From positions 5,084,001 to 5,148,000 of the forward strand of contig NZ_CP087196.1 of the NCBI RefSeq assembly GCF_024749285.1: DNA of 64,000 nucleotides, read 5' to 3'. A program made the translations under genes and the position numbers. Origin of the DNA: Pseudomonas sp. B21-015 (GTDB lineage Bacteria > Pseudomonadota > Gammaproteobacteria > Pseudomonadales > Pseudomonadaceae). The notes beneath the pieces were generated by a model, which saw nothing but the letters and a program-made list of their open reading frames with translations, ran no database searches and had not been told where the DNA came from. Shown piece after piece: positions 1 through 64,000 of the stretch (its first letter is position 1; each line of letters begins with the position of its first letter).

Positions 1-503
1 CAGCCGCCAGCAGCCTGGGCAAGTTCTACAGCGAAGAAGAATTCAGCCTGCATGGTCTGGTCCATCTGAAAGGCCCGATCCTGGAAATCGGTCGCACCTG
101 CGTCGACCCGGCCTACCGCAACGGCGGCACCATCGCCGTGCTCTGGGGTGAACTGGCCGAAGTGCTGAACCAGGGCGGTTACAGCTATTTGATGGGGTGC
201 GCGAGCATTCCGATGCAGGACGGCGGCATTCAGGCTCACGCGATCATGCAGCGTCTGCGCGAACGCTACCTGTGCACCGAACACCTGCGGGCCGAGCCGA
301 AGAAACCGTTGCCGACACTGGATATCCCGTCCAACGTCATCGCCGAAATGCCGCCGCTGCTCAAGGCCTACATGCGCCTGGGCGCGAAAATCTGCGGCGA
401 GCCGTGCTGGGACGAAGACTTCCAGGTGGCCGACGTGTTCATCCTGCTCAAGCGCGACGAGCTCTGCCCGCGCTACGCCAAGCACTTCAAGGCGGCTGTG
501 TAA
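1..503 (+). CDS. olsB: OlsB-like L-ornithine N-alpha-acyltransferase, 3' part
   Basis: The reading frame is open from the window edge, so the start lies outside. The visible ~166 residues match the C-terminal half of the hemolysin-like GNAT family that transfers a 3-hydroxyacyl group from acyl-ACP to ornithine, the first step of ornithine-lipid synthesis. Recognisable segments are [16 protein letters not shown] (acyl-donor binding region) and the family tail around [15 protein letters not shown]. The stop codon TAA overlaps the ATG of the next gene by one base (TAATG), so both genes are translationally coupled. These lipids replace phospholipids in many pseudomonads when phosphate is low; no Pho box can be seen because the promoter lies upstream of the window. 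Confidence 0.88.
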
Positions 504-1297
504 TGAGCCGCTTGCGGGTGTACGCGCGAATTGCGCGAGTGCTTTTGGTGGTGGCCCTGGGCTTGAGCATGGCCGGCGTGTTCGGGCTGTTCGAGCGACT
601 GGGGGTTGCCCATTCGATGGTCCGTCGCCAGCGCTGGTCGCGGTTTTTCATGGCACGGCTGAGCAATGCCTTGCCCTTTCGTGTGACCGTGCATGGTCAA
701 TTGCCGAAGGCGCCGATGCTGTGGGTCAGCAATCATGTGTCCTGGACCGACATTCCGCTGCTGGGCATGCTCACGCCGCTGTCGTTCCTGTCCAAGGCCG
801 AAGTGCGTACCTGGCCGGTGGCGGGCTGGTTGGCGGCCAAGGCCGGCAGCCTGTTCATTCGCCGTGGTTCAGGCGACAGTCAGTTGATCCGCAAACAAAT
901 GACCCGTCATCTGGAACAGGAACATCCGCTGCTGATGTTCCCGGAAGGCACCACCACCGATGGCCGCTCGCTGCGTACGTTTCATGGGCGTTTGCTGTCC
1001 GCGGCGATCGATTCCGAAGTGGCGCTGCAGCCGGTGGCGATTCGTTATCTGCGCAATGGCGAGCTCGATGCCCTGGCACCGTTCATTGGCGATGATGATT
1101 TGCTGTCGCACCTGATGCGTTTGTTCGCCAATGATCGAGGCGAGGTGGAGATTCACCTGCTCAAACCGATCGAATGCCAGGACCGGGAGCGCGCGGCGCT
1201 GGCGTTCGAAGCGCAGCAGGCGGTGCAGAGCGCGTTGTTTGGTGAAATCGCGAAACCTGCCGAGCCACGGCGTGCCGGCGAACTGATCGCTGCCTGA
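503..1297 (+). CDS. olsA: OlsA lyso-ornithine lipid O-acyltransferase
   Basis: 264-residue PlsC-family membrane acyltransferase that esterifies lyso-ornithine lipid to give ornithine lipid. It has an N-terminal hydrophobic segment (about residues 11-32), then the acyltransferase HX4D motif in SNHVSWTDIPLL and the substrate-binding FPEGTT block. I chose the ATG overlapping the olsB stop over an upstream start in the same frame because the longer form would overlap most of olsB and lacks family similarity. Position directly behind olsB makes the substrate assignment (ornithine lipid rather than phosphatidic acid) likely, though a generic 1-acyl-glycerol-3-phosphate acyltransferase cannot be excluded from the sequence alone. 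Confidence 0.87.
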   Translation: MSRLRVYARIARVLLVVALGLSMAGVFGLFERLGVAHSMVRRQRWSRFFMARLSNALPFRVTVHGQLPKAPMLWVSNHVSWTDIPLLGMLTPLSFLSKAEVRTWPVAGWLAAKAGSLFIRRGSGDSQLIRKQMTRHLEQEHPLLMFPEGTTTDGRSLRTFHGRLLSAAIDSEVALQPVAIRYLRNGELDALAPFIGDDDLLSHLMRLFANDRGEVEIHLLKPIECQDRERAALAFEAQQAVQSALFGEIAKPAEPRRAGELIAA

Positions 1298-1300
1298 TAG

Positions 1301-1377
1301 AAAAAGATCGCAGCCTTCGGCAGCTCCTACATTGGAATGATGCCCCCTGTAGGAGCTGCCGAAGGCTGCGATCTTTT
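1301..1377. repeat. REP pair, family A (GATCGCAGCCTTCGGCAGCTCC)
   Basis: Two inverted copies of AAGATCGCAGCCTTCGGCAG CTCCTAC separated by about 18 bases, lying between convergent olsA and acpH. The same unit recurs at 4759-4838 and in degenerate form at 32835-32865 and 51369-51384. It has the form of a Pseudomonas REP doublet and could also fold as a transcript-end hairpin for both neighbours. Confidence 0.9.
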
Positions 1378-1388
1378 GATCCTGCTGG

Positions 1389-1961
1389 CTACACTCGTCG
1401 CGCTACAAAGTCCTGCAACTCGGGATAGAACAATCGGAAATCCTCGCTCAACGGTTCATACAACGCCCGTAATTCCTGCATCGCAGCGGCCAGTTCCTCC
1501 GGCCGGGTCAGCCTGCGTGATATCCCGCGCAGCACCTGCTCCAGCACCTCGAACTCCTGATAAGCCCCCAACCAGTCATTGGCCACCATGTGCGGCGCAA
1601 TCTTCGCCAGGCGCTCCGGCAATTGCGACTCGGTGGACAGCACCCTGTACACGTCCGACGTGAACTGCTCCAGTGGCTGATCCGAATAAAGCGTCCAGTC
1701 CCGCGCCAGGCAATGATCGAAAAACACATCGAGCACGATCCCGGCGTAACGCCGGCGCGTGATGGAAAACCGCGACAAGGCGATATCCACCAGCGGATGG
1801 CGATCGGTAAACACGTCAATGCTGCGGTGCAACTGGATGGCCGCTTCAATCTCCGGATCGAACTGCCCCTGCAGCCGTCCTTTGACGAAATCGCCATACA
1901 AACTGCCGAGCAGTTGACCGGGGCGCTGGCCACCGAGGTGCAGATGTGCGAGATAGTTCAT
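1389..1961 (-). CDS. acpH: Acyl carrier protein phosphodiesterase (AcpH)
   Basis: 190-residue protein, the usual AcpH length. It removes the 4'-phosphopantetheine arm from holo-ACP. The N-terminus MNYLAHLHL and the following GSLYGDFVKG and LHRSIDVFTDRHP blocks are hallmarks of the family, which has an HD-like metal-dependent fold; conserved His and Asp residues in HRSID and FDHC are plausible metal ligands. It stands alone, convergent with olsA and divergent from the arsR-type gene at 2116. The upstream 150 bases are shared with that regulator's promoter region. Confidence 0.9.
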   Translation of the reverse strand: MNYLAHLHLGGQRPGQLLGSLYGDFVKGRLQGQFDPEIEAAIQLHRSIDVFTDRHPLVDIALSRFSITRRRYAGIVLDVFFDHCLARDWTLYSDQPLEQFTSDVYRVLSTESQLPERLAKIAPHMVANDWLGAYQEFEVLEQVLRGISRRLTRPEELAAAMQELRALYEPLSEDFRLFYPELQDFVARRV

Positions 1962-2001
1962 GGGCGCAGCTTAACACTGCGTCATCCATATCGTTATAAC
2001 T

Positions 2002-2091
2002 CGATATACCGATTTACGCGGTCATCAGACCAAAATCATATTGGTATATCGCGAAGTACCGATTTAAAGTTCGCCTCATCGCGATATAGCG
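2002..2091 (+). promoter_or_regulatory. Repeat-rich promoter region before the ArsR-type regulator
   Basis: The region holds CGATATACC (2002-2010) and its exact inverse GGTATATCG (2043-2051), a direct repeat TACCGATTTA at 2007-2016 and 2057-2066 exactly 50 bases apart, and a further CGATATA at 2082-2088. Such AT-rich dyads are typical of ArsR/SmtB-type operators, so autoregulation by the downstream gene is a reasonable inference. Binding by the regulator is not shown by the sequence. Confidence 0.5.
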
Positions 2092-2115
2092 TTTTACTCA
2101 TCACGAGCCCAAACC

Positions 2116-2418
2116 ATGACCCTCGACCTCGACGAAATAATAAAAGCCCTGGCACACCCAGTACGGCGAGACATCCTGCACTGGCTCAAAGACCCGACCG
2201 TCGAATTCCCCGACCAGTCCCACAGCAATGAGCACGGCGTCTGCGCCGGGCAGATCGATCAACGTTGCGGTTTGTCGCAGTCCACGGTGTCCGCACACCT
2301 GGCGACTCTGCAACGCGCCGGCTTGATCAGCAGCCGCAAAGTCGGCCAGTGGCATTTTTTCAAACGCAACGAGGAAACCATCCAGGAATTCCTCCGCACT
2401 TTCAGCAAAGAGCTCTGA
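2116..2418 (+). CDS. ArsR-family winged-helix transcriptional regulator
   Basis: 100-residue single-domain ArsR/SmtB-type repressor. The pattern IIKALAHPVRRDILHWL followed by the recognition helix LSQSTVSAHLATLQRAGL and a wing (ISSRKVGQWHFF) is typical. It lacks the CxC metal-binding motif of the ArsR metalloregulators; the only Cys residues, around CAGQIDQRCG, are not in the classical helix position, so a non-metal effector is likely. It lies 34 bases upstream of the MFS exporter gene in the same direction and probably controls it and perhaps xenB. Repeats in its promoter look like an operator. Confidence 0.88.
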   Translation: MTLDLDEIIKALAHPVRRDILHWLKDPTVEFPDQSHSNEHGVCAGQIDQRCGLSQSTVSAHLATLQRAGLISSRKVGQWHFFKRNEETIQEFLRTFSKEL

Positions 2419-2452
2419 CCCTTTACGTCAGTACGCCGATAAGGAATCAACA

Positions 2453-3619
2453 ATGCCCCTCTCGCTACTCATTCTGGCCTTGAGCGCCTTCGCCATCGGC
2501 ACCACCGAGTTCGTCATCATGGGTTTGCTGCCCGATGTGGCGGCGGACCTCGGCGTGTCGATCCCCGGCGCTGGCTGGCTGGTGACCGGTTACGCCCTGG
2601 GCGTAGCCATCGGTGCGCCGTTCATGGCACTGGCCACCGCCAGACTGCCGCGCAAGGCCGCTTTGGTAGCATTGATGGGCATCTTCATCATCGGCAACCT
2701 GCTCTGCGCCCTGGCCAGTGACTACAACGTTTTGATGTTTGCCCGCGTGGTCACCGCGCTGTGTCATGGCGCCTTCTTCGGCATCGGTTCGGTGGTGGCG
2801 GCAGGTCTGGTACCGGCCAACAAACGTGCGTCGGCCGTGGCTTTGATGTTCACCGGCCTGACCCTGGCCAACGTCCTCGGCGTGCCGCTGGGCACCGCGC
2901 TCGGTCAGGAAGCCGGCTGGCGTTCGACCTTCTGGGCGGTGACCGTGATCGGTGTGATTGCGCTGATCGGCCTGATCCGCTTCCTGCCGGCCAGGCGCGA
3001 TGAAGAAAAACTCGACATGCGCGCCGAACTGCGCGCTCTCAAGGGCGCTGGCATCTGGTTGTCGTTGAGCATGACTGCGTTATTCGCCGCCTCGGTCTTC
3101 ACCTTGTTCACCTATGTCGCCCCTCTGTTGGGCGAGGTCACCGGAGTCTCGCCACGCGGCGTGACCTGGACCTTGATGCTCATCGGCTTGGGCTTGACGG
3201 TCGGCAACATCATCGGCGGCAAGCTGGCAGACAAAAGCATGGCGGCGACGCTGATCGGTGTGTTCATCACCATGGCGGTCGTGTCCACCGTGCTGACCTG
3301 GACCAGCATTGCCGTGATCCCGACCGAAATCACCCTGTTCCTCTGGGCCACCGCGTGCTTCGCCGCCGTACCCGCCCTGCAAGTGAACGTTGTGACCTAC
3401 GGCAAGGCGGCACCGAACCTGGTATCGACCCTGAACATCGGCGCTTTCAACGTCGGCAACGCGCTCGGTGCCTGGGTCGGCGGCAGCGTCATCGCCCACG
3501 GCTTCGGTCTCACCAGCGTGCCGCTCGCGGCAGCGGCACTGGCGGTACTCGCCCTGCTCGTGACCCTGATTACTTTCCGTCAGAGCGGTAATCCCGAACT
3601 GGCCCCTGCTACTAACTGA
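2453..3619 (+). CDS. MFS transporter, DHA1/AraJ-like
   Basis: 388-residue inner-membrane transporter with about 12 hydrophobic segments. The start LSAFAIGTTEFVIMGLLPDV is characteristic of the AraJ/YdhP/PbuE-type DHA1 branch, which exports sugars, purine ribonucleosides or drugs by proton antiport. The substrate cannot be read from the sequence. An AAGGA ribosome site precedes the ATG. The arrangement ArsR regulator, exporter and ene-reductase in one direction with short gaps suggests one unit for sensing, exporting and reducing a reactive electrophilic compound; that is an inference from gene order. Confidence 0.88.
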   Translation: MPLSLLILALSAFAIGTTEFVIMGLLPDVAADLGVSIPGAGWLVTGYALGVAIGAPFMALATARLPRKAALVALMGIFIIGNLLCALASDYNVLMFARVVTALCHGAFFGIGSVVAAGLVPANKRASAVALMFTGLTLANVLGVPLGTALGQEAGWRSTFWAVTVIGVIALIGLIRFLPARRDEEKLDMRAELRALKGAGIWLSLSMTALFAASVFTLFTYVAPLLGEVTGVSPRGVTWTLMLIGLGLTVGNIIGGKLADKSMAATLIGVFITMAVVSTVLTWTSIAVIPTEITLFLWATACFAAVPALQVNVVTYGKAAPNLVSTLNIGAFNVGNALGAWVGGSVIAHGFGLTSVPLAAAALAVLALLVTLITFRQSGNPELAPATN

Positions 3620-3641
3620 TACCTCACGAGGGTTGTATTAA

Positions 3642-4691
3642 ATGACGACTATTTTCGATCCGATCAAACTGGGCGACCTCGAGTTGGCCAACCGCATCAT
3701 CATGGCACCGCTGACCCGCTGCCGCGCCGACGAAGGCCGTGTGCCGAACGCGCTGATGGCCGAGTACTACGTGCAACGCGCCTCTGCCGGCCTGATCCTC
3801 AGCGAAGCTACGTCGGTCACGCCGATAGGCGTGGGCTACCCGGACACTCCCGGTATCTGGTCCAATGACCAGGTACGCGGCTGGAGCAACGTGACCAAAG
3901 CAATCCACGGCGCTGGCGGCAAAATCTTCCTGCAACTGTGGCATGTGGGTCGGATTTCCCACCCCTTGTACCTGAACGGCGAAGCACCGGTCGCGCCGAG
4001 TGCCATCCAGCCCAAGGGCCATGTCAGCCTGGTTCGCCCATTGGCCGACTTCCCAACGCCGCGTGCCCTGGAAACCGCTGAAATCGCCGACATCGTCGAT
4101 GCTTACCGCGTGGGTGCCGAGAACGCCAAGGCTGCCGGTTTCGACGGTGTGGAAATCCACGGCGCCAACGGTTACCTGCTCGACCAGTTCCTGCAAAGCA
4201 GCACCAACCAGCGCACCGACAACTACGGCGGCTCCCTGGAAAACCGTGCGCGCCTGTTGCTGGAAGTGACCGATGCCGCCATCGAAATCTGGGGCGCGGG
4301 CCGCGTGGGTGTGCACCTGTCACCACGTGCCGATCTCCATGACATGGGCGACGAAAACCTGTCCGAGACGTTCACCTACGTCGCTCGCGAATTGGGCAAA
4401 CGTGGTATCGCCTTCATCTGCTCGCGCGAGAAAGAAGCCGGCGACAGCCTCGGCCCACAACTGAAGGAAGCCTTCGGCGGCCCGTACATCGCCAACGAAC
4501 GCTTCACCAAGGACAGCGCCAACGAGTGGCTGGCCAGCGGCAAGGCTGATGCGGTGGCGTTCGGTGTACCGTTTATCGCCAACCCGGATCTGCCGGCGCG
4601 TCTGAAGGCCGATGCGCCGCTGAACGAGGCGCGTCCTGAGTCGTTCTACGGTAAAGGCCCGGTCGGTTATATCGATTATCCGGCGTTGTAA
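3642..4691 (+). CDS. xenB: Old Yellow Enzyme family alkene/xenobiotic reductase XenB
   Basis: 349-residue FMN TIM-barrel enzyme of the OYE/NemA family, near-identical in length and motifs to Pseudomonas xenobiotic reductase B. It reduces activated alkenes, nitroaromatics and nitrate esters with NADPH. Visible motifs include the FMN-contacting MAPLTRCRA at the N-terminus, the active-site LWHVGRISHP, the substrate-pocket GFDGVEIHGANGYLLDQFL and NYGGSLENRARLLLEV. The gene begins 22 bases after the MFS stop, and a strong terminator follows it, so it ends the ArsR-MFS-XenB unit. Confidence 0.92.
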   Translation: MTTIFDPIKLGDLELANRIIMAPLTRCRADEGRVPNALMAEYYVQRASAGLILSEATSVTPIGVGYPDTPGIWSNDQVRGWSNVTKAIHGAGGKIFLQLWHVGRISHPLYLNGEAPVAPSAIQPKGHVSLVRPLADFPTPRALETAEIADIVDAYRVGAENAKAAGFDGVEIHGANGYLLDQFLQSSTNQRTDNYGGSLENRARLLLEVTDAAIEIWGAGRVGVHLSPRADLHDMGDENLSETFTYVARELGKRGIAFICSREKEAGDSLGPQLKEAFGGPYIANERFTKDSANEWLASGKADAVAFGVPFIANPDLPARLKADAPLNEARPESFYGKGPVGYIDYPAL

Positions 4692-4708
4692 GTTTCAACT
4701 ATTGAAAT

Positions 4709-4744
4709 GAAAAGCCCCGACTCGAAAGAGCCGGGGCTTTTGCG
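4709..4744 (+). terminator. Intrinsic terminator after xenB
   Basis: AAAAGCCCCG-loop-CGGGGCTTTT hairpin with a short U tract 18 bases after the xenB stop. Confidence 0.88.
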
Positions 4745-4758
4745 TATGGATAGAAGAA

Positions 4759-4838
4759 CAAAAGATCGCAGCCTTCGGCAGCTCCTACCTTGGAATGGCA
4801 TACACCTTGTGGGAGCTGCCGAAGGCTGCGATCTTTTC
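4759..4838. repeat. REP pair, family A
   Basis: Second full copy of the inverted GATCGCAGCCTTCGGCAGCT doublet seen at 1301-1377, here between xenB and the convergent emhR. The central loop differs while both arms are conserved, as expected for REP doublets. Confidence 0.9.
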
Positions 4839-5016
4839 AGTCGCTCACACTCATTCACACACTCGACACAAAATCCCTACAAAATACGTAGTTCGCTATG
4901 TATCAACCCGAGTCGCAGACGTATATAAAAGCATCCCATTGCAATGAGGCGAGCGAACAGGGTTCTTCACTGGCGCCCGTCCATTTACACAACCTGATCC
5001 AATTACGCATTTTGTT

Positions 5017-5649
5017 TCATTTGCGCAGGCTGGGACTCAAGCGCAGCATATCCAACCCTGTATCGACCCATCGCTCGGCTTCGGTGTGCAGCTGAAAACT
5101 GTCGGGAGCCAACAGCCACTGATACAGGATGCCATCGATGTACGCATGCAGGCTGATGGCCGCGCGGGCAGCGTCGAGATCTTCCGGCAATTGCCCGCGT
5201 TTCATCGCATTACTCAGGGCCAGAGCGATTCGCACATTGCAATCGAGACTGACCGTTCGGCGCTGCTGGCGCAGGTCGCACATTTCATCGGTGAATTCGC
5301 ACTTATGAAACAGAATCTCGTTGATGCGTCGGGTTTTCGGGTCCAGTGCAACTTGATGAAACAAATGAATCAGCAGCTTGCGCATGCAGCCCAGCGGATC
5401 AAGTTCCTCTTCGCTTTCGCTGGCCTTGGCCATTTCCTCCAGCGGCTCATGCAAGGTATCAAGCATCGCCTGCACCAGATCCGCCTTGTTATTGAAATGC
5501 CAGTAGATGGCTCCACGAGTCACACCGGCCAGGGCAGCGATATCCGCCAGCGTCGTGCGTGCCACGCCCCGCTCATAAAAGGCTTTTTCCGCCGCTTCGA
5601 GTATCTGGCTTCGGGTTTCTTGAGCTTCCTCTTTGGTACGACGGACCAT
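5017..5649 (-). CDS. emhR: TetR-family efflux repressor EmhR/TtgR
   Basis: 210-residue TetR/AcrR-type repressor. The N-terminal HTH (about residues 10-55) reads [17 protein letters not shown] then [20 protein letters not shown], matching TtgR, EmhR and AcrR. The C-terminal part is the ligand pocket that binds plant antimicrobials, antibiotics and solvents in this family. It is divergent from the emhABC operon across 267 bases that contain a TtgR-type operator. Autoregulation and repression of the pump are therefore expected. Confidence 0.9.
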
Positions 5650-5797
5650 GGCAGTAAAACCTCAATCAGGGGTGCTTCAGCGATGTCTGAATATCTGCTG
5701 AATAAAAGTGGGGCGAGCGCTCTCGGGCTTCGTCTCCGGCCTACAATTCAAACCTTTGAACGGCTTTTGTAACTGTGTGGGTACGCCGCCAAGGCCC

Positions 5798-5836
5798 TTT
5801 ACAAACAACCATGAACGTAAGTATATTCATTAGCAA
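5798..5836 (+). promoter_or_regulatory. TtgR/EmhR operator overlapping the emhABC promoter
   Basis: The stretch beginning TTTACAAACAACCATGAACG and continuing GTAAGTATATTCATTAGCA closely follows the operator known upstream of ttgABC in Pseudomonas putida. It lies about 80 bases before the emhA ATG. The identification rests on recalled similarity. Confidence 0.75.
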
Positions 5837-5916
5837 GCTACTTATCCACCCGGTAAAAATTTTTTACCCTTCCACCTTTCTTGTGCGCAATGTGCGCGCC
5901 TGACCCGAGGATCTTC

Positions 5917-7073
5917 ATGCAATTCAAGCCAGCTGTTACCGCTCTGGTTACTGCCCTCGCCCTGGCATCGCTGCTCAGCGGATGTAAAAAGGAAGAAGCG
6001 GCACCAGCCGCACCCCCCCTCAGGTCGGCGTCGTAACCCTGCAACCTCAAGCCTTCACCCTGACGTCCGAACTTCCGGGGCGCACCAGTGCGTTCCGCAT
6101 TGCCGAAGTTCGCCCACAGGTCAACGGCATCATTCTCAAACGACTGTTCAAGGAAGGCGGCGACGTCAAGGCCGGTCAGCAGCTCTATCAGATCGACCCG
6201 TCGGTCTATGACGCGACCCTGAAAAGCGCCGAAGCCAACCTGCGTTCGACCAAGTCGATCTCGGATCGCTACAAACAACTGGTCGACGAACAGGCCGTCA
6301 GCCGTCAGGAGTACGACACGGCGCTGGCCAACCGCCTGCAATCGGAAGCATCCCTGCAAAGTGCCCAGATCAACGTGCGCTACACCAAGGTTTACGCACC
6401 GATCTCCGGTCGCATCGGCCGTTCGTCCGTGACCGAAGGCGCACTGGTCAGCAGCGGCCAGACCGACGCCATGGCCGTCATCCAGCAACTCGACCCGATC
6501 TACGTCGACGTGACTCAGTCCTCGGTGGAGCTGCTTGAGCTGCGTCGTGAACTGGAAAGCGGTCGTCTGCAAAAAGCCGGCGACAACGCCGCCGCGGTCA
6601 AGCTGACCCTGGAAGACGGCAGCCAGTACAAAGTGGACGGCAAGCTTGAGTTCTCCGAAGTCTCGGTTGACCAGACCACCGGTTCCGTGACCTTGCGCGC
6701 GGTGTTCCCGAACCCTGATCACACCCTGCTGCCGGGCATGTTCGTTCACGCCCAGTTGCAGGCTGGCGTGAACAGCGCCGCGATTCTGGCTCCGCAACAA
6801 GGCGTGACCCGTGACCTCAAAGGCACCCCGACCGCACTGGTCGTCGGTCCGGACAACAAGGTCGAACTGCGCCAGCTCAAGGCCAGCCGCACCGTCGGCA
6901 GCCAATGGCTGATTGAAGACGGTCTGAAGGCAGGCGATCGCCTGATTACCGAAGGGCTGCAATTCGTCAGACCTGGTGTCGTAGTCAAAGCCACTGAAGC
7001 GACTAACGTTGGCGCAAAGAGCCCGGCCCCCGCACAGGCAGCTAATACAGCTGTCGGCGGCAAAGGGGAGTAA
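5917..7073 (+). pseudogene. emhA: RND efflux periplasmic adaptor EmhA/TtgA, frameshifted
   Basis: The gene starts with a lipoprotein signal peptide ending in the lipobox LLSGC and is followed by KKEEAAPAAPP. The frame then breaks in a run of seven C at 6013-6019 and ends 13 codons later; adding one C restores the expected reading ...PPPQVGVVTLQPQAF and joins the rest of the protein in a single frame to 7073. The downstream part has the biotinyl-lipoyl and beta-barrel domains of MexA/AcrA/TtgA adaptors (YTKVYAPISGRIGRSSVTEG, LLPGMFVHAQLQAG). As written, only a 39-residue peptide would be made, and internal restarts would lack the export signal. The partner genes emhB and emhC are intact. It may be a true mutation, a homopolymer sequencing error, or slippage-based switching. 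Confidence 0.85.
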
Positions 7074-7076
7074 ACC

Positions 7077-10000
7077 ATGTCGAAATTTTTTATCGACCGT
7101 CCGATTTTCGCCTGGGTGATTGCCCTGGTGATCATGCTGGTCGGGGCTTTATCGATCCTCAAACTGCCGATCAACCAATACCCGAGCATTGCGCCTCCGG
7201 CCATTGCCATCTCTGTGACCTACCCAGGCGCGTCTGCACAAACCGTGCAGGACACTGTGGTGCAGGTGATCGAGCAACAGCTCAACGGTATCGACAATCT
7301 GCGTTATGTCTCGTCGGAAAGTAACTCCGACGGCAGCATGACCATTACCGCGACCTTCGAGCAAGGCACCAGCTCCGATACCGCGCAGGTTCAGGTCCAG
7401 AACAAACTGAACCTGGCCACCCCGCTGCTGCCGCAAGAAGTGCAGCAACAGGGCATCCGCGTGACCAAGTCGGTGAAGAACTTCCTGATGGTCATCGGCG
7501 TGGTATCGCGCGACGGCAGCATGACCAAGGACGACCTGTCCAACTACATCGTGTCGAACATGCAGGACCCGATCTCCCGCACCGCCGGTGTCGGTGACTT
7601 CCAGGTCTTCGGTGCCCAGTACGCGATGCGGATCTGGCTCGACCCGGCCAAGTTGAACAACTTCAACCTGACCCCGGTGGACGTGAAAACCGCCATCGCG
7701 GCGCAGAACGTCCAGGTCTCGTCCGGTCAACTCGGCGGCTTGCCCGCCCTGCCCGGCCAGCAACTGAACGCTACGATCATCGGCAAGACCCGTCTGCAGA
7801 CTGCCGAGCAATTCAAGGAAATCCTGCTCAAGGTCAACAAGGACGGCTCGCAGGTTCGTCTCAAAGACGTCGCCGAAGTAGGCCTGGGTGGCGAGAACTA
7901 CAGCGTCAGCGCCCAGTTCAATGGCAGCCCGGCTTCCGGTCTGGCAGTGAAACTGGCCAACGGTGCCAACGCCCTCGATACCGCCAAGGCCCTGCGCAAA
8001 ACCATCAACGACCTGAAGCCGTTCTTCCCGCAAGGGATGGAAGTGGTGTTCCCGTACGACACCACCCCGGTGGTGACCGAGTCGATCAAGGGTGTGGTTG
8101 AAACCCTGGTCGAAGCGATCGTGCTGGTGTTCCTGGTGATGTTCCTGTTCCTGCAGAACTTCCGCGCCACCGTCATCACCACGATGACCGTGCCGGTGGT
8201 ACTGCTGGGTACGTTCGGGATCCTCGCGGCATTCGGCTTCAGCATCAACACCCTGACCATGTTCGGTATGGTGCTGGCCATCGGCTTGCTGGTGGACGAT
8301 GCCATCGTCGTGGTGGAAAACGTCGAACGGGTCATGAGCGAAGAAGGCCTGTCACCCAAGGAGGCCACCAAGAAATCCATGGGGCAGATCCAGGGTGCGC
8401 TGGTCGGTATTGCCCTGGTGCTGTCGGCGGTACTGCTGCCGATGGCGTTCTTCAGCGGCTCCACCGGTGTGATCTACAAGCAGTTCTCGATCACCATCGT
8501 TTCGGCCATGGCCTTGTCGGTGATGGTTGCATTGATCTTCACCCCGGCGCTCTGCGCCACCATGCTCAAGGCGATTCCGAAAGGCGAGCACGGCATACCG
8601 AAACGCGGCTTCTTCGGCTGGTTCAACCGCAACTTCGACCGTGGCGTCAGAAGCTACGAGCGCGGCGTCGGCAACATGCTCGCGCACAAGGCTCCGTACC
8701 TGCTGGCGTACCTGATCATCGTGGTCGGCATGATCTGGCTGTTCACCCGCATTCCAACGGCGTTCCTGCCGGAAGAAGACCAGGGCGTACTGTTTGCCCA
8801 GGTGCAAACCCCGGCCGGTTCCAGCTCCCAGCGCACGCAAGTGGTCGTGGATGAAATGCGCGAGTTCCTGCTGCGTCCGAGCAAGGATGGCGGCGAAGGC
8901 GATGCGGTGGCCTCGGTGTTTACCGTGACCGGTTTCAACTTCGCCGGCCGTGGCCAGAGTTCGGGCATGGCGTTCATCATGCTCAAACCGTGGGACGAAC
9001 GTAACGCCGACAACAGCGTGTTCAAACTGGCGGCCCGTGCCCAACAGCACTTCTTCACCTTCCGCGACGCCATGGTGTTTGCCTTCGCGCCACCGGCGGT
9101 ACTGGAACTGGGTAACGCCACCGGTTTCGACGTATTCCTTCAGGACCGCGCCGGTATCGGTCACGAAAAGCTGATGGCGGCACGCAACCAGTTCCTCGGC
9201 ATGGCGGCGCAAAGCAAGGTCTTGTCGCAAGTCCGTCCGAACGGTCTGAACGACGAGCCGCAATACCAACTGGAAATCGACGATGAGAAGGCCAGCGCCC
9301 TGGGCGTGACCCTCACCGACATCAACAACACCCTGTCGATTGCCTTGGGTAGTAGCTATGTGAACGACTTCATCGACCGCGGTCGGGTGAAGAAGGTTTA
9401 CGTGCAAGGCCAGCCGGGTGCCCGCATGAGCCCTGAAGACGTCAAGAAGTGGTACGTGCGCAACAGCGCCGGCACCATGGTTCCGTTCTCGGCCTTCGCC
9501 AAGGGTGAGTGGATTTACGGTGCGCCGAAGCTGTCGCGTTACAACGGCGTAGAGGCGATGGAAATCCTCGGTGCCCCGGCCCCCGGTTATTCCACCGGTG
9601 AAGCCATGGCCGAAGTCGAAGCCCTGGCCAAGAAACTGCCGGCCGGTGTCGGTATTTCCTGGACCGGTCTGTCGTACGAGGAACGTCTGTCCGGCTCGCA
9701 AGCGCCAGCGCTGTACGCCTTGTCGCTGCTGATGGTGTTCCTGTGTCTGGCGGCGTTGTATGAAAGCTGGTCGATCCCGATCGCGGTCATGTTGGTCGTG
9801 CCGCTTGGGATCATCGGTGCGCTGATGGCGACCAGCCTGCGCGGCCTGTCCAACGACGTGTATTTCCAGGTGGGGCTGTTGACCACCATCGGTCTGGCGG
9901 CGAAAAACGCCATTCTGATCGTCGAGTTCGCCAAGGAACTGCATGAACAAGGGCGCAGCCTGCGCGATGCAGCGATCGAAGCCTGCCGGATGCGTCTGCG

Positions 10001-10238
10001 ACCGATCATCATGACCTCGCTCGCATTCGTGCTCGGCGTGGTACCGCTGGCCATTTCCACGGGCGCAGGTTCGGGTAGCCAACATGCGATCGGAACCGGG
10101 GTGATTGGCGGTATGCTCACGGCCACGATCCTGGCGATCTTCTGGGTTCCGTTGTTCTTCGTCACCGTGTCGTCCATGGGCCAGCGCAAAGTCGCCGACC
10201 AGGATGACGCCATTGAAACTTCTCAAGAGGCTGGCTAA
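7077..10238 (+). CDS. emhB: RND efflux inner-membrane transporter EmhB/TtgB
   Basis: 1053-residue HAE1-type RND proton antiporter, equal in length to MexB/TtgB. It begins [17 protein letters not shown] and has 12 expected membrane segments with two large periplasmic loops. The proton-relay Asp pair is visible in [16 protein letters not shown] in TM4, and motif [17 protein letters not shown] lies near the C-terminus. It exports hydrophobic antibiotics, dyes, solvents or aromatic hydrocarbons through the adaptor and EmhC. The ATG is 3 bases after the emhA stop, and the stop overlaps the emhC ATG by one base. Confidence 0.95.
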
Positions 10239-11698
10239 TGAGCAAGTCGCTACTCTCCCTCGCAGTCGCCGCCTTCGTGCTGGGTGGCTGCTCGCTGATA
10301 CCCGATTATCAGCAGCCTGAAGCACCGGTGGCGGGCCAATACCCGCAAGGCCCGGCGTATTCGCCGGCCCAGGCACCCAACCAGGCCGCCGCCGAACAGG
10401 GCTGGAAGCAGTTTTTCCACGACCCGGCATTGCAACAGCTGATCCAGACCGCATTGGAGAACAACCGTGACCTGCGCGTCGCGGCGCTGAACATCGACGC
10501 TTATGCGGCTCAGTACCGCATTCAGCGTGCCGATCTGTTCCCGGCGGTTTCGGCTACCGGCAGCGGCAGCCGTCAGCGGGTTCCGGCACGGGCTTCGCAA
10601 ACCGGTGAAGCGGGCATCACCAGCTCCTACTCGGCCACCGTCGGCATCAGTGCCTATGAACTCGACCTGTTCGGTCGGGTGCGCAGCCTGAGCGAAGAAG
10701 CACTGCAGAAATACTTCGCCACTGAAGAAGCGCGCCGCAGCACACAGATCAGCCTGGTGGCCAGTGTGGCCAATGCCTACCTGACCTGGCAGGCCGACAA
10801 GGAGCTGTTGAAACTGACCCAGGAAACCCTCGGCGCCTACGAGGAGAGTTTCAAACTCACCTCGCGCAGCAACGAAGTGGGTGTAGCCTCGGCGCTGGAT
10901 CTGGCCCAGTCGCGTACCTCGGTGGAAAACGCCCGCGCGCAACAGGCCAAATACACCCGTCAGGTTGCCCAGGATGAAAACAGCCTGGTGCTGCTGCTCG
11001 GCACCGGTATCCCGGCCAATCTGCAAGCGGCCAAGCCACTGTCGGACGACCTGCTGAGCGAAGTGCCGGCCGGCCTGCCGTCGGATTTGCTGCAACGTCG
11101 TCCAGACATCCTTCAGGCCGAGTACAACCTCAAGGCTGCCAACGCCAACATCGGCGCGGCGCGGGCTGCGTTCTTCCCGAGCATCAGCCTGACCGCCAAT
11201 GCCGGCTCCCTGAGCCCGGACCTTTCCGGTCTGTTCAAGGGCGGTTCGGGCACCTGGTTGTTCCAGCCGCAGATCAACCTGCCGATCTTCAACGCCGGCA
11301 GCCTGCGCGCCAGCCTGGATTACTCCAAAATCCAGAAAGACATCGGCGTGGCGAACTACGAGAAGTCCATTCAAACGGCCTTCCAGGAAGTCGCCGATGG
11401 CCTGGCCGCACGCCAGACCTACACCGAGCAGTTGCAGGCTCAGCGTGATTTCGTCAGCGCCAACCAGGACTACTACCGTCTGGCCGAGCGTCGTTACCGC
11501 ATCGGCGTCGACAGCAACCTGACCTTCCTCGACGCCCAGCGCCAGCTGTTCAGTGCCCAACAGGCGCTGATCACCGACCGTCTGGCGCAGCTGACCAGTG
11601 CGGTCAATCTGTACAAGGCGCTGGGGGGTGGCTGGAATGAACAGACGGCGAAGAACGAGCCGTTGAAAGAAGAAGCGCCGAAGATGAAGTTGTTCTGA
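10238..11698 (+). CDS. emhC: RND efflux outer-membrane channel lipoprotein EmhC/TtgC
   Basis: 486-residue OprM/TtgC-type outer-membrane factor. The signal peptide ends in the lipobox LGGC (Cys at about residue 18), so the protein is acylated. Two OEP repeats follow (about 60-250 and 280-470), with the family signature [35 protein letters not shown] split across the second repeat. It forms the trimeric beta-barrel/alpha-barrel exit duct for EmhAB. The start overlaps the emhB stop (TAATG), and a strong terminator follows 17 bases after the stop. Confidence 0.94.
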
Positions 11699-11714
11699 TA
11701 GCGCGGTAAACACG

Positions 11715-11756
11715 AAGCCCACCAAACGGTGTAATGGCCAAATGGTGGGCTTTTTG
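11715..11756 (+). terminator. Intrinsic terminator after emhC
   Basis: AAGCCCACCA ... TGGTGGGCTT followed by TTTTG; a 10-bp stem with an 18-base loop. It ends the emhABC operon and lies just before the tail of the convergent RiPP operon. Confidence 0.85.
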
Positions 11757-11785
11757 TTGGCCATGAAAAAGGTAACGCGTTCGTA

Positions 11786-13756
11786 TTACCTCCCAACCCC
11801 ATTCACCAGAAACACCGGCTCTTCCAGATAATCGAGCCCCAAGCGGTTTTCGAACATTTCGTCGCGTAACGCCGCCGTGGTGAAACAGCCCAGATCCAAG
11901 GCGGTGGCCAGCAGCGAAAAGGTCTGGCTCAGATGCCCGGCATCCATCAGCGCCACCCGCAGTGCCCGGCTGAATTCGTATTTCCAGGCCATCCGTTCGA
12001 CCCGCGCCGTGGAAACGAACACCGCCGCCGCGTCCTTGATCCACGGCTGCCCGCCACAAGCCTCGCTGATCCAGGCTCGCGGATCTTCCAGGGACAGCAA
12101 CTCAAGCCCGTGACGACGTACCGAATAGTGGTAAAGACCTCGCTCGAAACCCTGCACATTCATCAGCACCGCATACACCTCGGTGCCTTGCAGTGAACCG
12201 CCGGCCGGCGAGGTTTTTTTCAGGAAGTAGTCCCCCATGCGGTTTTGCTCCACGACCGTCGCGCCCCAGGTGTAATAGAGCAACAGAGACAACTGTGCCG
12301 AACTCAACGGCTGGTCACTGAAGGTTCGTGACGTGCGGCGATTGCACAGCGAGTCTAGCAACGCCGGCTGAGCAATCGCGCAGGGAGTCAGTAGCGGGTT
12401 TTCCAGGGCAATGAACGGATGGGACCCATAGTCCTTGAACGCCGAGGGCTGGCGTTGCGCCGAGGCCCTTTGCTCAAGCTCCGTTTCCAGCTCGGCAACG
12501 CTGACATAGGGCGTGTGCGAGCCGGTCCGGGTACTCAGGTAAAACTCCAGCGCCGCATCCCAGTGGGCCCAAAGGTCAAGCGGATGTTTGCACTCGTCGG
12601 GCGGGATAATGTCCGATTGATTCGCGACGGGCAGCAAAACCTCGTGGCTGACCAGCGTCCTCAGGAACGCCAGGTTGTCGTCCTGTGCAGGGCTTTGCAA
12701 AACACCCGGCAGCAACAAGGCACTCTCCAGCGTCTGTGGGGTCAGGAAGTGGCGCAGTAACGGCAGAAACGTCACGTCGAACGCCAGGCTCAGGTCCTGC
12801 TGCCGATCCCGGATAAAAAACGATGCCGAGCCGACACTGAGCCAAGTGTTTTCCCTGAGTTTCAACAGAGTCTGCGCACCCTCCGCTGGCGTCTGTTGCG
12901 CGCCCTGTTGATCGCTCCCCTGCCAGAACAGGGCCTTGGGTCTCAAGGACTTGATGGCCTTGATCAACGTCGACAGTTCCGCGTCATCGGCTTTGCGGGA
13001 AATATCCCATTCAAGGGTGATCGCTTTCACCGGGGATGTTGCAAACAACTGACGCAAGATATCCCAATCCCGCCGCGGATGACCGGTGTGAATTTCAATC
13101 AGCCGGTCCAGCGGCAACGACCGCAAATAGTCGTTCAGGTCGTAACCCTGGGTTCTGGCCGTCGTGATCGCGCTGTCGAGATCCAGCAGAAAGCCCGAGC
13201 CGCTGCGCTCCACCACACTGGAGATGAACTCGCCTTCGGACTGCGCTTGTGCATCGTGCAATGAAAACAACCGCGGCGCGTTTTCCAGCACCAGCAGCGT
13301 TGCCGTGAGTTCCCGCAGTTCAATGGCATTGGCCACCACCGTGTCAGCCACCTCTTGGGCCAAGGTCGGCAAAATGAAGTGCTGAATGTCGCCACCGTGG
13401 AAACGCGACCAGGAAATATGCTCGGCCAGCCACGGCGAACGGGTCTTGTCGCACAGTCGCCGCGTCATGCGCAGAAACTCGCGATCCATCGCGATACCCA
13501 CGCTGCCCAGGGACAAACTGGACGAATGCAGCAAGCTCGGCACTTGGGCGCTGACCTCAAGCAGACGAGGTTCCAGAATGCAGTGCGTCGGCTGAAACTC
13601 GACGTAATCGAAATGCGGTAAACCCTCGGCGAGAATCCGTTCGACAGTCTGGTCGAGTCCATGCTCCGACAGATCATCCTGAAGGCTGTGCCGTGGCAAA
13701 TGGTATTCCAGCCCTACCCCGGCCTCGGGATAGGGCGAGGCATCAAACATCCCCAT
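11786..13756 (-). CDS. DUF692/MNIO oxidase fused to SagB/ThcOx-type flavin dehydrogenase
   Basis: 656-residue two-domain protein. Residues ~10-270 are a divergent DUF692 (multinuclear non-heme iron oxidase) TIM barrel: VGLEYH, LLHSSSLSLGS (H77), AEHISW (E112/H113), VLENAP (E158), GFLLDLD (D192/D194), IEIHTGH (H223/H226) and ITLEWD (E249) line up with the classical metal-ligand blocks, but the usual DVNN is replaced by DLDS. Residues ~390-656 are a SagB/ThcOx nitroreductase-fold domain: CNRRTSRTFSDQPLS, LLLYYTWGAT, TSPAGGSLQGTEVY, GLYHY and a C-terminal ALDLGCFTTAALRDE block, with FMN expected. Residues ~280-390 link them and could hold a peptide-binding element. A GGGAGG site 5 bases before the ATG supports this start. 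It is the last gene of the RiPP-type operon, 16 bases after the HExxH gene. Both domain families modify ribosomal peptides, so a two-step oxidation of the precursor is inferred. Confidence 0.88.
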   Translation of the reverse strand: MGMFDASPYPEAGVGLEYHLPRHSLQDDLSEHGLDQTVERILAEGLPHFDYVEFQPTHCILEPRLLEVSAQVPSLLHSSSLSLGSVGIAMDREFLRMTRRLCDKTRSPWLAEHISWSRFHGGDIQHFILPTLAQEVADTVVANAIELRELTATLLVLENAPRLFSLHDAQAQSEGEFISSVVERSGSGFLLDLDSAITTARTQGYDLNDYLRSLPLDRLIEIHTGHPRRDWDILRQLFATSPVKAITLEWDISRKADDAELSTLIKAIKSLRPKALFWQGSDQQGAQQTPAEGAQTLLKLRENTWLSVGSASFFIRDRQQDLSLAFDVTFLPLLRHFLTPQTLESALLLPGVLQSPAQDDNLAFLRTLVSHEVLLPVANQSDIIPPDECKHPLDLWAHWDAALEFYLSTRTGSHTPYVSVAELETELEQRASAQRQPSAFKDYGSHPFIALENPLLTPCAIAQPALLDSLCNRRTSRTFSDQPLSSAQLSLLLYYTWGATVVEQNRMGDYFLKKTSPAGGSLQGTEVYAVLMNVQGFERGLYHYSVRRHGLELLSLEDPRAWISEACGGQPWIKDAAAVFVSTARVERMAWKYEFSRALRVALMDAGHLSQTFSLLATALDLGCFTTAALRDEMFENRLGLDYLEEPVFLVNGVGR

Positions 13757-13772
13757 GTGAGCCTCCCTGGCA

Positions 13773-14933
13773 TCAAGCGGTCATACCCAGCAAGCGTTGT
13801 TGCTCAGCCTCAGCCCCCGATATCGCCAATAGCCCGGCATACTGGCTTTCCAGCGATTTGACCTCTTTGACCAGGTTTTCCATCAGCTGACGTCCCTGGG
13901 GGGTGAAATCAGTGCTGGCTTCGAAATCCGGCACCGCCTTGATCAAGCCTTGCAGAATGAACACAAGACGGTTTTGCGCCCGTTGCAGCTCCTCGGACGA
14001 ACGCGAACGAACCCGCCCCAGGTATTTGACCAACGCGATGTACACGAAAAACGCGTGGAAGTAGCCATAAAAGTCACGCTTCTGTCCCGACCACGGCAAG
14101 GCGAACAACGGCTCCCGCGAGGTCTCTTCCTTAACGACCGGGCACACCTCGACAATGTGATAGAGCAACTGATGAGTAGCCTCGTGCACCAGAGACTCTT
14201 CCAGATCGAGTATCGAATCATCCCGGCTCGACAAGAGGATGATTCCGGTGAAGCGGGAAGCCGAACAGCTTCGAAATGAACCATCGGGTAAATAAAAAAT
14301 CGACTTGACCAGCTTTTTAAATTGTTCGCGACAGGCAGGCCAGGTGTGTTCTATGCGCAACAGGGCAATATTCACCACATCGCAAAAAAAACGCACGGAG
14401 TAACCGCTACGTTCCAACTGTTTGCGGACTGTTTCATCTTCCGGAAACTCATAGCTGGGAGGCATTACTATCGCAACCAGCGGATCGACATCAAACCGAT
14501 GCACGGGAGGACAATAATGATTCGCGCGAGGACTGTCCGTCGCTTTAACGCGCAGTAGCATCTCTGGAAATTCGAACAACATTTTTTCCAGCTCACCCCT
14601 GTCCTCCGTCTTTTTCGTTATGACCAGGTTGGCGTAATGAGCCGTCAGCACATTCCACACTTGAAACACCGGATCATTAATAATCAAACGCTGTTCCCGG
14701 GTGGGAGGAACGATAAGATTAAACGCCTGCTCAAAGAAATCCGCCAAATGCGGGGCATTGGGAAACAATTGAAAAAGCTCGGTGTACAGCGCAACAAAGC
14801 TGGTGTAGCGATTTCGACTGACACGCTCCAGCAAGACTTCAAATCGCGAAAGCTCCGAATCCGGAAGGAAGGTCGTACCCTGAAATAAATCGTCGACCGA
14901 TAGCTCACGTTGACCACTGTTACCGATGTCCAT
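13773..14933 (-). CDS. HExxH-type putative peptide beta-hydroxylase
   Basis: 386-residue protein of the HExxH family associated with RiPP clusters. The motif LVHEATHQLLYH places H250, E251 and H254, followed by the family block REPLFALPWSGQKRDFYGYFHAFFVY, split here at residues 273-298, with H293 as a probable third metal ligand. Members were first listed as putative peptidases and some are now known as 2-oxoglutarate-dependent beta-hydroxylases of precursor peptides; that activity is inferred here. Helical N-terminal and C-terminal parts flank the core, with no signal peptide. A GGAAGG ribosome site precedes the ATG. The gene sits 14 bases after the GNAT gene and 16 before the MNIO-SagB gene. 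Parts of it (14280-14930) are visibly more AT-rich than flanking chromosome, which suggests transfer. Confidence 0.82.
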   Translation of the reverse strand: MDIGNSGQRELSVDDLFQGTTFLPDSELSRFEVLLERVSRNRYTSFVALYTELFQLFPNAPHLADFFEQAFNLIVPPTREQRLIINDPVFQVWNVLTAHYANLVITKKTEDRGELEKMLFEFPEMLLRVKATDSPRANHYCPPVHRFDVDPLVAIVMPPSYEFPEDETVRKQLERSGYSVRFFCDVVNIALLRIEHTWPACREQFKKLVKSIFYLPDGSFRSCSASRFTGIILLSSRDDSILDLEESLVHEATHQLLYHIVEVCPVVKEETSREPLFALPWSGQKRDFYGYFHAFFVYIALVKYLGRVRSRSSEELQRAQNRLVFILQGLIKAVPDFEASTDFTPQGRQLMENLVKEVKSLESQYAGLLAISGAEAEQQRLLGMTA

Positions 14934-14947
14934 TTCTCAACCTTCCC

Positions 14948-15424
14948 TTAGGCTGGCGGCAATGGCTTCGCCATCGTCAGACTGGCAATGCCATAACCCG
15001 ATTGTTCATAAAGACGACGCGCCGCATCGTTGCGGCCAAAGACATGCAACCGCACTTCCTCGCATCCCGCCTGGCGTGCCCATGACTCCAGGGCCAGCAG
15101 CGATTGCTTTGCATAACCCTGACGACGCACGTCGGGGTCAATGTAAATGTCCAGGATGAAGGCGATCCGACCAGCACCGGCCTGTCGTTCGGCGACCCAT
15201 AATTCACCGATGCGCCGAGCTTGATCCTTGATCACCCAGAGTTGATTTTTTTCAGTCAGTCGCCCTTGCGGCAACAATTGCTCGAAGACACTTCGTGCTT
15301 TTTGCGACGCCTCCTCTCGAACCCACTCGCCCGCAGCGACCATGCCGTCGCCATATTCAGCAAGGGCTCTTTCAGCAAACGTAACAAAGTCCGCGTCATT
15401 CATTGGAGCCAAGGTGACAGACAT
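14948..15424 (-). CDS. GNAT-family N-acetyltransferase in the RiPP cluster
   Basis: 158-residue single GNAT domain. The acetyl-CoA loop is visible as DPDVRRQGYAKQSLLALESWA (positions ~97-117, key residues Q/RxxGxA), followed by the family's LHVFGRNDAARRLYEQSGY. The substrate is unknown. Its place between the precursor and the HExxH gene suggests either N-acetylation of the mature peptide or self-protection, but a moonlighting housekeeping acetyltransferase is possible. A GGAG lies 10 bases before the ATG. It starts 111 bases after the precursor stop, beyond a strong hairpin. Confidence 0.82.
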   Translation of the reverse strand: MSVTLAPMNDADFVTFAERALAEYGDGMVAAGEWVREEASQKARSVFEQLLPQGRLTEKNQLWVIKDQARRIGELWVAERQAGAGRIAFILDIYIDPDVRRQGYAKQSLLALESWARQAGCEEVRLHVFGRNDAARRLYEQSGYGIASLTMAKPLPPA

Positions 15425-15472
15425 GAGTCATTCACTCCGTGCTCGAGCGCTTTACATCATGAATTCAATAAA

Positions 15473-15524
15473 GCCATTCGGCGTACCACCGAAAAAGCCA
15501 ACCTTGCGTGGCACGCCAAATGGC
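15473..15524 (-). promoter_or_regulatory. Hairpin between precursor and modification genes
   Basis: On the transcribed strand the arms GCCATTTGGCGTGCCAC (15524-15508) and GTGGTACGCCGAATGGC (15489-15473) form a 17-bp stem with an 18-base loop. The only two imperfect pairs are U-G wobbles on this strand; on the opposite strand they would be C-A and A-C mismatches. It is followed by a weak U-rich stretch (GGCTTTATT). It could act as a partial terminator or 3'-end stabiliser that keeps precursor mRNA in excess over enzyme mRNA. Confidence 0.75.
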
Positions 15525-15535
15525 ATCGCCGGCCT

Positions 15536-15799
15536 TTAATCCATTCGCGCCTGTTGCTGCTGGTTCTGTGTATCAAATACCGCGCGGATTCCCAGGTTGC
15601 TCCGGATTCCAGCGGAGGCTGCCGTCAGTTTTGCAGCATCCATACCTTTAACCGCCGCGATCTCATCAGTACTTAAGTGCACGCCAATATTTTTAGCGGC
15701 ACCGGCCGGATCTTTGTGAAGTTCAGTGGCGAATTTCTCGTCCAGCACGGCGCGTCCGAGAACCGAGGCCAAACGTTCCTGATTGACTTTATTACCCAT
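15536..15799 (-). CDS. Os1348/NHLP-like RiPP precursor peptide
   Basis: 87-residue peptide. A longer frame reaches 15961, but the ATG at 15799 has a strong AAGGAG site at 15807-15812, 7 bases upstream, and begins a leader-like sequence. Residues 7-57 resemble leaders of the Os1348/NHLP clan: QERLASVLGRAVLDEKFATE, then a DP motif (KDPAG), then LSTDEIAAVKGMDAAKL. Residues ~58-87 form a Cys-free probable core, ASAGIRSNLGIRAVFDTQ followed by NQQQQARMD, ending in a C-terminal Asp. It has no signal peptide and no GG or GA double-glycine junction that I can assign with certainty. The order precursor, GNAT, HExxH, MNIO-SagB in one direction supports the role. Candidate modified residues are the Asn, Asp, Gln and Phe side chains and the terminal Asp87; the structure of the product is unknown. 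Confidence 0.8.
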   Translation of the reverse strand: MGNKVNQERLASVLGRAVLDEKFATELHKDPAGAAKNIGVHLSTDEIAAVKGMDAAKLTAASAGIRSNLGIRAVFDTQNQQQQARMD

Positions 15800-16414
15800 G
15801 GCACTTCTCCTTGTTATTTCGGCATGACTAAAAAAACCCCTGACGAAGCATGCGATTTCCCTTTCCCCGCCTGAGGATTTTGAATATAGCAAGGCCTCTT
15901 TTCTTTTCCAGCCACATCCACGATTCCCTTTAAATCTTTTCACGATAACCGACAACACCAATCCTTAAGTTTAACTGGCGATTATCGACAGACCTTTAAT
16001 GACAGAAAGAGCCGTAGGAAACTTCTTACAACCAAAGCATTAAGCACATCCATCCAACTTCAACATAAACAAAGCGCCATTAATAAAACGTAAACCCGGA
16101 CACCCATTATCGCCCCGGATAACTATTGGATTTAATTAAGAATGCCTCATACCGTCCATGACCGGGCTGGCGCCCATTAGCGTTCGATAATCGCCCAAAA
16201 CCCCATCCACCCAATTGAATCCCCCCGCCCATCCCTCGCACCATTGCCCGCACCTGCAAAAATCAATAACAACAAGGTCCGACACCATGACTACGCGCCC
16301 TCCCCACTCTGGCTGATCTCGCCCGATCCTTTTTCCCGTTCGATTTTTTGTCTGCGACCCCTCGGTTGCGGCTGTGTACTGCTTCATCCCTGACAATTAG
16401 AGAGACCCGAGCCC
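15800..16414. other. AT-rich intergenic region between the RiPP precursor and the OprD gene
   Basis: This 615-base divergent gap must hold promoters for both directions. The segment 15820-16140 is clearly richer in A and T than its surroundings. On the minus strand TATATT (15888-15883) could be a -10 element about 85 bases before the precursor ATG, but no convincing -35 accompanies it. Open frames inside, such as 16136-16396 on the minus strand, show no family features and no ribosome site. No operator can be assigned. Confidence 0.5.
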
Positions 16415-17674
16415 ATGACTTCCTCCACCACGCAGTATTTGTTTCCCAGCCTGATCGCCATCGCACTGGCCGGCGCGGCCCTGCCCGCCATGGCCGAGGA
16501 AGCCGGTTTTGTCGAAGGTGCCAAGGTCAACCTGAACCTGCGCAACTTCTACATCAACCGTAACTTCACCAACCCGACCAAGACCCAGGGCAAGGCTGAA
16601 GAGTGGACGCAGAGTTTCATCCTCGACGCCAAGTCCGGGTTCACCCAGGGCACCGTCGGGTTCGGCATGGACGTGCTGGGTTTGTATTCGGTCAAGCTCG
16701 ACGGCGGCAAAGGCACCGGCGGTACGCAGTTGCTGCCGCTGGATCACGACGGTCGCCCGGCGGATAACTTCGGTCGCACCAATGTGGCGTTCAAGGCCAA
16801 GCTGTCGCAGACCGAAGTGAAGGTCGGTGAATGGATGCCGGTGCTGCCGATCCTGCGTTCGGACGACGGTCGCTCGCTGCCGCAAACCTTCCGTGGCGGC
16901 CAGATCACCTCGAAGGAAATCGACGGGCTGACCCTCTACGGCGGCCAGTTCCGCGCCAACAGCCCGCGGGACGACAGCAGCATGAGCGACATGTCGATGA
17001 CCGGCAAAGCGGCGTTCACCTCAGACCGCTTCAACTTTCAGGGTGGCGAATATGCCTTCAACGACAAGCGCACCCAGATCGGCCTATGGAATGCTGAGCT
17101 CAAGGACATCTACAGCCAGCAATACGTCAACTTGATCCACACCCAACCGCTGGGCGACTGGACGCTGGGCGCCAACCTCGGGTTCTTCTACGGCAAGGAT
17201 GACGGCAGCGCCCGGGCGGGCGAACTGGACAACAAGACCTGGTCGGGCCTGTTCTCGGCCAAATACGGCGGTAACACCTTCTACGTCGGCCTGCAAAAAC
17301 TCACCGGCGACAGCGCCTGGATGCGGGTCAACGGCACCAGCGGCGGCACCCTGGCCAACGACAGCTACAACGCCAGCTATGACAACGCGAAGGAAAAATC
17401 CTGGCAACTGCGCCACGACTACAACTTCGCCGCCCTGGGTGTACCGGGCCTGACCCTGATGAACCGCTACATCAGCGGCGACAACGTCCATACCGCAACC
17501 ACCAGCGACGGCAAGGAATGGGGCCGCGAAAGCGAACTGGGCTATACGGTGCAGAGCGGCACGCTGAAAAACCTCAACGTCAAATGGCGCAACTCGACCA
17601 TCCGCCGCGACTTCAGTAACAACGAGTTCGACGAAAACCGGTTGATCGTCAGCTATCCGATCAGCCTGCTGTAA
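16415..17674 (+). CDS. OprD-family outer-membrane porin
   Basis: 419-residue OprD/OpdK-type porin with a signal peptide (MTSSTTQYLFPSLIAIALAG then ALPAMA cleavage site). An 18-strand beta-barrel is expected, and the C-terminal residue is Leu after a short aromatic-rich strand. Family signatures include GFVEGAKVNLNLRNFYINRN and the long GGQITSKEIDGLTLYGGQF block. OprD proteins take up small carboxylates and basic amino acids. Because the gene borders the pca cluster, an aromatic acid such as 4-hydroxybenzoate or protocatechuate is the likely substrate. It is transcribed convergently with pcaC, with two REP elements in between. Confidence 0.9.
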   Translation: MTSSTTQYLFPSLIAIALAGAALPAMAEEAGFVEGAKVNLNLRNFYINRNFTNPTKTQGKAEEWTQSFILDAKSGFTQGTVGFGMDVLGLYSVKLDGGKGTGGTQLLPLDHDGRPADNFGRTNVAFKAKLSQTEVKVGEWMPVLPILRSDDGRSLPQTFRGGQITSKEIDGLTLYGGQFRANSPRDDSSMSDMSMTGKAAFTSDRFNFQGGEYAFNDKRTQIGLWNAELKDIYSQQYVNLIHTQPLGDWTLGANLGFFYGKDDGSARAGELDNKTWSGLFSAKYGGNTFYVGLQKLTGDSAWMRVNGTSGGTLANDSYNASYDNAKEKSWQLRHDYNFAALGVPGLTLMNRYISGDNVHTATTSDGKEWGRESELGYTVQSGTLKNLNVKWRNSTIRRDFSNNEFDENRLIVSYPISLL

Positions 17675-17685
17675 ACACAAACTGA

Positions 17686-17779
17686 ATGTGGGAGCGGGCT
17701 TGCCCGCGATGGCAATCTTTCAGTCACATCAATATTGAACGGACTGCCGCCATCGCGGGCAAGCCCGGCTCCCACAGGG
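17686..17779. repeat. REP pair, family B (TGTGGGAGCGGGCTTGCCCGCGA)
   Basis: Inverted copies of TGGGAGCGGGCTTGCCCGCGA flank a 45-base spacer between oprD and pcaC. Each unit contains its own internal GGGCTTGCCCGC dyad. This is the commoner REP family of the window. Confidence 0.92.
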
Positions 17780-17817
17780 ATCTTCGGTGAACACAACATT
17801 TGCATTCACACCGCAGA

Positions 17818-17844
17818 CCTGTGGGAGCGAGGCTTGCCCGCGAA
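17818..17844. repeat. Single REP unit, family B
   Basis: One additional copy of the family B unit (CTGTGGGAGCGAGGCTTGCC) 38 bases after the doublet and just before the pcaC stop. Confidence 0.85.
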
Positions 17845-17876
17845 GGCGTCAACTCAGGCAACACAACTTTCGCGGA

Positions 17877-18269
17877 TCACTCCCGCGACTCAATCCCCAA
17901 CTCATCCCACACCGACTCGGCCAGGTGGAAGGTCGCGTTGGCCGCCGGGATGCCGCAATAGATTGCGCTCTGCATGATCACTTCCTTGATCTCGCCGCGG
18001 GTCACGCCATTGTTGGCGGCGGCACGCAGGTGCAGTTTGAGTTCTTCGTTGCGGTTCATGCCGATCAGCATGGCGATGGTGATCAGGCTACGGGTGTGGC
18101 GCGGCAGGCCCGGGCGGGTCCAGATGTCGCCCCAGGCGTGGCGGGTGATCATTTCCTGGAACTCCGAGTTGAACTCGGTCAGCGCGCTCAGGCTGCGGTC
18201 GACGTGGGCGTCGCCAAGTACTGCGCGGCGGACTTTCAGGCCCTCGTCGTAACGTTGTTTCTCGTCCAC
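17877..18269 (-). CDS. pcaC: 4-carboxymuconolactone decarboxylase PcaC
   Basis: 130 residues from a GTG start, the normal PcaC length; a GAGGGG site 6 bases upstream supports the GTG, whereas the longer frame would run into pcaD. The protein belongs to the AhpD-like CMD family (RYDEGLKVRRAVLGDAHVDR, then RSLITIAMLIGMNR). It decarboxylates 4-carboxymuconolactone to beta-ketoadipate enol-lactone. In this family a conserved Glu/His pair, here within HLRAAANNGVTRGEIKEVI, does the chemistry. It lies 10 bases after pcaD and ends the pcaTBDC segment. Confidence 0.95.
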   Translation of the reverse strand: MDEKQRYDEGLKVRRAVLGDAHVDRSLSALTEFNSEFQEMITRHAWGDIWTRPGLPRHTRSLITIAMLIGMNRNEELKLHLRAAANNGVTRGEIKEVIMQSAIYCGIPAANATFHLAESVWDELGIESRE

Positions 18270-18279
18270 AACAATCCCC

Positions 18280-19086
18280 TCAATGAGCTGACAAAAACGC
18301 CAGCACTCGGTCGCTGAACGCAGCGCCGGCCTGGACGTTGGACAGGTGCGCGGCGTAGAACTCGGCGTACTCGGCGCCCCGCACGTGTTCCTGAATGAAA
18401 TGCCCACCGGACGGCGGCGTGACAGCGTCTTCAGTGCCGGCGATCACCAGCAGCGGCACCTGAATCGAGGCCAACTGATCGCGGAAGTCGGCATCGCGCA
18501 CCGCCGCGCAATTGGCTGCGTAACCTTCAGGTGAAGTCGCCGCGAGCATGTCGGTAATCTGCTTCGCCACTGCCGGATTGGCCTCGGAAAAATCTGGGGT
18601 GAACCAGCGCGCAATCGACGCATCGCGCAGGGCAACCATCGCCGCCGCGCCGTCACGCAGCACGGTTTCGATCCGTGGATTCCACACCGTCGGATCGCCG
18701 ATTTTTGCCGCGGTGTTGCACACGATCAGTTTGTTCAATCGCTGACCGGCATTGATCCCCAGCCACTGACCGATCAACCCGCCCATGGACAGACCACAGA
18801 AATGCGCGCGCTCGATGTGCAACGCATCCAGCAGCGCCAGCACGTCGCGGCCCAGTTGCTCGATGCTGTACGGCCCTGGTGTCACCAATGATTTGCCGTG
18901 ACCACGGGTGTCGAAACGCAGCACGCGAAAATGTTCGGTGAACGCCGGGATCTGCGCGTCCCACATGTGCAGGTCGGTGCCCAGTGAGTTGGACAACACC
19001 AGCACCGGCGCATCCGCCGGTCCATCGAGTTGCGGCCCTTGAATTTGGTAGTGCAGTTCGCCCTCGGCGAGTTGTACGAATGCCAC
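18280..19086 (-). CDS. pcaD: 3-oxoadipate enol-lactonase PcaD
   Basis: 268-residue alpha/beta hydrolase that opens beta-ketoadipate enol-lactone to beta-ketoadipate. The nucleophile Ser lies in the elbow FCGLSMGGLIGQWL; the acid is in AGTEDAVTPP and the base His in AAHLSNVQAG. The lid region carries RWFTPDFSEANP. It sits between pcaB (11 bases upstream) and pcaC (10 bases downstream) in the same operon. An AAGGAGA site precedes the ATG. Confidence 0.95.
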   Translation of the reverse strand: MAFVQLAEGELHYQIQGPQLDGPADAPVLVLSNSLGTDLHMWDAQIPAFTEHFRVLRFDTRGHGKSLVTPGPYSIEQLGRDVLALLDALHIERAHFCGLSMGGLIGQWLGINAGQRLNKLIVCNTAAKIGDPTVWNPRIETVLRDGAAAMVALRDASIARWFTPDFSEANPAVAKQITDMLAATSPEGYAANCAAVRDADFRDQLASIQVPLLVIAGTEDAVTPPSGGHFIQEHVRGAEYAEFYAAHLSNVQAGAAFSDRVLAFLSAH

Positions 19087-19097
19087 AGCAGTCTCCT

Positions 19098-20462
19098 TCA
19101 GGCTATCAACGCAAAATGTTCAGCCACCGCTCGCTCGACCCAGGTATGGGCCTGACCGAGGTAATGGGCGGGGTCCAACAGACGATCGAGTTCCGCGTCC
19201 GACAACTCGGCAGTCACCTGCGGCTCCTCGCCGAGTACCGCGCGCAGATGCCGTTGTTCAGCCACTGCGCGCTTGCAGCATTGCTCCAGCACATGGTGCG
19301 CGGTGTCGCGACCGACCCGTTGCGCCAGGACGATGCTCACGGCTTCGGCCAGCACCAGGCCTTGGGTCAGGTCGAGGTTGCGCGTCATGCGCATCGCGTC
19401 CACTTCCAGTCCGTCGGCCACCAACAGCGCTTGCTGCAGGCTGCCCGACACCAAACAGCAGATCTCCGGCAGGGTTTCCCATTCGGCATGCCACAGGCCC
19501 AGGCTGCGCTCGTGCTCCTGGGGCATAGCGCTGAACAAGGTCGAGAGCAAACCCGGCACCCGCGTCGCCGCACCGATCAGCACCGCCGCACCCACCGGGT
19601 TGCGTTTGTGCGGCATGGTCGAGGAACCGCCCTTGCCCGGCGCCGACGGTTCGAACACTTCGCCGGCTTCGGTCTGCATCAACAGGCTGATGTCGCGGCC
19701 GAGTTTGCCGAGGCTGCCGGCGATCAACCCCAGCACCGCGCCGAATTCCACCAGACGATCACGCTGGGTGTGCCAGGGTTGTTCCGGCAAGGTCAGTTGC
19801 AGTTCTGTGGCCAAGGCTTTGGCAATCGGCATCGCCTGCTCACCGAGCGCCGCGAGGGTGCCGGAGGCGCCACCGAATTGCAGCACCAGCAGGCGCGGTT
19901 TGAGTTCCAGCAGGCGCTGGCGACTGCGGGTCACCGCGCCCAGCCAACCGGCGATTTTCATGCCGAGGGTGACCGGCGTCGCGTGCTGCAACCAGGTGCG
20001 CCCGGCCAGCGGCGTGGCGACGTAACGCCAGGCCTGGGTGGCGAGGGTTTCCCCCAGTTGCGCCAGATCAGCTTCGATCAGTTCCAGTGCGCGGCGCAGT
20101 TGCAACACCAGGCCGGTGTCCATCACGTCCTGGCTGGTCGCGCCCAGATGCACGTAGCGCTCGGCTTCGGCATCGCTCCTGGCGATCTGCTTGCCCAGTG
20201 CCTTGACCAAAGGAATCGCCGAATTGCCCGCTGTGGCAATCGCCTCGCCGAGCGCGACGAAGTCGTAATGTTCAGCGAGGCAGGCCGCTTCGATAGACGC
20301 AACAGCCGTCTGCGGAATCAGGCCGACCCGCGCCTCGGCCCGGGCCAGTGCGGCTTCGAAATCAAGCATGGCCTGAACCCGGCCCTGATCGCAGAACACC
20401 TCACGCATGTCCCGTGCCGTGAAGTAGGCATCGAACAATTGATTGCCCGGTCGCTGGTTCAT
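19098..20462 (-). CDS. pcaB: 3-carboxy-cis,cis-muconate cycloisomerase PcaB
   Basis: 454-residue fumarase/aspartase superfamily member that lactonises 3-carboxymuconate. The superfamily signature is present as GSSTMPHKRNPVGA (catalytic Ser loop), with TSQD as the second conserved region and the N-terminal FDAYFTARDMREVFCD typical of bacterial PcaB. It follows pcaT by 45 bases and precedes pcaD. The helical bundle of this family forms a tetramer with shared active sites. Confidence 0.95.
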   Translation of the reverse strand: MNQRPGNQLFDAYFTARDMREVFCDQGRVQAMLDFEAALARAEARVGLIPQTAVASIEAACLAEHYDFVALGEAIATAGNSAIPLVKALGKQIARSDAEAERYVHLGATSQDVMDTGLVLQLRRALELIEADLAQLGETLATQAWRYVATPLAGRTWLQHATPVTLGMKIAGWLGAVTRSRQRLLELKPRLLVLQFGGASGTLAALGEQAMPIAKALATELQLTLPEQPWHTQRDRLVEFGAVLGLIAGSLGKLGRDISLLMQTEAGEVFEPSAPGKGGSSTMPHKRNPVGAAVLIGAATRVPGLLSTLFSAMPQEHERSLGLWHAEWETLPEICCLVSGSLQQALLVADGLEVDAMRMTRNLDLTQGLVLAEAVSIVLAQRVGRDTAHHVLEQCCKRAVAEQRHLRAVLGEEPQVTAELSDAELDRLLDPAHYLGQAHTWVERAVAEHFALIA

Positions 20463-20507
20463 AAACAGTCCTTGCAGGCGAGGGTCAGTGAGGCCCCCGC
20501 GTAAAGA

Positions 20508-21803
20508 TCAAAGGTCGTTTTGCAAATACTTCGCCTGTTTCGGCAGGCGCAAGCTGAACAGGAACGCGACCGCCATCATCACCGTCACGTACCAGTAGAA
20601 CGAGTTTTCCATGCCTCCGGCTTTAAGGCTCAGCGCCACATACTCCGCCGAACCGCCGAAAATTGCATTGGCCACCGCATACGCCAGACCGACGCCCAAG
20701 GCGCGCACCTCTGGCGGGAACATTTCGGCTTTCACCAGACCGCTGATCGAGGTGTAGAAACTCACGATCGCCAGCGCCAGAGTAATCAACACAAAGGCCA
20801 GGAACGGACTGCTGACACTTTTCAGGCTCAACAGGATCGGTACGGTGCACAACGTGCCGAGGGCGCCGAACCAGAGCATCGAATTGCGCCGGCCGATCTT
20901 GTCGGCGAGCATGCCGAAGAACGGTTGCACGCACATGTAAAGGAACAGCGCGCCGGTCATGATGTAGCTGGCGGTTTTGGCGTGCATGCCGGCGGTGTTC
21001 ACCAGGTACTTCTGCATGTACGTGGTGAAGGTGTAGAAAATCAGCGAGCCACCGGCGGTGTAGCCCAGCACGGTGATGAACGCAGCCTTGTGATCACGGA
21101 ACAGTGCACCGATGCTGCCGGCGTCTTTGTTTTCGCGCATTTCCTTGCTGCTGGTTTCCTTGAGCGCACGACGCAGGAACAACGAAACCAACGCAGCGGC
21201 CGCCCCGACCACGAACGGAATTCGCCAGCCATAGGCACGCAATTCATCCTCGCTGAGGAACTGTTGCAGGATCACCACCAGCGACACCGCCAGCAACTGC
21301 CCACCAATCAGCGTCACGTACTGGAACGACGCGAAGAACCCGCGCTGGCCCTTGAGGGCGACTTCGCTCATATAGGTGGCGGTGGTGCCGTATTCGCCGC
21401 CCACCGACAAGCCCTGCAGCAGGCGCGCGAACAGCAGCAGGATCGGCGCCCAGACACCGATGCTGTTGTAGGTCGGCAGGCAGGCAATGAGCAAAGAGCC
21501 GAAGCACATCATCAGAATCGAGATCAACATCGAATTCTTGCGTCCGTGTTTGTCCGCCAACCGACCGAAGATCCAGCCGCCGATGGGCCGCATCAGGAAC
21601 CCGGCAGCGAATACGCCCGCCGTGTTCACCAGCTGCACCGTGGGGTTGTCGGAGGGGAAAAACGCCGGTGCGAAATAGATCGCGCAGAAGGCGTAGACGT
21701 AAAAGTCGAACCACTCGACCAGATTGCCGGACGAGGCGCCGACAATCGCAAAGATCCTTTTGTTGCGTTCTTCACGGGTGTAGAGAGCTGTGAGAGTAGT
21801 CAT
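20508..21803 (-). CDS. pcaT: MHS-family dicarboxylate transporter PcaT
   Basis: 431 residues counted from the ATG at 21803 ([19 protein letters not shown]); an upstream frame extension has no support. It is a metabolite:H+ symporter of the MFS with the signature [19 protein letters not shown] and the loop motif [12 protein letters not shown]. In Pseudomonas putida, PcaT carries beta-ketoadipate and related dicarboxylates. The location upstream of pcaBDC fits this assignment better than an alpha-ketoglutarate permease, to which it is also similar. Confidence 0.88.
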
Positions 21804-21888
21804 TGTTTTTTTACTCTTCTGGGGACCGTGAGAGTCTAGACACATCTAGCAACAGTCCCGTTCCGCAAATGCATTAGCGACGCAGATC

Positions 21889-21984
21889 CCCTGTGGGAGC
21901 GAGCCTGCTCGCGAAAGCGGCGTATCAGTACCATCAATGCTGAATGACTCACCGCAATCGCGAGCAGGCTCGCTCCCACAGGGG
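21889..21984. repeat. REP pair, family B variant (GAGCCTGCTCGCGA)
   Basis: Inverted CTGTGGGAGCGAGCCTGCTC GCGA units around a 45-base spacer, between pcaG and pcaT. The inner dyad reads GAGCCTGCTC instead of GGGCTTGCCC. Confidence 0.9.
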
Positions 21985-21995
21985 GTTGGGTGTTC

Positions 21996-22562
21996 TCAAT
22001 AATCGAAGAACACCGTCTCCGCATCCGTCCCCTGCAAAATCACATTCCACTGATAAACACCCGCAGCATCCTGCTTCGCCAGCAACGTACTGCGGCGTTC
22101 GGCAGGCACGCACTCCAGCAGTGGATCCGCGACGTTGGCCGGTTCGCCATCAAAGTAAATCCGCGTCAGCAAGTGCTTCACCAACCCGCGAGCAAACACC
22201 AGCACCACCAGGTGTGGCGCCTGGGTCGAGCCCTTCAAGCCTTCCACCGTGCCCGGCTTGATCGTGGTGAAGCGGAAGCGCCCTTCTGCATCCACCGGCA
22301 CCCGACCAAACCCTTCGAAGTTCGGGTCCAGGGGTTTGTCCTGATCGTCTTCGGGATGGTCGTATTTGCCGGCGGCGTTGGCCTGCCAGACTTCCAGCAT
22401 GGCGTCGTTGACGAAGTCGCCATTGCCATCGACGACTTGCCCGGTGATCGCCACGCGCTCGCCAAGGGTTTGTGCAACGGTCAGGTCTTCGCGGTTCAGC
22501 CAGGTCAAGCCGATGTGGTAATACGGCCCGACGGTGTGGGACGTGGTCGCGTTCAGCGTCAT
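21996..22562 (-). CDS. pcaG: Protocatechuate 3,4-dioxygenase alpha subunit PcaG
   Basis: 188 residues from the ATG at 22562, which follows the pcaH stop by one base; GGAG lies 8 bases upstream. It is the structural alpha subunit of the intradiol dioxygenase, sharing the beta-sandwich fold with PcaH but without the iron ligand set. Typical stretches are SHTVGPYYHIGLTW and the C-terminal YQWNVILQGTDAETVFFDY. It forms alpha-beta protomers with PcaH that cleave protocatechuate to 3-carboxymuconate. Confidence 0.96.
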   Translation of the reverse strand: MTLNATTSHTVGPYYHIGLTWLNREDLTVAQTLGERVAITGQVVDGNGDFVNDAMLEVWQANAAGKYDHPEDDQDKPLDPNFEGFGRVPVDAEGRFRFTTIKPGTVEGLKGSTQAPHLVVLVFARGLVKHLLTRIYFDGEPANVADPLLECVPAERRSTLLAKQDAAGVYQWNVILQGTDAETVFFDY

Positions 22563-22563
22563 C

Positions 22564-23268
22564 TTATTTCTCCATCGGCGTGGCATCGCGGCCGCGCAAG
22601 ACGATGTCCCAGCGATAACCGAGGGCGTAGGAAGGAATGGTTTTTTCCAGGTCGAAACTGGCGATAAGGCGTTCTTTGGCGCTGGTATCGGGCACGCAGT
22701 TGTAGATCGGGTCGTAGGCCAGCAACGGGTCGCCCGGGAAATACATCTGGGTCACCAGGCGCGTCAGAATACTCGGCCCGAACAGTGAGAAATGGATGTG
22801 CGCCGGACGCCAGGCATTGTGGTGGTTGCCCCACGGATAGGCGCCTGGCTTGATGGTCTGGAACTGATACCAACCATCGGCGTCGGTCACGGTGCGGCCG
22901 GTGCCGGTGAAGTTCGGGTCCAGCGGCGCGTCGTGCAGGTCGCGGGCATGGTTGTAACGACCGGCGGCGTTGGCCTGCCAGATCTCCACCAGAATCCCCG
23001 GCACCGGCAGACCGTTTTCATCCAGCACACGGCCGTGGATGATGATCCGCTCACCCAACGGCTCGCCCGAGTGCTGGGCAGTCAGGTCGTTGTCCCGCTC
23101 CTGAATACGCTCGGCGCCGATGGTCGGCCCGGTGATTTCCGACAGCGAATGAGGCAAAAACACCAACGGCTTGGACGGCGAGCGAAGGTTGGTGGATTGA
23201 TAAGGAGGGTGCAGGTATTCCGGCTGAGTGCCCGCCTGTGGGCGACGGTAACCAGGTTTGTCAGTCAT
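22564..23268 (-). CDS. pcaH: Protocatechuate 3,4-dioxygenase beta subunit PcaH
   Basis: 234-residue catalytic subunit. The Fe(III) ligands of the family can be recognised: Tyr in AAGRYNHARD, Tyr in KPGAYPWGN, and two His in WRPAHIHFSLFG. It begins MTDKPGYRRPQAGTQPEYL with a GGAAAG site. Position immediately upstream of pcaG and 53 bases after pcaF indicates co-transcription with, or just behind, the pcaIJF genes. No pcaQ-type regulator gene is visible in the window. Confidence 0.96.
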   Translation of the reverse strand: MTDKPGYRRPQAGTQPEYLHPPYQSTNLRSPSKPLVFLPHSLSEITGPTIGAERIQERDNDLTAQHSGEPLGERIIIHGRVLDENGLPVPGILVEIWQANAAGRYNHARDLHDAPLDPNFTGTGRTVTDADGWYQFQTIKPGAYPWGNHHNAWRPAHIHFSLFGPSILTRLVTQMYFPGDPLLAYDPIYNCVPDTSAKERLIASFDLEKTIPSYALGYRWDIVLRGRDATPMEK

Positions 23269-23321
23269 TGCGCTTTCCTCTGTTCTTATTAGTCGACGCT
23301 ACTTATTCACAGCCAAGCGTG

Positions 23322-24524
23322 TCAGACCCGTTCAATCGCCAAGGCCAGCCCCTGGCCGACACCGACGCACATGGTCGCCAGACCTTTCTTGCCACCGGTT
23401 TTTTCCAGTTGATGCAGCGCAGTCAGAACAAGGCGTGCACCGCTCATGCCCAGCGGATGGCCCAAGGCAATGGCGCCACCGTTCGGGTTGACCTGGGCCG
23501 CGTCATCCGCCAATCCCAGTTCACGCAGCACGGCCAAACCCTGGCTGGCGAAAGCTTCGTTGAGTTCGATCACGTCGAAATCGCTGACCGCCAGGCCCAG
23601 ACGCTCGGTCAATTTACGCACCGCCGGCACCGGGCCGATGCCCATCACCCGTGGTGCGACTCCGGCGCTGGCCATGCCGAGCACTTTGGCGCGGGCCGTC
23701 AGGCCATGTTTCTTCACGGCTTCGGCCGAGGCCAGAATCAGCGCCGCCGCACCGTCATTCACACCGGAAGCATTACCGGCAGTGACGGTTTTGTCCGGGC
23801 CATTGACCGGTTTGAGTTTGGCCAGGGTGTCGAGCGTTGTGTCGGCACGCGGATGTTCGTCCTGGCTGACCACTGTTTCACCCTTCTTGTGGGCAATGCG
23901 CACTTCCACTATTTCTTCGGCGAAAAATCCTGCGGCTTGCGCGACGGCCGTGCGTTGTTGACTGCGCAGGGCGAAAGCGTCCTGATCCTCGCGAGAAACT
24001 TCGTAATCGTCGGCCACGTTATCGGCGGTCTGCGGCATCGCATCGACGCCATATTGGGCTTTCATCAACGGATTGATGAAGCGCCAACCGATGGTGGTGT
24101 CTTCCAGCTTCATGTTGCGTGAAAACGCCGCGTCGGCCTTGCCCATCACGAACGGTGCGCGGGACATCGACTCGACGCCGCCAGCAATCGCCAGCTCCAT
24201 CTCGCCGCTGGCGATGGCCCGAAACGCGGTGCCGATCGCATCCATGCCCGAAGCGCACAGCCGATTGAGGGTAACGCCCGGAATGGTTTCCGGCAGCCCC
24301 GCCAGCAACAACGCCATGCGTGCCACGTTGCGGTTGTCTTCGCCGGCCTGGTTGGCGCAGCCGAGGAACACCTCGTCCACCGCGCTCCAGTCCACCGACC
24401 GGTTGCGTTCCATCAGCGCTTTGATCGGCACGGCGGCCAAGTCATCAGCGCGGACCGCCGACAGGCCACCGCCGAAACGGCCGATGGGGGTGCGAATCGC
24501 GTCGCAGATATAAACGTCACGCAT
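23322..24524 (-). CDS. pcaF: Beta-ketoadipyl-CoA thiolase PcaF
   Basis: 400-residue thiolase that splits beta-ketoadipyl-CoA into succinyl-CoA and acetyl-CoA, the last step of the pathway. The acylated Cys is in [15 protein letters not shown], the His in [19 protein letters not shown], and the second Cys in [11 protein letters not shown]. The N-terminus [18 protein letters not shown] is typical of PcaF. The ATG overlaps the pcaJ stop (ATGA type), which couples translation. Confidence 0.96.
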
Positions 24525-25303
24525 CAGGCTTCTCCGGGTGCTTGGCCGTGGGCCGCAGCGGTGCGGGCTTCCAGATCGCGCAGCGCGGTCAGCTCGACAT
24601 CGGTTGGCTCGGCGGTGTTTTCCACCTGATCGGCGAAGCGAATCGCCCAGCCGGTGGCCGCAATCACTTGCTCGCGGGTCACGCCTGGGTGCAGCGCGGT
24701 CACCACGAATTCATGAGTATCCGCTTCGGGTTCCATGATGCACAGGTCGGTAATAATGCCGACAGGACCGGCGCCCGGCAGGCCGAGACGCTTGCGTGAG
24801 TCCCCGCCCTCGCCATGGCCTACCGAGGTGATGAAATCGAGTTTGTCGACAAAGGAGCGCGCCGACTGCTTGAGGATGATCAGCACGCTCTTGGCGGAAC
24901 CGGCGATCTCCGGCGCGCCACCGGCACCCGGCAGGCGAACTTTCGGCTGATGGTAGTCGCCCACCACTGTGGTGTTGATGTTACCGAAGCGGTCGACTTG
25001 CGCGGCACCGAGAAAACCGACGTCGATACGCCCGCCCTGCAACCAGTAGCGAAAAATCTCACCGGTCGGGACGACGGTGTCGGCGGTTTCCGCCAGTTCA
25101 CCGTCACCGATCGACAGCGGCAATACACTCGGCTTGGCACCGATCGGACCCGATTCATAGATCAGGACTACATCCGGCGAGGAAGTCAGACGCGCCAGGT
25201 TGGCGGCTTTCGACGGCAGGCCGATGCCGACGAAACACACCGAACCGTTTTTCAGACGGCGGGCGGCGGCGACGGTCATCATTTCATTGGTGGTGTAAGT
25301 CAT
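24524..25303 (-). CDS. pcaJ: 3-oxoadipate CoA-transferase subunit B PcaJ
   Basis: 259-residue beta subunit. It carries the active-site Glu motif ESGPIGA (here [12 protein letters not shown]) of the family I CoA-transferases. It forms a heteromer with PcaI that transfers CoA from succinyl-CoA to beta-ketoadipate. The start overlaps the pcaI stop by one base (TAATG). Confidence 0.95.
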
Positions 25304-26160
25304 TACTTGGCCTCCGAAGCAGCGGCCAGCTTGGCCTGGAACTCACTGAAGTCAGCGCAACCGTGGATGTACTCGTTGATCCACGCGGTGAAGGTTTCAC
25401 GGTCGCGGGCAATCGGGTCCCAGGCCTGGTAGAAACGGTTGTCACGCTCGTTGTAGCCGTGAGCGTAGGACGGATGCGCGCCGCCAGGGACGTGGCAGAC
25501 CGCGCTCAAGGCCCAGGTCGGCAGCACACAGGAATTCATCGGTGCGTTGAGGTCGTCGACGATTTCTTCAACAGTGACGATGCAGCGCTTGGCGGCCAGC
25601 GCCGCTTCTTTCTGCACGCCGAGAATGCCCCAGAGCAGCACATTGCCTTGACGGTCGGCTTTCTGCGCGTGAATCACGGTGATGTCCGGGCGCACCGACG
25701 GCACCGCTGCCAGCACTTCGCCGGTGAACGGGCACGTGACGGTTTTGATCAGCGGGTTGACCTTCGGCAGGTCGGAACCGGCGTAGGCACGCAACACCGC
25801 GAACGGCAGGCCCGAAGCACCCGCGACGTAGGCATTGGCCAGGTCGGCATGGCTGTGCTCTTCGATTTCCAGCGCATGCGGCCACTGCTTCTCGACCGCA
25901 TCACGCAGACGGTGCAGCGAGCCCACGCCCGGGTTACCGCCCCAGGAGAAAATCAGCTTGCGAGCACAACCGGCACCGATCAATTGGTCGTAGATCAAGT
26001 CAGGCGTCATCCGCACCAGGGTCAGGTCTTTCTTGCCCTGGCGAATGATTTCGTGACCCGCCGCCGTAGGAATCAAGTGAGTGAAGCCTTCGAGCGCGAC
26101 GGTATCGCCGTCGTTGACGAACTGCTTCACCGCGTCATGCAGCGAAAGGATTTCAGCCAT
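25303..26160 (-). CDS. pcaI: 3-oxoadipate CoA-transferase subunit A PcaI
   Basis: 285 residues from the ATG at 26160 (MAEILSLHDAVKQFVNDGDT); GGGAG lies 8 bases upstream, and the longer frame to 26262 would run into the operator region. The glycine-rich CoA-binding loop is represented by SWGGNPGVGSLHRL. This is the first gene of pcaIJF. A GTTCG-N5-CGAAC dyad about 120 bases upstream is a likely PcaR site, so induction by beta-ketoadipate is expected. Confidence 0.94.
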   Translation of the reverse strand: MAEILSLHDAVKQFVNDGDTVALEGFTHLIPTAAGHEIIRQGKKDLTLVRMTPDLIYDQLIGAGCARKLIFSWGGNPGVGSLHRLRDAVEKQWPHALEIEEHSHADLANAYVAGASGLPFAVLRAYAGSDLPKVNPLIKTVTCPFTGEVLAAVPSVRPDITVIHAQKADRQGNVLLWGILGVQKEAALAAKRCIVTVEEIVDDLNAPMNSCVLPTWALSAVCHVPGGAHPSYAHGYNERDNRFYQAWDPIARDRETFTAWINEYIHGCADFSEFQAKLAAASEAK

Positions 26161-26265
26161 GGGGCAGGCTCCCGTTTTTTTATCAACCGACAGTGGTAGA
26201 AAAAGGCGCGATGCGCAGCGCCGGAATGACTGAAGATTAAGCCCCTGGAAAAACCCAAACAATCC

Positions 26266-26295
26266 GATAATCGACTAAGCGTTCGTTTATCGAAC
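26266..26295 (-). promoter_or_regulatory. Probable PcaR operator of pcaIJF
   Basis: GATAATCG (26266-26273) followed by the perfect dyad GTTCG-TTTAT-CGAAC (26281-26295). Both resemble the GTTCGATAAT-type sequence that PcaR recognises in Pseudomonas putida. Two more dyads of the same type precede pcaK and pcaR. Confidence 0.7.
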
Positions 26296-26326
26296 ATATT
26301 GTTGTCTGGCTATCGATCACTAAAAG

Positions 26327-26395
26327 CATCGCGGGCAAGCCCGCTCCCACAGGTTGATGCGCAATCCTTGCGGGAGCGGGCTTGCCCGCGATGGG
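26327..26395. repeat. REP pair, family B
   Basis: Inverted CATCGCGGGCAAGCCCGCTC and its complement with a short (about 20-base) spacer, between pcaK and the pcaI promoter. Confidence 0.9.
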
Positions 26396-26430
26396 GCCGG
26401 CAAACTCAACAACAATCTTGAAAGTTGTCC

Positions 26431-27777
26431 TCAGGTCGCGTCCGCATGACTGACCATGCCCTTGATCACCACCGCCGTGGTCGCCAACGCGGCCGGAATC
26501 ACCAGCGCCGTCAGCACCTGCTCGAAGTTCCAGCCCAGGCCCAGCAACGTTGCGCCCATCCACGCACCGAGGATCGCGCCGAAACGGCCAATCCCGAGCA
26601 TCCACGACACACCGGTCGCCCGCCCTTGAGTCGGGTAAAACCGCGCCGCCAGCGACGGCATCGCCGATTGCGCGCCGTTGACACACATCCCGGCCACCAG
26701 CACCAAGGTCGCCAGCAATGTGATGTTGCCCAGGCTCTGCCCTACCGCGTAGGCAAACACCCCGGCGAATAAGTAGAAAATGCCGATGACCTTGTGCGGA
26801 TTGAACCGGTCCATCGCCCAGCCCACACCCACTGCGCTCAACACCCCACCGAACTGGAACAGCGCACCAATGAATGCGGCCTGCTCCATGCTCGCGCCGC
26901 TGTCACGCATCAGCGTCGGCAGCCAACTGGTCAGCAGGTAAACGATCACCAGCCCCATGAAGTACGTCAGCCACAGCAACAACGTGCCGGTGCTGTAAGT
27001 GCCGGAGAAGATCACCGCAAACACATTGCGCGCCTTCACGGTTTTCTGTTCCGGCACACTGAAGCTCGAAGCCTGGGCCACCACCGTCGGGTCGATCGGC
27101 GCCAGGGCCTTGCGCACTTTGTCGGTGCCGCGATTGCGCACCACCAGGTAACGTGCCGATTCCGGCAACCAGAACAGCAATACGACGGCGAGGATCAGCG
27201 GCAGAATCCCGCCGATCATCAACAGACTGTGCCAGCCGAAGGCCGGAATCAGTTTGGCCGAGATGAACCCGCCCCCGGCCATGCCGAGGTTGAAGCCGCA
27301 GAACATGCTGGTCACCAGCAGGGACTTCTTGCGCTCCGGTGTGTATTCGGACAGCAGCGTGGTGGCGTTCGGCATGCCGGCGCCCAGGCCCAGGCCGGTG
27401 AGAAAGCGCAGTACCAGCAGTTGATCGACATTGGTGCTGTAGGCCGACGCCAGGCTGAACGCGCCGAACAACAGCACCGCGCCCACCAGTACGACTTTTC
27501 GCCCGAAGCGGTCAGCCAACGGGCCGGAACCCAAGGCACCAAAGACCATGCCGATCAGCGCCGCACTCATCACCGGACCGAGACTGGCGCGGTCGATGCC
27601 CCAGTCCTGGGACAGTGCCGGCGCGATAAAACCCATGGCCGCAGTGTCGAGGCCATCGAGGAAGACAATCAGGAAACACAGGATCACCACCCGCCATTGG
27701 TAGCGCGAAATGGGTTGAGCGTTAATGAAGGACTGCACGTCGAGGCAGTTTCCTACAGCAGACTGAGGCTGGTTCAT
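26431..27777 (-). CDS. pcaK: 4-hydroxybenzoate/protocatechuate transporter PcaK
   Basis: 448 residues from the ATG at 27777; a TTG 18 bases upstream is possible but less likely. It is an aromatic acid:H+ symporter of the MFS. The signature LDGLDTAAMGFIAPAL in TM1 contains the DGxD motif needed for aromatic acid transport, and GPLADRFGRKVV is the loop 2-3 motif. It takes up and senses 4-hydroxybenzoate. A perfect 12-bp inverted repeat at 28031-28062, between it and pcaR, suggests its own PcaR-controlled promoter. Confidence 0.94.
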   Translation of the reverse strand: MNQPQSAVGNCLDVQSFINAQPISRYQWRVVILCFLIVFLDGLDTAAMGFIAPALSQDWGIDRASLGPVMSAALIGMVFGALGSGPLADRFGRKVVLVGAVLLFGAFSLASAYSTNVDQLLVLRFLTGLGLGAGMPNATTLLSEYTPERKKSLLVTSMFCGFNLGMAGGGFISAKLIPAFGWHSLLMIGGILPLILAVVLLFWLPESARYLVVRNRGTDKVRKALAPIDPTVVAQASSFSVPEQKTVKARNVFAVIFSGTYSTGTLLLWLTYFMGLVIVYLLTSWLPTLMRDSGASMEQAAFIGALFQFGGVLSAVGVGWAMDRFNPHKVIGIFYLFAGVFAYAVGQSLGNITLLATLVLVAGMCVNGAQSAMPSLAARFYPTQGRATGVSWMLGIGRFGAILGAWMGATLLGLGWNFEQVLTALVIPAALATTAVVIKGMVSHADAT

Positions 27778-28030
27778 TATTTTTATCCCACGCAAAGAAC
27801 GCAGTCGAACAGGTGCCAGCCGAGGCTGACGCTGTCACAAGAAAAGGAGGTCGGGGATCAGGCGATTCGGTTTCGGCAGCTGAGCCGGAGGGAACAGCGG
27901 CAGTCGGGTAACGAGCGCATGATGATGCCTCTTCTCATTATTATTGGGCCGTGATCCGGCGACTGACTGAAGGCCAACAGTGCCGGATGACGCTGCCGCG
28001 ACATTAATGATCCAAGGGAAAGAGCGTCAA

Positions 28031-28062
28031 TTCGATAAACGCGACTCTGTGCGTTTATCGAA
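28031..28062 (-). promoter_or_regulatory. Perfect dyad upstream of pcaK, probable PcaR site
   Basis: TTCGATAAACGC and its exact complement GCGTTTATCGAA separated by GACTCTGT. It lies 4 bases past the pcaR stop and 250 bases before pcaK. It could double as a hairpin after pcaR, but there is no U run and the sequence matches the PcaR core. Confidence 0.68.
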
Positions 28063-28066
28063 CAGC

Positions 28067-28909
28067 TTAGGCAAAGAGTTGCGCGCTCAGATCACGACTG
28101 GCGCTTAGCAGGCCGGGCAGGAAACGCTGCTCCAGCTCGCTGCGACTGACCCGGCCGGCATGGGTGCTGACGTTCAGCGCCGCCACCACTTGGCCGGAAG
28201 CGTCGTACACCGGCACGGCAATCGAGCGCAGCCCCTGTTCCAGTTCCTGATCGACGATGCACCAGCCTTGTTGCCGTACCTCTTGCAGGCATTCGAGCAA
28301 TGCCTCGGGAGTATGCAAGGTGCGACTGGTCTTGGCTTGCAGCTCGGCATGGTCGAGATACTCGCGCAACGACGTGTCGTCCAGCGCGGCGAGAAGAATC
28401 CTGCCCATGGAGGTGCAATAGGCCGGCAAGCGTCCACCCACCGAGAGGTCGACGGAAATCAGCCGCTGGGTGGTCGCCGAGCGCGCGATGTACAAAATGT
28501 CATCACCTTCCAGGGTGGCCATGTTGCAGGCCTCGTGCAGTTGCTCGCTCATGCGGTCCAGATAGGGCTGGGCAGACACCGCCAGCGGGGTCGACGACAG
28601 ATAGGCATGGCCCAGGGTCAAGACTTTGGGCAACAGCGAATAGGTGCGCCCGTCGGTGGTGGCGTAGCCGAGCTTGATCAGGGTATGCAGGCAACGTCGC
28701 ACAGCGGCGCGGGGAATTTCCGTACGGTGGCTGATCTGTGCAATGGTCAGGTGCCGCTTGCGCTCCTGGAACGCTTGCACCACCGCCAGGCCACGAGCCA
28801 GGGAGGTCATGAAATCCGGGTCACCGGTCAGGGCCTGAATTCGCTTGGCGGGCGAGGCGACGATCGGCGGTGCTACTGAAGCGAAGGAATTGCGCATTTG
28901 ATCGTTCAT
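28067..28909 (-). CDS. pcaR: IclR-family regulator PcaR
   Basis: 280 residues from the ATG at 28909 (MNDQMRNSFASV); the 46-codon extension upstream crosses the probable autoregulatory operator and is rejected. The N-terminal HTH reads LTIAQISHRTEIPRAAVRRCL, and the C-terminal IclR effector domain holds SVGGRLPAYCTSMGRILLA and GLRSIAVPVYDASG. PcaR activates pcaIJ, pcaBDC, pcaK and pcaF in response to beta-ketoadipate. Codon use matches its neighbours. Confidence 0.95.
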   Translation of the reverse strand: MNDQMRNSFASVAPPIVASPAKRIQALTGDPDFMTSLARGLAVVQAFQERKRHLTIAQISHRTEIPRAAVRRCLHTLIKLGYATTDGRTYSLLPKVLTLGHAYLSSTPLAVSAQPYLDRMSEQLHEACNMATLEGDDILYIARSATTQRLISVDLSVGGRLPAYCTSMGRILLAALDDTSLREYLDHAELQAKTSRTLHTPEALLECLQEVRQQGWCIVDQELEQGLRSIAVPVYDASGQVVAALNVSTHAGRVSRSELEQRFLPGLLSASRDLSAQLFA

Positions 28910-28991
28910 ATCAGGTTGTTCCCCACGCGGATCAGCGACTATTACAAGCGGCTGCCGGTCTGGCACACAAGTCACCGGCCGCCAACATTGG

Positions 28992-29021
28992 GCGATTATC
29001 GAACCGCAGGCCGATAATCGC
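28992..29021 (-). promoter_or_regulatory. Dyad upstream of pcaR, probable autoregulatory site
   Basis: GCGATTATCG and CGATAATCGC form a perfect 10-bp inverted repeat around AACCGCAGGC, about 85 bases before the pcaR ATG. Confidence 0.68.
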
Positions 29022-29574
29022 AATCGATAGTGCTTACGGTGAGCCACACGGCTTTCACTCGCCGCACAACACGGTTGTTATTTTCGGTCACTGGCTTAAA
29101 GGAGGACGATGTAATAATTTGTTCGGCTTAATGGCGTCAGAATGTCACCGCAGCAACTGGCATCAGCCCACCGTAGTTACTGCTAAAGTTAGGAGCAACA
29201 AAACAATCACACATGAGGAACTACTTTTAACTCTCGAGAGATAGTGTTCTTCGGATCGACCGCTATAATGCATCTCAATGGCGACCGGTTTTTTACGTGC
29301 CGAATCCGCCAGCCGGCAGCGCAATATCCATTGCCGCTGTCCGCAGCAAGCGCCTGACGCTCATTTCATATGCTCCGCCAACGCGCTCGCTGAAACAGGA
29401 GACTGATGCTACGTCAGCTGTTTTTCTCTGGTGCCGTGGCCGCCTGCAACAAGGAAGTATTGATTGCGCCGTGGGAATGATGCCGTGTCAGGCATTATCC
29501 TTTCTACGAGCATGGTCAATAGATCGATGCAGCGCGTTTCACCAGAATTAATCTCAACTCAATCAGGTAGCACT
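29022..29574. other. Intergenic region before the small hypothetical gene
   Basis: About 550 bases with no gene I can support. TATAAT at 29262-29267 is a possible -10 element for the plus strand. A 24-codon frame at 29406-29480 has an AGGAG site but no recognisable family. Longer frames here overlap the pcaR operator and lack ribosome sites. Confidence 0.4.
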
Positions 29575-29775
29575 GTGACGAAAGACGAACTGCGCGCAGA
29601 ACTTGAGCGCCAGGAACAACGTTACAAGGAAGTTTACGGCGGGGAAGTCACCACTTACGCCGCTCAGCCCGAACCCGAACGCAAACCCTGGCGTAAACGC
29701 GCCACCGTTCAGGATCAGGCCTTCACCCAGGAATTGCAGAAGATGGAAAAGGAACTCAAAGCCGAAGAGCCATGA
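29575..29775 (+). CDS. Small charged hypothetical protein
   Basis: 66 residues from a GTG start ([20 protein letters not shown]) with AGG 6 bases upstream; a longer frame starting at 29464 is less likely. The protein is highly charged, without a signal peptide or membrane segment, and predicted mostly helical: an N-terminal helix, a proline-containing middle ([11 protein letters not shown]) and a C-terminal helix ([16 protein letters not shown]). I do not recognise a family function. Confidence 0.6.
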
Positions 29776-30153
29776 CTGCCTCGGCCTGATTCCTTTCAAG
29801 AGCCTGCGTCTACACCCGTTAAAAGCGGGTTGTATCGATGATGCTTTTCGCGCCCGCTACAAGCGGGCGGCGGCTCCTCTCATCCATTGGATGAGGAAAA
29901 TGGCTCATGTCTGACCCTCTTCTCAGATATTTCACACAAGCGTCCAAGCCTCTCGCCCCGACGAGCGAAACCCTTGTGGCTCCTGCCTTTCCAAGCAAAT
30001 TCAACGACTTGTAAAGCCCTGAAAAAGCCTGGGACTTAGGGGATTGCCACAAATTAATTCGTTGAAGAATGTTACCGACGAGCAGCTAGTGCATCGATTA
30101 GCAGTCTTTTCTGGCATAATCGCGCCCCCTTACGAACGGGTCAGAAAACCTTC
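29776..30153. other. Intergenic region before pitA
   Basis: 378 bases without a supported gene. CATAAT at 30115-30120 is a plausible -10 element 34 bases before the pitA ATG. An imperfect inverted pair GCCCGCTACAAGCGGGC at 29850-29866 could terminate transcription of the preceding small gene. Confidence 0.4.
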
Positions 30154-31629
30154 ATGATCGATTTATTCAGCGGACTGGATGCTTGGGTGCTTGTGAGCCT
30201 CTTGCTCGCCCTGGCCTTTGTCCTCGCCTTCGAGTTCATCAACGGCTTTCATGACACCGCAAACGCGGTGGCCACTGTTATCTACACCAAAGCCATGCCG
30301 CCTCATCTGGCGGTGTTCTTTTCCGGTGTGTTCAACTTCCTCGGCGTATTGCTGGGCGGTGTGGGCGTGGCGTATGCCATCGTCCATCTGCTGCCGGTAG
30401 AACTGCTGATCAATGTGAACACCGGTCACGGACTGGCCATGGTGTTCTCGTTGCTCGCCGCCGCCATCACCTGGAACCTGGGCACCTGGTACTTCGGTAT
30501 TCCGGCCTCCAGCTCCCACACGCTGATCGGTTCGATCCTCGGGGTTGGCCTGGCCAACGCCCTGATCAACGACATTCCGTTGGCCGACGGTGTGAACTGG
30601 CAGAAAGCGATCGATATCGGGGCGTCCCTGGTGTTCTCGCCGATGGCCGGCTTCCTGATTGCAGCCCTGGTGCTGATCGGCCTTAAATGGTGGCGTCCGC
30701 TGTCCAAGATGCACAAGACACCGGAACAGCGCCGCAAGATCGACGACAAGAAACACCCGCCGTTCTGGAACCGTCTGGTGCTGGTGATTTCGGCGATGGC
30801 GGTCAGTTTCGTGCACGGCTCGAACGATGGCCAGAAAGGTATCGGCCTGATCATGCTGGTACTGATCGGCATCGTGCCGGCGCAGTTCGTCCTCGACCTG
30901 AACAGTACCACCTACCAGATCGAGCGGACTCGCGATGCGACCCTGCACCTGAGCCAGTTCTACGAGCGCAACCGCGAATCCCTGGGTGAGTTCCTGGCAC
31001 TGGGCAAAAGCGTGAAAGGCGATCTGCCGGAGAAATTCCGTTGCAACCCGCAACAGACCGAACCGACCATTTCAGCGCTGCTTGGCACCCTTAAAGGTGT
31101 AGCGGACTACCATTCGTTGCCGTCGGAAAGCCGCATCGAAGTACGTCGCTACCTGCTCTGTCTGGACGACACCGCGAAGAAAGTCGCCAAGCTGCCAGGC
31201 CTCGCTGCCCGTGAAAAGGCTGACCTGGACAAACTGCGCAAGGACCTGACCACCACCACCGAATACGCCCCGTTCTGGGTGATTCTGGCGGTCGCACTGG
31301 CCCTCGGCCTGGGTACCATGGTCGGCTGGAAACGCGTGGTACTGACCATTGGCGAGAAGATCGGCAAGCAAGGCATGACCTACGCTCAAGGCATGTCGGC
31401 GCAGATCACCACCGCGTGCATGATCGGCGCGGCGAACATCTTCAGCTTGCCGGTTTCCACCACACACGTTCTGTCCTCAGGCGTGGCCGGCACCATGGTC
31501 GCGAACAAAAGCGGCCTGCAAGGCGGCACTGTCAGAACCATCCTGCTGGCCTGGGTCCTGACCCTGCCAGCCACCGTGGCCCTGTCGGCCGGCCTGTTCT
31601 GGCTGGCATCGAAGGCACTGGGTAGCTGA
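30154..31629 (+). CDS. pitA: Low-affinity inorganic phosphate transporter PitA
   Basis: 491-residue PiT-family carrier that imports metal-phosphate complexes with protons. The duplicated family signature appears as FEFINGFHDTANAVATVIYT near the N-terminus and the related FVHGSNDGQKGIGLIM after the middle, and GIPASSSHTLIGSILG and PVSTTHVLSSGVAGTM are the paired SSSH/STTH motifs. A hydrophilic cytoplasmic insert (about residues 255-365) separates the two membrane halves. It is monocistronic with a strong terminator. Confidence 0.94.
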   Translation: MIDLFSGLDAWVLVSLLLALAFVLAFEFINGFHDTANAVATVIYTKAMPPHLAVFFSGVFNFLGVLLGGVGVAYAIVHLLPVELLINVNTGHGLAMVFSLLAAAITWNLGTWYFGIPASSSHTLIGSILGVGLANALINDIPLADGVNWQKAIDIGASLVFSPMAGFLIAALVLIGLKWWRPLSKMHKTPEQRRKIDDKKHPPFWNRLVLVISAMAVSFVHGSNDGQKGIGLIMLVLIGIVPAQFVLDLNSTTYQIERTRDATLHLSQFYERNRESLGEFLALGKSVKGDLPEKFRCNPQQTEPTISALLGTLKGVADYHSLPSESRIEVRRYLLCLDDTAKKVAKLPGLAAREKADLDKLRKDLTTTTEYAPFWVILAVALALGLGTMVGWKRVVLTIGEKIGKQGMTYAQGMSAQITTACMIGAANIFSLPVSTTHVLSSGVAGTMVANKSGLQGGTVRTILLAWVLTLPATVALSAGLFWLASKALGS

Positions 31630-31642
31630 TCTACCGCTACTG

Positions 31643-31680
31643 AAAAAGGCGCGTTCCGTGAGGTTCGCGCCTTTTTTATT
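31643..31680 (+). terminator. Intrinsic terminator after pitA
   Basis: AAAAAGGCGCG-loop-CGCGCCTTTTTT hairpin with a long T run 14 bases after the stop. Confidence 0.9.
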
Positions 31681-31700
31681 GCTGCAATCACACCACTGAT

Positions 31701-31794
31701 CCCTGTGGGAGCGGGCTTGCCCGCGATGACGGCGGCAGATCCGACATCGATGTAACAGACCTATCGCTATCGCGGGCAAGCCCGCTCCACAGTT
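31701..31794. repeat. REP pair, family B
   Basis: Inverted CTGTGGGAGCGGGCTTGCCC GCGA units with a 50-base spacer between the pitA and ccoM terminators; the right unit has lost one C of the CCCAC box. Confidence 0.88.
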
Positions 31795-31821
31795 GATCGT
31801 GTACCCCGGAAAACCACAGAC

Positions 31822-31847
31822 AAAAAAAAGGGCGACCGAAGTCGCCC
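31822..31847 (-). terminator. Intrinsic terminator after ccoM
   Basis: Read on the minus strand: GGGCGAC-TTC-GGTCGCCC followed by eight T. It lies 35 bases past the ccoM stop. Confidence 0.9.
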
Positions 31848-31881
31848 AAAATGCCTTGCGTGCTCATTGCTCCAGAAAGAC

Positions 31882-31998
31882 CTACGGCTTCTTGCGCTTA
31901 TGCGCATCCTTCCAGATGAAAAATCCAAACCCGGCAAAAAACAGAACCATGAGGCCGACTGTCAGCACTCCGGCGATCACCACGTTGTCGAAAAACAT
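31882..31998 (-). CDS. ccoM: CcoM-like small subunit of cbb3 cytochrome oxidase
   Basis: 38-residue single-span membrane peptide, MFFDNVVIAGVLTVGLMVLF then FAGFGFFIWKDAHKRKKP. A hydrophobic helix spans about residues 7-28, and a basic tail lies on the cytoplasmic side. It matches the CcoM subunit first seen with the cbb3 oxidase of Pseudomonas stutzeri, where it helps stability or assembly. A GGAGG site is 6 bases before the ATG. The gene stands apart from any cco operon in this window. An Anr/FNR-like box lies upstream (32064-32077), in keeping with low-oxygen expression, and a strong terminator follows. Confidence 0.8.
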   Translation of the reverse strand: MFFDNVVIAGVLTVGLMVLFFAGFGFFIWKDAHKRKKP

Positions 31999-32063
31999 GA
32001 CTGGCCTCCTGCACTTGCCCTGTTGCGATGGGGCTAAGTTAACCAATCGGGCAGGAGAAAAAA

Positions 32064-32077
32064 TTGACCGGGATCAA
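32064..32077 (-). promoter_or_regulatory. Anr/FNR box upstream of ccoM
   Basis: TTGAC-CGGG-ATCAA matches the FNR/Anr consensus TTGAT-N4-ATCAA at nine of ten defined positions. It is centred 72 bases before the ccoM ATG, so a start site about 30 bases before the gene would place it at the usual activator position. Confidence 0.68.
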
Positions 32078-32142
32078 TGCCGCCCAAGACTGGGCGTAAA
32101 GGAAGGGAAATAACTGACCTGCATCAACCGATGCAGGGTGTT

Positions 32143-32304
32143 TCAACGCTTTTTCGGTTTGTTCTTCGGCTTTTTCTTCGCTTTACCCAGCGGCATGGCC
32201 TGCTCAAACGCTTGGCGCACTTCGTTCAGGCGTTTTTCATTAAGGTCATGAACCCGTTTGGCACGTTCGGAGTTGAGGTCAATCAGCTTGTCATCTTGGC
32301 TCAT
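32143..32304 (-). CDS. Small basic hypothetical protein
   Basis: 53 residues, too short for standard gene calling: MSQDDKLIDLNSERAKRVHD, a helix LNEKRLNEVRQAFEQAMPL and a very basic tail GKAKKKPKNKPKKR. No membrane span or signal is present. The Lys-rich tail suggests binding to nucleic acid or the ribosome, which is inference. A CTGCATC-GGTT-GATGCAG hairpin follows the stop on its strand and may end its transcript. The gene lies head-to-tail upstream of ccoM. Confidence 0.6.
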   Translation of the reverse strand: MSQDDKLIDLNSERAKRVHDLNEKRLNEVRQAFEQAMPLGKAKKKPKNKPKKR

Positions 32305-32409
32305 GGCGTTCAGTGCATCGCTTGGAAATGAATTCAGCTGCCGGCTAAAGGCGGCAGGATTGTGCCAATAATGCGGTCTGGCGCGGGTGCTGACCAGTCA
32401 TCCGACACT

Positions 32410-32751
32410 TCAGATCTCGATATCGACCCACAATCCCTGACGTGGCTGATTCTCCATCAACGGCACCACCGGCACGGTGTTGTCGGCATTGAGTTCATTT
32501 CCGGGAATCGCGAGGTGTTCTTCAGGATCTTCATCGGCCTCACGACGGCGCCGCTCCCGTTCCTGCCGACGACGCTGTTCCTCGCGCTGCTGCAGGCCCG
32601 CCTCTTCCGGATCGCGCTTTTGCAGGTCGATGGTGCTTTCGTTGGAGTTTTCCTGCACCGGCACCACGGGCGGAATATCCGGGCGCTGGCGGATCGGATC
32701 CTGCTGTGAAGTGATCGGCACGGCGCTCAAGGGGAGCATCGGTGGCAGCAT
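32410..32751 (-). CDS. Charged, proline-rich hypothetical protein
   Basis: 113 residues with an AGGAG site 9 bases before the ATG. The composition is unusual: a Pro/Gln-rich start (MLPPMLPLSAVPITSQQDPI), a central Arg/Glu-rich helix (REEQRRRQERERRRREADED) and a C-terminus PRQGLWVDIEI that looks like a defined motif. There is no signal or membrane span. I recall conserved proteins of this design in pseudomonads but know no function. It lies between the small basic gene and rapA. Confidence 0.7.
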   Translation of the reverse strand: MLPPMLPLSAVPITSQQDPIRQRPDIPPVVPVQENSNESTIDLQKRDPEEAGLQQREEQRRRQERERRRREADEDPEEHLAIPGNELNADNTVPVVPLMENQPRQGLWVDIEI

Positions 32752-32834
32752 ATTTTTAGTCTCCTGTCAGCAGGCTGTCGGCTGCGGGGATGGCGACTTG
32801 AGCCATCGGTCGCAAACTTGTGATCCGTCTGGCA

Positions 32835-32865
32835 CCGTAGGAGCTGGCCCAGTCTGCGATCTTTT
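32835..32865. repeat. Degenerate REP unit, family A
   Basis: CCGTAGGAGCTGGCCCAGTC TGCGATCTTTT is one degenerate copy of the family A unit in the rapA upstream region. Confidence 0.65.
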
Positions 32866-32980
32866 GATCTTCATCTCCCGAAAAGTTCGCATCCTCCATC
32901 GGCGAGCGCATGTAATCCTTTGGTCCTGAAGGCTCATTCCGTTAAGATAGCCCGCTTTTTCAAGGTGGGAGTCAGGCAGC

Positions 32981-35827
32981 ATGGCGCAGCAGTATCAACC
33001 GGGGCAACGCTGGATCAGTGACAGCGAAGCCGAGCTGGGTTTAGGCACCGTTCTGGCACAGGACGGCCGCTTGTTGACCGTGCTCTACCCGGCCACTGGC
33101 GACACTCGCCAGTACGCGCTACGGAATGCGCCCCTCACCCGCGTGCGGTTTTCGCCGGGTGACTCGATCACTCACTTCGAAGGCTGGAAACTGACCGTAC
33201 AAGAAGTCGACGACGTCGACGGCCTGCTGGTCTACCACGGCCTCAACGCGCAAAACGAAGTGGTTACCCTGCCGGAAACCCAGCTGTCGAACTTCATTCA
33301 GTTCCGCCTGGCGAGCGACCGTCTGTTCGCCGGCCAGATCGACCCGCTGGCCTGGTTCTCCCTGCGTTATCACACCCTCGAACACACCAGCCGCCAGTTG
33401 CAGTCCTCCCTTTGGGGCCTGGGCGGCGTGCGGGCGCAACCCATCGCGCACCAGTTGCACATCGCCCGTGAAGTCGCCGACCGTATCGCGCCGCGGGTTC
33501 TGCTGGCCGACGAAGTGGGCCTGGGCAAGACCATCGAAGCCGGTCTGGTGATCCATCGCCAACTGCTCTCGGGCCGCGCCAACCGCGTACTGATCCTGGT
33601 GCCGGAAAACCTCCAGCACCAGTGGCTGGTGGAAATGCGCCGCCGCTTCAACCTGCAAGTCGCCCTGTTCGACGAAGAACGCTTCATCGAAAGCGATGCC
33701 GCCAACCCGTTCGAAGACACCCAGCTTGCGCTGGTTGCACTTGAGTGGCTGGTGGAAGACGAAAAGGCCCAGGACGCGTTGTTCGCAGCGGGTTGGGACC
33801 TGATGGTGGTCGACGAAGCTCACCACCTGGTGTGGCACGAAGACCAGGTCAGCCCTGAATACTCCCTGGTGGAGCAACTGGCCGAAGTCATTCCCGGCGT
33901 CTTGCTGCTGACCGCTACCCCGGAACAACTGGGTCAGGACAGCCACTTCGCCCGTCTGCGCCTGCTCGACCCGAACCGTTTCCATGACCTGCACGCCTTC
34001 CGCGCCGAGAGCGAAAACTATCGCCCGGTGGCCGAAGCCGTTCAGGAGCTGCTGGACAAAGGGCGTCTGTCGCCTGAAGCGCACAAGACCATCCACGGTT
34101 TCCTCGGCAACGAAGGCGAAGCCCTGCTGACCGCCGTCAATGATGGCGACACCGAAGCCAGCGCTCGTCTGGTCCGCGAACTGCTGGACCGCCACGGCAC
34201 CGGCCGCGTGCTGTTCCGTAACACCCGCGCCGCCGTGCAGGGTTTCCCGGAGCGCAAACTGCATCCGTACCCGTTGCCGTGCCCGGCCGAATACCTCGAA
34301 CTGCCACTGGGCGATCACGCCGAGCTGTACCCGGAAGTCAGCTTCCAGGCCCAGCCGGACGCCAACGAAGAAGAGCGCTGGTGGAAGTTCGACCCGCGCG
34401 TCGAGTGGCTGATCGATCAGCTGAAAATGCTCAAACGCACCAAAGTGCTGGTGATCTGCGCCCACGCCGAAACCGCCATGGACCTGGAAGACGCCTTGCG
34501 CGTACGTTCCGGTATTCCGGCCACGGTCTTCCACGAAGGCATGAACATCCTCGAGCGTGACCGCGCCGCCGCCTACTTCGCCGACGAAGAATTCGGCGCT
34601 CAGGTGCTGATCTGCTCGGAAATCGGCAGTGAAGGTCGCAACTTCCAGTTCTCGCACCATCTGGTACTGTTCGACCTGCCGTCGCACCCGGACCTGCTGG
34701 AGCAGCGTATCGGTCGTCTCGACCGGATCGGCCAGAAGCACGTCATCGAACTGCACGTGCCGTACCTGGAGACCAGCCCGCAAGAACGGCTGTTCCAGTG
34801 GTACCACGAAGCGCTGAACGCGTTCCTCAACACCTGCCCGACCGGTAACGCCTTGCAGCATCAGTTCGGCCCACGCCTGCTGCCGCTGCTGGAAAACGCC
34901 GACGATGGCGAGTGGCAAGCGCTGATCGACGAAGCCCGCGCCGAGCGTGAGCGTCTCGAAGCCGAACTGCACACCGGTCGCGACCGCTTGCTGGAACTCA
35001 ACTCCGGCGGCGCGGGCGAAGGCGATGCGCTGGTCGAGGCGATCCTCGAGCAGGACGATCAGTTCGCCCTGCCGATCTACATGGAAACCCTGTTCGACGC
35101 CTTCGGCATCGACAGCGAAGACCATTCGGAAAACGCGCTGATCCTCAAGCCAAGCGAAAAAATGCTCGACGCCAGCTTCCCGCTGGGCGACGACGAAGGC
35201 GTGACCATCACCTACGACCGCAACCAGGCGTTGTCTCGCGAAGACATGCAGTTCATCACCTGGGAGCACCCGATGGTCCAGGGCGGCATGGACCTGGTCT
35301 TGTCCGGTTCGATGGGCAACACCGCCGTGGCGCTGATCAAGAACAAGGCGCTGAAACCGGGCACCGTGTTGCTGGAACTGCTCTACGTCAGCGAAGTGGT
35401 TGCCCCGCGTTCGCTGCAACTGGGCCGTTACCTGCCGCCAGCCGCCCTGCGCTGCCTGCTCGACGCCAACGGCAATGACCTGTCGGCCCGGGTGTCGTTC
35501 GAAACCCTGAACGATCAACTGGAAAGCGTGCCCCGCGCCAGTGCCAACAAGTTCATCCAGGCCCAGCGCGACCAGCTGACGCCACGGATCAACGCCGGCG
35601 AAGAGAAGATCACCCCGCGTCACGCCGAGCGCGTGGCCGAGGCGCAACGTCGCCTGGCGGCGGATACCGACGAAGAACTGGCACGCCTGACCGCCTTGCA
35701 AGCGGTCAACCCGACCGTACGTGACAGCGAACTGGTTGCGCTGCGCAAGCAACGTGAGCAAGGCCTGGCCATGCTCGACAAGGCGGCGCTGCGACTGGAA
35801 GCGATTCGGGTGCTGGTGGCGGGTTAA
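32981..35827 (+). CDS. rapA: RNA polymerase-associated ATPase RapA (HepA)
   Basis: 948-residue Swi2/Snf2 ATPase that binds RNA polymerase and recycles it after termination; the length matches bacterial RapA. Order: N-terminal Tudor-like region with [18 protein letters not shown], ATPase lobe 1 with Walker [13 protein letters not shown] and the DEAH box [11 protein letters not shown], lobe 2 with motifs around [16 protein letters not shown] and [11 protein letters not shown], then the C-terminal domain. A GGTGGGAG site precedes the ATG. It is monocistronic with a strong terminator. Confidence 0.96.
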
Positions 35828-35852
35828 TCCGCTCTGCTCCACCGCTAAAAAG

Positions 35853-35883
35853 AAGGCCCGCAGCGATGCGGGCCTTTTTTTGT
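35853..35883 (+). terminator. Intrinsic terminator after rapA
   Basis: AAGGCCCGCA-GCGA-TGCGGGCCTT followed by a run of T. Confidence 0.92.
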
Positions 35884-35887
35884 CTGC

Positions 35888-35920
35888 TGATCGTTCCCAC
35901 GCTCTGCGTGGGAACGATCA
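35888..35920. repeat. Perfect 15-bp palindromic repeat (TGATCGTTCCCACGC)
   Basis: TGATCGTTCCCACGC-TCT-GCGTGGGAACGATCA, a perfect inverted repeat between rapA and the convergent MFS gene. It resembles another dispersed Pseudomonas palindrome family and may also act as a terminator for the MFS gene. Confidence 0.8.
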
Positions 35921-35921
35921 T

Positions 35922-37271
35922 TTACGCGGTGACCGCCGGAGTCTGCGGCTCAGCCACCGCCACCAACCCTTCCTTCATCCGTTTGGCATCCCTCACAAAA
36001 CACCGCGATGCCAAAAACAGAAACACCATCGTAAAGAACAATGCCACCGGAATCAGATACATCGCATCATGCAAACCAACAGCCTTGAAGGCTTCAGTCA
36101 TCTGCTCAGCGCCGGCCGAGAGCATGGCCAAGTGCGCAAAATGATCAGACAATCCGCCCACCACCACCGGCCCCAAGCCACCGCCCAGCAAGTACAACCC
36201 GGCAAAGAACAACGCCATCGCCGTGGCCCGCAGGCGCGGTTCGACCACGTCCTGAATCGCCGTGTACACACAGGTGTAGAAGTTGTAGGCGAACAACCAA
36301 CCCAGGCTGAACACCGCGACAAACACCCCGATCTCGATCCGTCCGGCGTGCAGCGCCCAGGCCGTGCACAAGGTTGAAATGACCAGGCTGAACGCCGCGA
36401 ACAACAGTCGCCCATTGGCCACCCGCTGATGAATCTTGTCGGCAATCCAGCCGCCGAGTGTAAGGCCGAACAACCCGGTCACCCCGACGATCACCCCGGT
36501 CGCCACCGCCGCTTCCTGCAACGGCATCAGGAAATAGCGCTGCAGCATCGGCACCAGGAACGAGTTGCAGGCATAGGTGGCGAAGTTGAAGCACAGCCCC
36601 GCCATCACCAGCCACAGGAAAGTCGGCACCGCCAGCACCCGACGGATCGGCCGGTCCACGCGCTCCTGAGACACTTGCACGCTTTCTGCCGCGCCACGTT
36701 TCGGCTCTTTGATGAAGAACATGAAGACTGCCAGGATCAGCCCCGGCACCGCCGCGATGAAGAACGGCGCACGCCAGCTGTCGAACGCCTTGACCATCGC
36801 GCCAATGGTGAAGAATGCCAACAACAGGCCCAGCGGCAAACCGAGCATGAAAATACCCATGGCCCGCGCCCGACGGTGAGCCGGGAACAAATCGCCGATC
36901 AGCGAGTTGGCGGCCGGCGCGTAACTGGCCTCACCAATGCCGATGCCCATGCGCACGATCAGGAAACTCCAGAAACTGCCCACCAACCCATTGACCGCTG
37001 TCAGCCCGCTCCACGCCGCCAGGCCCCAGCCCATCAGTTTGCTGCGCGAACCGGTATCGGCCAATCGCCCCAGAGGCAGGCCGGCAATGGCGTAAACGAT
37101 GGTGAATGCAGTCCCGATGATCCCCAGTTGAAAGTCGCTGAGGTGCCACTCCATGCGGATCGGCTCGATGATGATGGCCGGGATCGTGCGGTCGAAGAAG
37201 TTGAACAGGTTGGCCAGGAACAACAGGAACAGAATGCGCCAGGCATTCGCCGCTTGGGTCGAGTTCTGCAT
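35922..37271 (-). CDS. MFS transporter, spinster-like
   Basis: 449-residue MFS protein with about 12 membrane segments. Typical spinster-family features are the N-terminal LLFLANLFNFFDRTIPAIII, the loop motif GRLADTGSRSKLMGWGLAAW and RMGIGIGEASYAPAANSLI in TM4. Bacterial members are of mostly unknown specificity; lipids, hexuronates and drugs have been proposed. No enzyme gene is linked, so the substrate stays open. Confidence 0.88.
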   Translation of the reverse strand: MQNSTQAANAWRILFLLFLANLFNFFDRTIPAIIIEPIRMEWHLSDFQLGIIGTAFTIVYAIAGLPLGRLADTGSRSKLMGWGLAAWSGLTAVNGLVGSFWSFLIVRMGIGIGEASYAPAANSLIGDLFPAHRRARAMGIFMLGLPLGLLLAFFTIGAMVKAFDSWRAPFFIAAVPGLILAVFMFFIKEPKRGAAESVQVSQERVDRPIRRVLAVPTFLWLVMAGLCFNFATYACNSFLVPMLQRYFLMPLQEAAVATGVIVGVTGLFGLTLGGWIADKIHQRVANGRLLFAAFSLVISTLCTAWALHAGRIEIGVFVAVFSLGWLFAYNFYTCVYTAIQDVVEPRLRATAMALFFAGLYLLGGGLGPVVVGGLSDHFAHLAMLSAGAEQMTEAFKAVGLHDAMYLIPVALFFTMVFLFLASRCFVRDAKRMKEGLVAVAEPQTPAVTA

Positions 37272-37564
37272 GGGTCCGTCTCTTTTATTGTTATTGGGGC
37301 TTCATTGCCAACGCATTCGAGCCCGGAACCGTCAATCTAGTCAGGCCCGCCAGCGCTGTCTGTCATTATTCGTAAGGCTGATATCCATCCATGGCAGCCA
37401 GCGCGGTCCATGCAACAATTTATTTCCAATAGCTCTAAAAGCCATTCCAAAAGCATTGGCACTAATGTGCCACCACCCCTTGCGCTCCATGCATGGCCTC
37501 TATACTGCAAGCATTCGCCCGCGTGCACGACGCAGGCCAGGATGAATCAGAGACGGGGCATGCT

Positions 37565-39847
37565 ATGGAGTGGCTGGGTTTGCATTTCATGACCGGGCTG
37601 CCAGAGAGCGGGCAGGTCATACTCGATTGCACCCATAACCCTTTTCTGGTGTTGCTGGCCTATCTGGTCGCCTGCACGGCCGGCTTTGCCACGCTGGATA
37701 TGACCGAACGGGTCGGGCATGTGGAAAAATCAGCCTCCCAGCGACTCTGGCGCTGGGTCGGCGCCGGGTGTCTGGCCGGCGGCATCTGGGCCATGCATTT
37801 CATCAGCATGCTGGCGTTCCAGGCGCCGATCGAAATCCATTACCACCTGCCCACCACCCTGCTCTCGCTGTTGTTCGCCCTGACCGCCTCGTGGCTGGCC
37901 ATGCACACCCTCAGTCATCCTCAGCCGAGTTTCCGACGATACCTGCAAGCCGCGGTGTGGATCGGCCTGGGCATCGCGACCATGCACTACGTTGGCATGG
38001 CCGCCCTGCGATCGAATGCGCGGGTCTATTACCACCCCTTCTTGTTCGCACTTTCCATTGTGATCGCCATCGGTGCCAGCCTGGCCGCTCTGTTGATTTC
38101 CAGTCACCTGCGCGATGGCGCCGGTGTGCTACATCAACTGCTCAAATACACCGCCAGCCTGGTGCTCGGAGCCGGCATCGTCAGCATGCATTTCACCGGC
38201 ATGGCGGCACTCAGCCTGGTGCTGCCCGCTGGCAGCCTTCAACCACTGCCCGAGGACGACAATCACCTGCAACTGGGATTGACAGTGGCGGTGATCACAC
38301 TGCTGATTATCGGCAGCAGCATCAGTGCCGCGCTGGCGGACAAGAAGCTGCAACACAAGGAGTCCGACCTGCAGCGGGTCAACGCCCTGCTCAGCCAACT
38401 GGATCAGGCACGCATGTCGCTGCAACAGGTGGCGCACTACGACCCCTTGACCAACCTGATCAACCGCCGGGGCTTCAATCAGATCTTTGCCGAGAAGCTC
38501 ATCGAGAAAACCAACGAAGGCGGCATGCTGGCGATGATGTTCCTCGATATCGACCACTTCAAGCGGATCAATGACAGCCTCGGCCATGACGCCGGCGACG
38601 AACTGCTCAAAGTCCTGGCCAGCCATATCAAGGCCTCGATACGCAGCCATGAAGACGTGGTGGCGCGCTTCGGAGGCGACGAATTCTGCATCCTCTTCAG
38701 CCTGTACGACCGCGAAGAAGCACGGCAAATGGCCCAGCGCATCATGCTGAAAATGAAGGAACCCATCGAGTTGTCCGGACGGCGCATGGTCATGACTACC
38801 AGTATCGGCATCAGCCTGTTTCCGGAAGATGGCAAGACTTGCGAGGAATTGCTGAAGAACGCCGATCTGGCGCTATACCAGTCCAAGGACTGCGGTCGTA
38901 ACGCGCTGCATTTTTTCAGTTCAAACCTGAAAACCCGTGCCACCCTGGAGTTGCAACTCGAAGAAGAACTGCGTTATGCCCTGCGCGAAAACATCGGGTT
39001 GATGCTGTATTACCAACCCATCTATGACCTCAAAAACGGCCAGGTCACCAAACTTGAAGCGTTGATTCGCTGGCAACACCCGGTTCACGGATTACTGACG
39101 CCGGATCGGTTCATCGCCATCGCCGAGGCCAACGGCCTGATCGCCGAACTGGACAACTGGGTGCTGCGCAAGGCCTGCGAAGACTTGGGTGAGCTGTCCC
39201 GCCACGATTGCGAAGGCCTCAAAATCGCGGTGAATTGCTCGCCCCTGAACCTGGCGCGAGAAGAGTTGGCCGAGGAAATCGAACACGCCCTGCGCATCTG
39301 CGGGGTAGCACCACAGCGGCTGGAACTGGAAGTGACCGAGAACGCGCTGATGGGCAATATCACCAACACCCTGGTGTTGCTGCGGCAGATTCGCGCCCTC
39401 GGGGTTTCGTTGTCGATCGATGACTTCGGCACCGGCTACTCATCCCTGGCCTACCTCAGGCGCCTGCCATTGAACACGCTGAAGATCGACCGCTCGTTCA
39501 TTCAGGACATCCCCAAGGCCACCCAGGACATGGAAATCGTCATGGCCATTATCGTCATGGCCCACACCCTGCATTTGCAGGTCGTCACCGAAGGCGTCGA
39601 AACTTTCGAGCAATACGATTTTCTCGAACGCCACGGCTGCGACTTCGTTCAGGGCTACCTGCTCAGCCGTCCGGTGCCGCTGGCTGAATTGCGTCCGGTG
39701 CTGGCCGAAATCAACCAGCGCAAACACACGCACACCGTCAATCCGTTGAGTCTGGCTCGCGGTACAACTGCACTAGCGTCGACGGATCCTTCTCCAGAAA
39801 CCCCTGCCCCCCATGGAGGCGCATCAGTTGTGCGGCCAATCCGCTGA
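37565..39847 (+). CDS. MHYT-GGDEF-EAL cyclic-di-GMP protein
   Basis: 760 residues from the ATG at 37565 with GGGG 7 bases upstream; an ATG 72 bases earlier lacks a ribosome site. An N-terminal membrane sensor has three MHYT-type repeats (MHFISM, MHYVGM, MHFTGM) that are proposed to bind a metal and sense oxygen, CO or NO. A GGDEF domain follows (RFGGDEFCIL, with the catalytic motif intact) and then an EAL domain (LEALIRWQHP and DDFGTGYSSLAYL). Both activities look possible. The domain order is that of MucR in Pseudomonas aeruginosa, which links cyclic-di-GMP to alginate. The 3' end overlaps the convergent dehydrogenase remnant by 110 bases. Confidence 0.93.
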   Translation: MEWLGLHFMTGLPESGQVILDCTHNPFLVLLAYLVACTAGFATLDMTERVGHVEKSASQRLWRWVGAGCLAGGIWAMHFISMLAFQAPIEIHYHLPTTLLSLLFALTASWLAMHTLSHPQPSFRRYLQAAVWIGLGIATMHYVGMAALRSNARVYYHPFLFALSIVIAIGASLAALLISSHLRDGAGVLHQLLKYTASLVLGAGIVSMHFTGMAALSLVLPAGSLQPLPEDDNHLQLGLTVAVITLLIIGSSISAALADKKLQHKESDLQRVNALLSQLDQARMSLQQVAHYDPLTNLINRRGFNQIFAEKLIEKTNEGGMLAMMFLDIDHFKRINDSLGHDAGDELLKVLASHIKASIRSHEDVVARFGGDEFCILFSLYDREEARQMAQRIMLKMKEPIELSGRRMVMTTSIGISLFPEDGKTCEELLKNADLALYQSKDCGRNALHFFSSNLKTRATLELQLEEELRYALRENIGLMLYYQPIYDLKNGQVTKLEALIRWQHPVHGLLTPDRFIAIAEANGLIAELDNWVLRKACEDLGELSRHDCEGLKIAVNCSPLNLAREELAEEIEHALRICGVAPQRLELEVTENALMGNITNTLVLLRQIRALGVSLSIDDFGTGYSSLAYLRRLPLNTLKIDRSFIQDIPKATQDMEIVMAIIVMAHTLHLQVVTEGVETFEQYDFLERHGCDFVQGYLLSRPVPLAELRPVLAEINQRKHTHTVNPLSLARGTTALASTDPSPETPAPHGGASVVRPIR

Positions 39848-40265
39848 TCGGCGTGGCCGAACCCTGTTCGCGGGAAAACTTCACGGCGGTGTCGAGGTCC
39901 TTGAGCAGCGTGCGTACGTGCCATTTCATCGGTTCGAAGCGGCTCTCGGCCATTTGCGGCGCAAGAATCTGCAACGGTTTTGAATCGGCGAAACCACCGA
40001 CCAACGCCTCGGCGATCAGGCGGGCATCGACCCCGGAACGCTCGGCCAGGGCCACCACTTCGGCAATGACCAGGGCATTGCAGGCGACAATCATCTGATT
40101 GCAGGCCTTGGTCACCTGCCCCGCGCCGACGGCCCCCATGTGGGTCACCCGCTGGCCAAGGGTCAACAACACCGGCCGCACCCGCGCAAGGTCTGCCGCC
40201 TCGGCGCCGACCACCCCGCCGGACACCGGTGCATCGAGCCAACCCCAGCGAAGGTAACGCTGCCA
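39738..40265 (-). pseudogene. 5'-truncated beta-hydroxyacid dehydrogenase (GarR/MmsB-like)
   Basis: Only the C-terminal ~175 residues of a 3-hydroxyisobutyrate/tartronate-semialdehyde dehydrogenase-type protein remain. The fragment starts in the linker WLDAPVSGGVVGAEAADLA, and the catalytic Lys region GAVGAGQVTKACNQMIV is intact; the N-terminal Rossmann half with GxGxMG is absent, and an in-frame TGA at 40266-40268 closes the frame upstream. No other part of the gene lies in the next 190 bases. It is therefore a deletion remnant. Its 3' end still runs 110 bases into the convergent GGDEF-EAL gene. Confidence 0.8.
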
Positions 40266-40456
40266 TCATTTAGCCTCCCTTTGATTAAAGATCATCGAAT
40301 ATTGGCCGACTCATCATGATTAAGGAAAGGATTCCCCCGAGCGATGCTCAGGCCAAGGCCCTGACGCTTGGGCCACATTCGCGCAGCAAAAAGACGCGAG
40401 ATCCCATTCCGTGATGACTCGATGACACTTGTCGCCGAGCCGACCAGTCCAGGTAT

Positions 40457-42661
40457 ATGGCGCAAATGACTTCCAAAAATAATCCGGCCACCGCGGTATC
40501 CGATCTGACCCTGAGCCCCGCGGCGAACAGCCCCTCATCGTCGAAGCCATTGACCCCGTCGCGTCCACTGGCGACTCAGCAATACCTGTACTTCACCGAA
40601 ACCAATACCGACCGCATCCTCGACAACCTCGACGGCCTGCGCGATCTGGTGTTCCCGCGCCCGCCCCATCTGGAAGGTGACAACGAACAGCACAACGACC
40701 AGGAATTCCCGTCGGTGTGCCTGATCGGCCTGGGCCGCTGTGGTTCGAACATCGCGCTGGACGTGGCGGAGCTGGTGTACAACGCCCGCAAGTTCTACCT
40801 CAACGAATTCAACAGCGAAGACCGTCTGTCGCCGGACAAACGCTACGCCGAAAAGGGCTACAGCCCGGCGCAGTGGATTCGCAATAACCTGCGCCTGGGG
40901 TCGAACAAGGCCAGCAAACCGGTGTTCCTGGTCGAACCGCTGGTGATGCTCGGCGACCTGGACAAGGACATCGCCGGGCGCATCCGCTTCTCGCGCAAGG
41001 GAGAAAAAAGCGGCTTTCTGCGTGACTACAGCAAAATGAAAATCATGGACTTGTCGGAAGTCCACGCCGGTGGCGCCGGTAACGCGCCGATCCTCGGCCA
41101 GTACCTGGCCAAGATCATCCTGAACAAGGACACCCAGCGGTTCTCCAGCCCTGACTGGAAAATGATTCACTCGTACCTGATCGACAGCTGCGGGATCAAG
41201 GCCAACCAGTCGCGCCTGTATTTCTCGATCTTCAGCGCCGGTGGCGGTACCGGTTCGGGCATGGCCTCGGAATTCGGCCTGGCCCAGCAACACTCGTACA
41301 TGAACAAAACGTTCGACACCAAGCCGATGGACGAGCACGACGGCAAGAGCGGTCATTCCTTCGTCTTCGAGCCGATCTTCACCAGCGGCATTTGCGTACT
41401 GCCGAATATTTCCGATCACCGCAGTGAAATGTCCGAGGCGCTGCACATCAACGCCGGTCGCCTACTGTGCAAATACCTGTCGGAAGAATGGGACTTCTCC
41501 TACAACTTCGCCAACGAAGACAGCAGCGAAGCCAGCGTCATGGGGCGCATTCGCCCATGGAACGCGATGATGCTGATCTCCAACGACATCATGCGCTACG
41601 CCGAAGAAAGCGATGACGGCAACATCCAGAACATTGACGTCAATGCCATGGAAAAGCACGCCAACCAGTACATCTCACAGCAGATATTCAACATTCTGAC
41701 AGCGCAGGCGGTGACCACCGACTACGACCAGAACTATTTCCGTCGCGCCGGCATCGACATCGGCGAAACCATTCGCCTGGACGCCAACGACCTGTTCATG
41801 AGCCTGGCCGGCCCGGTGGCGATTGCTTACGCCGAGTCCGTGGTGCCGGAAACCCCGCCGCCGAGCAGCGACAAGTTCAAGGTGTTCGAGAAAGAGCCGC
41901 AGCGCCTGAACATCGACGACCTGTTCTTCCGCTCCATCGACCTGCCGCACTTCAACAAGGTCACCCAGGCGATCGAAGGCATCAGCCTGTTGCCGATCGA
42001 GTCCAAGCGCTATCGCGCTTCGCTGGAGCAGTACAAGAATTCGGGCTACGACGCGGCCGCGTTGCACGACCTGCACTTCTTCAAGAATTGCTCGTCGGTG
42101 GTATCGATTGTTTCGTTGCCTAAAGACTACAAGCTGTCCTACATGGACCTGAACCGGTTGAAGACTCACCTCAACAGCCTGTTCCCCAACACCACGCTCA
42201 AGCGTTACGCGCTGGTGATCGGCGCCTCGGCCAACCTGTCGCTGACCACCCTGATCGCCAAGAGCCCGTGCCTGTCGGACGACTTCCTGACCCTGATCGT
42301 GGCCTTCATCAAGCGTTGCTTTGCGAAAAATCCGTACCGCTTCGACGAGACTCTGGACAACTCGATCCTGGACTTCATCATCAATGAAGACTTCGACGAA
42401 GACCGGATCGACGAACTACTCAACGAATTCGAAAACCCGGCGAAGATCCTCGATACCAACTGGTACGCGATCAAACCGATGTACGAGAAGAAGTACCGCG
42501 AGCTGATCAACGACAAGGACAAGTTCGTCTCGATCAACGACATCCGCCTGTCGCGGGATTGCGTGAAAAAGGCGATCAAGTACCTGCGCGAGATCTATCG
42601 TCACCGGATTGGCAAGACCAAGGTTATTTCGCTTAATAACCACACCGGCAAGACCGCTTAA
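40457..42661 (+). CDS. Divergent FtsZ/tubulin-superfamily protein
   Basis: 734-residue protein, almost twice FtsZ. After a low-complexity Ser/Pro-rich N-terminus (residues 1-45) comes a Rossmann start FPSVCLIGLGRCGSNIALDVA (about 84-104, GxGxxGxN) and the tubulin signature FSAGGGTGSGMASEFG (262-268 is GGGTGSG), both typical of GTP binding in the tubulin superfamily. A long Asp/Glu-rich C-terminal region follows, ending in basic residues. It is not cell-division FtsZ. Divergent families of this type have been linked by comparative genomics to membrane remodelling, but no function is established here. The start could also be the ATG 9 bases downstream. No partner gene sits next to it in the same operon. 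Confidence 0.82.
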   Translation: MAQMTSKNNPATAVSDLTLSPAANSPSSSKPLTPSRPLATQQYLYFTETNTDRILDNLDGLRDLVFPRPPHLEGDNEQHNDQEFPSVCLIGLGRCGSNIALDVAELVYNARKFYLNEFNSEDRLSPDKRYAEKGYSPAQWIRNNLRLGSNKASKPVFLVEPLVMLGDLDKDIAGRIRFSRKGEKSGFLRDYSKMKIMDLSEVHAGGAGNAPILGQYLAKIILNKDTQRFSSPDWKMIHSYLIDSCGIKANQSRLYFSIFSAGGGTGSGMASEFGLAQQHSYMNKTFDTKPMDEHDGKSGHSFVFEPIFTSGICVLPNISDHRSEMSEALHINAGRLLCKYLSEEWDFSYNFANEDSSEASVMGRIRPWNAMMLISNDIMRYAEESDDGNIQNIDVNAMEKHANQYISQQIFNILTAQAVTTDYDQNYFRRAGIDIGETIRLDANDLFMSLAGPVAIAYAESVVPETPPPSSDKFKVFEKEPQRLNIDDLFFRSIDLPHFNKVTQAIEGISLLPIESKRYRASLEQYKNSGYDAAALHDLHFFKNCSSVVSIVSLPKDYKLSYMDLNRLKTHLNSLFPNTTLKRYALVIGASANLSLTTLIAKSPCLSDDFLTLIVAFIKRCFAKNPYRFDETLDNSILDFIINEDFDEDRIDELLNEFENPAKILDTNWYAIKPMYEKKYRELINDKDKFVSINDIRLSRDCVKKAIKYLREIYRHRIGKTKVISLNNHTGKTA

Positions 42662-42675
42662 ACCGCGGTGCACCC

Positions 42676-42762
42676 AATCGCGGGCAAGCCCGCTCCCACA
42701 AGGACCGCGTTCTCTTTTGAAAAAACGCAGTACCTGTGGGAGCGGGCTTGCCCGCGATGGCG
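42676..42762. repeat. REP pair, family B
   Basis: Inverted ATCGCGGGCAAGCCCGCTCC and complement, spacer about 40 bases, just after the FtsZ-like gene. Confidence 0.9.
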
Positions 42763-42803
42763 GCATAAGAATCACCACAAACCCCAACATCCAGAAACAA
42801 TTA

Positions 42804-42821
42804 AGCAGCCAATCGGCTGCT
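42804..42821 (-). terminator. Possible weak terminator after the DUF2288 gene
   Basis: AGCAGCC-GATT-GGCTGCT followed by TAATTG on the minus strand, about 140 bases past the DUF2288 stop. The U run is poor. Confidence 0.35.
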
Positions 42822-42958
42822 CAATAAACTGTTCCCGTTACGTTTACGTCACCCTCGCCAAGACCCTTCTGTGGCCTTTCTCTACGGCAACATGCCATCA
42901 CGCTACTCGCCTACACACTTTTAACCGGCAACGCCGCGCACCAATCAAGTGCAAGCAC

Positions 42959-43264
42959 TCAGCTCGTCGCTCTTTCCTGGATCAGAATCCACGGCGAAAC
43001 AACAACGGCCCACAGTTCGGGATCGCGCTCGAAAAGATCCAGCGCCCGCGTTTCAGACAGCTTGGCGACCTTGTCGGCGGCCAGCCAGGCAGCCACTTTC
43101 TCGCCTTCATCGGTGGCTACCGCCTCTGCCGCAGCGATCAAATCCAGGCCTGGATCGACCCACAATAGGGCACCCTTGGCGAAGAATGGCTCCAACTCTT
43201 TCCAGGTAATAGATGCGGTCTCACCAAGCAGCTTGGCATAGAGGGTGCTAGGTTCTTGAGTCAT
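42959..43264 (-). CDS. DUF2288 family protein
   Basis: 101 residues from the ATG at 43264, with AGGAA 5 bases upstream; the longer frame to 43387 has no ribosome site. It begins MTQEPSTLYAKLLGETASIT and contains the conserved WKELEPFFAKGALLWVDPGL and LIQERA end. DUF2288 proteins are small, soluble and of unknown function. It is divergent from livJ. Confidence 0.8.
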   Translation of the reverse strand: MTQEPSTLYAKLLGETASITWKELEPFFAKGALLWVDPGLDLIAAAEAVATDEGEKVAAWLAADKVAKLSETRALDLFERDPELWAVVVSPWILIQERATS

Positions 43265-43498
43265 GGGTTCCTGTCCGCAAAAGAAATCGACGTGAATGAT
43301 AACGTCGCTAATGCGCCAGAAAAACCCGGATGCAATCGCGTCACCGAATGAGAAACGCAGGAAAGCCAGGGAATGCTGCTGAATCAAGTATTAGCCAGCT
43401 GACATCCGCCGCGATTCTGTCTTTTTCTTTCAATAAAGCGACACCCTCAGGTTTTGCCCCCTGGCGCCAGCTTCCCAGGCTAACAATCGGCGCTCTAC

Positions 43499-43550
43499 AC
43501 TGTACCGGTACAGTTGCCGGGGGCATTTTCCGGAGGATATCGACGATATC
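43499..43550 (+). promoter_or_regulatory. Palindromes upstream of livJ
   Basis: ACTGTACCGGTACAGT (43499-43514) is a perfect 16-bp palindrome 100 bases before livJ, followed by GATATC-GAC-GATATC at 43536-43550. They are candidate operators for the transporter; the regulator cannot be named. The rest of the 350-base gap before livJ shows nothing else clear. Confidence 0.5.
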
Positions 43551-43613
43551 TGACCCGGTTCTGCTGCTACGGCGCCAGGACTATAAAAACTACAACAGCA
43601 AGAGTGGAGCACT

Positions 43614-44741
43614 ATGACTAAGGCTACTAAGCAGATTTCAAAACTGTTTGCCGCTATGGTTCTGGCCGGGGTTGCCAGCCATTCGTTCGCCGCTGACACC
43701 ATCAAGATCGGTATCGCCGGCCCTAAAACCGGCCCTGTAGCCCAATACGGCGACATGCAGTTCAGTGGCTCCAAAATGGCCATCGAACAAATCAACGCCA
43801 AGGGCGGTATCGACGGCAAGAAGCTCGTCGCGGTTGAATACGATGACGCCTGCGATCCAAAACAAGCGGTGGCTGTCGCGAACAAAGTCGTCAACGACGG
43901 CGTCAAGTTCGTAGTGGGTCACCTGTGCTCCAGCTCCACTCAACCGGCGTCCGACATCTACGAAGACGAAGGCGTGATCATGATCACCCCGGCTGCTACC
44001 AGCCCGGACATCACTTCCCGTGGTTACAAAATGGTGTTCCGTACCATCGGTCTGGACAGCGCCCAAGGCCCTGCCGCCGGTAACTACATCGCCGATCACG
44101 TCAAACCGAAAATCGTTGCCGTGCTGCACGACAAACAGCAATACGGTGAAGGCATCGCCAGCGCCGTGAAGAAAACCCTCGAAGGCAAAGGCGTCAAGGT
44201 TGCCGTGTTCGAAGGCATCAACGCCGGCGACAAAGACTTCTCCTCGATGATCGCCAAGCTCAAGCAAGCCAACGTCGACTTCGTCTACTACGGCGGCTAC
44301 CACCCGGAACTGGGTCTGATCCTGCGTCAATCCCAGGAAAAAGGCCTGAAAGCCAAGTTCATGGGTCCGGAAGGCGTGGGTAACGACTCCATTTCGCAGA
44401 TCGCCAAGGAATCTTCCGAAGGCCTGCTGGTGACCCTGCCGAAATCCTTCGACCAGGATCCGGCCAACATCGCCTTGGCTGACGCGTTCAAAGCCAAGAA
44501 AGAAGACCCGAGCGGTCCGTTCGTGTTCCCGGCCTACTCGGCTGTGCAAGTCATCGCCGATGGCATCAAGGCCGCCAAGAGCGAAGACACTGCCAAAGTG
44601 GCTGAAGCTATCCACAAAGGTACGTTCAAAACCCCGACCGGCGACCTGTCTTTCGACGAAAAGGGCGACCTGAAAGACTTCAAATTCGTGGTTTACCAGT
44701 GGCATTTCGGCAAACCTAAAACTGAAGTTTCGCCTCAGTAA
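43614..44741 (+). CDS. livJ: Branched-chain amino acid ABC transporter, substrate-binding protein
   Basis: 375-residue periplasmic binding protein of the LivJ/BraC family with a signal peptide (KLFAAMVLAGVASHSFA then ADTIKIGIAGPKTG). The ligand site motif HLCSSSTQPASDIYEDEG and ITPAATSPDIT fit Leu/Ile/Val binding. It is first in the operon, and a hairpin terminator after its stop lets it be made in excess over the membrane parts. Confidence 0.94.
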   Translation: MTKATKQISKLFAAMVLAGVASHSFAADTIKIGIAGPKTGPVAQYGDMQFSGSKMAIEQINAKGGIDGKKLVAVEYDDACDPKQAVAVANKVVNDGVKFVVGHLCSSSTQPASDIYEDEGVIMITPAATSPDITSRGYKMVFRTIGLDSAQGPAAGNYIADHVKPKIVAVLHDKQQYGEGIASAVKKTLEGKGVKVAVFEGINAGDKDFSSMIAKLKQANVDFVYYGGYHPELGLILRQSQEKGLKAKFMGPEGVGNDSISQIAKESSEGLLVTLPKSFDQDPANIALADAFKAKKEDPSGPFVFPAYSAVQVIADGIKAAKSEDTAKVAEAIHKGTFKTPTGDLSFDEKGDLKDFKFVVYQWHFGKPKTEVSPQ

Positions 44742-44766
44742 GGCCTTGGCCTGACTGACTGCCAAT

Positions 44767-44797
44767 AAAGCCCACGGCGTGCCGTGGGCTTTGTTTT
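44767..44797 (+). terminator. Attenuating terminator between livJ and livH
   Basis: AAAGCCCACGGC-GT-GCCGTGGGCTTT and a T-rich tail 25 bases after livJ, inside the liv operon. It is expected to reduce read-through into livHMGF. Confidence 0.85.
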
Positions 44798-44974
44798 ACG
44801 AACGTATTGGGCCGCGCTGGCGTGATCCGCCAGCCTCCCCACCTGAAAATCTCAAAACCGTCATCAGCGGTTCGCTGGCAAACCTCGAATTCGAAGTGGA
44901 TGCAGATCCACGGGGCTCGAGCGGGAAAATGACTCCACCAGTGAAATGCGTATCAGGTTTTTAGGAGCGCTGTA

Positions 44975-45898
44975 ATGCCTGACATCTATCACTTCTTCCA
45001 ACAGCTGGTTAACGGTTTGACCGTCGGCAGCACGTATGCCCTGATTGCCATCGGCTATACGATGGTTTACGGCATCATTGGAATGATCAACTTCGCCCAC
45101 GGCGAGGTGTACATGATCGGCTCTTACGTGGCGTTCATCGCCATCGCCGGGCTGGCCATGCTGGGACTCGACAGTGTGCCGCTGTTGATGACCGCCGCTT
45201 TTCTCGCAACCATCGTTGTAACCAGTGCCTACGGCTATAGCATCGAACGGATCGCCTACCGCCCACTTCGCGGCAGCAACCGTCTGATCCCGCTGATTTC
45301 CGCCATCGGCATGTCGATTTTCCTGCAGAACACGGTTCTGCTGGCGCAAGACTCCAAGGACAAATCCATCTCCAACCTGATCCCTGGCAACTTTGCCATC
45401 GGGCCAGGTGGCGCACATGAAGTGCTGATTTCCTACATGCAAATCGTGGTGTTCGTGGTGACCCTGGTCGCCATGCTCGGCCTGACGCTGTTCATCTCCC
45501 GCTCTCGCCTGGGTCGCGCCTGCCGTGCCTGTGCCGAAGACATCAAGATGGCCAACCTCTTGGGCATCAACACCAACAACATCATCGCCCTGACCTTCGT
45601 CATCGGTGCGGCACTGGCGGCTATCGCAGCTGTGCTGTTGAGCATGCAATACGGCGTGATCAACCCGAACGCCGGTTTCCTGGTCGGCCTCAAGGCCTTC
45701 ACCGCCGCGGTACTGGGCGGTATCGGCAGCATCCCCGGCGCGATGCTCGGCGGGCTGGTGCTTGGGGTGGCGGAAGCCTTTGGTGCCGATATCTTCGGCG
45801 ACCAGTACAAGGACGTCGTGGCGTTCGGCCTATTGGTCCTGGTGTTGTTGTTCCGGCCAACCGGCCTGTTGGGCCGTCCGGAGGTTGAGAAAGTATGA
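44975..45898 (+). CDS. livH: Branched-chain amino acid ABC permease LivH
   Basis: 307-residue integral-membrane permease with about 8 spans. [20 protein letters not shown] at the N-terminus and [21 protein letters not shown] near the C-terminus are LivH/BraD signatures; the EAA-like loop lies around [25 protein letters not shown] site precedes the ATG. The stop overlaps livM by 4 bases. Confidence 0.95.
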
Positions 45899-47147
45899 CT
45901 AGGAATCTTAAACAGGCGTTATTCAGCGCCTTGCTGGTGTGGGCCGTGGCCTACCCGGTACTCGGTCTGAAACTGACCATTGTCGGCATCAACCTCGAAG
46001 TCCATGGCACCAGCACTGCAACACTGATCACCATCGCCGTATGCTCGGTGCTGATGTTCTTGCGCGTGCTGTTCGACCAGCAGATCAGCTCGGCGTGGAA
46101 AGCCTCGCCCAACCTGCCGGTGATGCCGGCCAAGGCCAGTACCTTCCTGACCCTGCCGACCACCCAGCGCTGGATCATCATCGCGTTGATCATCGGTGCG
46201 CTGGTCTGGCCGTTCTTCGGCTCCCGCGGCGCGGTGGATATCGCCACGCTGGTGCTGATCTACGTGATGCTCGGCCTCGGCCTGAACATTGTGGTCGGCC
46301 TGGCCGGCCTGCTCGACCTCGGTTACGTCGGCTTCTACGCCGTGGGCGCCTACAGCTACGCGTTGCTGTCGCATTACTACGGCCTGAGCTTCTGGATCTG
46401 CTTGCCGATCGCCGGGATGATGGCCGCCACGTTTGGCTTCCTGCTCGGCTTCCCGGTGCTGCGTTTGCGCGGTGATTACCTGGCGATCGTGACCCTGGGT
46501 TTCGGTGAAATCATCCGTCTGTTCCTGCGCAACCTGACCGACCTCACCGGCGGCCCGAACGGCATCAGCAACATTCCCAAGCCAACGCTTTTCGGACTGA
46601 CCTTCGATAGAACTGCCGCAGACGGACTGCAGACCTTCCACGAGTACTTCGGCCTGACCTACAACCCGGTAAACAAGGTGATCTTCCTTTACCTGATCGC
46701 GGTGTTGTTGTCGCTGTTCGCCCTGTTCGTCATCAACCGTCTGCTGCGCATGCCCCTGGGCCGTGCCTGGGAAGCGTTGCGTGAAGACGAAATCGCCTGC
46801 CGTGCATTGGGTCTCAATCCCACGGTCATCAAGCTGTCGGCCTTCACCCTCGGTGCTGCGTTCGCCGGTTTCGCCGGTAGCTTCTTCGCCGCGCGCCAAG
46901 GCCTGGTGACACCGGAGTCCTTCACCTTCATCGAATCGGCGACCATCCTCGCCATCGTGGTGCTGGGCGGCATGGGGTCGCAACTGGGCGTCGTACTCGC
47001 CGCCACGGTGATGATCCTGTTGCCGGAAATGATGCGTGAATTCAGTGAATACCGCATGTTGATGTTCGGCGCCTTGATGGTGCTGATGATGATCTGGCGT
47101 CCTCAAGGTCTGCTGCCGATGCAACGCCCTCACATGGAGCTGCGCAA

Positions 47148-47151
<4 letters not shown>
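45895..47151 (+). CDS. livM: Branched-chain amino acid ABC permease LivM
   Basis: 418-residue second permease, with an N-terminal extension of about 90 residues typical of Pseudomonas BraE. Core signatures are [20 protein letters not shown] and [16 protein letters not shown] (EAA loop). It starts inside the livH stop (ATGA) and ends inside the livG start. Confidence 0.95.
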
Positions 47152-47915
<764 letters not shown>

Positions 47916-48617
47916 ATGCTGCAGTTCGAAAACGTTTCCACCTTCTACGGCAAGATCCAGGCGCTGCACAGCGTCAACGTCGAAGTCCGCCAGGGCGAGA
48001 TCGTGACCCTGATCGGCGCCAACGGTGCCGGCAAATCGACCCTGCTGATGACCCTCTGCGGTTCGCCGCAAGCCCACAGCGGCAGCATCCGCTACATGGG
48101 CGAAGAGCTCGTCGGCCAGGACTCGTCGCATATCATGCGTAAAAGCATCGCCGTGGTCCCGGAAGGTCGTCGGGTGTTTGCCCGCCTGACCGTGGAAGAA
48201 AACCTCGCCATGGGCGGATTCTTCACCGACAAGGGCGACTATCAGGAACAGATGGACAAGGTCCTCGGACTTTTCCCACGCCTGAAAGAACGCTTCGCCC
48301 AACGCGGCGGCACCATGTCTGGCGGCGAACAGCAAATGCTCGCCATCGGCCGCGCGCTGATGAGCAAGCCCAAGCTGTTGCTGCTCGACGAGCCATCGCT
48401 GGGCTTGGCACCGATCATCATCCAGCAGATCTTCGACATCATCGAACAACTGCGCAAGGACGGTGTGACGGTGTTTTTGGTGGAACAAAACGCCAACCAG
48501 GCTCTGAAAATCGCTGACCGTGCCTACGTGCTGGAAAACGGCCGGGTGGTGATGACAGGGACGGGTGAAGCGCTGTTGACCGACCCGAAAGTGCGCGAAG
48601 CGTACCTCGGCGGCTAA
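47916..48617 (+). CDS. livF: Branched-chain amino acid ABC ATPase LivF
   Basis: 233-residue ATPase, last gene of the operon and immediately adjacent to livG. Walker A GANGAGKSTLLM, signature MSGGEQQMLAIGRAL, Walker B LLLLDEPSLGLAP and VEQNANQAL as the switch region of the LivF type (Gln replaces the usual His position pattern of LivG). A strong terminator follows. Confidence 0.95.
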   Translation: MLQFENVSTFYGKIQALHSVNVEVRQGEIVTLIGANGAGKSTLLMTLCGSPQAHSGSIRYMGEELVGQDSSHIMRKSIAVVPEGRRVFARLTVEENLAMGGFFTDKGDYQEQMDKVLGLFPRLKERFAQRGGTMSGGEQQMLAIGRALMSKPKLLLLDEPSLGLAPIIIQQIFDIIEQLRKDGVTVFLVEQNANQALKIADRAYVLENGRVVMTGTGEALLTDPKVREAYLGG

Positions 48618-48632
48618 GCCTTACCGATGAAC

Positions 48633-48661
48633 AAAAAAACGGCCTTCGCGGCCGTTTTTTT
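48633..48661 (+). terminator. Intrinsic terminator after livF
   Basis: AAAAAACGGCC-TTCG-CGGCCGTTTTTTT type hairpin with a UUCG tetraloop, 15 bases after the stop. Confidence 0.92.
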
Positions 48662-48693
48662 ATGCCTGCCACACCCCACGCACCAATGAAGAT

Positions 48694-48793
48694 CCCCTGT
48701 GGGAGCGGGCTTGCTCGCGAAAGCGGCATCACATTCAACAGAGATGTTGGCTGACACATCGCCTTCGCGAGCAAGCCCGCTCCCACAGGGGAT
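48694..48793. repeat. REP pair, family B variant
   Basis: Inverted CCCCTGTGGGAGCGGGCTTG CTCGCGA units with a 50-base spacer between the liv operon and the bufferin operon. Confidence 0.9.
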
Positions 48794-48834
48794 TTGTGGT
48801 GTTTTGAAGATTTCTGAAAAAATTCGCTGTCAGC

Positions 48835-48857
48835 TGTAACGCCACGCCCTGTCGTTT
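48835..48857 (+). promoter_or_regulatory. Possible ECF-sigma promoter of the bufferin operon
   Basis: TGTAAC followed after 12 bases by CGTTT, 62 bases before the bufA ATG. TGTAAC/CGT elements are used by ECF sigma factors, which often control bufferin operons. The spacer is shorter than usual, so this is tentative. Confidence 0.4.
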
Positions 48858-48918
48858 CTCTAGAGCGGTAAGCAAGCACAAACGCTTGCCAACCCAAGCT
48901 CAATTTCGGAGAAACATC

Positions 48919-49224
48919 ATGACTGCTACCACCCGCACCCTGTCCGCCACCGCCCTGGTTCTGGCCCTCGGTTCTGCCCTGAGCATCGCCGCCGTGTCGA
49001 CTGCCCATGCCGCTGACGCCAACATGGAAAAATGCTTCGGCGTGGCCATGAAAGGTCATAACGATTGCGCCGCAGGCGCTGGCACCACTTGCGCCGGCAC
49101 CGCCAAAATGGATCACCAGGCCAATGCCTGGAAACTCGTCCCGAAAGGCACCTGCATGACCACCGAGAGCAAGACTTCGCCAACCGGTTTCGGCCAGATG
49201 GAAGCCTACAAAGCCAAGTCGTAA
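48919..49224 (+). CDS. bufA: Bufferin-type precursor (DUF2282), BufA
   Basis: 101 residues from the ATG at 48919 with GGAG 7 bases upstream. It has a Sec signal peptide ([18 protein letters not shown] then STAHA cleavage) and then a short mature part with the four Cys typical of the family at positions 39, 50, 58 and 79: [32 protein letters not shown] and LVPKGTC. In bufferins the MNIO converts Cys residues to thiooxazoles, and the exported peptide binds copper. The next three genes complete the operon. Confidence 0.88.
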
Positions 49225-49249
49225 TCAGCCCCCAGCCTGAGTGTCGACC

Positions 49250-50104
49250 ATGAACAATTCATTCTCCGGGCTCCCGCCCCGCTCCGGGCTGGGGCTCAAG
49301 ACCGAGCACTTTCGTGAAGTGCTCGGTGCACAACCGGACATCGGTTTCTTCGAAGTCCACGCCGAAAACTACATGGTGGCCGGCGGCCCGTTTCATCATT
49401 TTCTGGGGTTGATCCGCGAGCAGTATCCGCTGTCGCTGCACGGTGTTGGCCTGTCCATCGGTGCCGAAGGTCCGCTGGATGCTCGGCACCTGCAAAGGCT
49501 TGCCGCGCTGATCGAGCGCTATCAACCCCAGTCCTTTTCCGAACACCTGGCCTGGTCCAGCCATGGCCCGGTGTTTCTCAACGACCTGCTACCCCTGGCC
49601 TACGATGCGCCGACGCTGAACCGCGTCTGCGAGCACATCGATCAGGTGCAGAGCACCCTCAAACGTCCGATGCTGTTGGAGAACCCGGCGACGTATCTGG
49701 CGTTCCAGCGCTCGACCCTGGACGAGGCCGACTTCATCAGCGAAGTCGTTCGCCGCACCGGCTGTGGCCTGCTGCTGGACGTCAACAACGTCTACGTCTC
49801 CTGCATCAATCATCAAAGAAATCCCCTGGCCTACATCGACGCACTGCCGCTGCACGCAGTGAGTGAGATTCATCTGGCCGGGTTTGCCGAAGACACCGAC
49901 AGCCTTGGCGACCGTCTGCTGATCGACGATCACGGTGCGCCCATCGATAACGCGGTATGGGCACTGTATCGGCGGGTGCTGGAACGAGTTGGCCCGATCG
50001 CCACGTTGATCGAGCGCGACAATCAGTTACCGGCCTTCAGCGTGCTGCATGCCGAAGCCCGTCAGGCTGATGCGTTGCTGCATTGCGCGGGGAGCCGATC
50101 ATGA
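49250..50104 (+). CDS. bufB: DUF692 multinuclear iron oxidase BufB
   Basis: 284 residues from the ATG at 49250; a GTG 9 bases earlier is an alternative. A canonical MNIO TIM barrel: [20 protein letters not shown] (H64), FSEHLAW (E98/H99), LLENPATYL (E144), [14 protein letters not shown] (D177, N179/N180), SEIHLAGF (H208) and LIERD (E255), all classical iron-site blocks. It modifies Cys of BufA with help from BufC. Compared with the MNIO domain at 11786-13756, this one keeps every usual motif. It overlaps bufC by 4 bases. Confidence 0.92.
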
Positions 50105-50859
50105 GCACTCAAGCCGCGTTTGCCGCCGCCCTGCTCGATCCGCAACGGCCCTGCCCCGACGGCTTGTTCAGTGCCAACGGCGCCGATCCCGCCAGCCGTT
50201 TCGCGGTGTATCGCAACAATGTGCAGAGCTCACTGATCAACGCATTGGCGGATAGCTACCCAGTGGTTTTGCAGTTAGTCGGTGATGATTTTTTCCGGGC
50301 GATGGCGGGGTTGTATGTGCAGAGTTGCCCACCTCAAAGCCCGCTCATCAACGACTACGGCAAGGACTTCGCCGAGTTCATCGACCGCTTTGAACCGGTA
50401 GCCAGCGTGCCTTATCTGGCCGACGTGGCGCGACTGGAGCGGTTGCGCGTTCAGGCCTATCACGCCGCCGACGCCCAACCCCTGAGCCATGAACAGATCA
50501 CCGCCGCGTTGTCGGACCCGCAAGCGCTGAGCGAGCTGACGGTCGGCCTTCATCCCTCCCTGAATCTACTGACTTCAGCCTTCGCGGTGGTTGCGATCTG
50601 GGCGGCCCATCAACAGGACGCGACGCTGACCGGAATCGACCTCGACCACGGGCAAAACGCGCTGGTATTGCGCAATGGGCTGGAGGTTGAGGTGTTCGCC
50701 ATCGACCACGGCGCCAGCACATTCATTCAGAACCTGCAAAACGGCCAATCCCTGACCCAAGCATTAGAGACAGCGCCCGCCTTCGACCTCAGCCAAACCC
50801 TGGCGCTGCTGATCAGCCACCACGTCATCACCCATTTACACCACAAGGTATCGCCATGA
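50101..50859 (+). CDS. bufC: DUF2063 MNIO partner protein BufC
   Basis: 252 residues starting at the ATGA overlap with bufB. The N-terminal DUF2063 domain ([21 protein letters not shown] and [20 protein letters not shown]) is found beside DUF692 genes and is thought to recognise the precursor and present it to the MNIO; a C-terminal wing-like region follows. It was once annotated as a DNA-binding protein. It overlaps the DoxX gene by 4 bases. Confidence 0.88.
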
Positions 50860-51341
50860 ACAGTCGCCAGAACCCCATCGCCCGTGCCATCGCGCTGCTG
50901 GAAAAAATCCCCCACAGCCTGATCGCGTTTATCGCGCGCTTTTCCATTGCCGCGGTGTTCTGGAAGTCCGGGCAGACCAAAGTGGAAGGCCTGGCCATCG
51001 ACTTGATCGACGGCACCTTTGAAGTCGGCGTACCACGGCTGGCGGGCTCGACTATTCCGTTGTTTCAGAGCGAATATCACCTGCCACTGCTCTCCCCGGA
51101 ACTGGCGGCGCACCTGGCGGCCTTCGCCGAGCATTTCTTTCCGGTGCTGATTCTGATCGGCTTTGCCACACGTTTTTCGGCGCTGGCACTGCTGGGTATG
51201 ACGCTGACTATTCAGCTGTTCGTGTACCCCGATGCCTATCCGACTCACGGTACTTGGGCGGCGGTGCTGCTGTACTTGATGGCGACCGGGCCGGGCAAGT
51301 TGTCGATTGATCATCTGATTGCCAAGCGTTACGCCCGCTAA
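50856..51341 (+). CDS. DoxX-family membrane protein of the bufferin operon
   Basis: 161 residues with four hydrophobic spans. IARFSIAAVFWKSGQTKVEG is the conserved DoxX start, and the loop between spans 1 and 2 is periplasmic. DoxX proteins often end DUF2282-DUF692-DUF2063 operons; a redox role in the membrane is suspected. Translation is coupled to bufC by the ATGA overlap. Confidence 0.88.
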   Translation: MNSRQNPIARAIALLEKIPHSLIAFIARFSIAAVFWKSGQTKVEGLAIDLIDGTFEVGVPRLAGSTIPLFQSEYHLPLLSPELAAHLAAFAEHFFPVLILIGFATRFSALALLGMTLTIQLFVYPDAYPTHGTWAAVLLYLMATGPGKLSIDHLIAKRYAR

Positions 51342-51368
51342 CGGCCAACCATTGACGGATAGGGATCC

Positions 51369-51384
51369 CCTGTAGGAGCTGCCG
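51369..51384. repeat. REP fragment, family A
   Basis: CTGTAGGAGCTGCCGA is the outer half of a family A unit between the convergent DoxX and LysR genes. Confidence 0.55.
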
Positions 51385-51405
51385 ATCCAATTGCACCAGT
51401 TCCCG

Positions 51406-52320
51406 TTATCGTTGAAGCCGATCCAACGCCTCGCCACTGCGCTTGAACCAACCAATCAAATAATCCGCCAGCACTTGGGTGCGCTTCGGCAATCCGCCCT
51501 GATACGGGTGCACCAGATACATCGGCATGCTGCGAGTCTGATAATCGCGCAGGAGCCATCTCAAACGCCCGTCAGCCAACTCCTCTTGCAGCAAGTACGA
51601 CGGCAAACGCGCAATGCCCGCATCCGCCAGCGCGGCCTTCTTCAAGAGGTTGTAGTGGTTGCTGGCGAACGGTCCCGACACTCGCACCCGCAGTAACTCG
51701 TGCTGTTGGTGATAGAGCCATTCTTCGCGACCGCTGTAATGGCTGTTGAGCAGGCACCGGTGTTCGGCCAGCGCCTGAGGCGTCAGCGGTTCACCGCATC
51801 GCTCAAGATACGCCGGGCTGGCGCAAGTCATCTCGTGCCAGGCCAGCAGCGGGCGGGCGACCAGGCGATCGTCGTTGGCCACTTCCGAGCGGATCGCCAG
51901 ATCGAATCCGTCACGGGACAGGTCGCGGTAGTGGTTGTTGAGCTCCAGCTCGATCTGCACCTCGGGGTACTGCCGGGAAAACTCCAGCAATGCGCCGTCA
52001 AAGAAGGTTTCCCCCAGTGAAACCGGAACTGTCATCCGCACCGGGCCGGCCATGTCGTCCTTCAGCCGCGCCAACGCCTGACGCGCTCGCTCGACTTGAA
52101 TCACCAGCGCCTGGGCTTGCGGCAACAGCGCCGCGCCCGCCGCCGTCAGGCTCAAGCGGCGCGTGGTGCGTTGCAGCAACACCACGCAAAACCGCGTTTC
52201 CAGCAGGCTGATGCGCTTGGAGAGTTGCCCTTTGCTGCAACCCAGTTGCTGCGCCGCCAAGGTGAAACTGCCCGCCTCGATCAATATCGCGAACGCCGCC
52301 AGGTCGTCCATTTCGCTCAT
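51406..52320 (-). CDS. LysR-family transcriptional regulator
   Basis: 304 residues from the ATG at 52320 (MSEMDDLAAFAILIEAGSFT). The HTH is AAQQLGCSKGQLSKRISLLE, followed by RTTRRLSLTAAG and a periplasmic-binding-like effector domain ending LADYLIGWF. It belongs to the AaeR/DhcR-like group. It is divergent from the SDR gene at 52426, the classical arrangement of a LysR regulator and its target; the AT-rich 105-base gap must contain the shared operator. A longer upstream frame is an artefact. Confidence 0.9.
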   Translation of the reverse strand: MSEMDDLAAFAILIEAGSFTLAAQQLGCSKGQLSKRISLLETRFCVVLLQRTTRRLSLTAAGAALLPQAQALVIQVERARQALARLKDDMAGPVRMTVPVSLGETFFDGALLEFSRQYPEVQIELELNNHYRDLSRDGFDLAIRSEVANDDRLVARPLLAWHEMTCASPAYLERCGEPLTPQALAEHRCLLNSHYSGREEWLYHQQHELLRVRVSGPFASNHYNLLKKAALADAGIARLPSYLLQEELADGRLRWLLRDYQTRSMPMYLVHPYQGGLPKRTQVLADYLIGWFKRSGEALDRLQR

Positions 52321-52425
52321 GGATTGTTTCCATTTGAAAACCAAAGGTTGCCTATTAGCACGCTTATCAATAAAAAAAACCACACTAAACTTAAATTTAA
52401 ATCCAACCCATACAGGTACAGCACG

Positions 52426-53025
52426 ATGAAAATTCTCTTGATTGGCGCCTCCGGCACCGTCGGTTCGGCCATTGACCATGAACTGTCCCAGCGCCACAAA
52501 ATCATCCGCATCGGCCGCAAGAGCGGTGATTTTCAGGTCGACATCAGCGACAGCGCCTCGATCCGCAAACTGTTCGAACAGACCGGCAATTTCGACGCGC
52601 TGATCTGCGCCGCCGGCAGTGTCAACTTCGTGCCACTGGCCACCATGACCGCGCAAGACTTCGAGCTCGGCTTGCGGGACAAGCTGATGGGCCAGGTCAA
52701 CCTGTTGCTGATCGGCCGGGAGTTCGCCAATGACGGTGCGTCATTCACCTTCACCACCGGCATCCTCAGCCACGATCCGATCCGTACTGGCAGCTCGGCG
52801 TCCCTGGTCAATGGCGCCCTGGACAGTTTTGTCCGCGCCGCGGCGATCGAACTGCCGCGCGGTTTGCGCATCAACTCGGTCAGCCCGAACGTGCTGGTCG
52901 AAGCCATGGGCAGCTATGCCCCGTACTTCCGTGGTTTCAAACCGGTTCCCGCCGCCGAAGTAGCGCTGGCCTACGCCAAAAGCGTGGAAGGCTTACAGAC
53001 CGGCCAGACCTACCGCGTCGGCTAA
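52426..53025 (+). CDS. Short-chain dehydrogenase-like protein lacking the YxxxK motif
   Basis: 199-residue Rossmann protein. The coenzyme loop LLIGASGTVGSAIDHEL (GxxGxxG) and ICAAGSVNF (NAG-like) are present, with RKSGDF after beta-2 suggesting NADP. At the position of the catalytic Tyr-x-x-x-Lys the sequence reads GSSASLVNGALDSFV, so both residues are missing while the family helix is preserved. Such variants occur in this subgroup; either the chemistry differs or the protein is a sensor. It is divergent from and probably controlled by the LysR gene. Confidence 0.85.
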   Translation: MKILLIGASGTVGSAIDHELSQRHKIIRIGRKSGDFQVDISDSASIRKLFEQTGNFDALICAAGSVNFVPLATMTAQDFELGLRDKLMGQVNLLLIGREFANDGASFTFTTGILSHDPIRTGSSASLVNGALDSFVRAAAIELPRGLRINSVSPNVLVEAMGSYAPYFRGFKPVPAAEVALAYAKSVEGLQTGQTYRVG

Positions 53026-53119
53026 ACCAAACACGACCCGTAGGAAAGCGAGGACATTGCAGGGTTGTGATGAACGGTCAGGCTGAGTAACGTGGCGGCA
53101 CTTGTCAGGAGACTCAAAG

Positions 53120-53785
53120 ATGCGTGTTGCCCGTTCCTTAGTGCTTGTTGCCCTGCTTCCGCTGTTCGCCGCGTGCCAGTTGCTGGACGGCCCGCGCGAA
53201 AGCGCTTCACATGTGGGCCAGACTCGCATGCAGGGCCAGTTGACGGCGGCCGACGGCAAGTTGCTGTTCCAGCCGTGCAATGAACAGCGTAGTTATGTGG
53301 TCAACGACACCGGCGGCACCAGCGTCCTGCAAGAGGCCGCGACCCTGGCCGATGATCAGGGCAAGTTGTTCGCCGACGTGCGCGGTCGGATCGTTGCCAG
53401 TGGTGCCGATAGTCGGCTCGATCTGGCGCAGCTGTACCGCGTCGAGCGCTCGGGCACGGCGTGCGACGATCCCAATTTCAAGCGGCTGATCCTGCGTGCC
53501 GCCGGCCATGGCCCTGAGTGGAACGTCAAAGTCAGCGGCAAGGGCATGGTCATCGACCGCGCCGGTCAGCCGCCCTTGGCCCTGCCGTACGTTGAAGAGC
53601 AACTGGGCGATGGCCGCTTCAACCTCAGTACCGAAGCCAATAATCAGCGCATCGAGCTCTGGGTCGCGCCGCAACGTTGCGTCGACAGCAGCACCGGCAG
53701 CGTGCAGCACATGAGCGCCGAGCTGCGCATCGATGGCCAGGTGCAACGCGGCTGTGGGTATTTCGGCGGATCGCGCGACGACTGA
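53120..53785 (+). CDS. Putative lipoprotein (COG3650-like)
   Basis: 221 residues from the ATG at 53120 with AGGAG 9 bases upstream. The signal peptide ends in LFAAC with Cys at about residue 19, so a lipoprotein is expected. The mature part has two similar beta-rich halves, about residues 30-125 (GQLTAADGKLLFQPCNEQRS) and 125-215 (HGPEWNVKVSGKGMVIDRAG), with Cys pairs. Function is unknown. Confidence 0.8.
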   Translation: MRVARSLVLVALLPLFAACQLLDGPRESASHVGQTRMQGQLTAADGKLLFQPCNEQRSYVVNDTGGTSVLQEAATLADDQGKLFADVRGRIVASGADSRLDLAQLYRVERSGTACDDPNFKRLILRAAGHGPEWNVKVSGKGMVIDRAGQPPLALPYVEEQLGDGRFNLSTEANNQRIELWVAPQRCVDSSTGSVQHMSAELRIDGQVQRGCGYFGGSRDD

Positions 53786-53880
53786 TCGTTTTAGCCTCAC
53801 TGGAATCATCCTTTGAGGCTTATAATCGCGGGCTTCAAACGCCTTGGCGCAGTTGTGCGCCCCGCGAACCGGATCCCGTC

Positions 53881-55494
53881 ATGTTACGAATCACTGAACT
53901 CAAGCTGCCGATCGACCATCCCGAAGAAGACCTGCGCCCTGCCATCGTGCAGCGCTTGGGCATCGCCAGTGATGACCTGCTCGATTTCACCTTGTTCAAG
54001 CGCAGCTACGATGCGCGTAAAAAGTCCTCCGAACTGTGCTTCATCTACACCATCGACCTCAACGTTCGCGATGAGGCGGCGGTGCTGCACACATTCGCCG
54101 ATGACCGTAACGTCAACGTGGCGCCGGATGTCAGCTACAAAGTGGTCGGCCAGGCGCCGGCCGACCTGAGCCAGCGCCCGATCGTGGTCGGGTTCGGCCC
54201 CTGCGGGATCTTCGCCGGCCTGCTGCTGGCGCAGATGGGCTTCAAGCCGATCATCCTCGAACGAGGCACCGAAGTGCGTCAGCGCACCAAGGACACCTGG
54301 GGCCTGTGGCGCAAAAGCGTGCTCAACCCCGAATCCAACGTGCAATTCGGTGAAGGCGGCGCGGGTACGTTCTCCGACGGCAAGCTCTACAGCCAGATCA
54401 AAGACCCGAAATTCCTCGGTCGCAAAGTCTTGCACGAGTTCGTCAAGGCCGGCGCGCCGGAAGAAATCCTCTACGTCAGCAAGCCGCACATCGGGACGTT
54501 TCGTCTGACCGGTGTGGTGGAAAACATGCGTGAGCAAATTCGTGCCCTGGGCGGCGAAGTGCGTTTCCAGCAGCGCGTCACTGACGTATTGATCGAAGAC
54601 GGCCAACTGGTCGGCGTCGAGCTTGATGGCGGCGAGCAGATCCATTCGAAACATGTGATTCTGGCCCTCGGCCACAGCGCCCGGGACACCTTCCGCATGC
54701 TTCACGGCCGTGGCGTATACATGGAAGCCAAGCCGTTTTCGGTGGGCTTTCGCATCGAGCACCCGCAGTCGCTGATCGACCGCGCGCGCCTGGGCAAATA
54801 CGCCGGCCACCCGAAACTCGGCGCTGCCGACTACAAACTGGTGCACCACGCCAAGAACGGCCGTTCGGTCTACAGTTTCTGCATGTGCCCGGGTGGCACC
54901 GTGGTGGCGGCGACCTCCGAGCCGAACCGCGTGGTCACCAACGGCATGAGCCAGTATTCGCGTAACGAGCGCAACGCCAACTCCGGGATCGTCGTCGGGA
55001 TTACCCCGGAAGTCGATTATCCGGGCGGCCCGCTGGCTGGCATCGAGTTGCAGGAACGCCTGGAATCCCACGCCTTTGTGCTGGGTGGCAGCAATTACGA
55101 AGCACCGGCGCAGCTGGTCGGCGACTTCATTGCCGGCAAGCCGTCGACCGAGTTGGGCAGCGTCGAGCCGTCCTACAAACCGGGCGTTGCCTTGGGTGAC
55201 TTGGCCCTGGCTTTGCCGGCGTTCGCCATCGAAGCGATTCGCGAAGCCTTGCCGGCGTTCGAGAAGCAGATTCGTGGCTACTCGCTGCACGACGCGGTGC
55301 TGACCGGGATCGAGACGCGCACGTCGTCGCCGTTGCGGATTACCCGTAACGAGTCGATGCAGAGCCTGAACGTGAAGGGCCTGTTCCCAGCCGGTGAAGG
55401 CGCCGGTTATGCGGGCGGGATTCTGTCGGCGGGCGTCGACGGGATTCGAATTGCCGAAGCGGTGGCCCGAGACATTCTTGGTCTCGAGGCCTGA
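53881..55494 (+). CDS. FAD-dependent dehydrogenase (COG2509-like)
   Basis: 537-residue flavoprotein. After an N-terminal domain of ~100 residues (LPIDHPEEDLRPAIVQRLGI, ferredoxin-like), the FAD loop reads PIVVGFGPCGIFAGLLLAQM. The block VQFGEGGAGTFSDGKLYSQI and the C-terminal GLFPAGEGAGYAGGILSAGV with DGIRIAEAVA are conserved in this widespread uncharacterised family. Substrate unknown. It lies 95 bases after the lipoprotein gene and is followed by a REP doublet. Confidence 0.88.
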   Translation: MLRITELKLPIDHPEEDLRPAIVQRLGIASDDLLDFTLFKRSYDARKKSSELCFIYTIDLNVRDEAAVLHTFADDRNVNVAPDVSYKVVGQAPADLSQRPIVVGFGPCGIFAGLLLAQMGFKPIILERGTEVRQRTKDTWGLWRKSVLNPESNVQFGEGGAGTFSDGKLYSQIKDPKFLGRKVLHEFVKAGAPEEILYVSKPHIGTFRLTGVVENMREQIRALGGEVRFQQRVTDVLIEDGQLVGVELDGGEQIHSKHVILALGHSARDTFRMLHGRGVYMEAKPFSVGFRIEHPQSLIDRARLGKYAGHPKLGAADYKLVHHAKNGRSVYSFCMCPGGTVVAATSEPNRVVTNGMSQYSRNERNANSGIVVGITPEVDYPGGPLAGIELQERLESHAFVLGGSNYEAPAQLVGDFIAGKPSTELGSVEPSYKPGVALGDLALALPAFAIEAIREALPAFEKQIRGYSLHDAVLTGIETRTSSPLRITRNESMQSLNVKGLFPAGEGAGYAGGILSAGVDGIRIAEAVARDILGLEA

Positions 55495-55520
55495 TACACA
55501 AATACCGAAACAACACATTA

Positions 55521-55616
55521 CCTGTGGGAGCGGGCTTGCCCGCGATAGCGGTGGATCAGTCAACATCTCTGTTGAATTTGAATCCGCCATCGCGGGCAAG
55601 CCCGGCTCCCACAAGG
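55521..55616. repeat. REP pair, family B
   Basis: Inverted CCTGTGGGAGCGGGCTTGCC CGCGA units with a spacer of about 50 bases between convergent genes. Confidence 0.9.
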
Positions 55617-55637
55617 TTCTTCAGTGTCTGAAACTTC

Positions 55638-56732
55638 TCAGATATTGGCGCGCAACACGCTGGCCGGCAGTGGCTCGCCACGCTCGACACTCGCCGCCAC
55701 GGCATCCATCAAACCACTCAACTCATACCCCTGGGCCTTGAGCCAGGCCTGATCGTAATAGGTGGTGGCATAGCGCTCGCCGCCGTCGCACAGAATCGCC
55801 ACGATCGACCCCGATTCCCCCGCCGCCGCCATCTGCCGGGCCGCCATCAAGGCGCCGATCAGGTTGGTCCCGCTCGATCCGCCAACCCGTCGCCCCAAAC
55901 GTTGTGCCAGATAGTGCATGGCCGCCAACGACAACGCGTCCGGCACTTTGACCATCGCATCGATCACTTTGGGCAGGAACGACGCTTCCACCCGTGGCCG
56001 GCCAATGCCTTCGATCCGCGAACCGTGATCCAGGCGCAGGCTGGCGTCGCCGGTCTTGTAGTAATCGAAGAACACCGAACGCTCGGCATCGGCGCACAGT
56101 ACGCGGGTGCAATGCTGGCGATAGCGCACGTAGCGGCCCAGCGTCGCGGTGGTGCCGCCGGTGCCGGGGCTGGAAATCAGCCAACTCGGCTCCGGGTGCT
56201 GCTCGAAGCGCATCTGCTGGAAGATCGATTCGGCGATGTTGTTGTTCGCCCGCCAGTCGGTGGCGCGTTCGGCGTAAGTAAACTGGTCGATGAAGTGCCC
56301 ATCGTGTTCGCGAGCCAGACGTTCGGACTCGGCGTAGATCTGCGTCGGATCATCCACCAGATGGCTCTTGCCACCGTAGAAAGCAATCTGCGCGATCTTT
56401 TCCTTGGACGTGCTCGCGGGCATCACCGCAATGAATGGCAAACCCAGCAAGCGGGCGAAGTACGCCTCGGAAATCGCCGTCGAACCGCTGGAAGCCTCGA
56501 TCACCGGCGCACCAGGTTTGAGCCAACCGTTACACAGCGCATAAAGGAACAACGAGCGCGCCAGCCGATGTTTCAGGCTGCCGGTGGGATGGCTCGACTC
56601 ATCCTTGAAATACAACTCGATGCCCGGCAACCCCGGCAGCGGCAAGGGGATCAGGTGGGTATCGGCGCTGCGCTGGAAGTCGGCTTCGATGATCCGGATG
56701 GCTTCGCGAGCCCACTGTCGGTTGTCGCTCAT
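55638..56732 (-). CDS. PLP-dependent cysteine synthase/desulfhydrase family protein
   Basis: 364-residue fold-type II PLP enzyme. The Lys is in [17 protein letters not shown], the substrate loop is [15 protein letters not shown] and the phosphate loop is [17 protein letters not shown]. It resembles the Cds1-type L-cysteine desulfhydrases and CysK relatives more than classical CysK. It probably forms or degrades cysteine; direction cannot be told from sequence. Transcribed alone and divergent from nhaA. Confidence 0.85.
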
Positions 56733-56983
56733 GATGATTTTCTCGTTGAATCAGGCAAAGAGTCGGCCTTGTCGCAAGGCTCAGCCCACAAGCTTAGGAA
56801 AGAACCTACATCATGCACAGATACAGCTGAGGTCCAATACGTCCGGCAACTGCTAGGCTCTGGCCTTTGCTGACTGCCCACGTCGTAACGGCATATAACA
56901 AAAAAGAATATAACTTTTGTTTTAACAACTAACAGTACGGGTTAGGGTGTGTCACCTTTTGAATTCATCGATGGAGAGCGACC

Positions 56984-58171
56984 TTGCCTCTGCGTAGCAC
57001 ATTCACGCGTTTCTTTCAGTTGGAAGCTGCCAGCGGTCTGTTATTGATCGCTGCCGCTGTCCTCGCACTGATCATCAACAATTCATCGCTGTCGTGGCTC
57101 TATAGCGGCCTGCTGGACACCCCCGTGGTGGCGCAGATCGGCGCGCTGAAGATCGCCAAGCCGCTGCTGTTGTGGATCAACGACGGTCTGATGGCACTGT
57201 TCTTCCTGTTGATCGGCCTGGAAGTGAAGCGCGAAGTCCTCGACGGCCAACTGTCGAAACCGTCGCAGATCGTCCTGCCCGGCGCGGCGGCGATTGGCGG
57301 CATGGTGGTGCCGGCGCTGATCTACTGGTTCCTCAACCGCGACAATCCGTCCGCCCTGAGTGGCTGGGCCATCCCGACGGCCACCGACATTGCCTTCGCC
57401 CTAGGCGTACTGGCCCTGCTGGGCAAACGGGTGCCGGTGTCGCTGAAACTGTTCCTGATGACCCTGGCGATCATCGACGACCTGGGCGCAATCATCATCA
57501 TTGCGATCTTCTACTCCGGCGCGCTGTCGACCCTCTCTCTGGCACTGGCCGCGGCCTGCATCGCAGCCTTGATCGGGATGAACCGGCTCGGCGTGGTGAA
57601 GCTCGGGCCGTACATGATCATCGGGCTGATCCTCTGGGTCTGCGTGCTCAAGAGTGGCGTGCACGCCACGCTGGCCGGTGTGACCCTGGCCTTCTGCATT
57701 CCACTGCGCACGAAAAACGCCGAACCTTCGCCGCTGCTGACCCTGGAACATGCCCTGCATCCGTGGGTGGCCTATGGCATCCTGCCGCTGTTCGCCTTCG
57801 CCAACGCCGGCCTGTCCCTGAGCGGCGTGACCGTCGAAAGCTTCACCCACCATGTGCCGATGGGGATTGCTGTCGGCCTGCTGCTGGGCAAGACCGTCGG
57901 CGTGTTCGGCCTGACCTGGCTGGCGGTAAAAATCGGCATTGCCGCCCTGCCCCAAGGCGCCAACTGGGGCCAGGTGCTGGGCGTAGCAATCCTCTGCGGC
58001 ATCGGTTTCACCATGAGCCTGTTCGTCGGTTCCCTGGCCTTCGTGCCCGGCACCAGTGAATACGCCGGGATGGACCGCATGGGGATTTTGACCGGTTCGA
58101 TACTGGCGGCATTGATCGGTTATGCGGTGACAGCGGCGGCGAGTCGCAAGAACACCGCACTGCCATCCTGA
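56984..58171 (+). CDS. nhaA: Na+/H+ antiporter NhaA
   Basis: 395 residues from a TTG start with GGAGAG 6 bases upstream. It is an NhaA-family inner-membrane antiporter: [20 protein letters not shown] start, [19 protein letters not shown], the unwound helix region [18 protein letters not shown], and the two Asp of the ion site in [32 protein letters not shown] follows near the C-terminus. The upstream region (56880-56940) is AT-rich and may hold the promoter. Confidence 0.94.
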
Positions 58172-58292
58172 ACGATAGAGAACACTCTTAGCGGCATTGA
58201 GGATTCGTCCTACAGCCACGATTAGCCACGTTCGTTAACGTCGCGCAGCCCCTCTTTCGGGGGTTGCCGATGGACGAGCGAAAGGACAATCA

Positions 58293-59520
58293 GTGGCTGG
58301 CAACAAGGACATCCCTCGGGTTAAAAACCCACCGTCAGGCGACGGGCATCACATCACCCACCGTTACATGACGGCCACCGAACTGGCCGAGCGCGATGCC
58401 AGGCAAAAAGCCTACGAGGTCATGCTCGCCAGGCAGCAGGCCTTCGAAGACAGCCTTCAAGTTGTCGCGAAAAAGGACGATGTTGTCCGCGCGGGATGCG
58501 TGTTCGCCAAGTCCTGCAAGTTGCCCGATGCAATCATCGACTACACGAATCCCTCCGGTGTTGTTCCGACCGACAGCCTGAAAGACTATGGCGAACTGGT
58601 TCTGCTCGGTGCCCGCGAGGCCGATGAAACCGGTGTCGTGCCGCTCAAGAAAATCAGTGGCACCGCGATTCCGGCAGGTTTCGGCAGCTTTGCTTTGACC
58701 GGCTCAGCGTTCGCCGCACTGTCCGCAGCCGCCGCCAGCACCGCTGCGGCCACCTTGGCAGGCCTGGTAGCCCTGGTCATACCGTCGAAGCCTTGGCGAC
58801 AGCTCGCTCTACACCGAAGATCAACTACGCGCCCTTAAACAGGCCCGTACCCGCGTGCGCCTGCGGGTCGAGCAGCATACTGACGGCAGTCTCAAGGGAT
58901 ACGGGTTCTACACCGGCAAAAACCGTGACTGGGAAATGGTCGATGTCGTGCAATTCACCTTGCGTGGCAGTCAGCAAGTGGCTGAGCTTGGAGATGGTGT
59001 CGAGCTGATCTGGACACCGGCGGAGGACGGTTCAAATATCCTTGGCATCCCCGCTTTGGAAGCCGCACCGCAAGCGCCGCATATCTGGGTTTATCCGCCG
59101 ACGAAGGCGGCTGACAGCATCATCGTGAATCCGGTGTATCCGCCTGAGTACAAGGATTTCATTCTGGTGTTTCCGGTTGGTTCCGGGGTGTCGCCGCTAT
59201 ATGTTGTGGTCAGCGCGCCTCGTAAAGGCTTGCCAACAGCTGGTCACAGGTATCATCCAGCGCCAAAAACTGAGGATATCAGTGCATTTCCTGGTCTAAA
59301 AAAAGCCAAGAAAAAGAACCCCGTCGTAGGTGGTGGAGGACTTAGAGAGCGTTGGACTGATGCAAAGGGCAAAACGATCTACGAATGGGACTCGATGCAT
59401 GGTGAACTGGAGGTATATCGCGCAAGTAATGGGAGTCATTTGGGAGCATTTGACGCCGTAACGGGTGAGCGACGCGATGATGCTAAAAATGAACGAAACA
59501 TCAAGAAAAAATACTTGTGA
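58293..59520 (+). pseudogene. E3-type (16S rRNase) S-pyocin, frameshifted
   Basis: The N-terminal part (MAGNKDIPRVKNPPSGDGHH...) and the pyocin-S translocation domain (VFAKSCKLPDAIIDYTNPSG ... GTAIPAGFGSFAL) are in one frame; after VALVIPS the frame shifts. Removing one A at 58788-58789 joins it to SLGDSSLYTEDQLRALKQAR in the second frame, giving one ~408-residue protein. The C-terminus is a colicin E3/cloacin ribonuclease domain: KKKNPVVGGGGLRERWTDAK, IYEWDSMHGELEVYRAS (Asp, His and Glu of the active site kept), and NIKKKYL. There is no long receptor-binding region, so either a short pyocin or a toxin delivered by another route is possible. As written, the toxin is not made. The immunity gene follows 7 bases after the stop. 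Confidence 0.85.
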
Positions 59521-59527
59521 GACAAAG

Positions 59528-59782
59528 ATGGGACTGAAGCTACGGTTGGAATGGTATGACAAGCAAACCGAAATTTGTAAGGGCGAAGAGTCCTCTAAAG
59601 ATTTAGGCGACGATGAGTCAATACTTGATGCTCTCGGCATCCCCGTCGAAAACAATATTAACAATGGGGGTTTTGATGTTGGCAGCCATTGGATCGATAT
59701 TATTCAACCCCACTTTCGCCACCTAATAGACCTAGGCACCCACGATTACCAACTATCTTTCGATTACCGCGAGAGCTGGTGA
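59528..59782 (+). CDS. E3-type pyocin immunity protein (cloacin immunity family)
   Basis: 84 residues, the length of colicin E3 immunity protein. Sequence blocks MGLKLRLEWYDKQTEICKGE, SKDLGDDESILDALGIP, NNGGFDVGSHWIDIIQPHF and QLSFDYRESW align with ImmE3. It binds and blocks the rRNase domain encoded directly upstream. It is intact although the toxin frame is broken. The region 59250-59820 is richer in A and T than the flanks, as expected for an exchanged toxin-immunity module. Confidence 0.9.
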   Translation: MGLKLRLEWYDKQTEICKGEESSKDLGDDESILDALGIPVENNINNGGFDVGSHWIDIIQPHFRHLIDLGTHDYQLSFDYRESW

Positions 59783-59838
59783 TCCAGTCGAGGCACTTAG
59801 CCTACCTTTAACTGGATGTCCTCAGGAGACACCGAATT

Positions 59839-60069
59839 TTGATTTATCGCGTAGAAGCGTTCGATATCGAAACCGAATTCCTCGCGTTCGAGGAAGATTT
59901 ACCCGACGGATCGGATGACCAACTGAAAGTCATCATGGGCTGGACTTCAGACCAGCAAGGCTGGGAAGGCTACAACCTGTCCCAGTTGCAACTTTCAGCG
60001 ATCGAAGGGCTGATAGGAAAGCCCATTCACGACCCAGACCATTACTTCCAACTCACGTGCAATGCGTGA
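59839..60069 (+). CDS. Small acidic protein, possible second immunity gene
   Basis: 76 residues from a probable TTG start, with AGGAG 11 bases upstream. It reads MIYRVEAFDIETEFLAFEED LPDGSDDQ and is acidic, small and soluble, all usual for nuclease immunity proteins. It has a conserved-looking GWTSDQQGWEGYNLS segment that I recall in DUF7683-type proteins found next to pyocins. No toxin of its own is nearby. A bidirectional terminator follows. Confidence 0.6.
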   Translation: MIYRVEAFDIETEFLAFEEDLPDGSDDQLKVIMGWTSDQQGWEGYNLSQLQLSAIEGLIGKPIHDPDHYFQLTCNA

Positions 60070-60082
60070 AGGCAGCAGACAC

Positions 60083-60118
60083 AAAAAACCCCGACCAGTC
60101 ACCTGATCGGGGTTTTCA
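60083..60118. terminator. Bidirectional intrinsic terminator
   Basis: AAAAAACCCCGA-loop-TCGGGGTTTT hairpin with A runs on the left and T runs on the right, between the pyocin module and the convergent lipoprotein gene. Confidence 0.9.
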
Positions 60119-60136
60119 TTTACCCTTCGTCCCCGC

Positions 60137-60601
60137 TTAGTGCGTAACGCGGCTGGTCCCACCCACAGTGGAGATCCGCACCCGCTCACCCACGCGGAAC
60201 ACTTCGTTTGGCTGAACTTCCTGCACATAGGCGCGCATGCTGCCATCGTCTTCGCGCACGGTGATTTCAACACCTTGCGTACGGGTCAGGCCTTCTTCGG
60301 CCGCCGAACCCACCAGGCCGCCGGCAACCGCGCCGATGACCGCTGCGACGATGCTGCCGCGACCGCCGCCGATGGCGCTACCGCCTACACCACCCACGGC
60401 TGCACCCGCGAGGCCGCCGATTGGGGTTTTGGTACCTTCGATTTTCACCGGACGCAGGGCTTCGATGGTGCCCATGCGAATCGTCTGCACGCGACGCGCT
60501 TCGTCACGGGAGTAGGAGTCACCGGTCAGGCTCGATTGGCAGCCAGTGAGCAACATCGCCATCGTGGAAAAGGAAGCAACCAGCAGAACAGACTTACGCA
60601 T
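60137..60601 (-). CDS. slyB: SlyB-like glycine-zipper outer-membrane lipoprotein
   Basis: 154 residues from the ATG at 60601 with GGAG 10 bases upstream; the longer frame is not supported. The lipobox is MLLTGC. The glycine-zipper 2TM segment (IGGLAGAAVGGVGGSAIGGG through VIGAVAGGLVG) is followed by a short beta domain (GVEITVREDDGSMRAYVQEV). SlyB/PcpY lipoproteins guard outer-membrane integrity and are often under PhoP control; no PhoP box is evident here. Confidence 0.88.
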   Translation of the reverse strand: MRKSVLLVASFSTMAMLLTGCQSSLTGDSYSRDEARRVQTIRMGTIEALRPVKIEGTKTPIGGLAGAAVGGVGGSAIGGGRGSIVAAVIGAVAGGLVGSAAEEGLTRTQGVEITVREDDGSMRAYVQEVQPNEVFRVGERVRISTVGGTSRVTH

Positions 60602-60769
60602 AGCATCAAACTCCATAGGACAGGTGTCCATTAAACTCCGCAGCTTGACGCCTGTCACGGTATCGCCCGGATAAAATTGGTTTCATTCAGGCCCGGTACA
60701 GGCACTTTTCGAACTCACCACACAGTAGCGTCAAATTACAAAATCTGCGCCGCTGACCCAAGGATTTCC

Positions 60770-61006
60770 ATGGATTACTTCATCATTGTCGTCACGACCG
60801 TCGCCGGTTTGTACTTCCATTGGTGGCTGTACGTGCGGATCAAACGCTGGATGGACCGCGACCTGGCCTTGTCACTGGCGGGTAAAGACGAACAGAAAAG
60901 AGCCTTCATGCTCCAGCAACTGGCGAACGCTCAAGCGCAGAAGATCAAGCGTCGAGACCTGCCCCAGTGGCTTGAGGCCGCTGCGGCAGGGTATCCCGAT
61001 CGGTAG
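60770..61006 (+). CDS. Small single-span membrane protein, hypothetical
   Basis: 78 residues from the ATG at 60770. It has one N-terminal hydrophobic helix (MDYFIIVVTTVAGLYFHWWL), then a basic stretch (YVRIKRWMDRD) and a soluble helical tail. It is probably anchored in the inner membrane with the tail in the cytoplasm. Its function is unknown. It is convergent with pdxH, with only 5 bases between the stops. Confidence 0.68.
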   Translation: MDYFIIVVTTVAGLYFHWWLYVRIKRWMDRDLALSLAGKDEQKRAFMLQQLANAQAQKIKRRDLPQWLEAAAAGYPDR

Positions 61007-61011
61007 ACCGT

Positions 61012-61659
61012 TTAGGGAGCCAGGCGTTCACGAACCCAGTCGGCGCCCTGCAAGCGGTAGTTGAGGCGATCGTGCAGACGGCTCGGACGGCCCTGCCAGA
61101 ATTCGATGCGCTCGGGTAGCAAGCGATAACCGCCCCAGTGCTCGGGACAGTGAGGCTGGGTGTCGCTGAAACGTTGCTCGGTGTTCTTGAGCAACGCTTC
61201 CAGTTCGCCACGATCGGCGATCACCCGGCTCTGGGGCGACGCCCAGGCACCAAGACGGCTGCCCAGAGGACGAACCTGATAGTAGGCGTCGGAATCTTCA
61301 GGCGTGACCTTCACCACCCGCCCTTCGATGCGCACCTGGCGCTCCAGGGCCGGCCAGAAGAACGTCATGGCCGCAAATGGATTGGTTGCCAGTTGCTGCC
61401 CCTTGTCGCTTTCATAGTTGGTGAAAAAGGTGAAGCCCTGCTCATCCAGGCCCTTGAGCAGCAGAATGCGGCAATGCGGCCGGCCGTCCTGATCGACGGT
61501 GGCCAGCGTCATGGCATTCGCCTCCACCGGCAGCTGCTCGGTTTTCACCGCGTCGGCGAACCACTGATGGAACAGCGTGAACGGCTCGGCCGGGGCTTGC
61601 GCCTCGGTCAGGCCATCACGGGTGTAATCGCGACGCATATCAGCCAAGGCCTTGGTCAT
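61012..61659 (-). CDS. pdxH: Pyridoxamine 5'-phosphate oxidase PdxH
   Basis: 215-residue FMN oxidase that makes pyridoxal 5'-phosphate from PNP or PMP. FMN-binding blocks [20 protein letters not shown] and [11 protein letters not shown], plus [19 protein letters not shown] and the C-terminal [22 protein letters not shown] typical of PdxH, are present. It starts 24 bases after the OmpA-like gene, possibly in the same transcript. Confidence 0.96.
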
Positions 61660-61683
61660 GGCGCATTCCTTTTGGTTAACGAA

Positions 61684-62694
61684 TCACTGCTTTGTAGCAT
61701 CGGCGGCGGTAGTGCTCTTCGAATCGGCAGCGGCTTTGGCCGGCGCCGTCTTTTTCGCTGGGGTCGCGGTTTTAGCCGGTGCTTTTTTGGCTGGAGCCTT
61801 GGCGGCCGCTTTCTTGGCCGGTGCTTTTTTCGCGGCTGCTTTTTTGGTGGCTGCTTTTTTGGTGGCTGGCGCAGGGGTAACAGGCTTGGCCACTGGCTTG
61901 ACGTCTTGCGCGACAACTTTGGTCACCGGCGCCGGTGCCGGCATGTTGTACTTGTTCAGCAACGCGACCATGGTGTCTGCCGGCGTCACCAACAGCTCGA
62001 CGCGACGGTTCAAGGCACGACCTTCAGCACTGTCGTTGGCGGCACGTGGGGCCTCACCGCCCATGCCGCGCAGCATCAGGCGATCACGTTGCAGGCCGCT
62101 GAGACGGAAGATCGCCGCCACTGCTTGGGCGCGCTCCTGGCTCAGTTTCACGTTGGCCGGTGCGGCACCCGAGGTATCACTGTGGCCGAGTACCAGCACG
62201 ACAGTCTTTGGATCGGCTTCGAGGATTTTCGCGACACGGGTGAACGGGCCGAGGGTCACCGGCAGCAGCATGGCCGGACGATCAGGGTTGAACGAACCTT
62301 CTACCGGGGCCGTGACGACCAGCACATTTTCACGGCGCTCGAGTTTCAGGTTGCTGTCCTTGATGGCCTCGCGCAGACGCGGTTCGTAGTCGTCGAGCCA
62401 GGCCTGGGTGACTTTCGGATCGGGCATCGGCACGGCTGCTTTGGCGGTGCTCTGCTCCTTGCCGCCGAACGGCCACCACCACTTGCCACCGGCATCGGCT
62501 TCAGCCTTGGTGACAGGTGCTGTGGCAGCAGGTTTCAGGGGTGCCGGGGCCGGGGTAGGTTCTTTAGTCGCAACCTTGTCGGAAGAACCGAACGGCCACC
62601 AACTGCTGCCGCCTGCGGCGTCATTTTGTGGGGTTTGTGCACAACCGGTGATAGCGAAGCACAGGGCCAGGGCGAGGGTTTTATTGGACGACAT
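61684..62694 (-). CDS. OmpA-family lipoprotein with histone-like Lys/Ala tail
   Basis: 336 residues. The lipobox is FAITGC (Cys at residue 18). A short repeated motif follows, SSWWPFGSSDK and KWWWPFGGKEQ. The OmpA peptidoglycan-binding domain (about 110-240) has VLVLGHSDTSGAAPANVKLS and the RALNRRVELLV end. The last ~90 residues are a low-complexity Pro/Ala/Lys tail with KKAAAKKAPAKK-type repeats like histone H1 or AlgP, which is unusual on an outer-membrane lipoprotein and could bind lipopolysaccharide or peptidoglycan. The repeat tract (about 61690-61880) is prone to length change. Confidence 0.85.
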   Translation of the reverse strand: MSSNKTLALALCFAITGCAQTPQNDAAGGSSWWPFGSSDKVATKEPTPAPAPLKPAATAPVTKAEADAGGKWWWPFGGKEQSTAKAAVPMPDPKVTQAWLDDYEPRLREAIKDSNLKLERRENVLVVTAPVEGSFNPDRPAMLLPVTLGPFTRVAKILEADPKTVVLVLGHSDTSGAAPANVKLSQERAQAVAAIFRLSGLQRDRLMLRGMGGEAPRAANDSAEGRALNRRVELLVTPADTMVALLNKYNMPAPAPVTKVVAQDVKPVAKPVTPAPATKKAATKKAAAKKAPAKKAAAKAPAKKAPAKTATPAKKTAPAKAAADSKSTTAADATKQ

Positions 62695-62807
62695 GGGATA
62701 TCCACAAAATGAAGTAATGAAGAATCAGACCGGGTTGCCCCGGATAAACAGACGCTTTGAAACCACACAGGCTTTCGGGTTCCGGCCCTGGCCCCCTTGA
62801 GCGTGAT

Positions 62808-63953
62808 TTACAGACAAGTGGCCAGTACTCGCACAAGCTTTTGAGCTCGTGGATCCATCAAAACGTACGGCCCCAGGGTATTTGTCACAAAGCCGAAGGC
62901 CACATCGTGTTCTGGGTCAGCAAAACCGATGGAGCCGCCGGCACCCGGGTGACCGAACGCCCGTGGGCCGAGGCCGTAGGTGGCGTTGGGGACGTCCGGT
63001 TGATCGAGCATGCAACCCAGGCCGAATCGGGTCCGGGTCAGTAACGTCTTGTCCTCGCCAATGCTGTGTTCGCGGGTCAACTCGTCAAGCATTTCGCTTT
63101 CCAGCAGACTGCCATCGAGCAGACCGGCGTAGAACCCGGCCAGGCTGCGGGCATTGCCGTGGCCATTGGCGGCCGGCTGCTGCATGCGCCGCCATTCCGG
63201 CTTGTTGGTGCTCGTCAGGATTGACGGCGGGTTGGTGAAGGCCCGGGTGGTCATGGCCGTCGGTTCGCGCATGGTCACTTGCAGCAAGCGCTGGGCCGCG
63301 GCATCACCGAGGTTGCCTTTGCTACGGGCGATGTGCGCCACACGATGAAACTCTTTGTCGGCAAGGCCGACGTGGAAATCCAGCCCCAAAGGCTTGGCGA
63401 CCCGCGCCACGATGGATTCGCCCGGCCCACGACCGTCGGCGCGTCGCAGCAATTCACCGACCAGCCAGCCATAGGTAATCGCCGCATAACCGTGACCTTG
63501 ACCCGGCGTCCACCATGGCGCTTCGGCGGCCAGGGCATCGGCCATGGTCTGCCAGTCGTAAAGTGCTTCGGCGGGCAGCAACTCGCGCAGTGCCGGCAGA
63601 CCGGCCTGATGGCAGAGTAACTGGCGCAGGGTCACGGACTCTTTGCCGGCGGCGGCAAACTCGGGCCAGTAGCGGGCGATCGGGGTATCCAGTTGCAGCT
63701 TGCCTTCGGCCACCAATTGCAGCGCCGTCACGGCGGTGAAGGTTTTGGTGCAGGAAAACAGGTTGGCAATGGTGTCGCTGTGCCAGGCCTCAAGGCCGTC
63801 CTTGTCGGCGGTACCGCCCCAGAGGTCGAGAACGGTTTCACCGCCGATCCGGATGCACAACGCCGCGCCGCGTTCCTGAGGATCGTCGAACAGCGCGGCG
63901 AACGCTTCGCGCACCGCTTCGAACTTAAGCTCGTAATGACCCTGAATCTGCAC
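62808..63953 (-). CDS. Beta-lactamase-fold serine hydrolase/esterase
   Basis: 381 residues from a GTG start with GGGAG 8 bases upstream; a TTG 6 bases earlier would be too close to this site. Class C beta-lactamase/EstB-type fold: catalytic SxxK in NLFSCTKTFTAVTAL, the Tyr motif in GYAAITYGWLVGELL, and HPGAGGSIGFAD near the C-terminus as the third motif. No signal peptide is seen, so a cytoplasmic esterase or peptidase is more likely than a resistance enzyme. Confidence 0.88.
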   Translation of the reverse strand: MQIQGHYELKFEAVREAFAALFDDPQERGAALCIRIGGETVLDLWGGTADKDGLEAWHSDTIANLFSCTKTFTAVTALQLVAEGKLQLDTPIARYWPEFAAAGKESVTLRQLLCHQAGLPALRELLPAEALYDWQTMADALAAEAPWWTPGQGHGYAAITYGWLVGELLRRADGRGPGESIVARVAKPLGLDFHVGLADKEFHRVAHIARSKGNLGDAAAQRLLQVTMREPTAMTTRAFTNPPSILTSTNKPEWRRMQQPAANGHGNARSLAGFYAGLLDGSLLESEMLDELTREHSIGEDKTLLTRTRFGLGCMLDQPDVPNATYGLGPRAFGHPGAGGSIGFADPEHDVAFGFVTNTLGPYVLMDPRAQKLVRVLATCL

Positions 63954-64000
63954 CCGCAACTCTCCCGGATAAACGCTCTACAAAGTGGCCCGCATTGTTC

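Follow-up and report, generated by a model that had tools for sequence, protein, structure and literature searches.

The window, a stretch of 64,000 nucleotides of Pseudomonas sp. B21-015, carries four co-directional genes on its minus strand (11786–15799) that encode an 87-residue precursor, a GNAT acetyltransferase, an alpha-ketoglutarate (alphaKG)-type HExxH enzyme, and an MNIO–nitroreductase (SagB-like) fusion, separated by gaps of 111, 14, and 16 bases. This arrangement had been given in a preliminary description and was reproduced in full, together with its reading as a RiPP-type cluster and its assignment of all four genes, for which family models score above their curated cut-offs. The cluster is flanked by the convergent emhC, encoding an efflux outer-membrane protein (10238..11698, plus strand), and by a divergent OprD-family porin gene (16415..17674, plus strand), both outside the cluster; the interval between them holds neither a protease nor a transporter or regulator gene, as had been stated earlier. 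In 22 of 29 relatives the emhC–oprD interval is free of the cluster, the missing block extending approximately from 11732 to 16180, and in line with the proposed insertion beside emhC, a block is present or absent between emhC and the next gene. The AT-rich DNA noted at the precursor and HExxH genes is equally evident (GC of 52.7% and 51.6% vs. 59.6% for the window), with GNAT at 56.2% and the fusion at 59.5%. The Emh pump was rejected as a part of the operon because emhC is transcribed toward the cluster genes and its end persists in relatives that lack them.

The precursor (15536..15799, minus strand) is a homologue of PflA, PosA, and Os1348, scoring 74.6 bits in a profile search with NF038399 (NH_RiPP_Os17; cut-off of 40) and matching the Os1348 crystal chain over its full length (PDB 6lk7, the solved precursor structure from the Os17 cluster; E 1.3e-30, query residues 1–87). 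It falls below the strict, general NHLP model TIGR03793 (12.6 vs. 50.9 bits) and Pfam Frankia_peptide (29.4 vs. 48 bits), which makes the earlier wording "NHLP-like" a fair term. The tail, residues 75–87 (FDTQNQQQQARMD; 15539..15577, minus strand), has the Os1348-type composition of Phe-Asp, a Gln-rich run, and an ARMD end. At the ribosome-binding site, AAGGAG (15807..15812, minus strand) is a putative RsmA/E site that agrees with the ANGGAN pattern of Os17 OS3 regulation, and its counterpart of the AAGGAG type has been named at Os1348 (PMC7726476). In the window the element lies at -13, as it does in 17 of the 18 other genomes of the full type; the relative L011 has ATGGAG instead.

The GNAT acetyltransferase (158 aa; 14948..15424, minus strand) is a PflB/Os1349 homologue that scores 61.7 bits with PF00583 (cut-off of 20.7), and its gene sits between the precursor and HExxH genes on the same strand, as in pfl and pos. 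The HExxH enzyme (386 aa; 13773..14933, minus strand), homologous to PflC, PosC, and Os1350, reaches 109.4 bits with TIGR04267 (cut-off of 40), matches the solved ChlH 8s5f (E 4e-10), and retains an intact HEATH metal motif at residues 250–254 (14172..14186, minus strand). The fusion (656 aa; 11786..13756, minus strand), a PflD/Os1351 homologue, holds PF05114 (98.2 vs. 25 bits) and PF00881 (55.3 vs. 23.5 bits) in one frame, and both its MNIO and its nitroreductase parts match solved chains by sequence. The MNIO match covers residues 42–226 (13079..13633, minus strand) and includes His77 of LLHSSSLSLGS; the His of LLHSSS is invariant across 19 fusion rows from 18 distinct genomes. The scores stay below the equivalog cut-offs of the characterized MNIO families ApyH (92.8/400), BufB (85.4/310), and HvfB (65.1/360).

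The SagB/nitroreductase domain (11792..12367, minus strand) spans residues 464–655 by TIGR04511 (SagB_rel_DH_2), whose cut-off it misses (158.6 vs. 240 bits), and residues 487–656 by TIGR03605 (antibiot_sagB), which it passes with 115 vs. 78.4 bits. A SagB-family domain above its cut-off would fit a TOMM pathway of the conventional azole type, in which SagB serves as the dehydrogenase. However, no cyclodehydratase is adjacent, the immediate neighbors examined being emhC and the OprD porin, the precursor contains no Cys, and the nitroreductase domain of PflD desaturates Phe (PMC12636437); an azole pathway was rejected on these grounds and is next to inconceivable here.

With the fusion as query, the four genes were found in the same order in 11 of 11 loci, with gaps of 96–113, 14–15, and 15–16 bases, and since order and gaps repeat in all of them, the arrangement is not due to chance. 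This is the neighborhood search that the preliminary description had proposed; a precursor accompanied the fusion in every locus, and homologues consistently lacking such a peptide, the outcome named there as contrary, were not what was found for the fusion. In the loci examined, GNAT is present only where the fusion is. The 11 loci are a lower bound, as this search relied on exact peptide patterns and missed relatives with 63–65% fusion identity. In a further set of 95 genomes examined, a match across the whole fusion was found only in the window's own genome, and distant homologues were scored among the 7999 candidates sharing most words. Across the genus, 11 of 398 genomes, the window's own included, carry the full type. 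This patchy occurrence, together with a fusion match split by frame in the relative L083, could point to a decaying remnant without product. Such a remnant is very improbable, however, as the window and all 11 of 11 loci keep the open frames and the start-site spacing, the motifs are retained, and the orthologues are active.

Gene content, order, motifs, and conservation are established for the window cluster, which adds one more copy to a known Pseudomonas modified-peptide (RiPP) system and is not a new one. This gene set has been published as cluster OS3 (Os1348–1351) of Pseudomonas sp. Os17 (PMC7726476, 2020), later renamed pos; it was tabulated as "Adjamnio-III - MNIO/nitroreductase" in PMC12452194 (2025); and it was described as pfl in P. 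fluorescens CH267, where pfl and pos were characterized biochemically (PMC12636437, a 2025 preprint that PMC13060819 lists among its references as J. Am. Chem. Soc. 2026, 148, 3551). The view that the pathway was undescribed was wrong and has been dropped in the light of these publications.

In the orthologues, the fusion forms Z-dehydroPhe and beta-OH-Asp, and the HExxH enzyme beta-hydroxylates the Gln run and removes ARMD oxidatively to leave a C-terminal amide; PflC and PosC act on each other's precursor, incompletely, PosD was inactive in E. coli, and the GNAT PflB caused no mass change (PMC12636437). In Os17, the antibiotic halo was lowered by deletion of the precursor and fusion genes only, not by GNAT or HExxH deletions, and it was restored by chromosomal complementation, plasmid complementation having failed; when the emhB homologue was deleted, activity and DAPG rose, a result that gives no support to Emh export (PMC7726476).

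The window copy, taken together with its presumed chemistry, trimming, and GNAT step, belongs with high confidence to the Os1348/pos/pfl RiPP family and looks functional. The chemistry and the GacA dependence have been demonstrated in orthologues and are expected here by analogy, and for all of the trimming, all of the GNAT function, and the biological role we infer the following course. The folded leader would recruit the enzymes, the MNIO domain would hydroxylate Asp76, and the nitroreductase domain would convert Phe75 to Z-dehydroPhe. The HExxH enzyme, with Fe(II), alphaKG, and O2, would beta-hydroxylate Gln78, Gln80–83, and probably Asn79, and would then oxidize the alpha-carbon of Ala84, which would remove ARMD and turn Gln83 into a C-terminal amide. 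The predicted sites in the tail are accordingly dehydroPhe75, OH-Asp76, OH-Gln78, OH-Asn79, and OH-Gln80–83, with cleavage before Ala84, after the PMC12636437 orthologues. A host protease encoded outside the cluster may trim the leader, and GNAT may acylate either the peptide left after trimming or a newly formed hydroxyl. RsmA/E probably represses expression until GacA relieves it, and the product may make a weak antibacterial contribution, as suggested by Os17. The Asn that interrupts the Gln run is absent from PflA and PosA and counts against this explanation, as do the results with PosD and PflB, the incomplete cross-modification by PflC and PosC, and the Os17 deletions described above. 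For the window copy, with this Asn inside its tail, exact mass changes can be predicted: the computed value is -378.2 Da (six OH) or -394.2 Da (five) with the HExxH enzyme alone, and -364.2 or -380.2 Da with the HExxH enzyme and the fusion.

The lack of a protease gene in the cluster also suits a product that is the full-length modified protein, a stable folded leader with a hydroxylated and amidated tail whose action would be intracellular, perhaps in metal handling or signaling. The full-length precursor was found in Os17 lysates, the protein crystallized as a dimer, and the possibility is named in PMC12636437. Against this, all previously characterized RiPPs shed a leader or follower, and GNAT was inert on the full-length peptide, consistent with acylation after trimming (PMC12636437); a full-length product is a minority possibility, rather unlikely as the matter stands.

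Tail cleavage and amidation, as preferred for the window copy, may be confined to one part of the family. A two-gene type consists of a precursor and a HExxH gene that diverge from a lexA gene in six of six Pseudomonas loci, with no GNAT or fusion gene beside them. Among the 17 precursors that bear the two-gene signature, 16 have Val, Ile, or Met in place of the cleaved Ala of ARMD, one two-gene tail being FDQQQVRTD, and in the tails outside this signature Ala is kept (46 of 46). In PosA, the mutation of Ala to Val abolished cleavage (PMC12636437). VRTD is absent from the main text of that paper, and no description of the two-gene type was met among the literature matches listed (titles and abstract openings); the supplement of PMC12636437, e.g., Figure S1, may show it. 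The palindrome GTACATTTGTAC is conserved in six of six two-gene loci, and no claim of LexA control is made because it lies on lexA's own start codon, some 350 bases away from where the precursor gene begins. The chances seem evenly balanced that the family is split in nature into a cutting branch and a non-cutting, two-gene branch, whose peptide would stay full-length with a tail that is beta-hydroxylated but not cleaved. A single natural substitution would then divide a hydroxylase product from an amidated one, and GNAT and the fusion would serve the cutting branch only. Phe is missing before Asp in 11 of 63 tails, nine of them among the 46 Ala-type tails; these nine have Leu, Val, or Trp instead, and such members may make other dehydro-residues. 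The retention and loss of Ala constitute natural evidence on the choice between hydroxylation and backbone cleavage, and this comparison across the family is worth more than the window copy itself, which has mainly annotation value and places a characterized oxidative peptide-tailoring pathway in another Pseudomonas.

Among known systems, the nitrilobacillin pes cluster of Peribacillus simplex shares MNIO Asp beta-hydroxylation and an alphaKG-HExxH enzyme with the family but differs in its separate MNIO and partner protein, its nitrile-forming enzyme, and its own peptidases and transporter (PMC13060819). In the Adjamnio-III group, a HEXXH protein adjoins an MNIO–nitroreductase fusion as in the window, and the accessible part of the source gives the group one sentence and one table row, which counts 11 sequences, with neither precursor nor chemistry (PMC12452194). 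The pfl cluster of CH267 shares the precursor, GNAT, HExxH, and MNIO–nitroreductase genes and a tail with Phe-Asp, a Gln run, and ARMD, and two transporters are included in it as PflE/F, whereas in the window the convergent emhC stands on the side of the fusion (PMC12636437). The published PflA tail, LGTAAIFDQQQQIQARMD, is present in the relative L004; compared with it, the window tail has Thr after Asp and five Gln with one Asn instead of five Gln with one Ile. OS3/pos agrees with the window in its four genes, in their order, in its position next to emhC, and in the AAGGAG at the ribosome-binding site (PMC7726476; PMC12636437). On L079, presumably Os17 because its precursor match falls within the published Os1348 coordinates, the identity to the window is 64% for the precursor, 58% for the HExxH enzyme, and 63% for the fusion.

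The four open reading frames of the cluster (11786-15799, minus strand) were confirmed on the window sequence, with the shared strand, coordinates and gaps claimed in the preliminary description. The 87-residue precursor scores above the curated cut-off of NF038399, the model for Os1348-type precursors, and is matched end to end by a PDB chain, 6lk7 (E 1.3e-30), which we take to be the Os1348 protein of 85 amino acids, with the same Os17 tail, crystallised in PMC7726476. Its ribosome-binding site reads AAGGAG, as described for Os1348. The GNAT exceeds the curated cut-off of PF00583, and the HExxH protein that of TIGR04267 (alphaKG-HExxH); the latter has an intact HEATH motif and matches ChlH (8s5f, E 4e-10). 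The 656-residue fusion unites PF05114 (MNIO) with PF00881 and TIGR03605 (nitroreductase/SagB) in a single chain, all above curated cut-offs, with structural-chain matches to the DUF692 structures 8hci and 3bww for its MNIO domain and to 3eo7, 5lq4, and 8pz5 for its nitroreductase domain. The histidine of LLHSSSLSLGS is residue 77 in both the window fusion and that of L004, a locus of a relative, and we take it to correspond to His73 of the orthologue PflD, with a numbering offset of four.

DNA similar to emhC was present in all 59 genomes searched. The emhC flanks of the window and 29 other genomes were compared over 1.5 kb each; cluster genes were found in none of the 29 relatives' stretches, 22 of which show an OprD porin match beyond emhC, the other seven not showing this adjacency. 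In the 22 relatives, matches to the window end at 11699-11761 and restart at 16178-16182 (20 genomes) or at 16399 and 16478 (the other two). A block of approximately 4.4 kb is thus present or absent at the emhC-oprD site, which supports the insertion beside emhC proposed earlier, loss in the relatives being an alternative to insertion. The loci L003 and L004 share 70-88% identity with the window across a region that opens shortly ahead of the precursor and ends where the fusion gene begins, compared with 84-94% within the fusion gene and 80-97% across the upstream flank; because that part is the more diverged, the precursor, GNAT, and HExxH genes appear to have been exchanged as one unit.

A pattern scan with the fusion protein, using one genome per species, returned 11 loci, each with the four genes of the cluster. 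Among 398 genomes of the genus (own included), 16 exceeded the NF038399 cut-off, with the full type in 11, a two-gene type (precursor and HExxH gene only) in six, and both types in one; for two of these 11 (G255 and G119), only the precursor, GNAT, and HExxH gene were seen directly, and the fusion was seen in L003 and L004, taken as their counterparts. In total, 19 distinct full-type genomes were viewed (the window, L001-L011, and L078-L084; L085 repeats L010). ANGGAN lies upstream of the precursor in all 19, emhC on the fusion's side in 18 (within 140 bases in 14; at 0.8-4.5 kb in L005, L006, L007, and L009), and an OprD porin on the opposite side in 17; L078 is without the porin, and L010 (P. 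batumici) has neither neighbour in the stretch examined. The fusion match of L083 falls into two pieces in different frames. In L006 (11551-11993), a second emhC tail stands by a partial fusion-gene match, approximately 1.6 kb past the intact cluster, a possible trace of a second cluster, or of a duplicate of the first, at this site. That the fusion exists outside Pseudomonas is shown by sequence matches over its whole length at 45-49% identity, one named Allosphingosinicella and one Terriglobales.

The two-gene loci (L072-L077, six genomes) have a precursor at 45-52% identity followed by a HExxH gene at 54-57%, and neither a GNAT nor a fusion was matched in the 13-19 kb examined around the precursors. 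A fusion-spanning match elsewhere in the genome is absent in five of the six; the sixth, P. batumici, has a full cluster on another contig. A LexA-protein gene is divergent from the precursor in all six (above the TIGR00498 cut-off in L072), an error-prone DNA polymerase gene (NF004225) lies further along in L075, and none of the six two-gene precursors has ANGGAN in the 70 bases preceding it.

Elsewhere in the window lies a second MNIO cluster (48886-51341, plus strand), in which genes for a DUF2282 (bufferin-type) precursor, an MNIO, a DUF2063 partner, and DoxX were matched in a row; it is apparently a bufferin copper-stress cluster of the ordinary kind. The window's genome also has a stand-alone SagB-like dehydrogenase (G000:C1:433003-433605; 380-residue frame, 37% identity to the C-terminal part of the fusion).

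The orthologous cluster OS3 of Pseudomonas sp. Os17 (Os1348-1351), adjoining emhC, was reported in 2020, and a gacA mutant contained no detectable precursor protein (PMC7726476). Inhibition of Bacillus subtilis fell from 7.0 to 5.0 mm on deletion of the precursor gene and from 6.8 to 3.5 mm on deletion of the fusion gene, with no drop for GNAT or HExxH deletions; complementation from a plasmid failed, and strain delta-1348 + 1348 gave a wild-type halo (6.9 vs 6.8 mm) (PMC7726476). The same gene set was reconstituted as pfl and pos in a preprint, in which PflC and PosC add beta-hydroxyl groups along the Gln run and strip the terminal ARMD by oxidation, so that an amide remains. In PflD, formation of Z-dehydroPhe falls to the nitroreductase domain and hydroxylation of the following Asp to the MNIO domain; no activity was seen for PflB, nor for PosD in E. 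coli (PMC12636437).

A database search for precursors gave 64 hits, of which 63 tails were compared (P0234 has none). LRIDEV occurs in 17, including all six two-gene precursors and none of the full-type ones here, the gene surroundings of the 17 being known for these six loci only. At the cleavage point, these 17 carry Val (11), Ile (four), Met (one), or Ala (one); five of the six two-gene loci have Val or Ile there. The lone Ala belongs to L073, whose tail is PQQARTN and whose motif is HETTQ instead of HETTH; this cluster may be decaying. The other 46 tails, with surroundings known only where they match the 19 full-type genomes, have Ala (ARMD in 42, AQMD in four), and the position ahead of Asp in them holds Phe (37), Leu (six), Val (two), or Trp (one). 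That clusters with non-Phe tails also have the fusion is only suggested, by the Leu precursor P0220 and the fusion P0071 lying on contigs of equal length. In PosA A91V, Val was hydroxylated without a cut (PMC12636437), and the natural split between Ala and Val/Ile/Met would fit this experiment; Ile and Met are not among the variants in the sections of that preprint examined.

Phe-Asp, the Gln run, and ARMD are all found in the tail of the window precursor, FDTQNQQQQARMD. Its Asn79 is probably hydroxylated as well, because PosA with one Gln changed to Asn was still fully modified, with Asn hydroxylated (PMC12636437). The predicted mass shift is -378.2 Da (six hydroxylations) or -394.2 Da (five) with the HExxH enzyme; adding the fusion would change these values to -364.2 and -380.2 Da, respectively. 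For four hydroxylations, the same arithmetic gives -410.2, the published PosA value (PMC12636437).

In the literature search, the retrieved part of PMC12710340, the only paper with both "MNIO" and "SagB", had no bearing on the cluster. The HEXXH plus MNIO/nitroreductase set is termed Adjamnio-III in PMC12452194, and PMC13060819 cites PflD and a journal version of the pfl paper. The cluster had been thought undescribed, which was not borne out, as the same four-gene set is found in PMC7726476 (OS3) and PMC12636437 (pfl and pos); it is a further member of a known, characterised kind and ordinary as a discovery.
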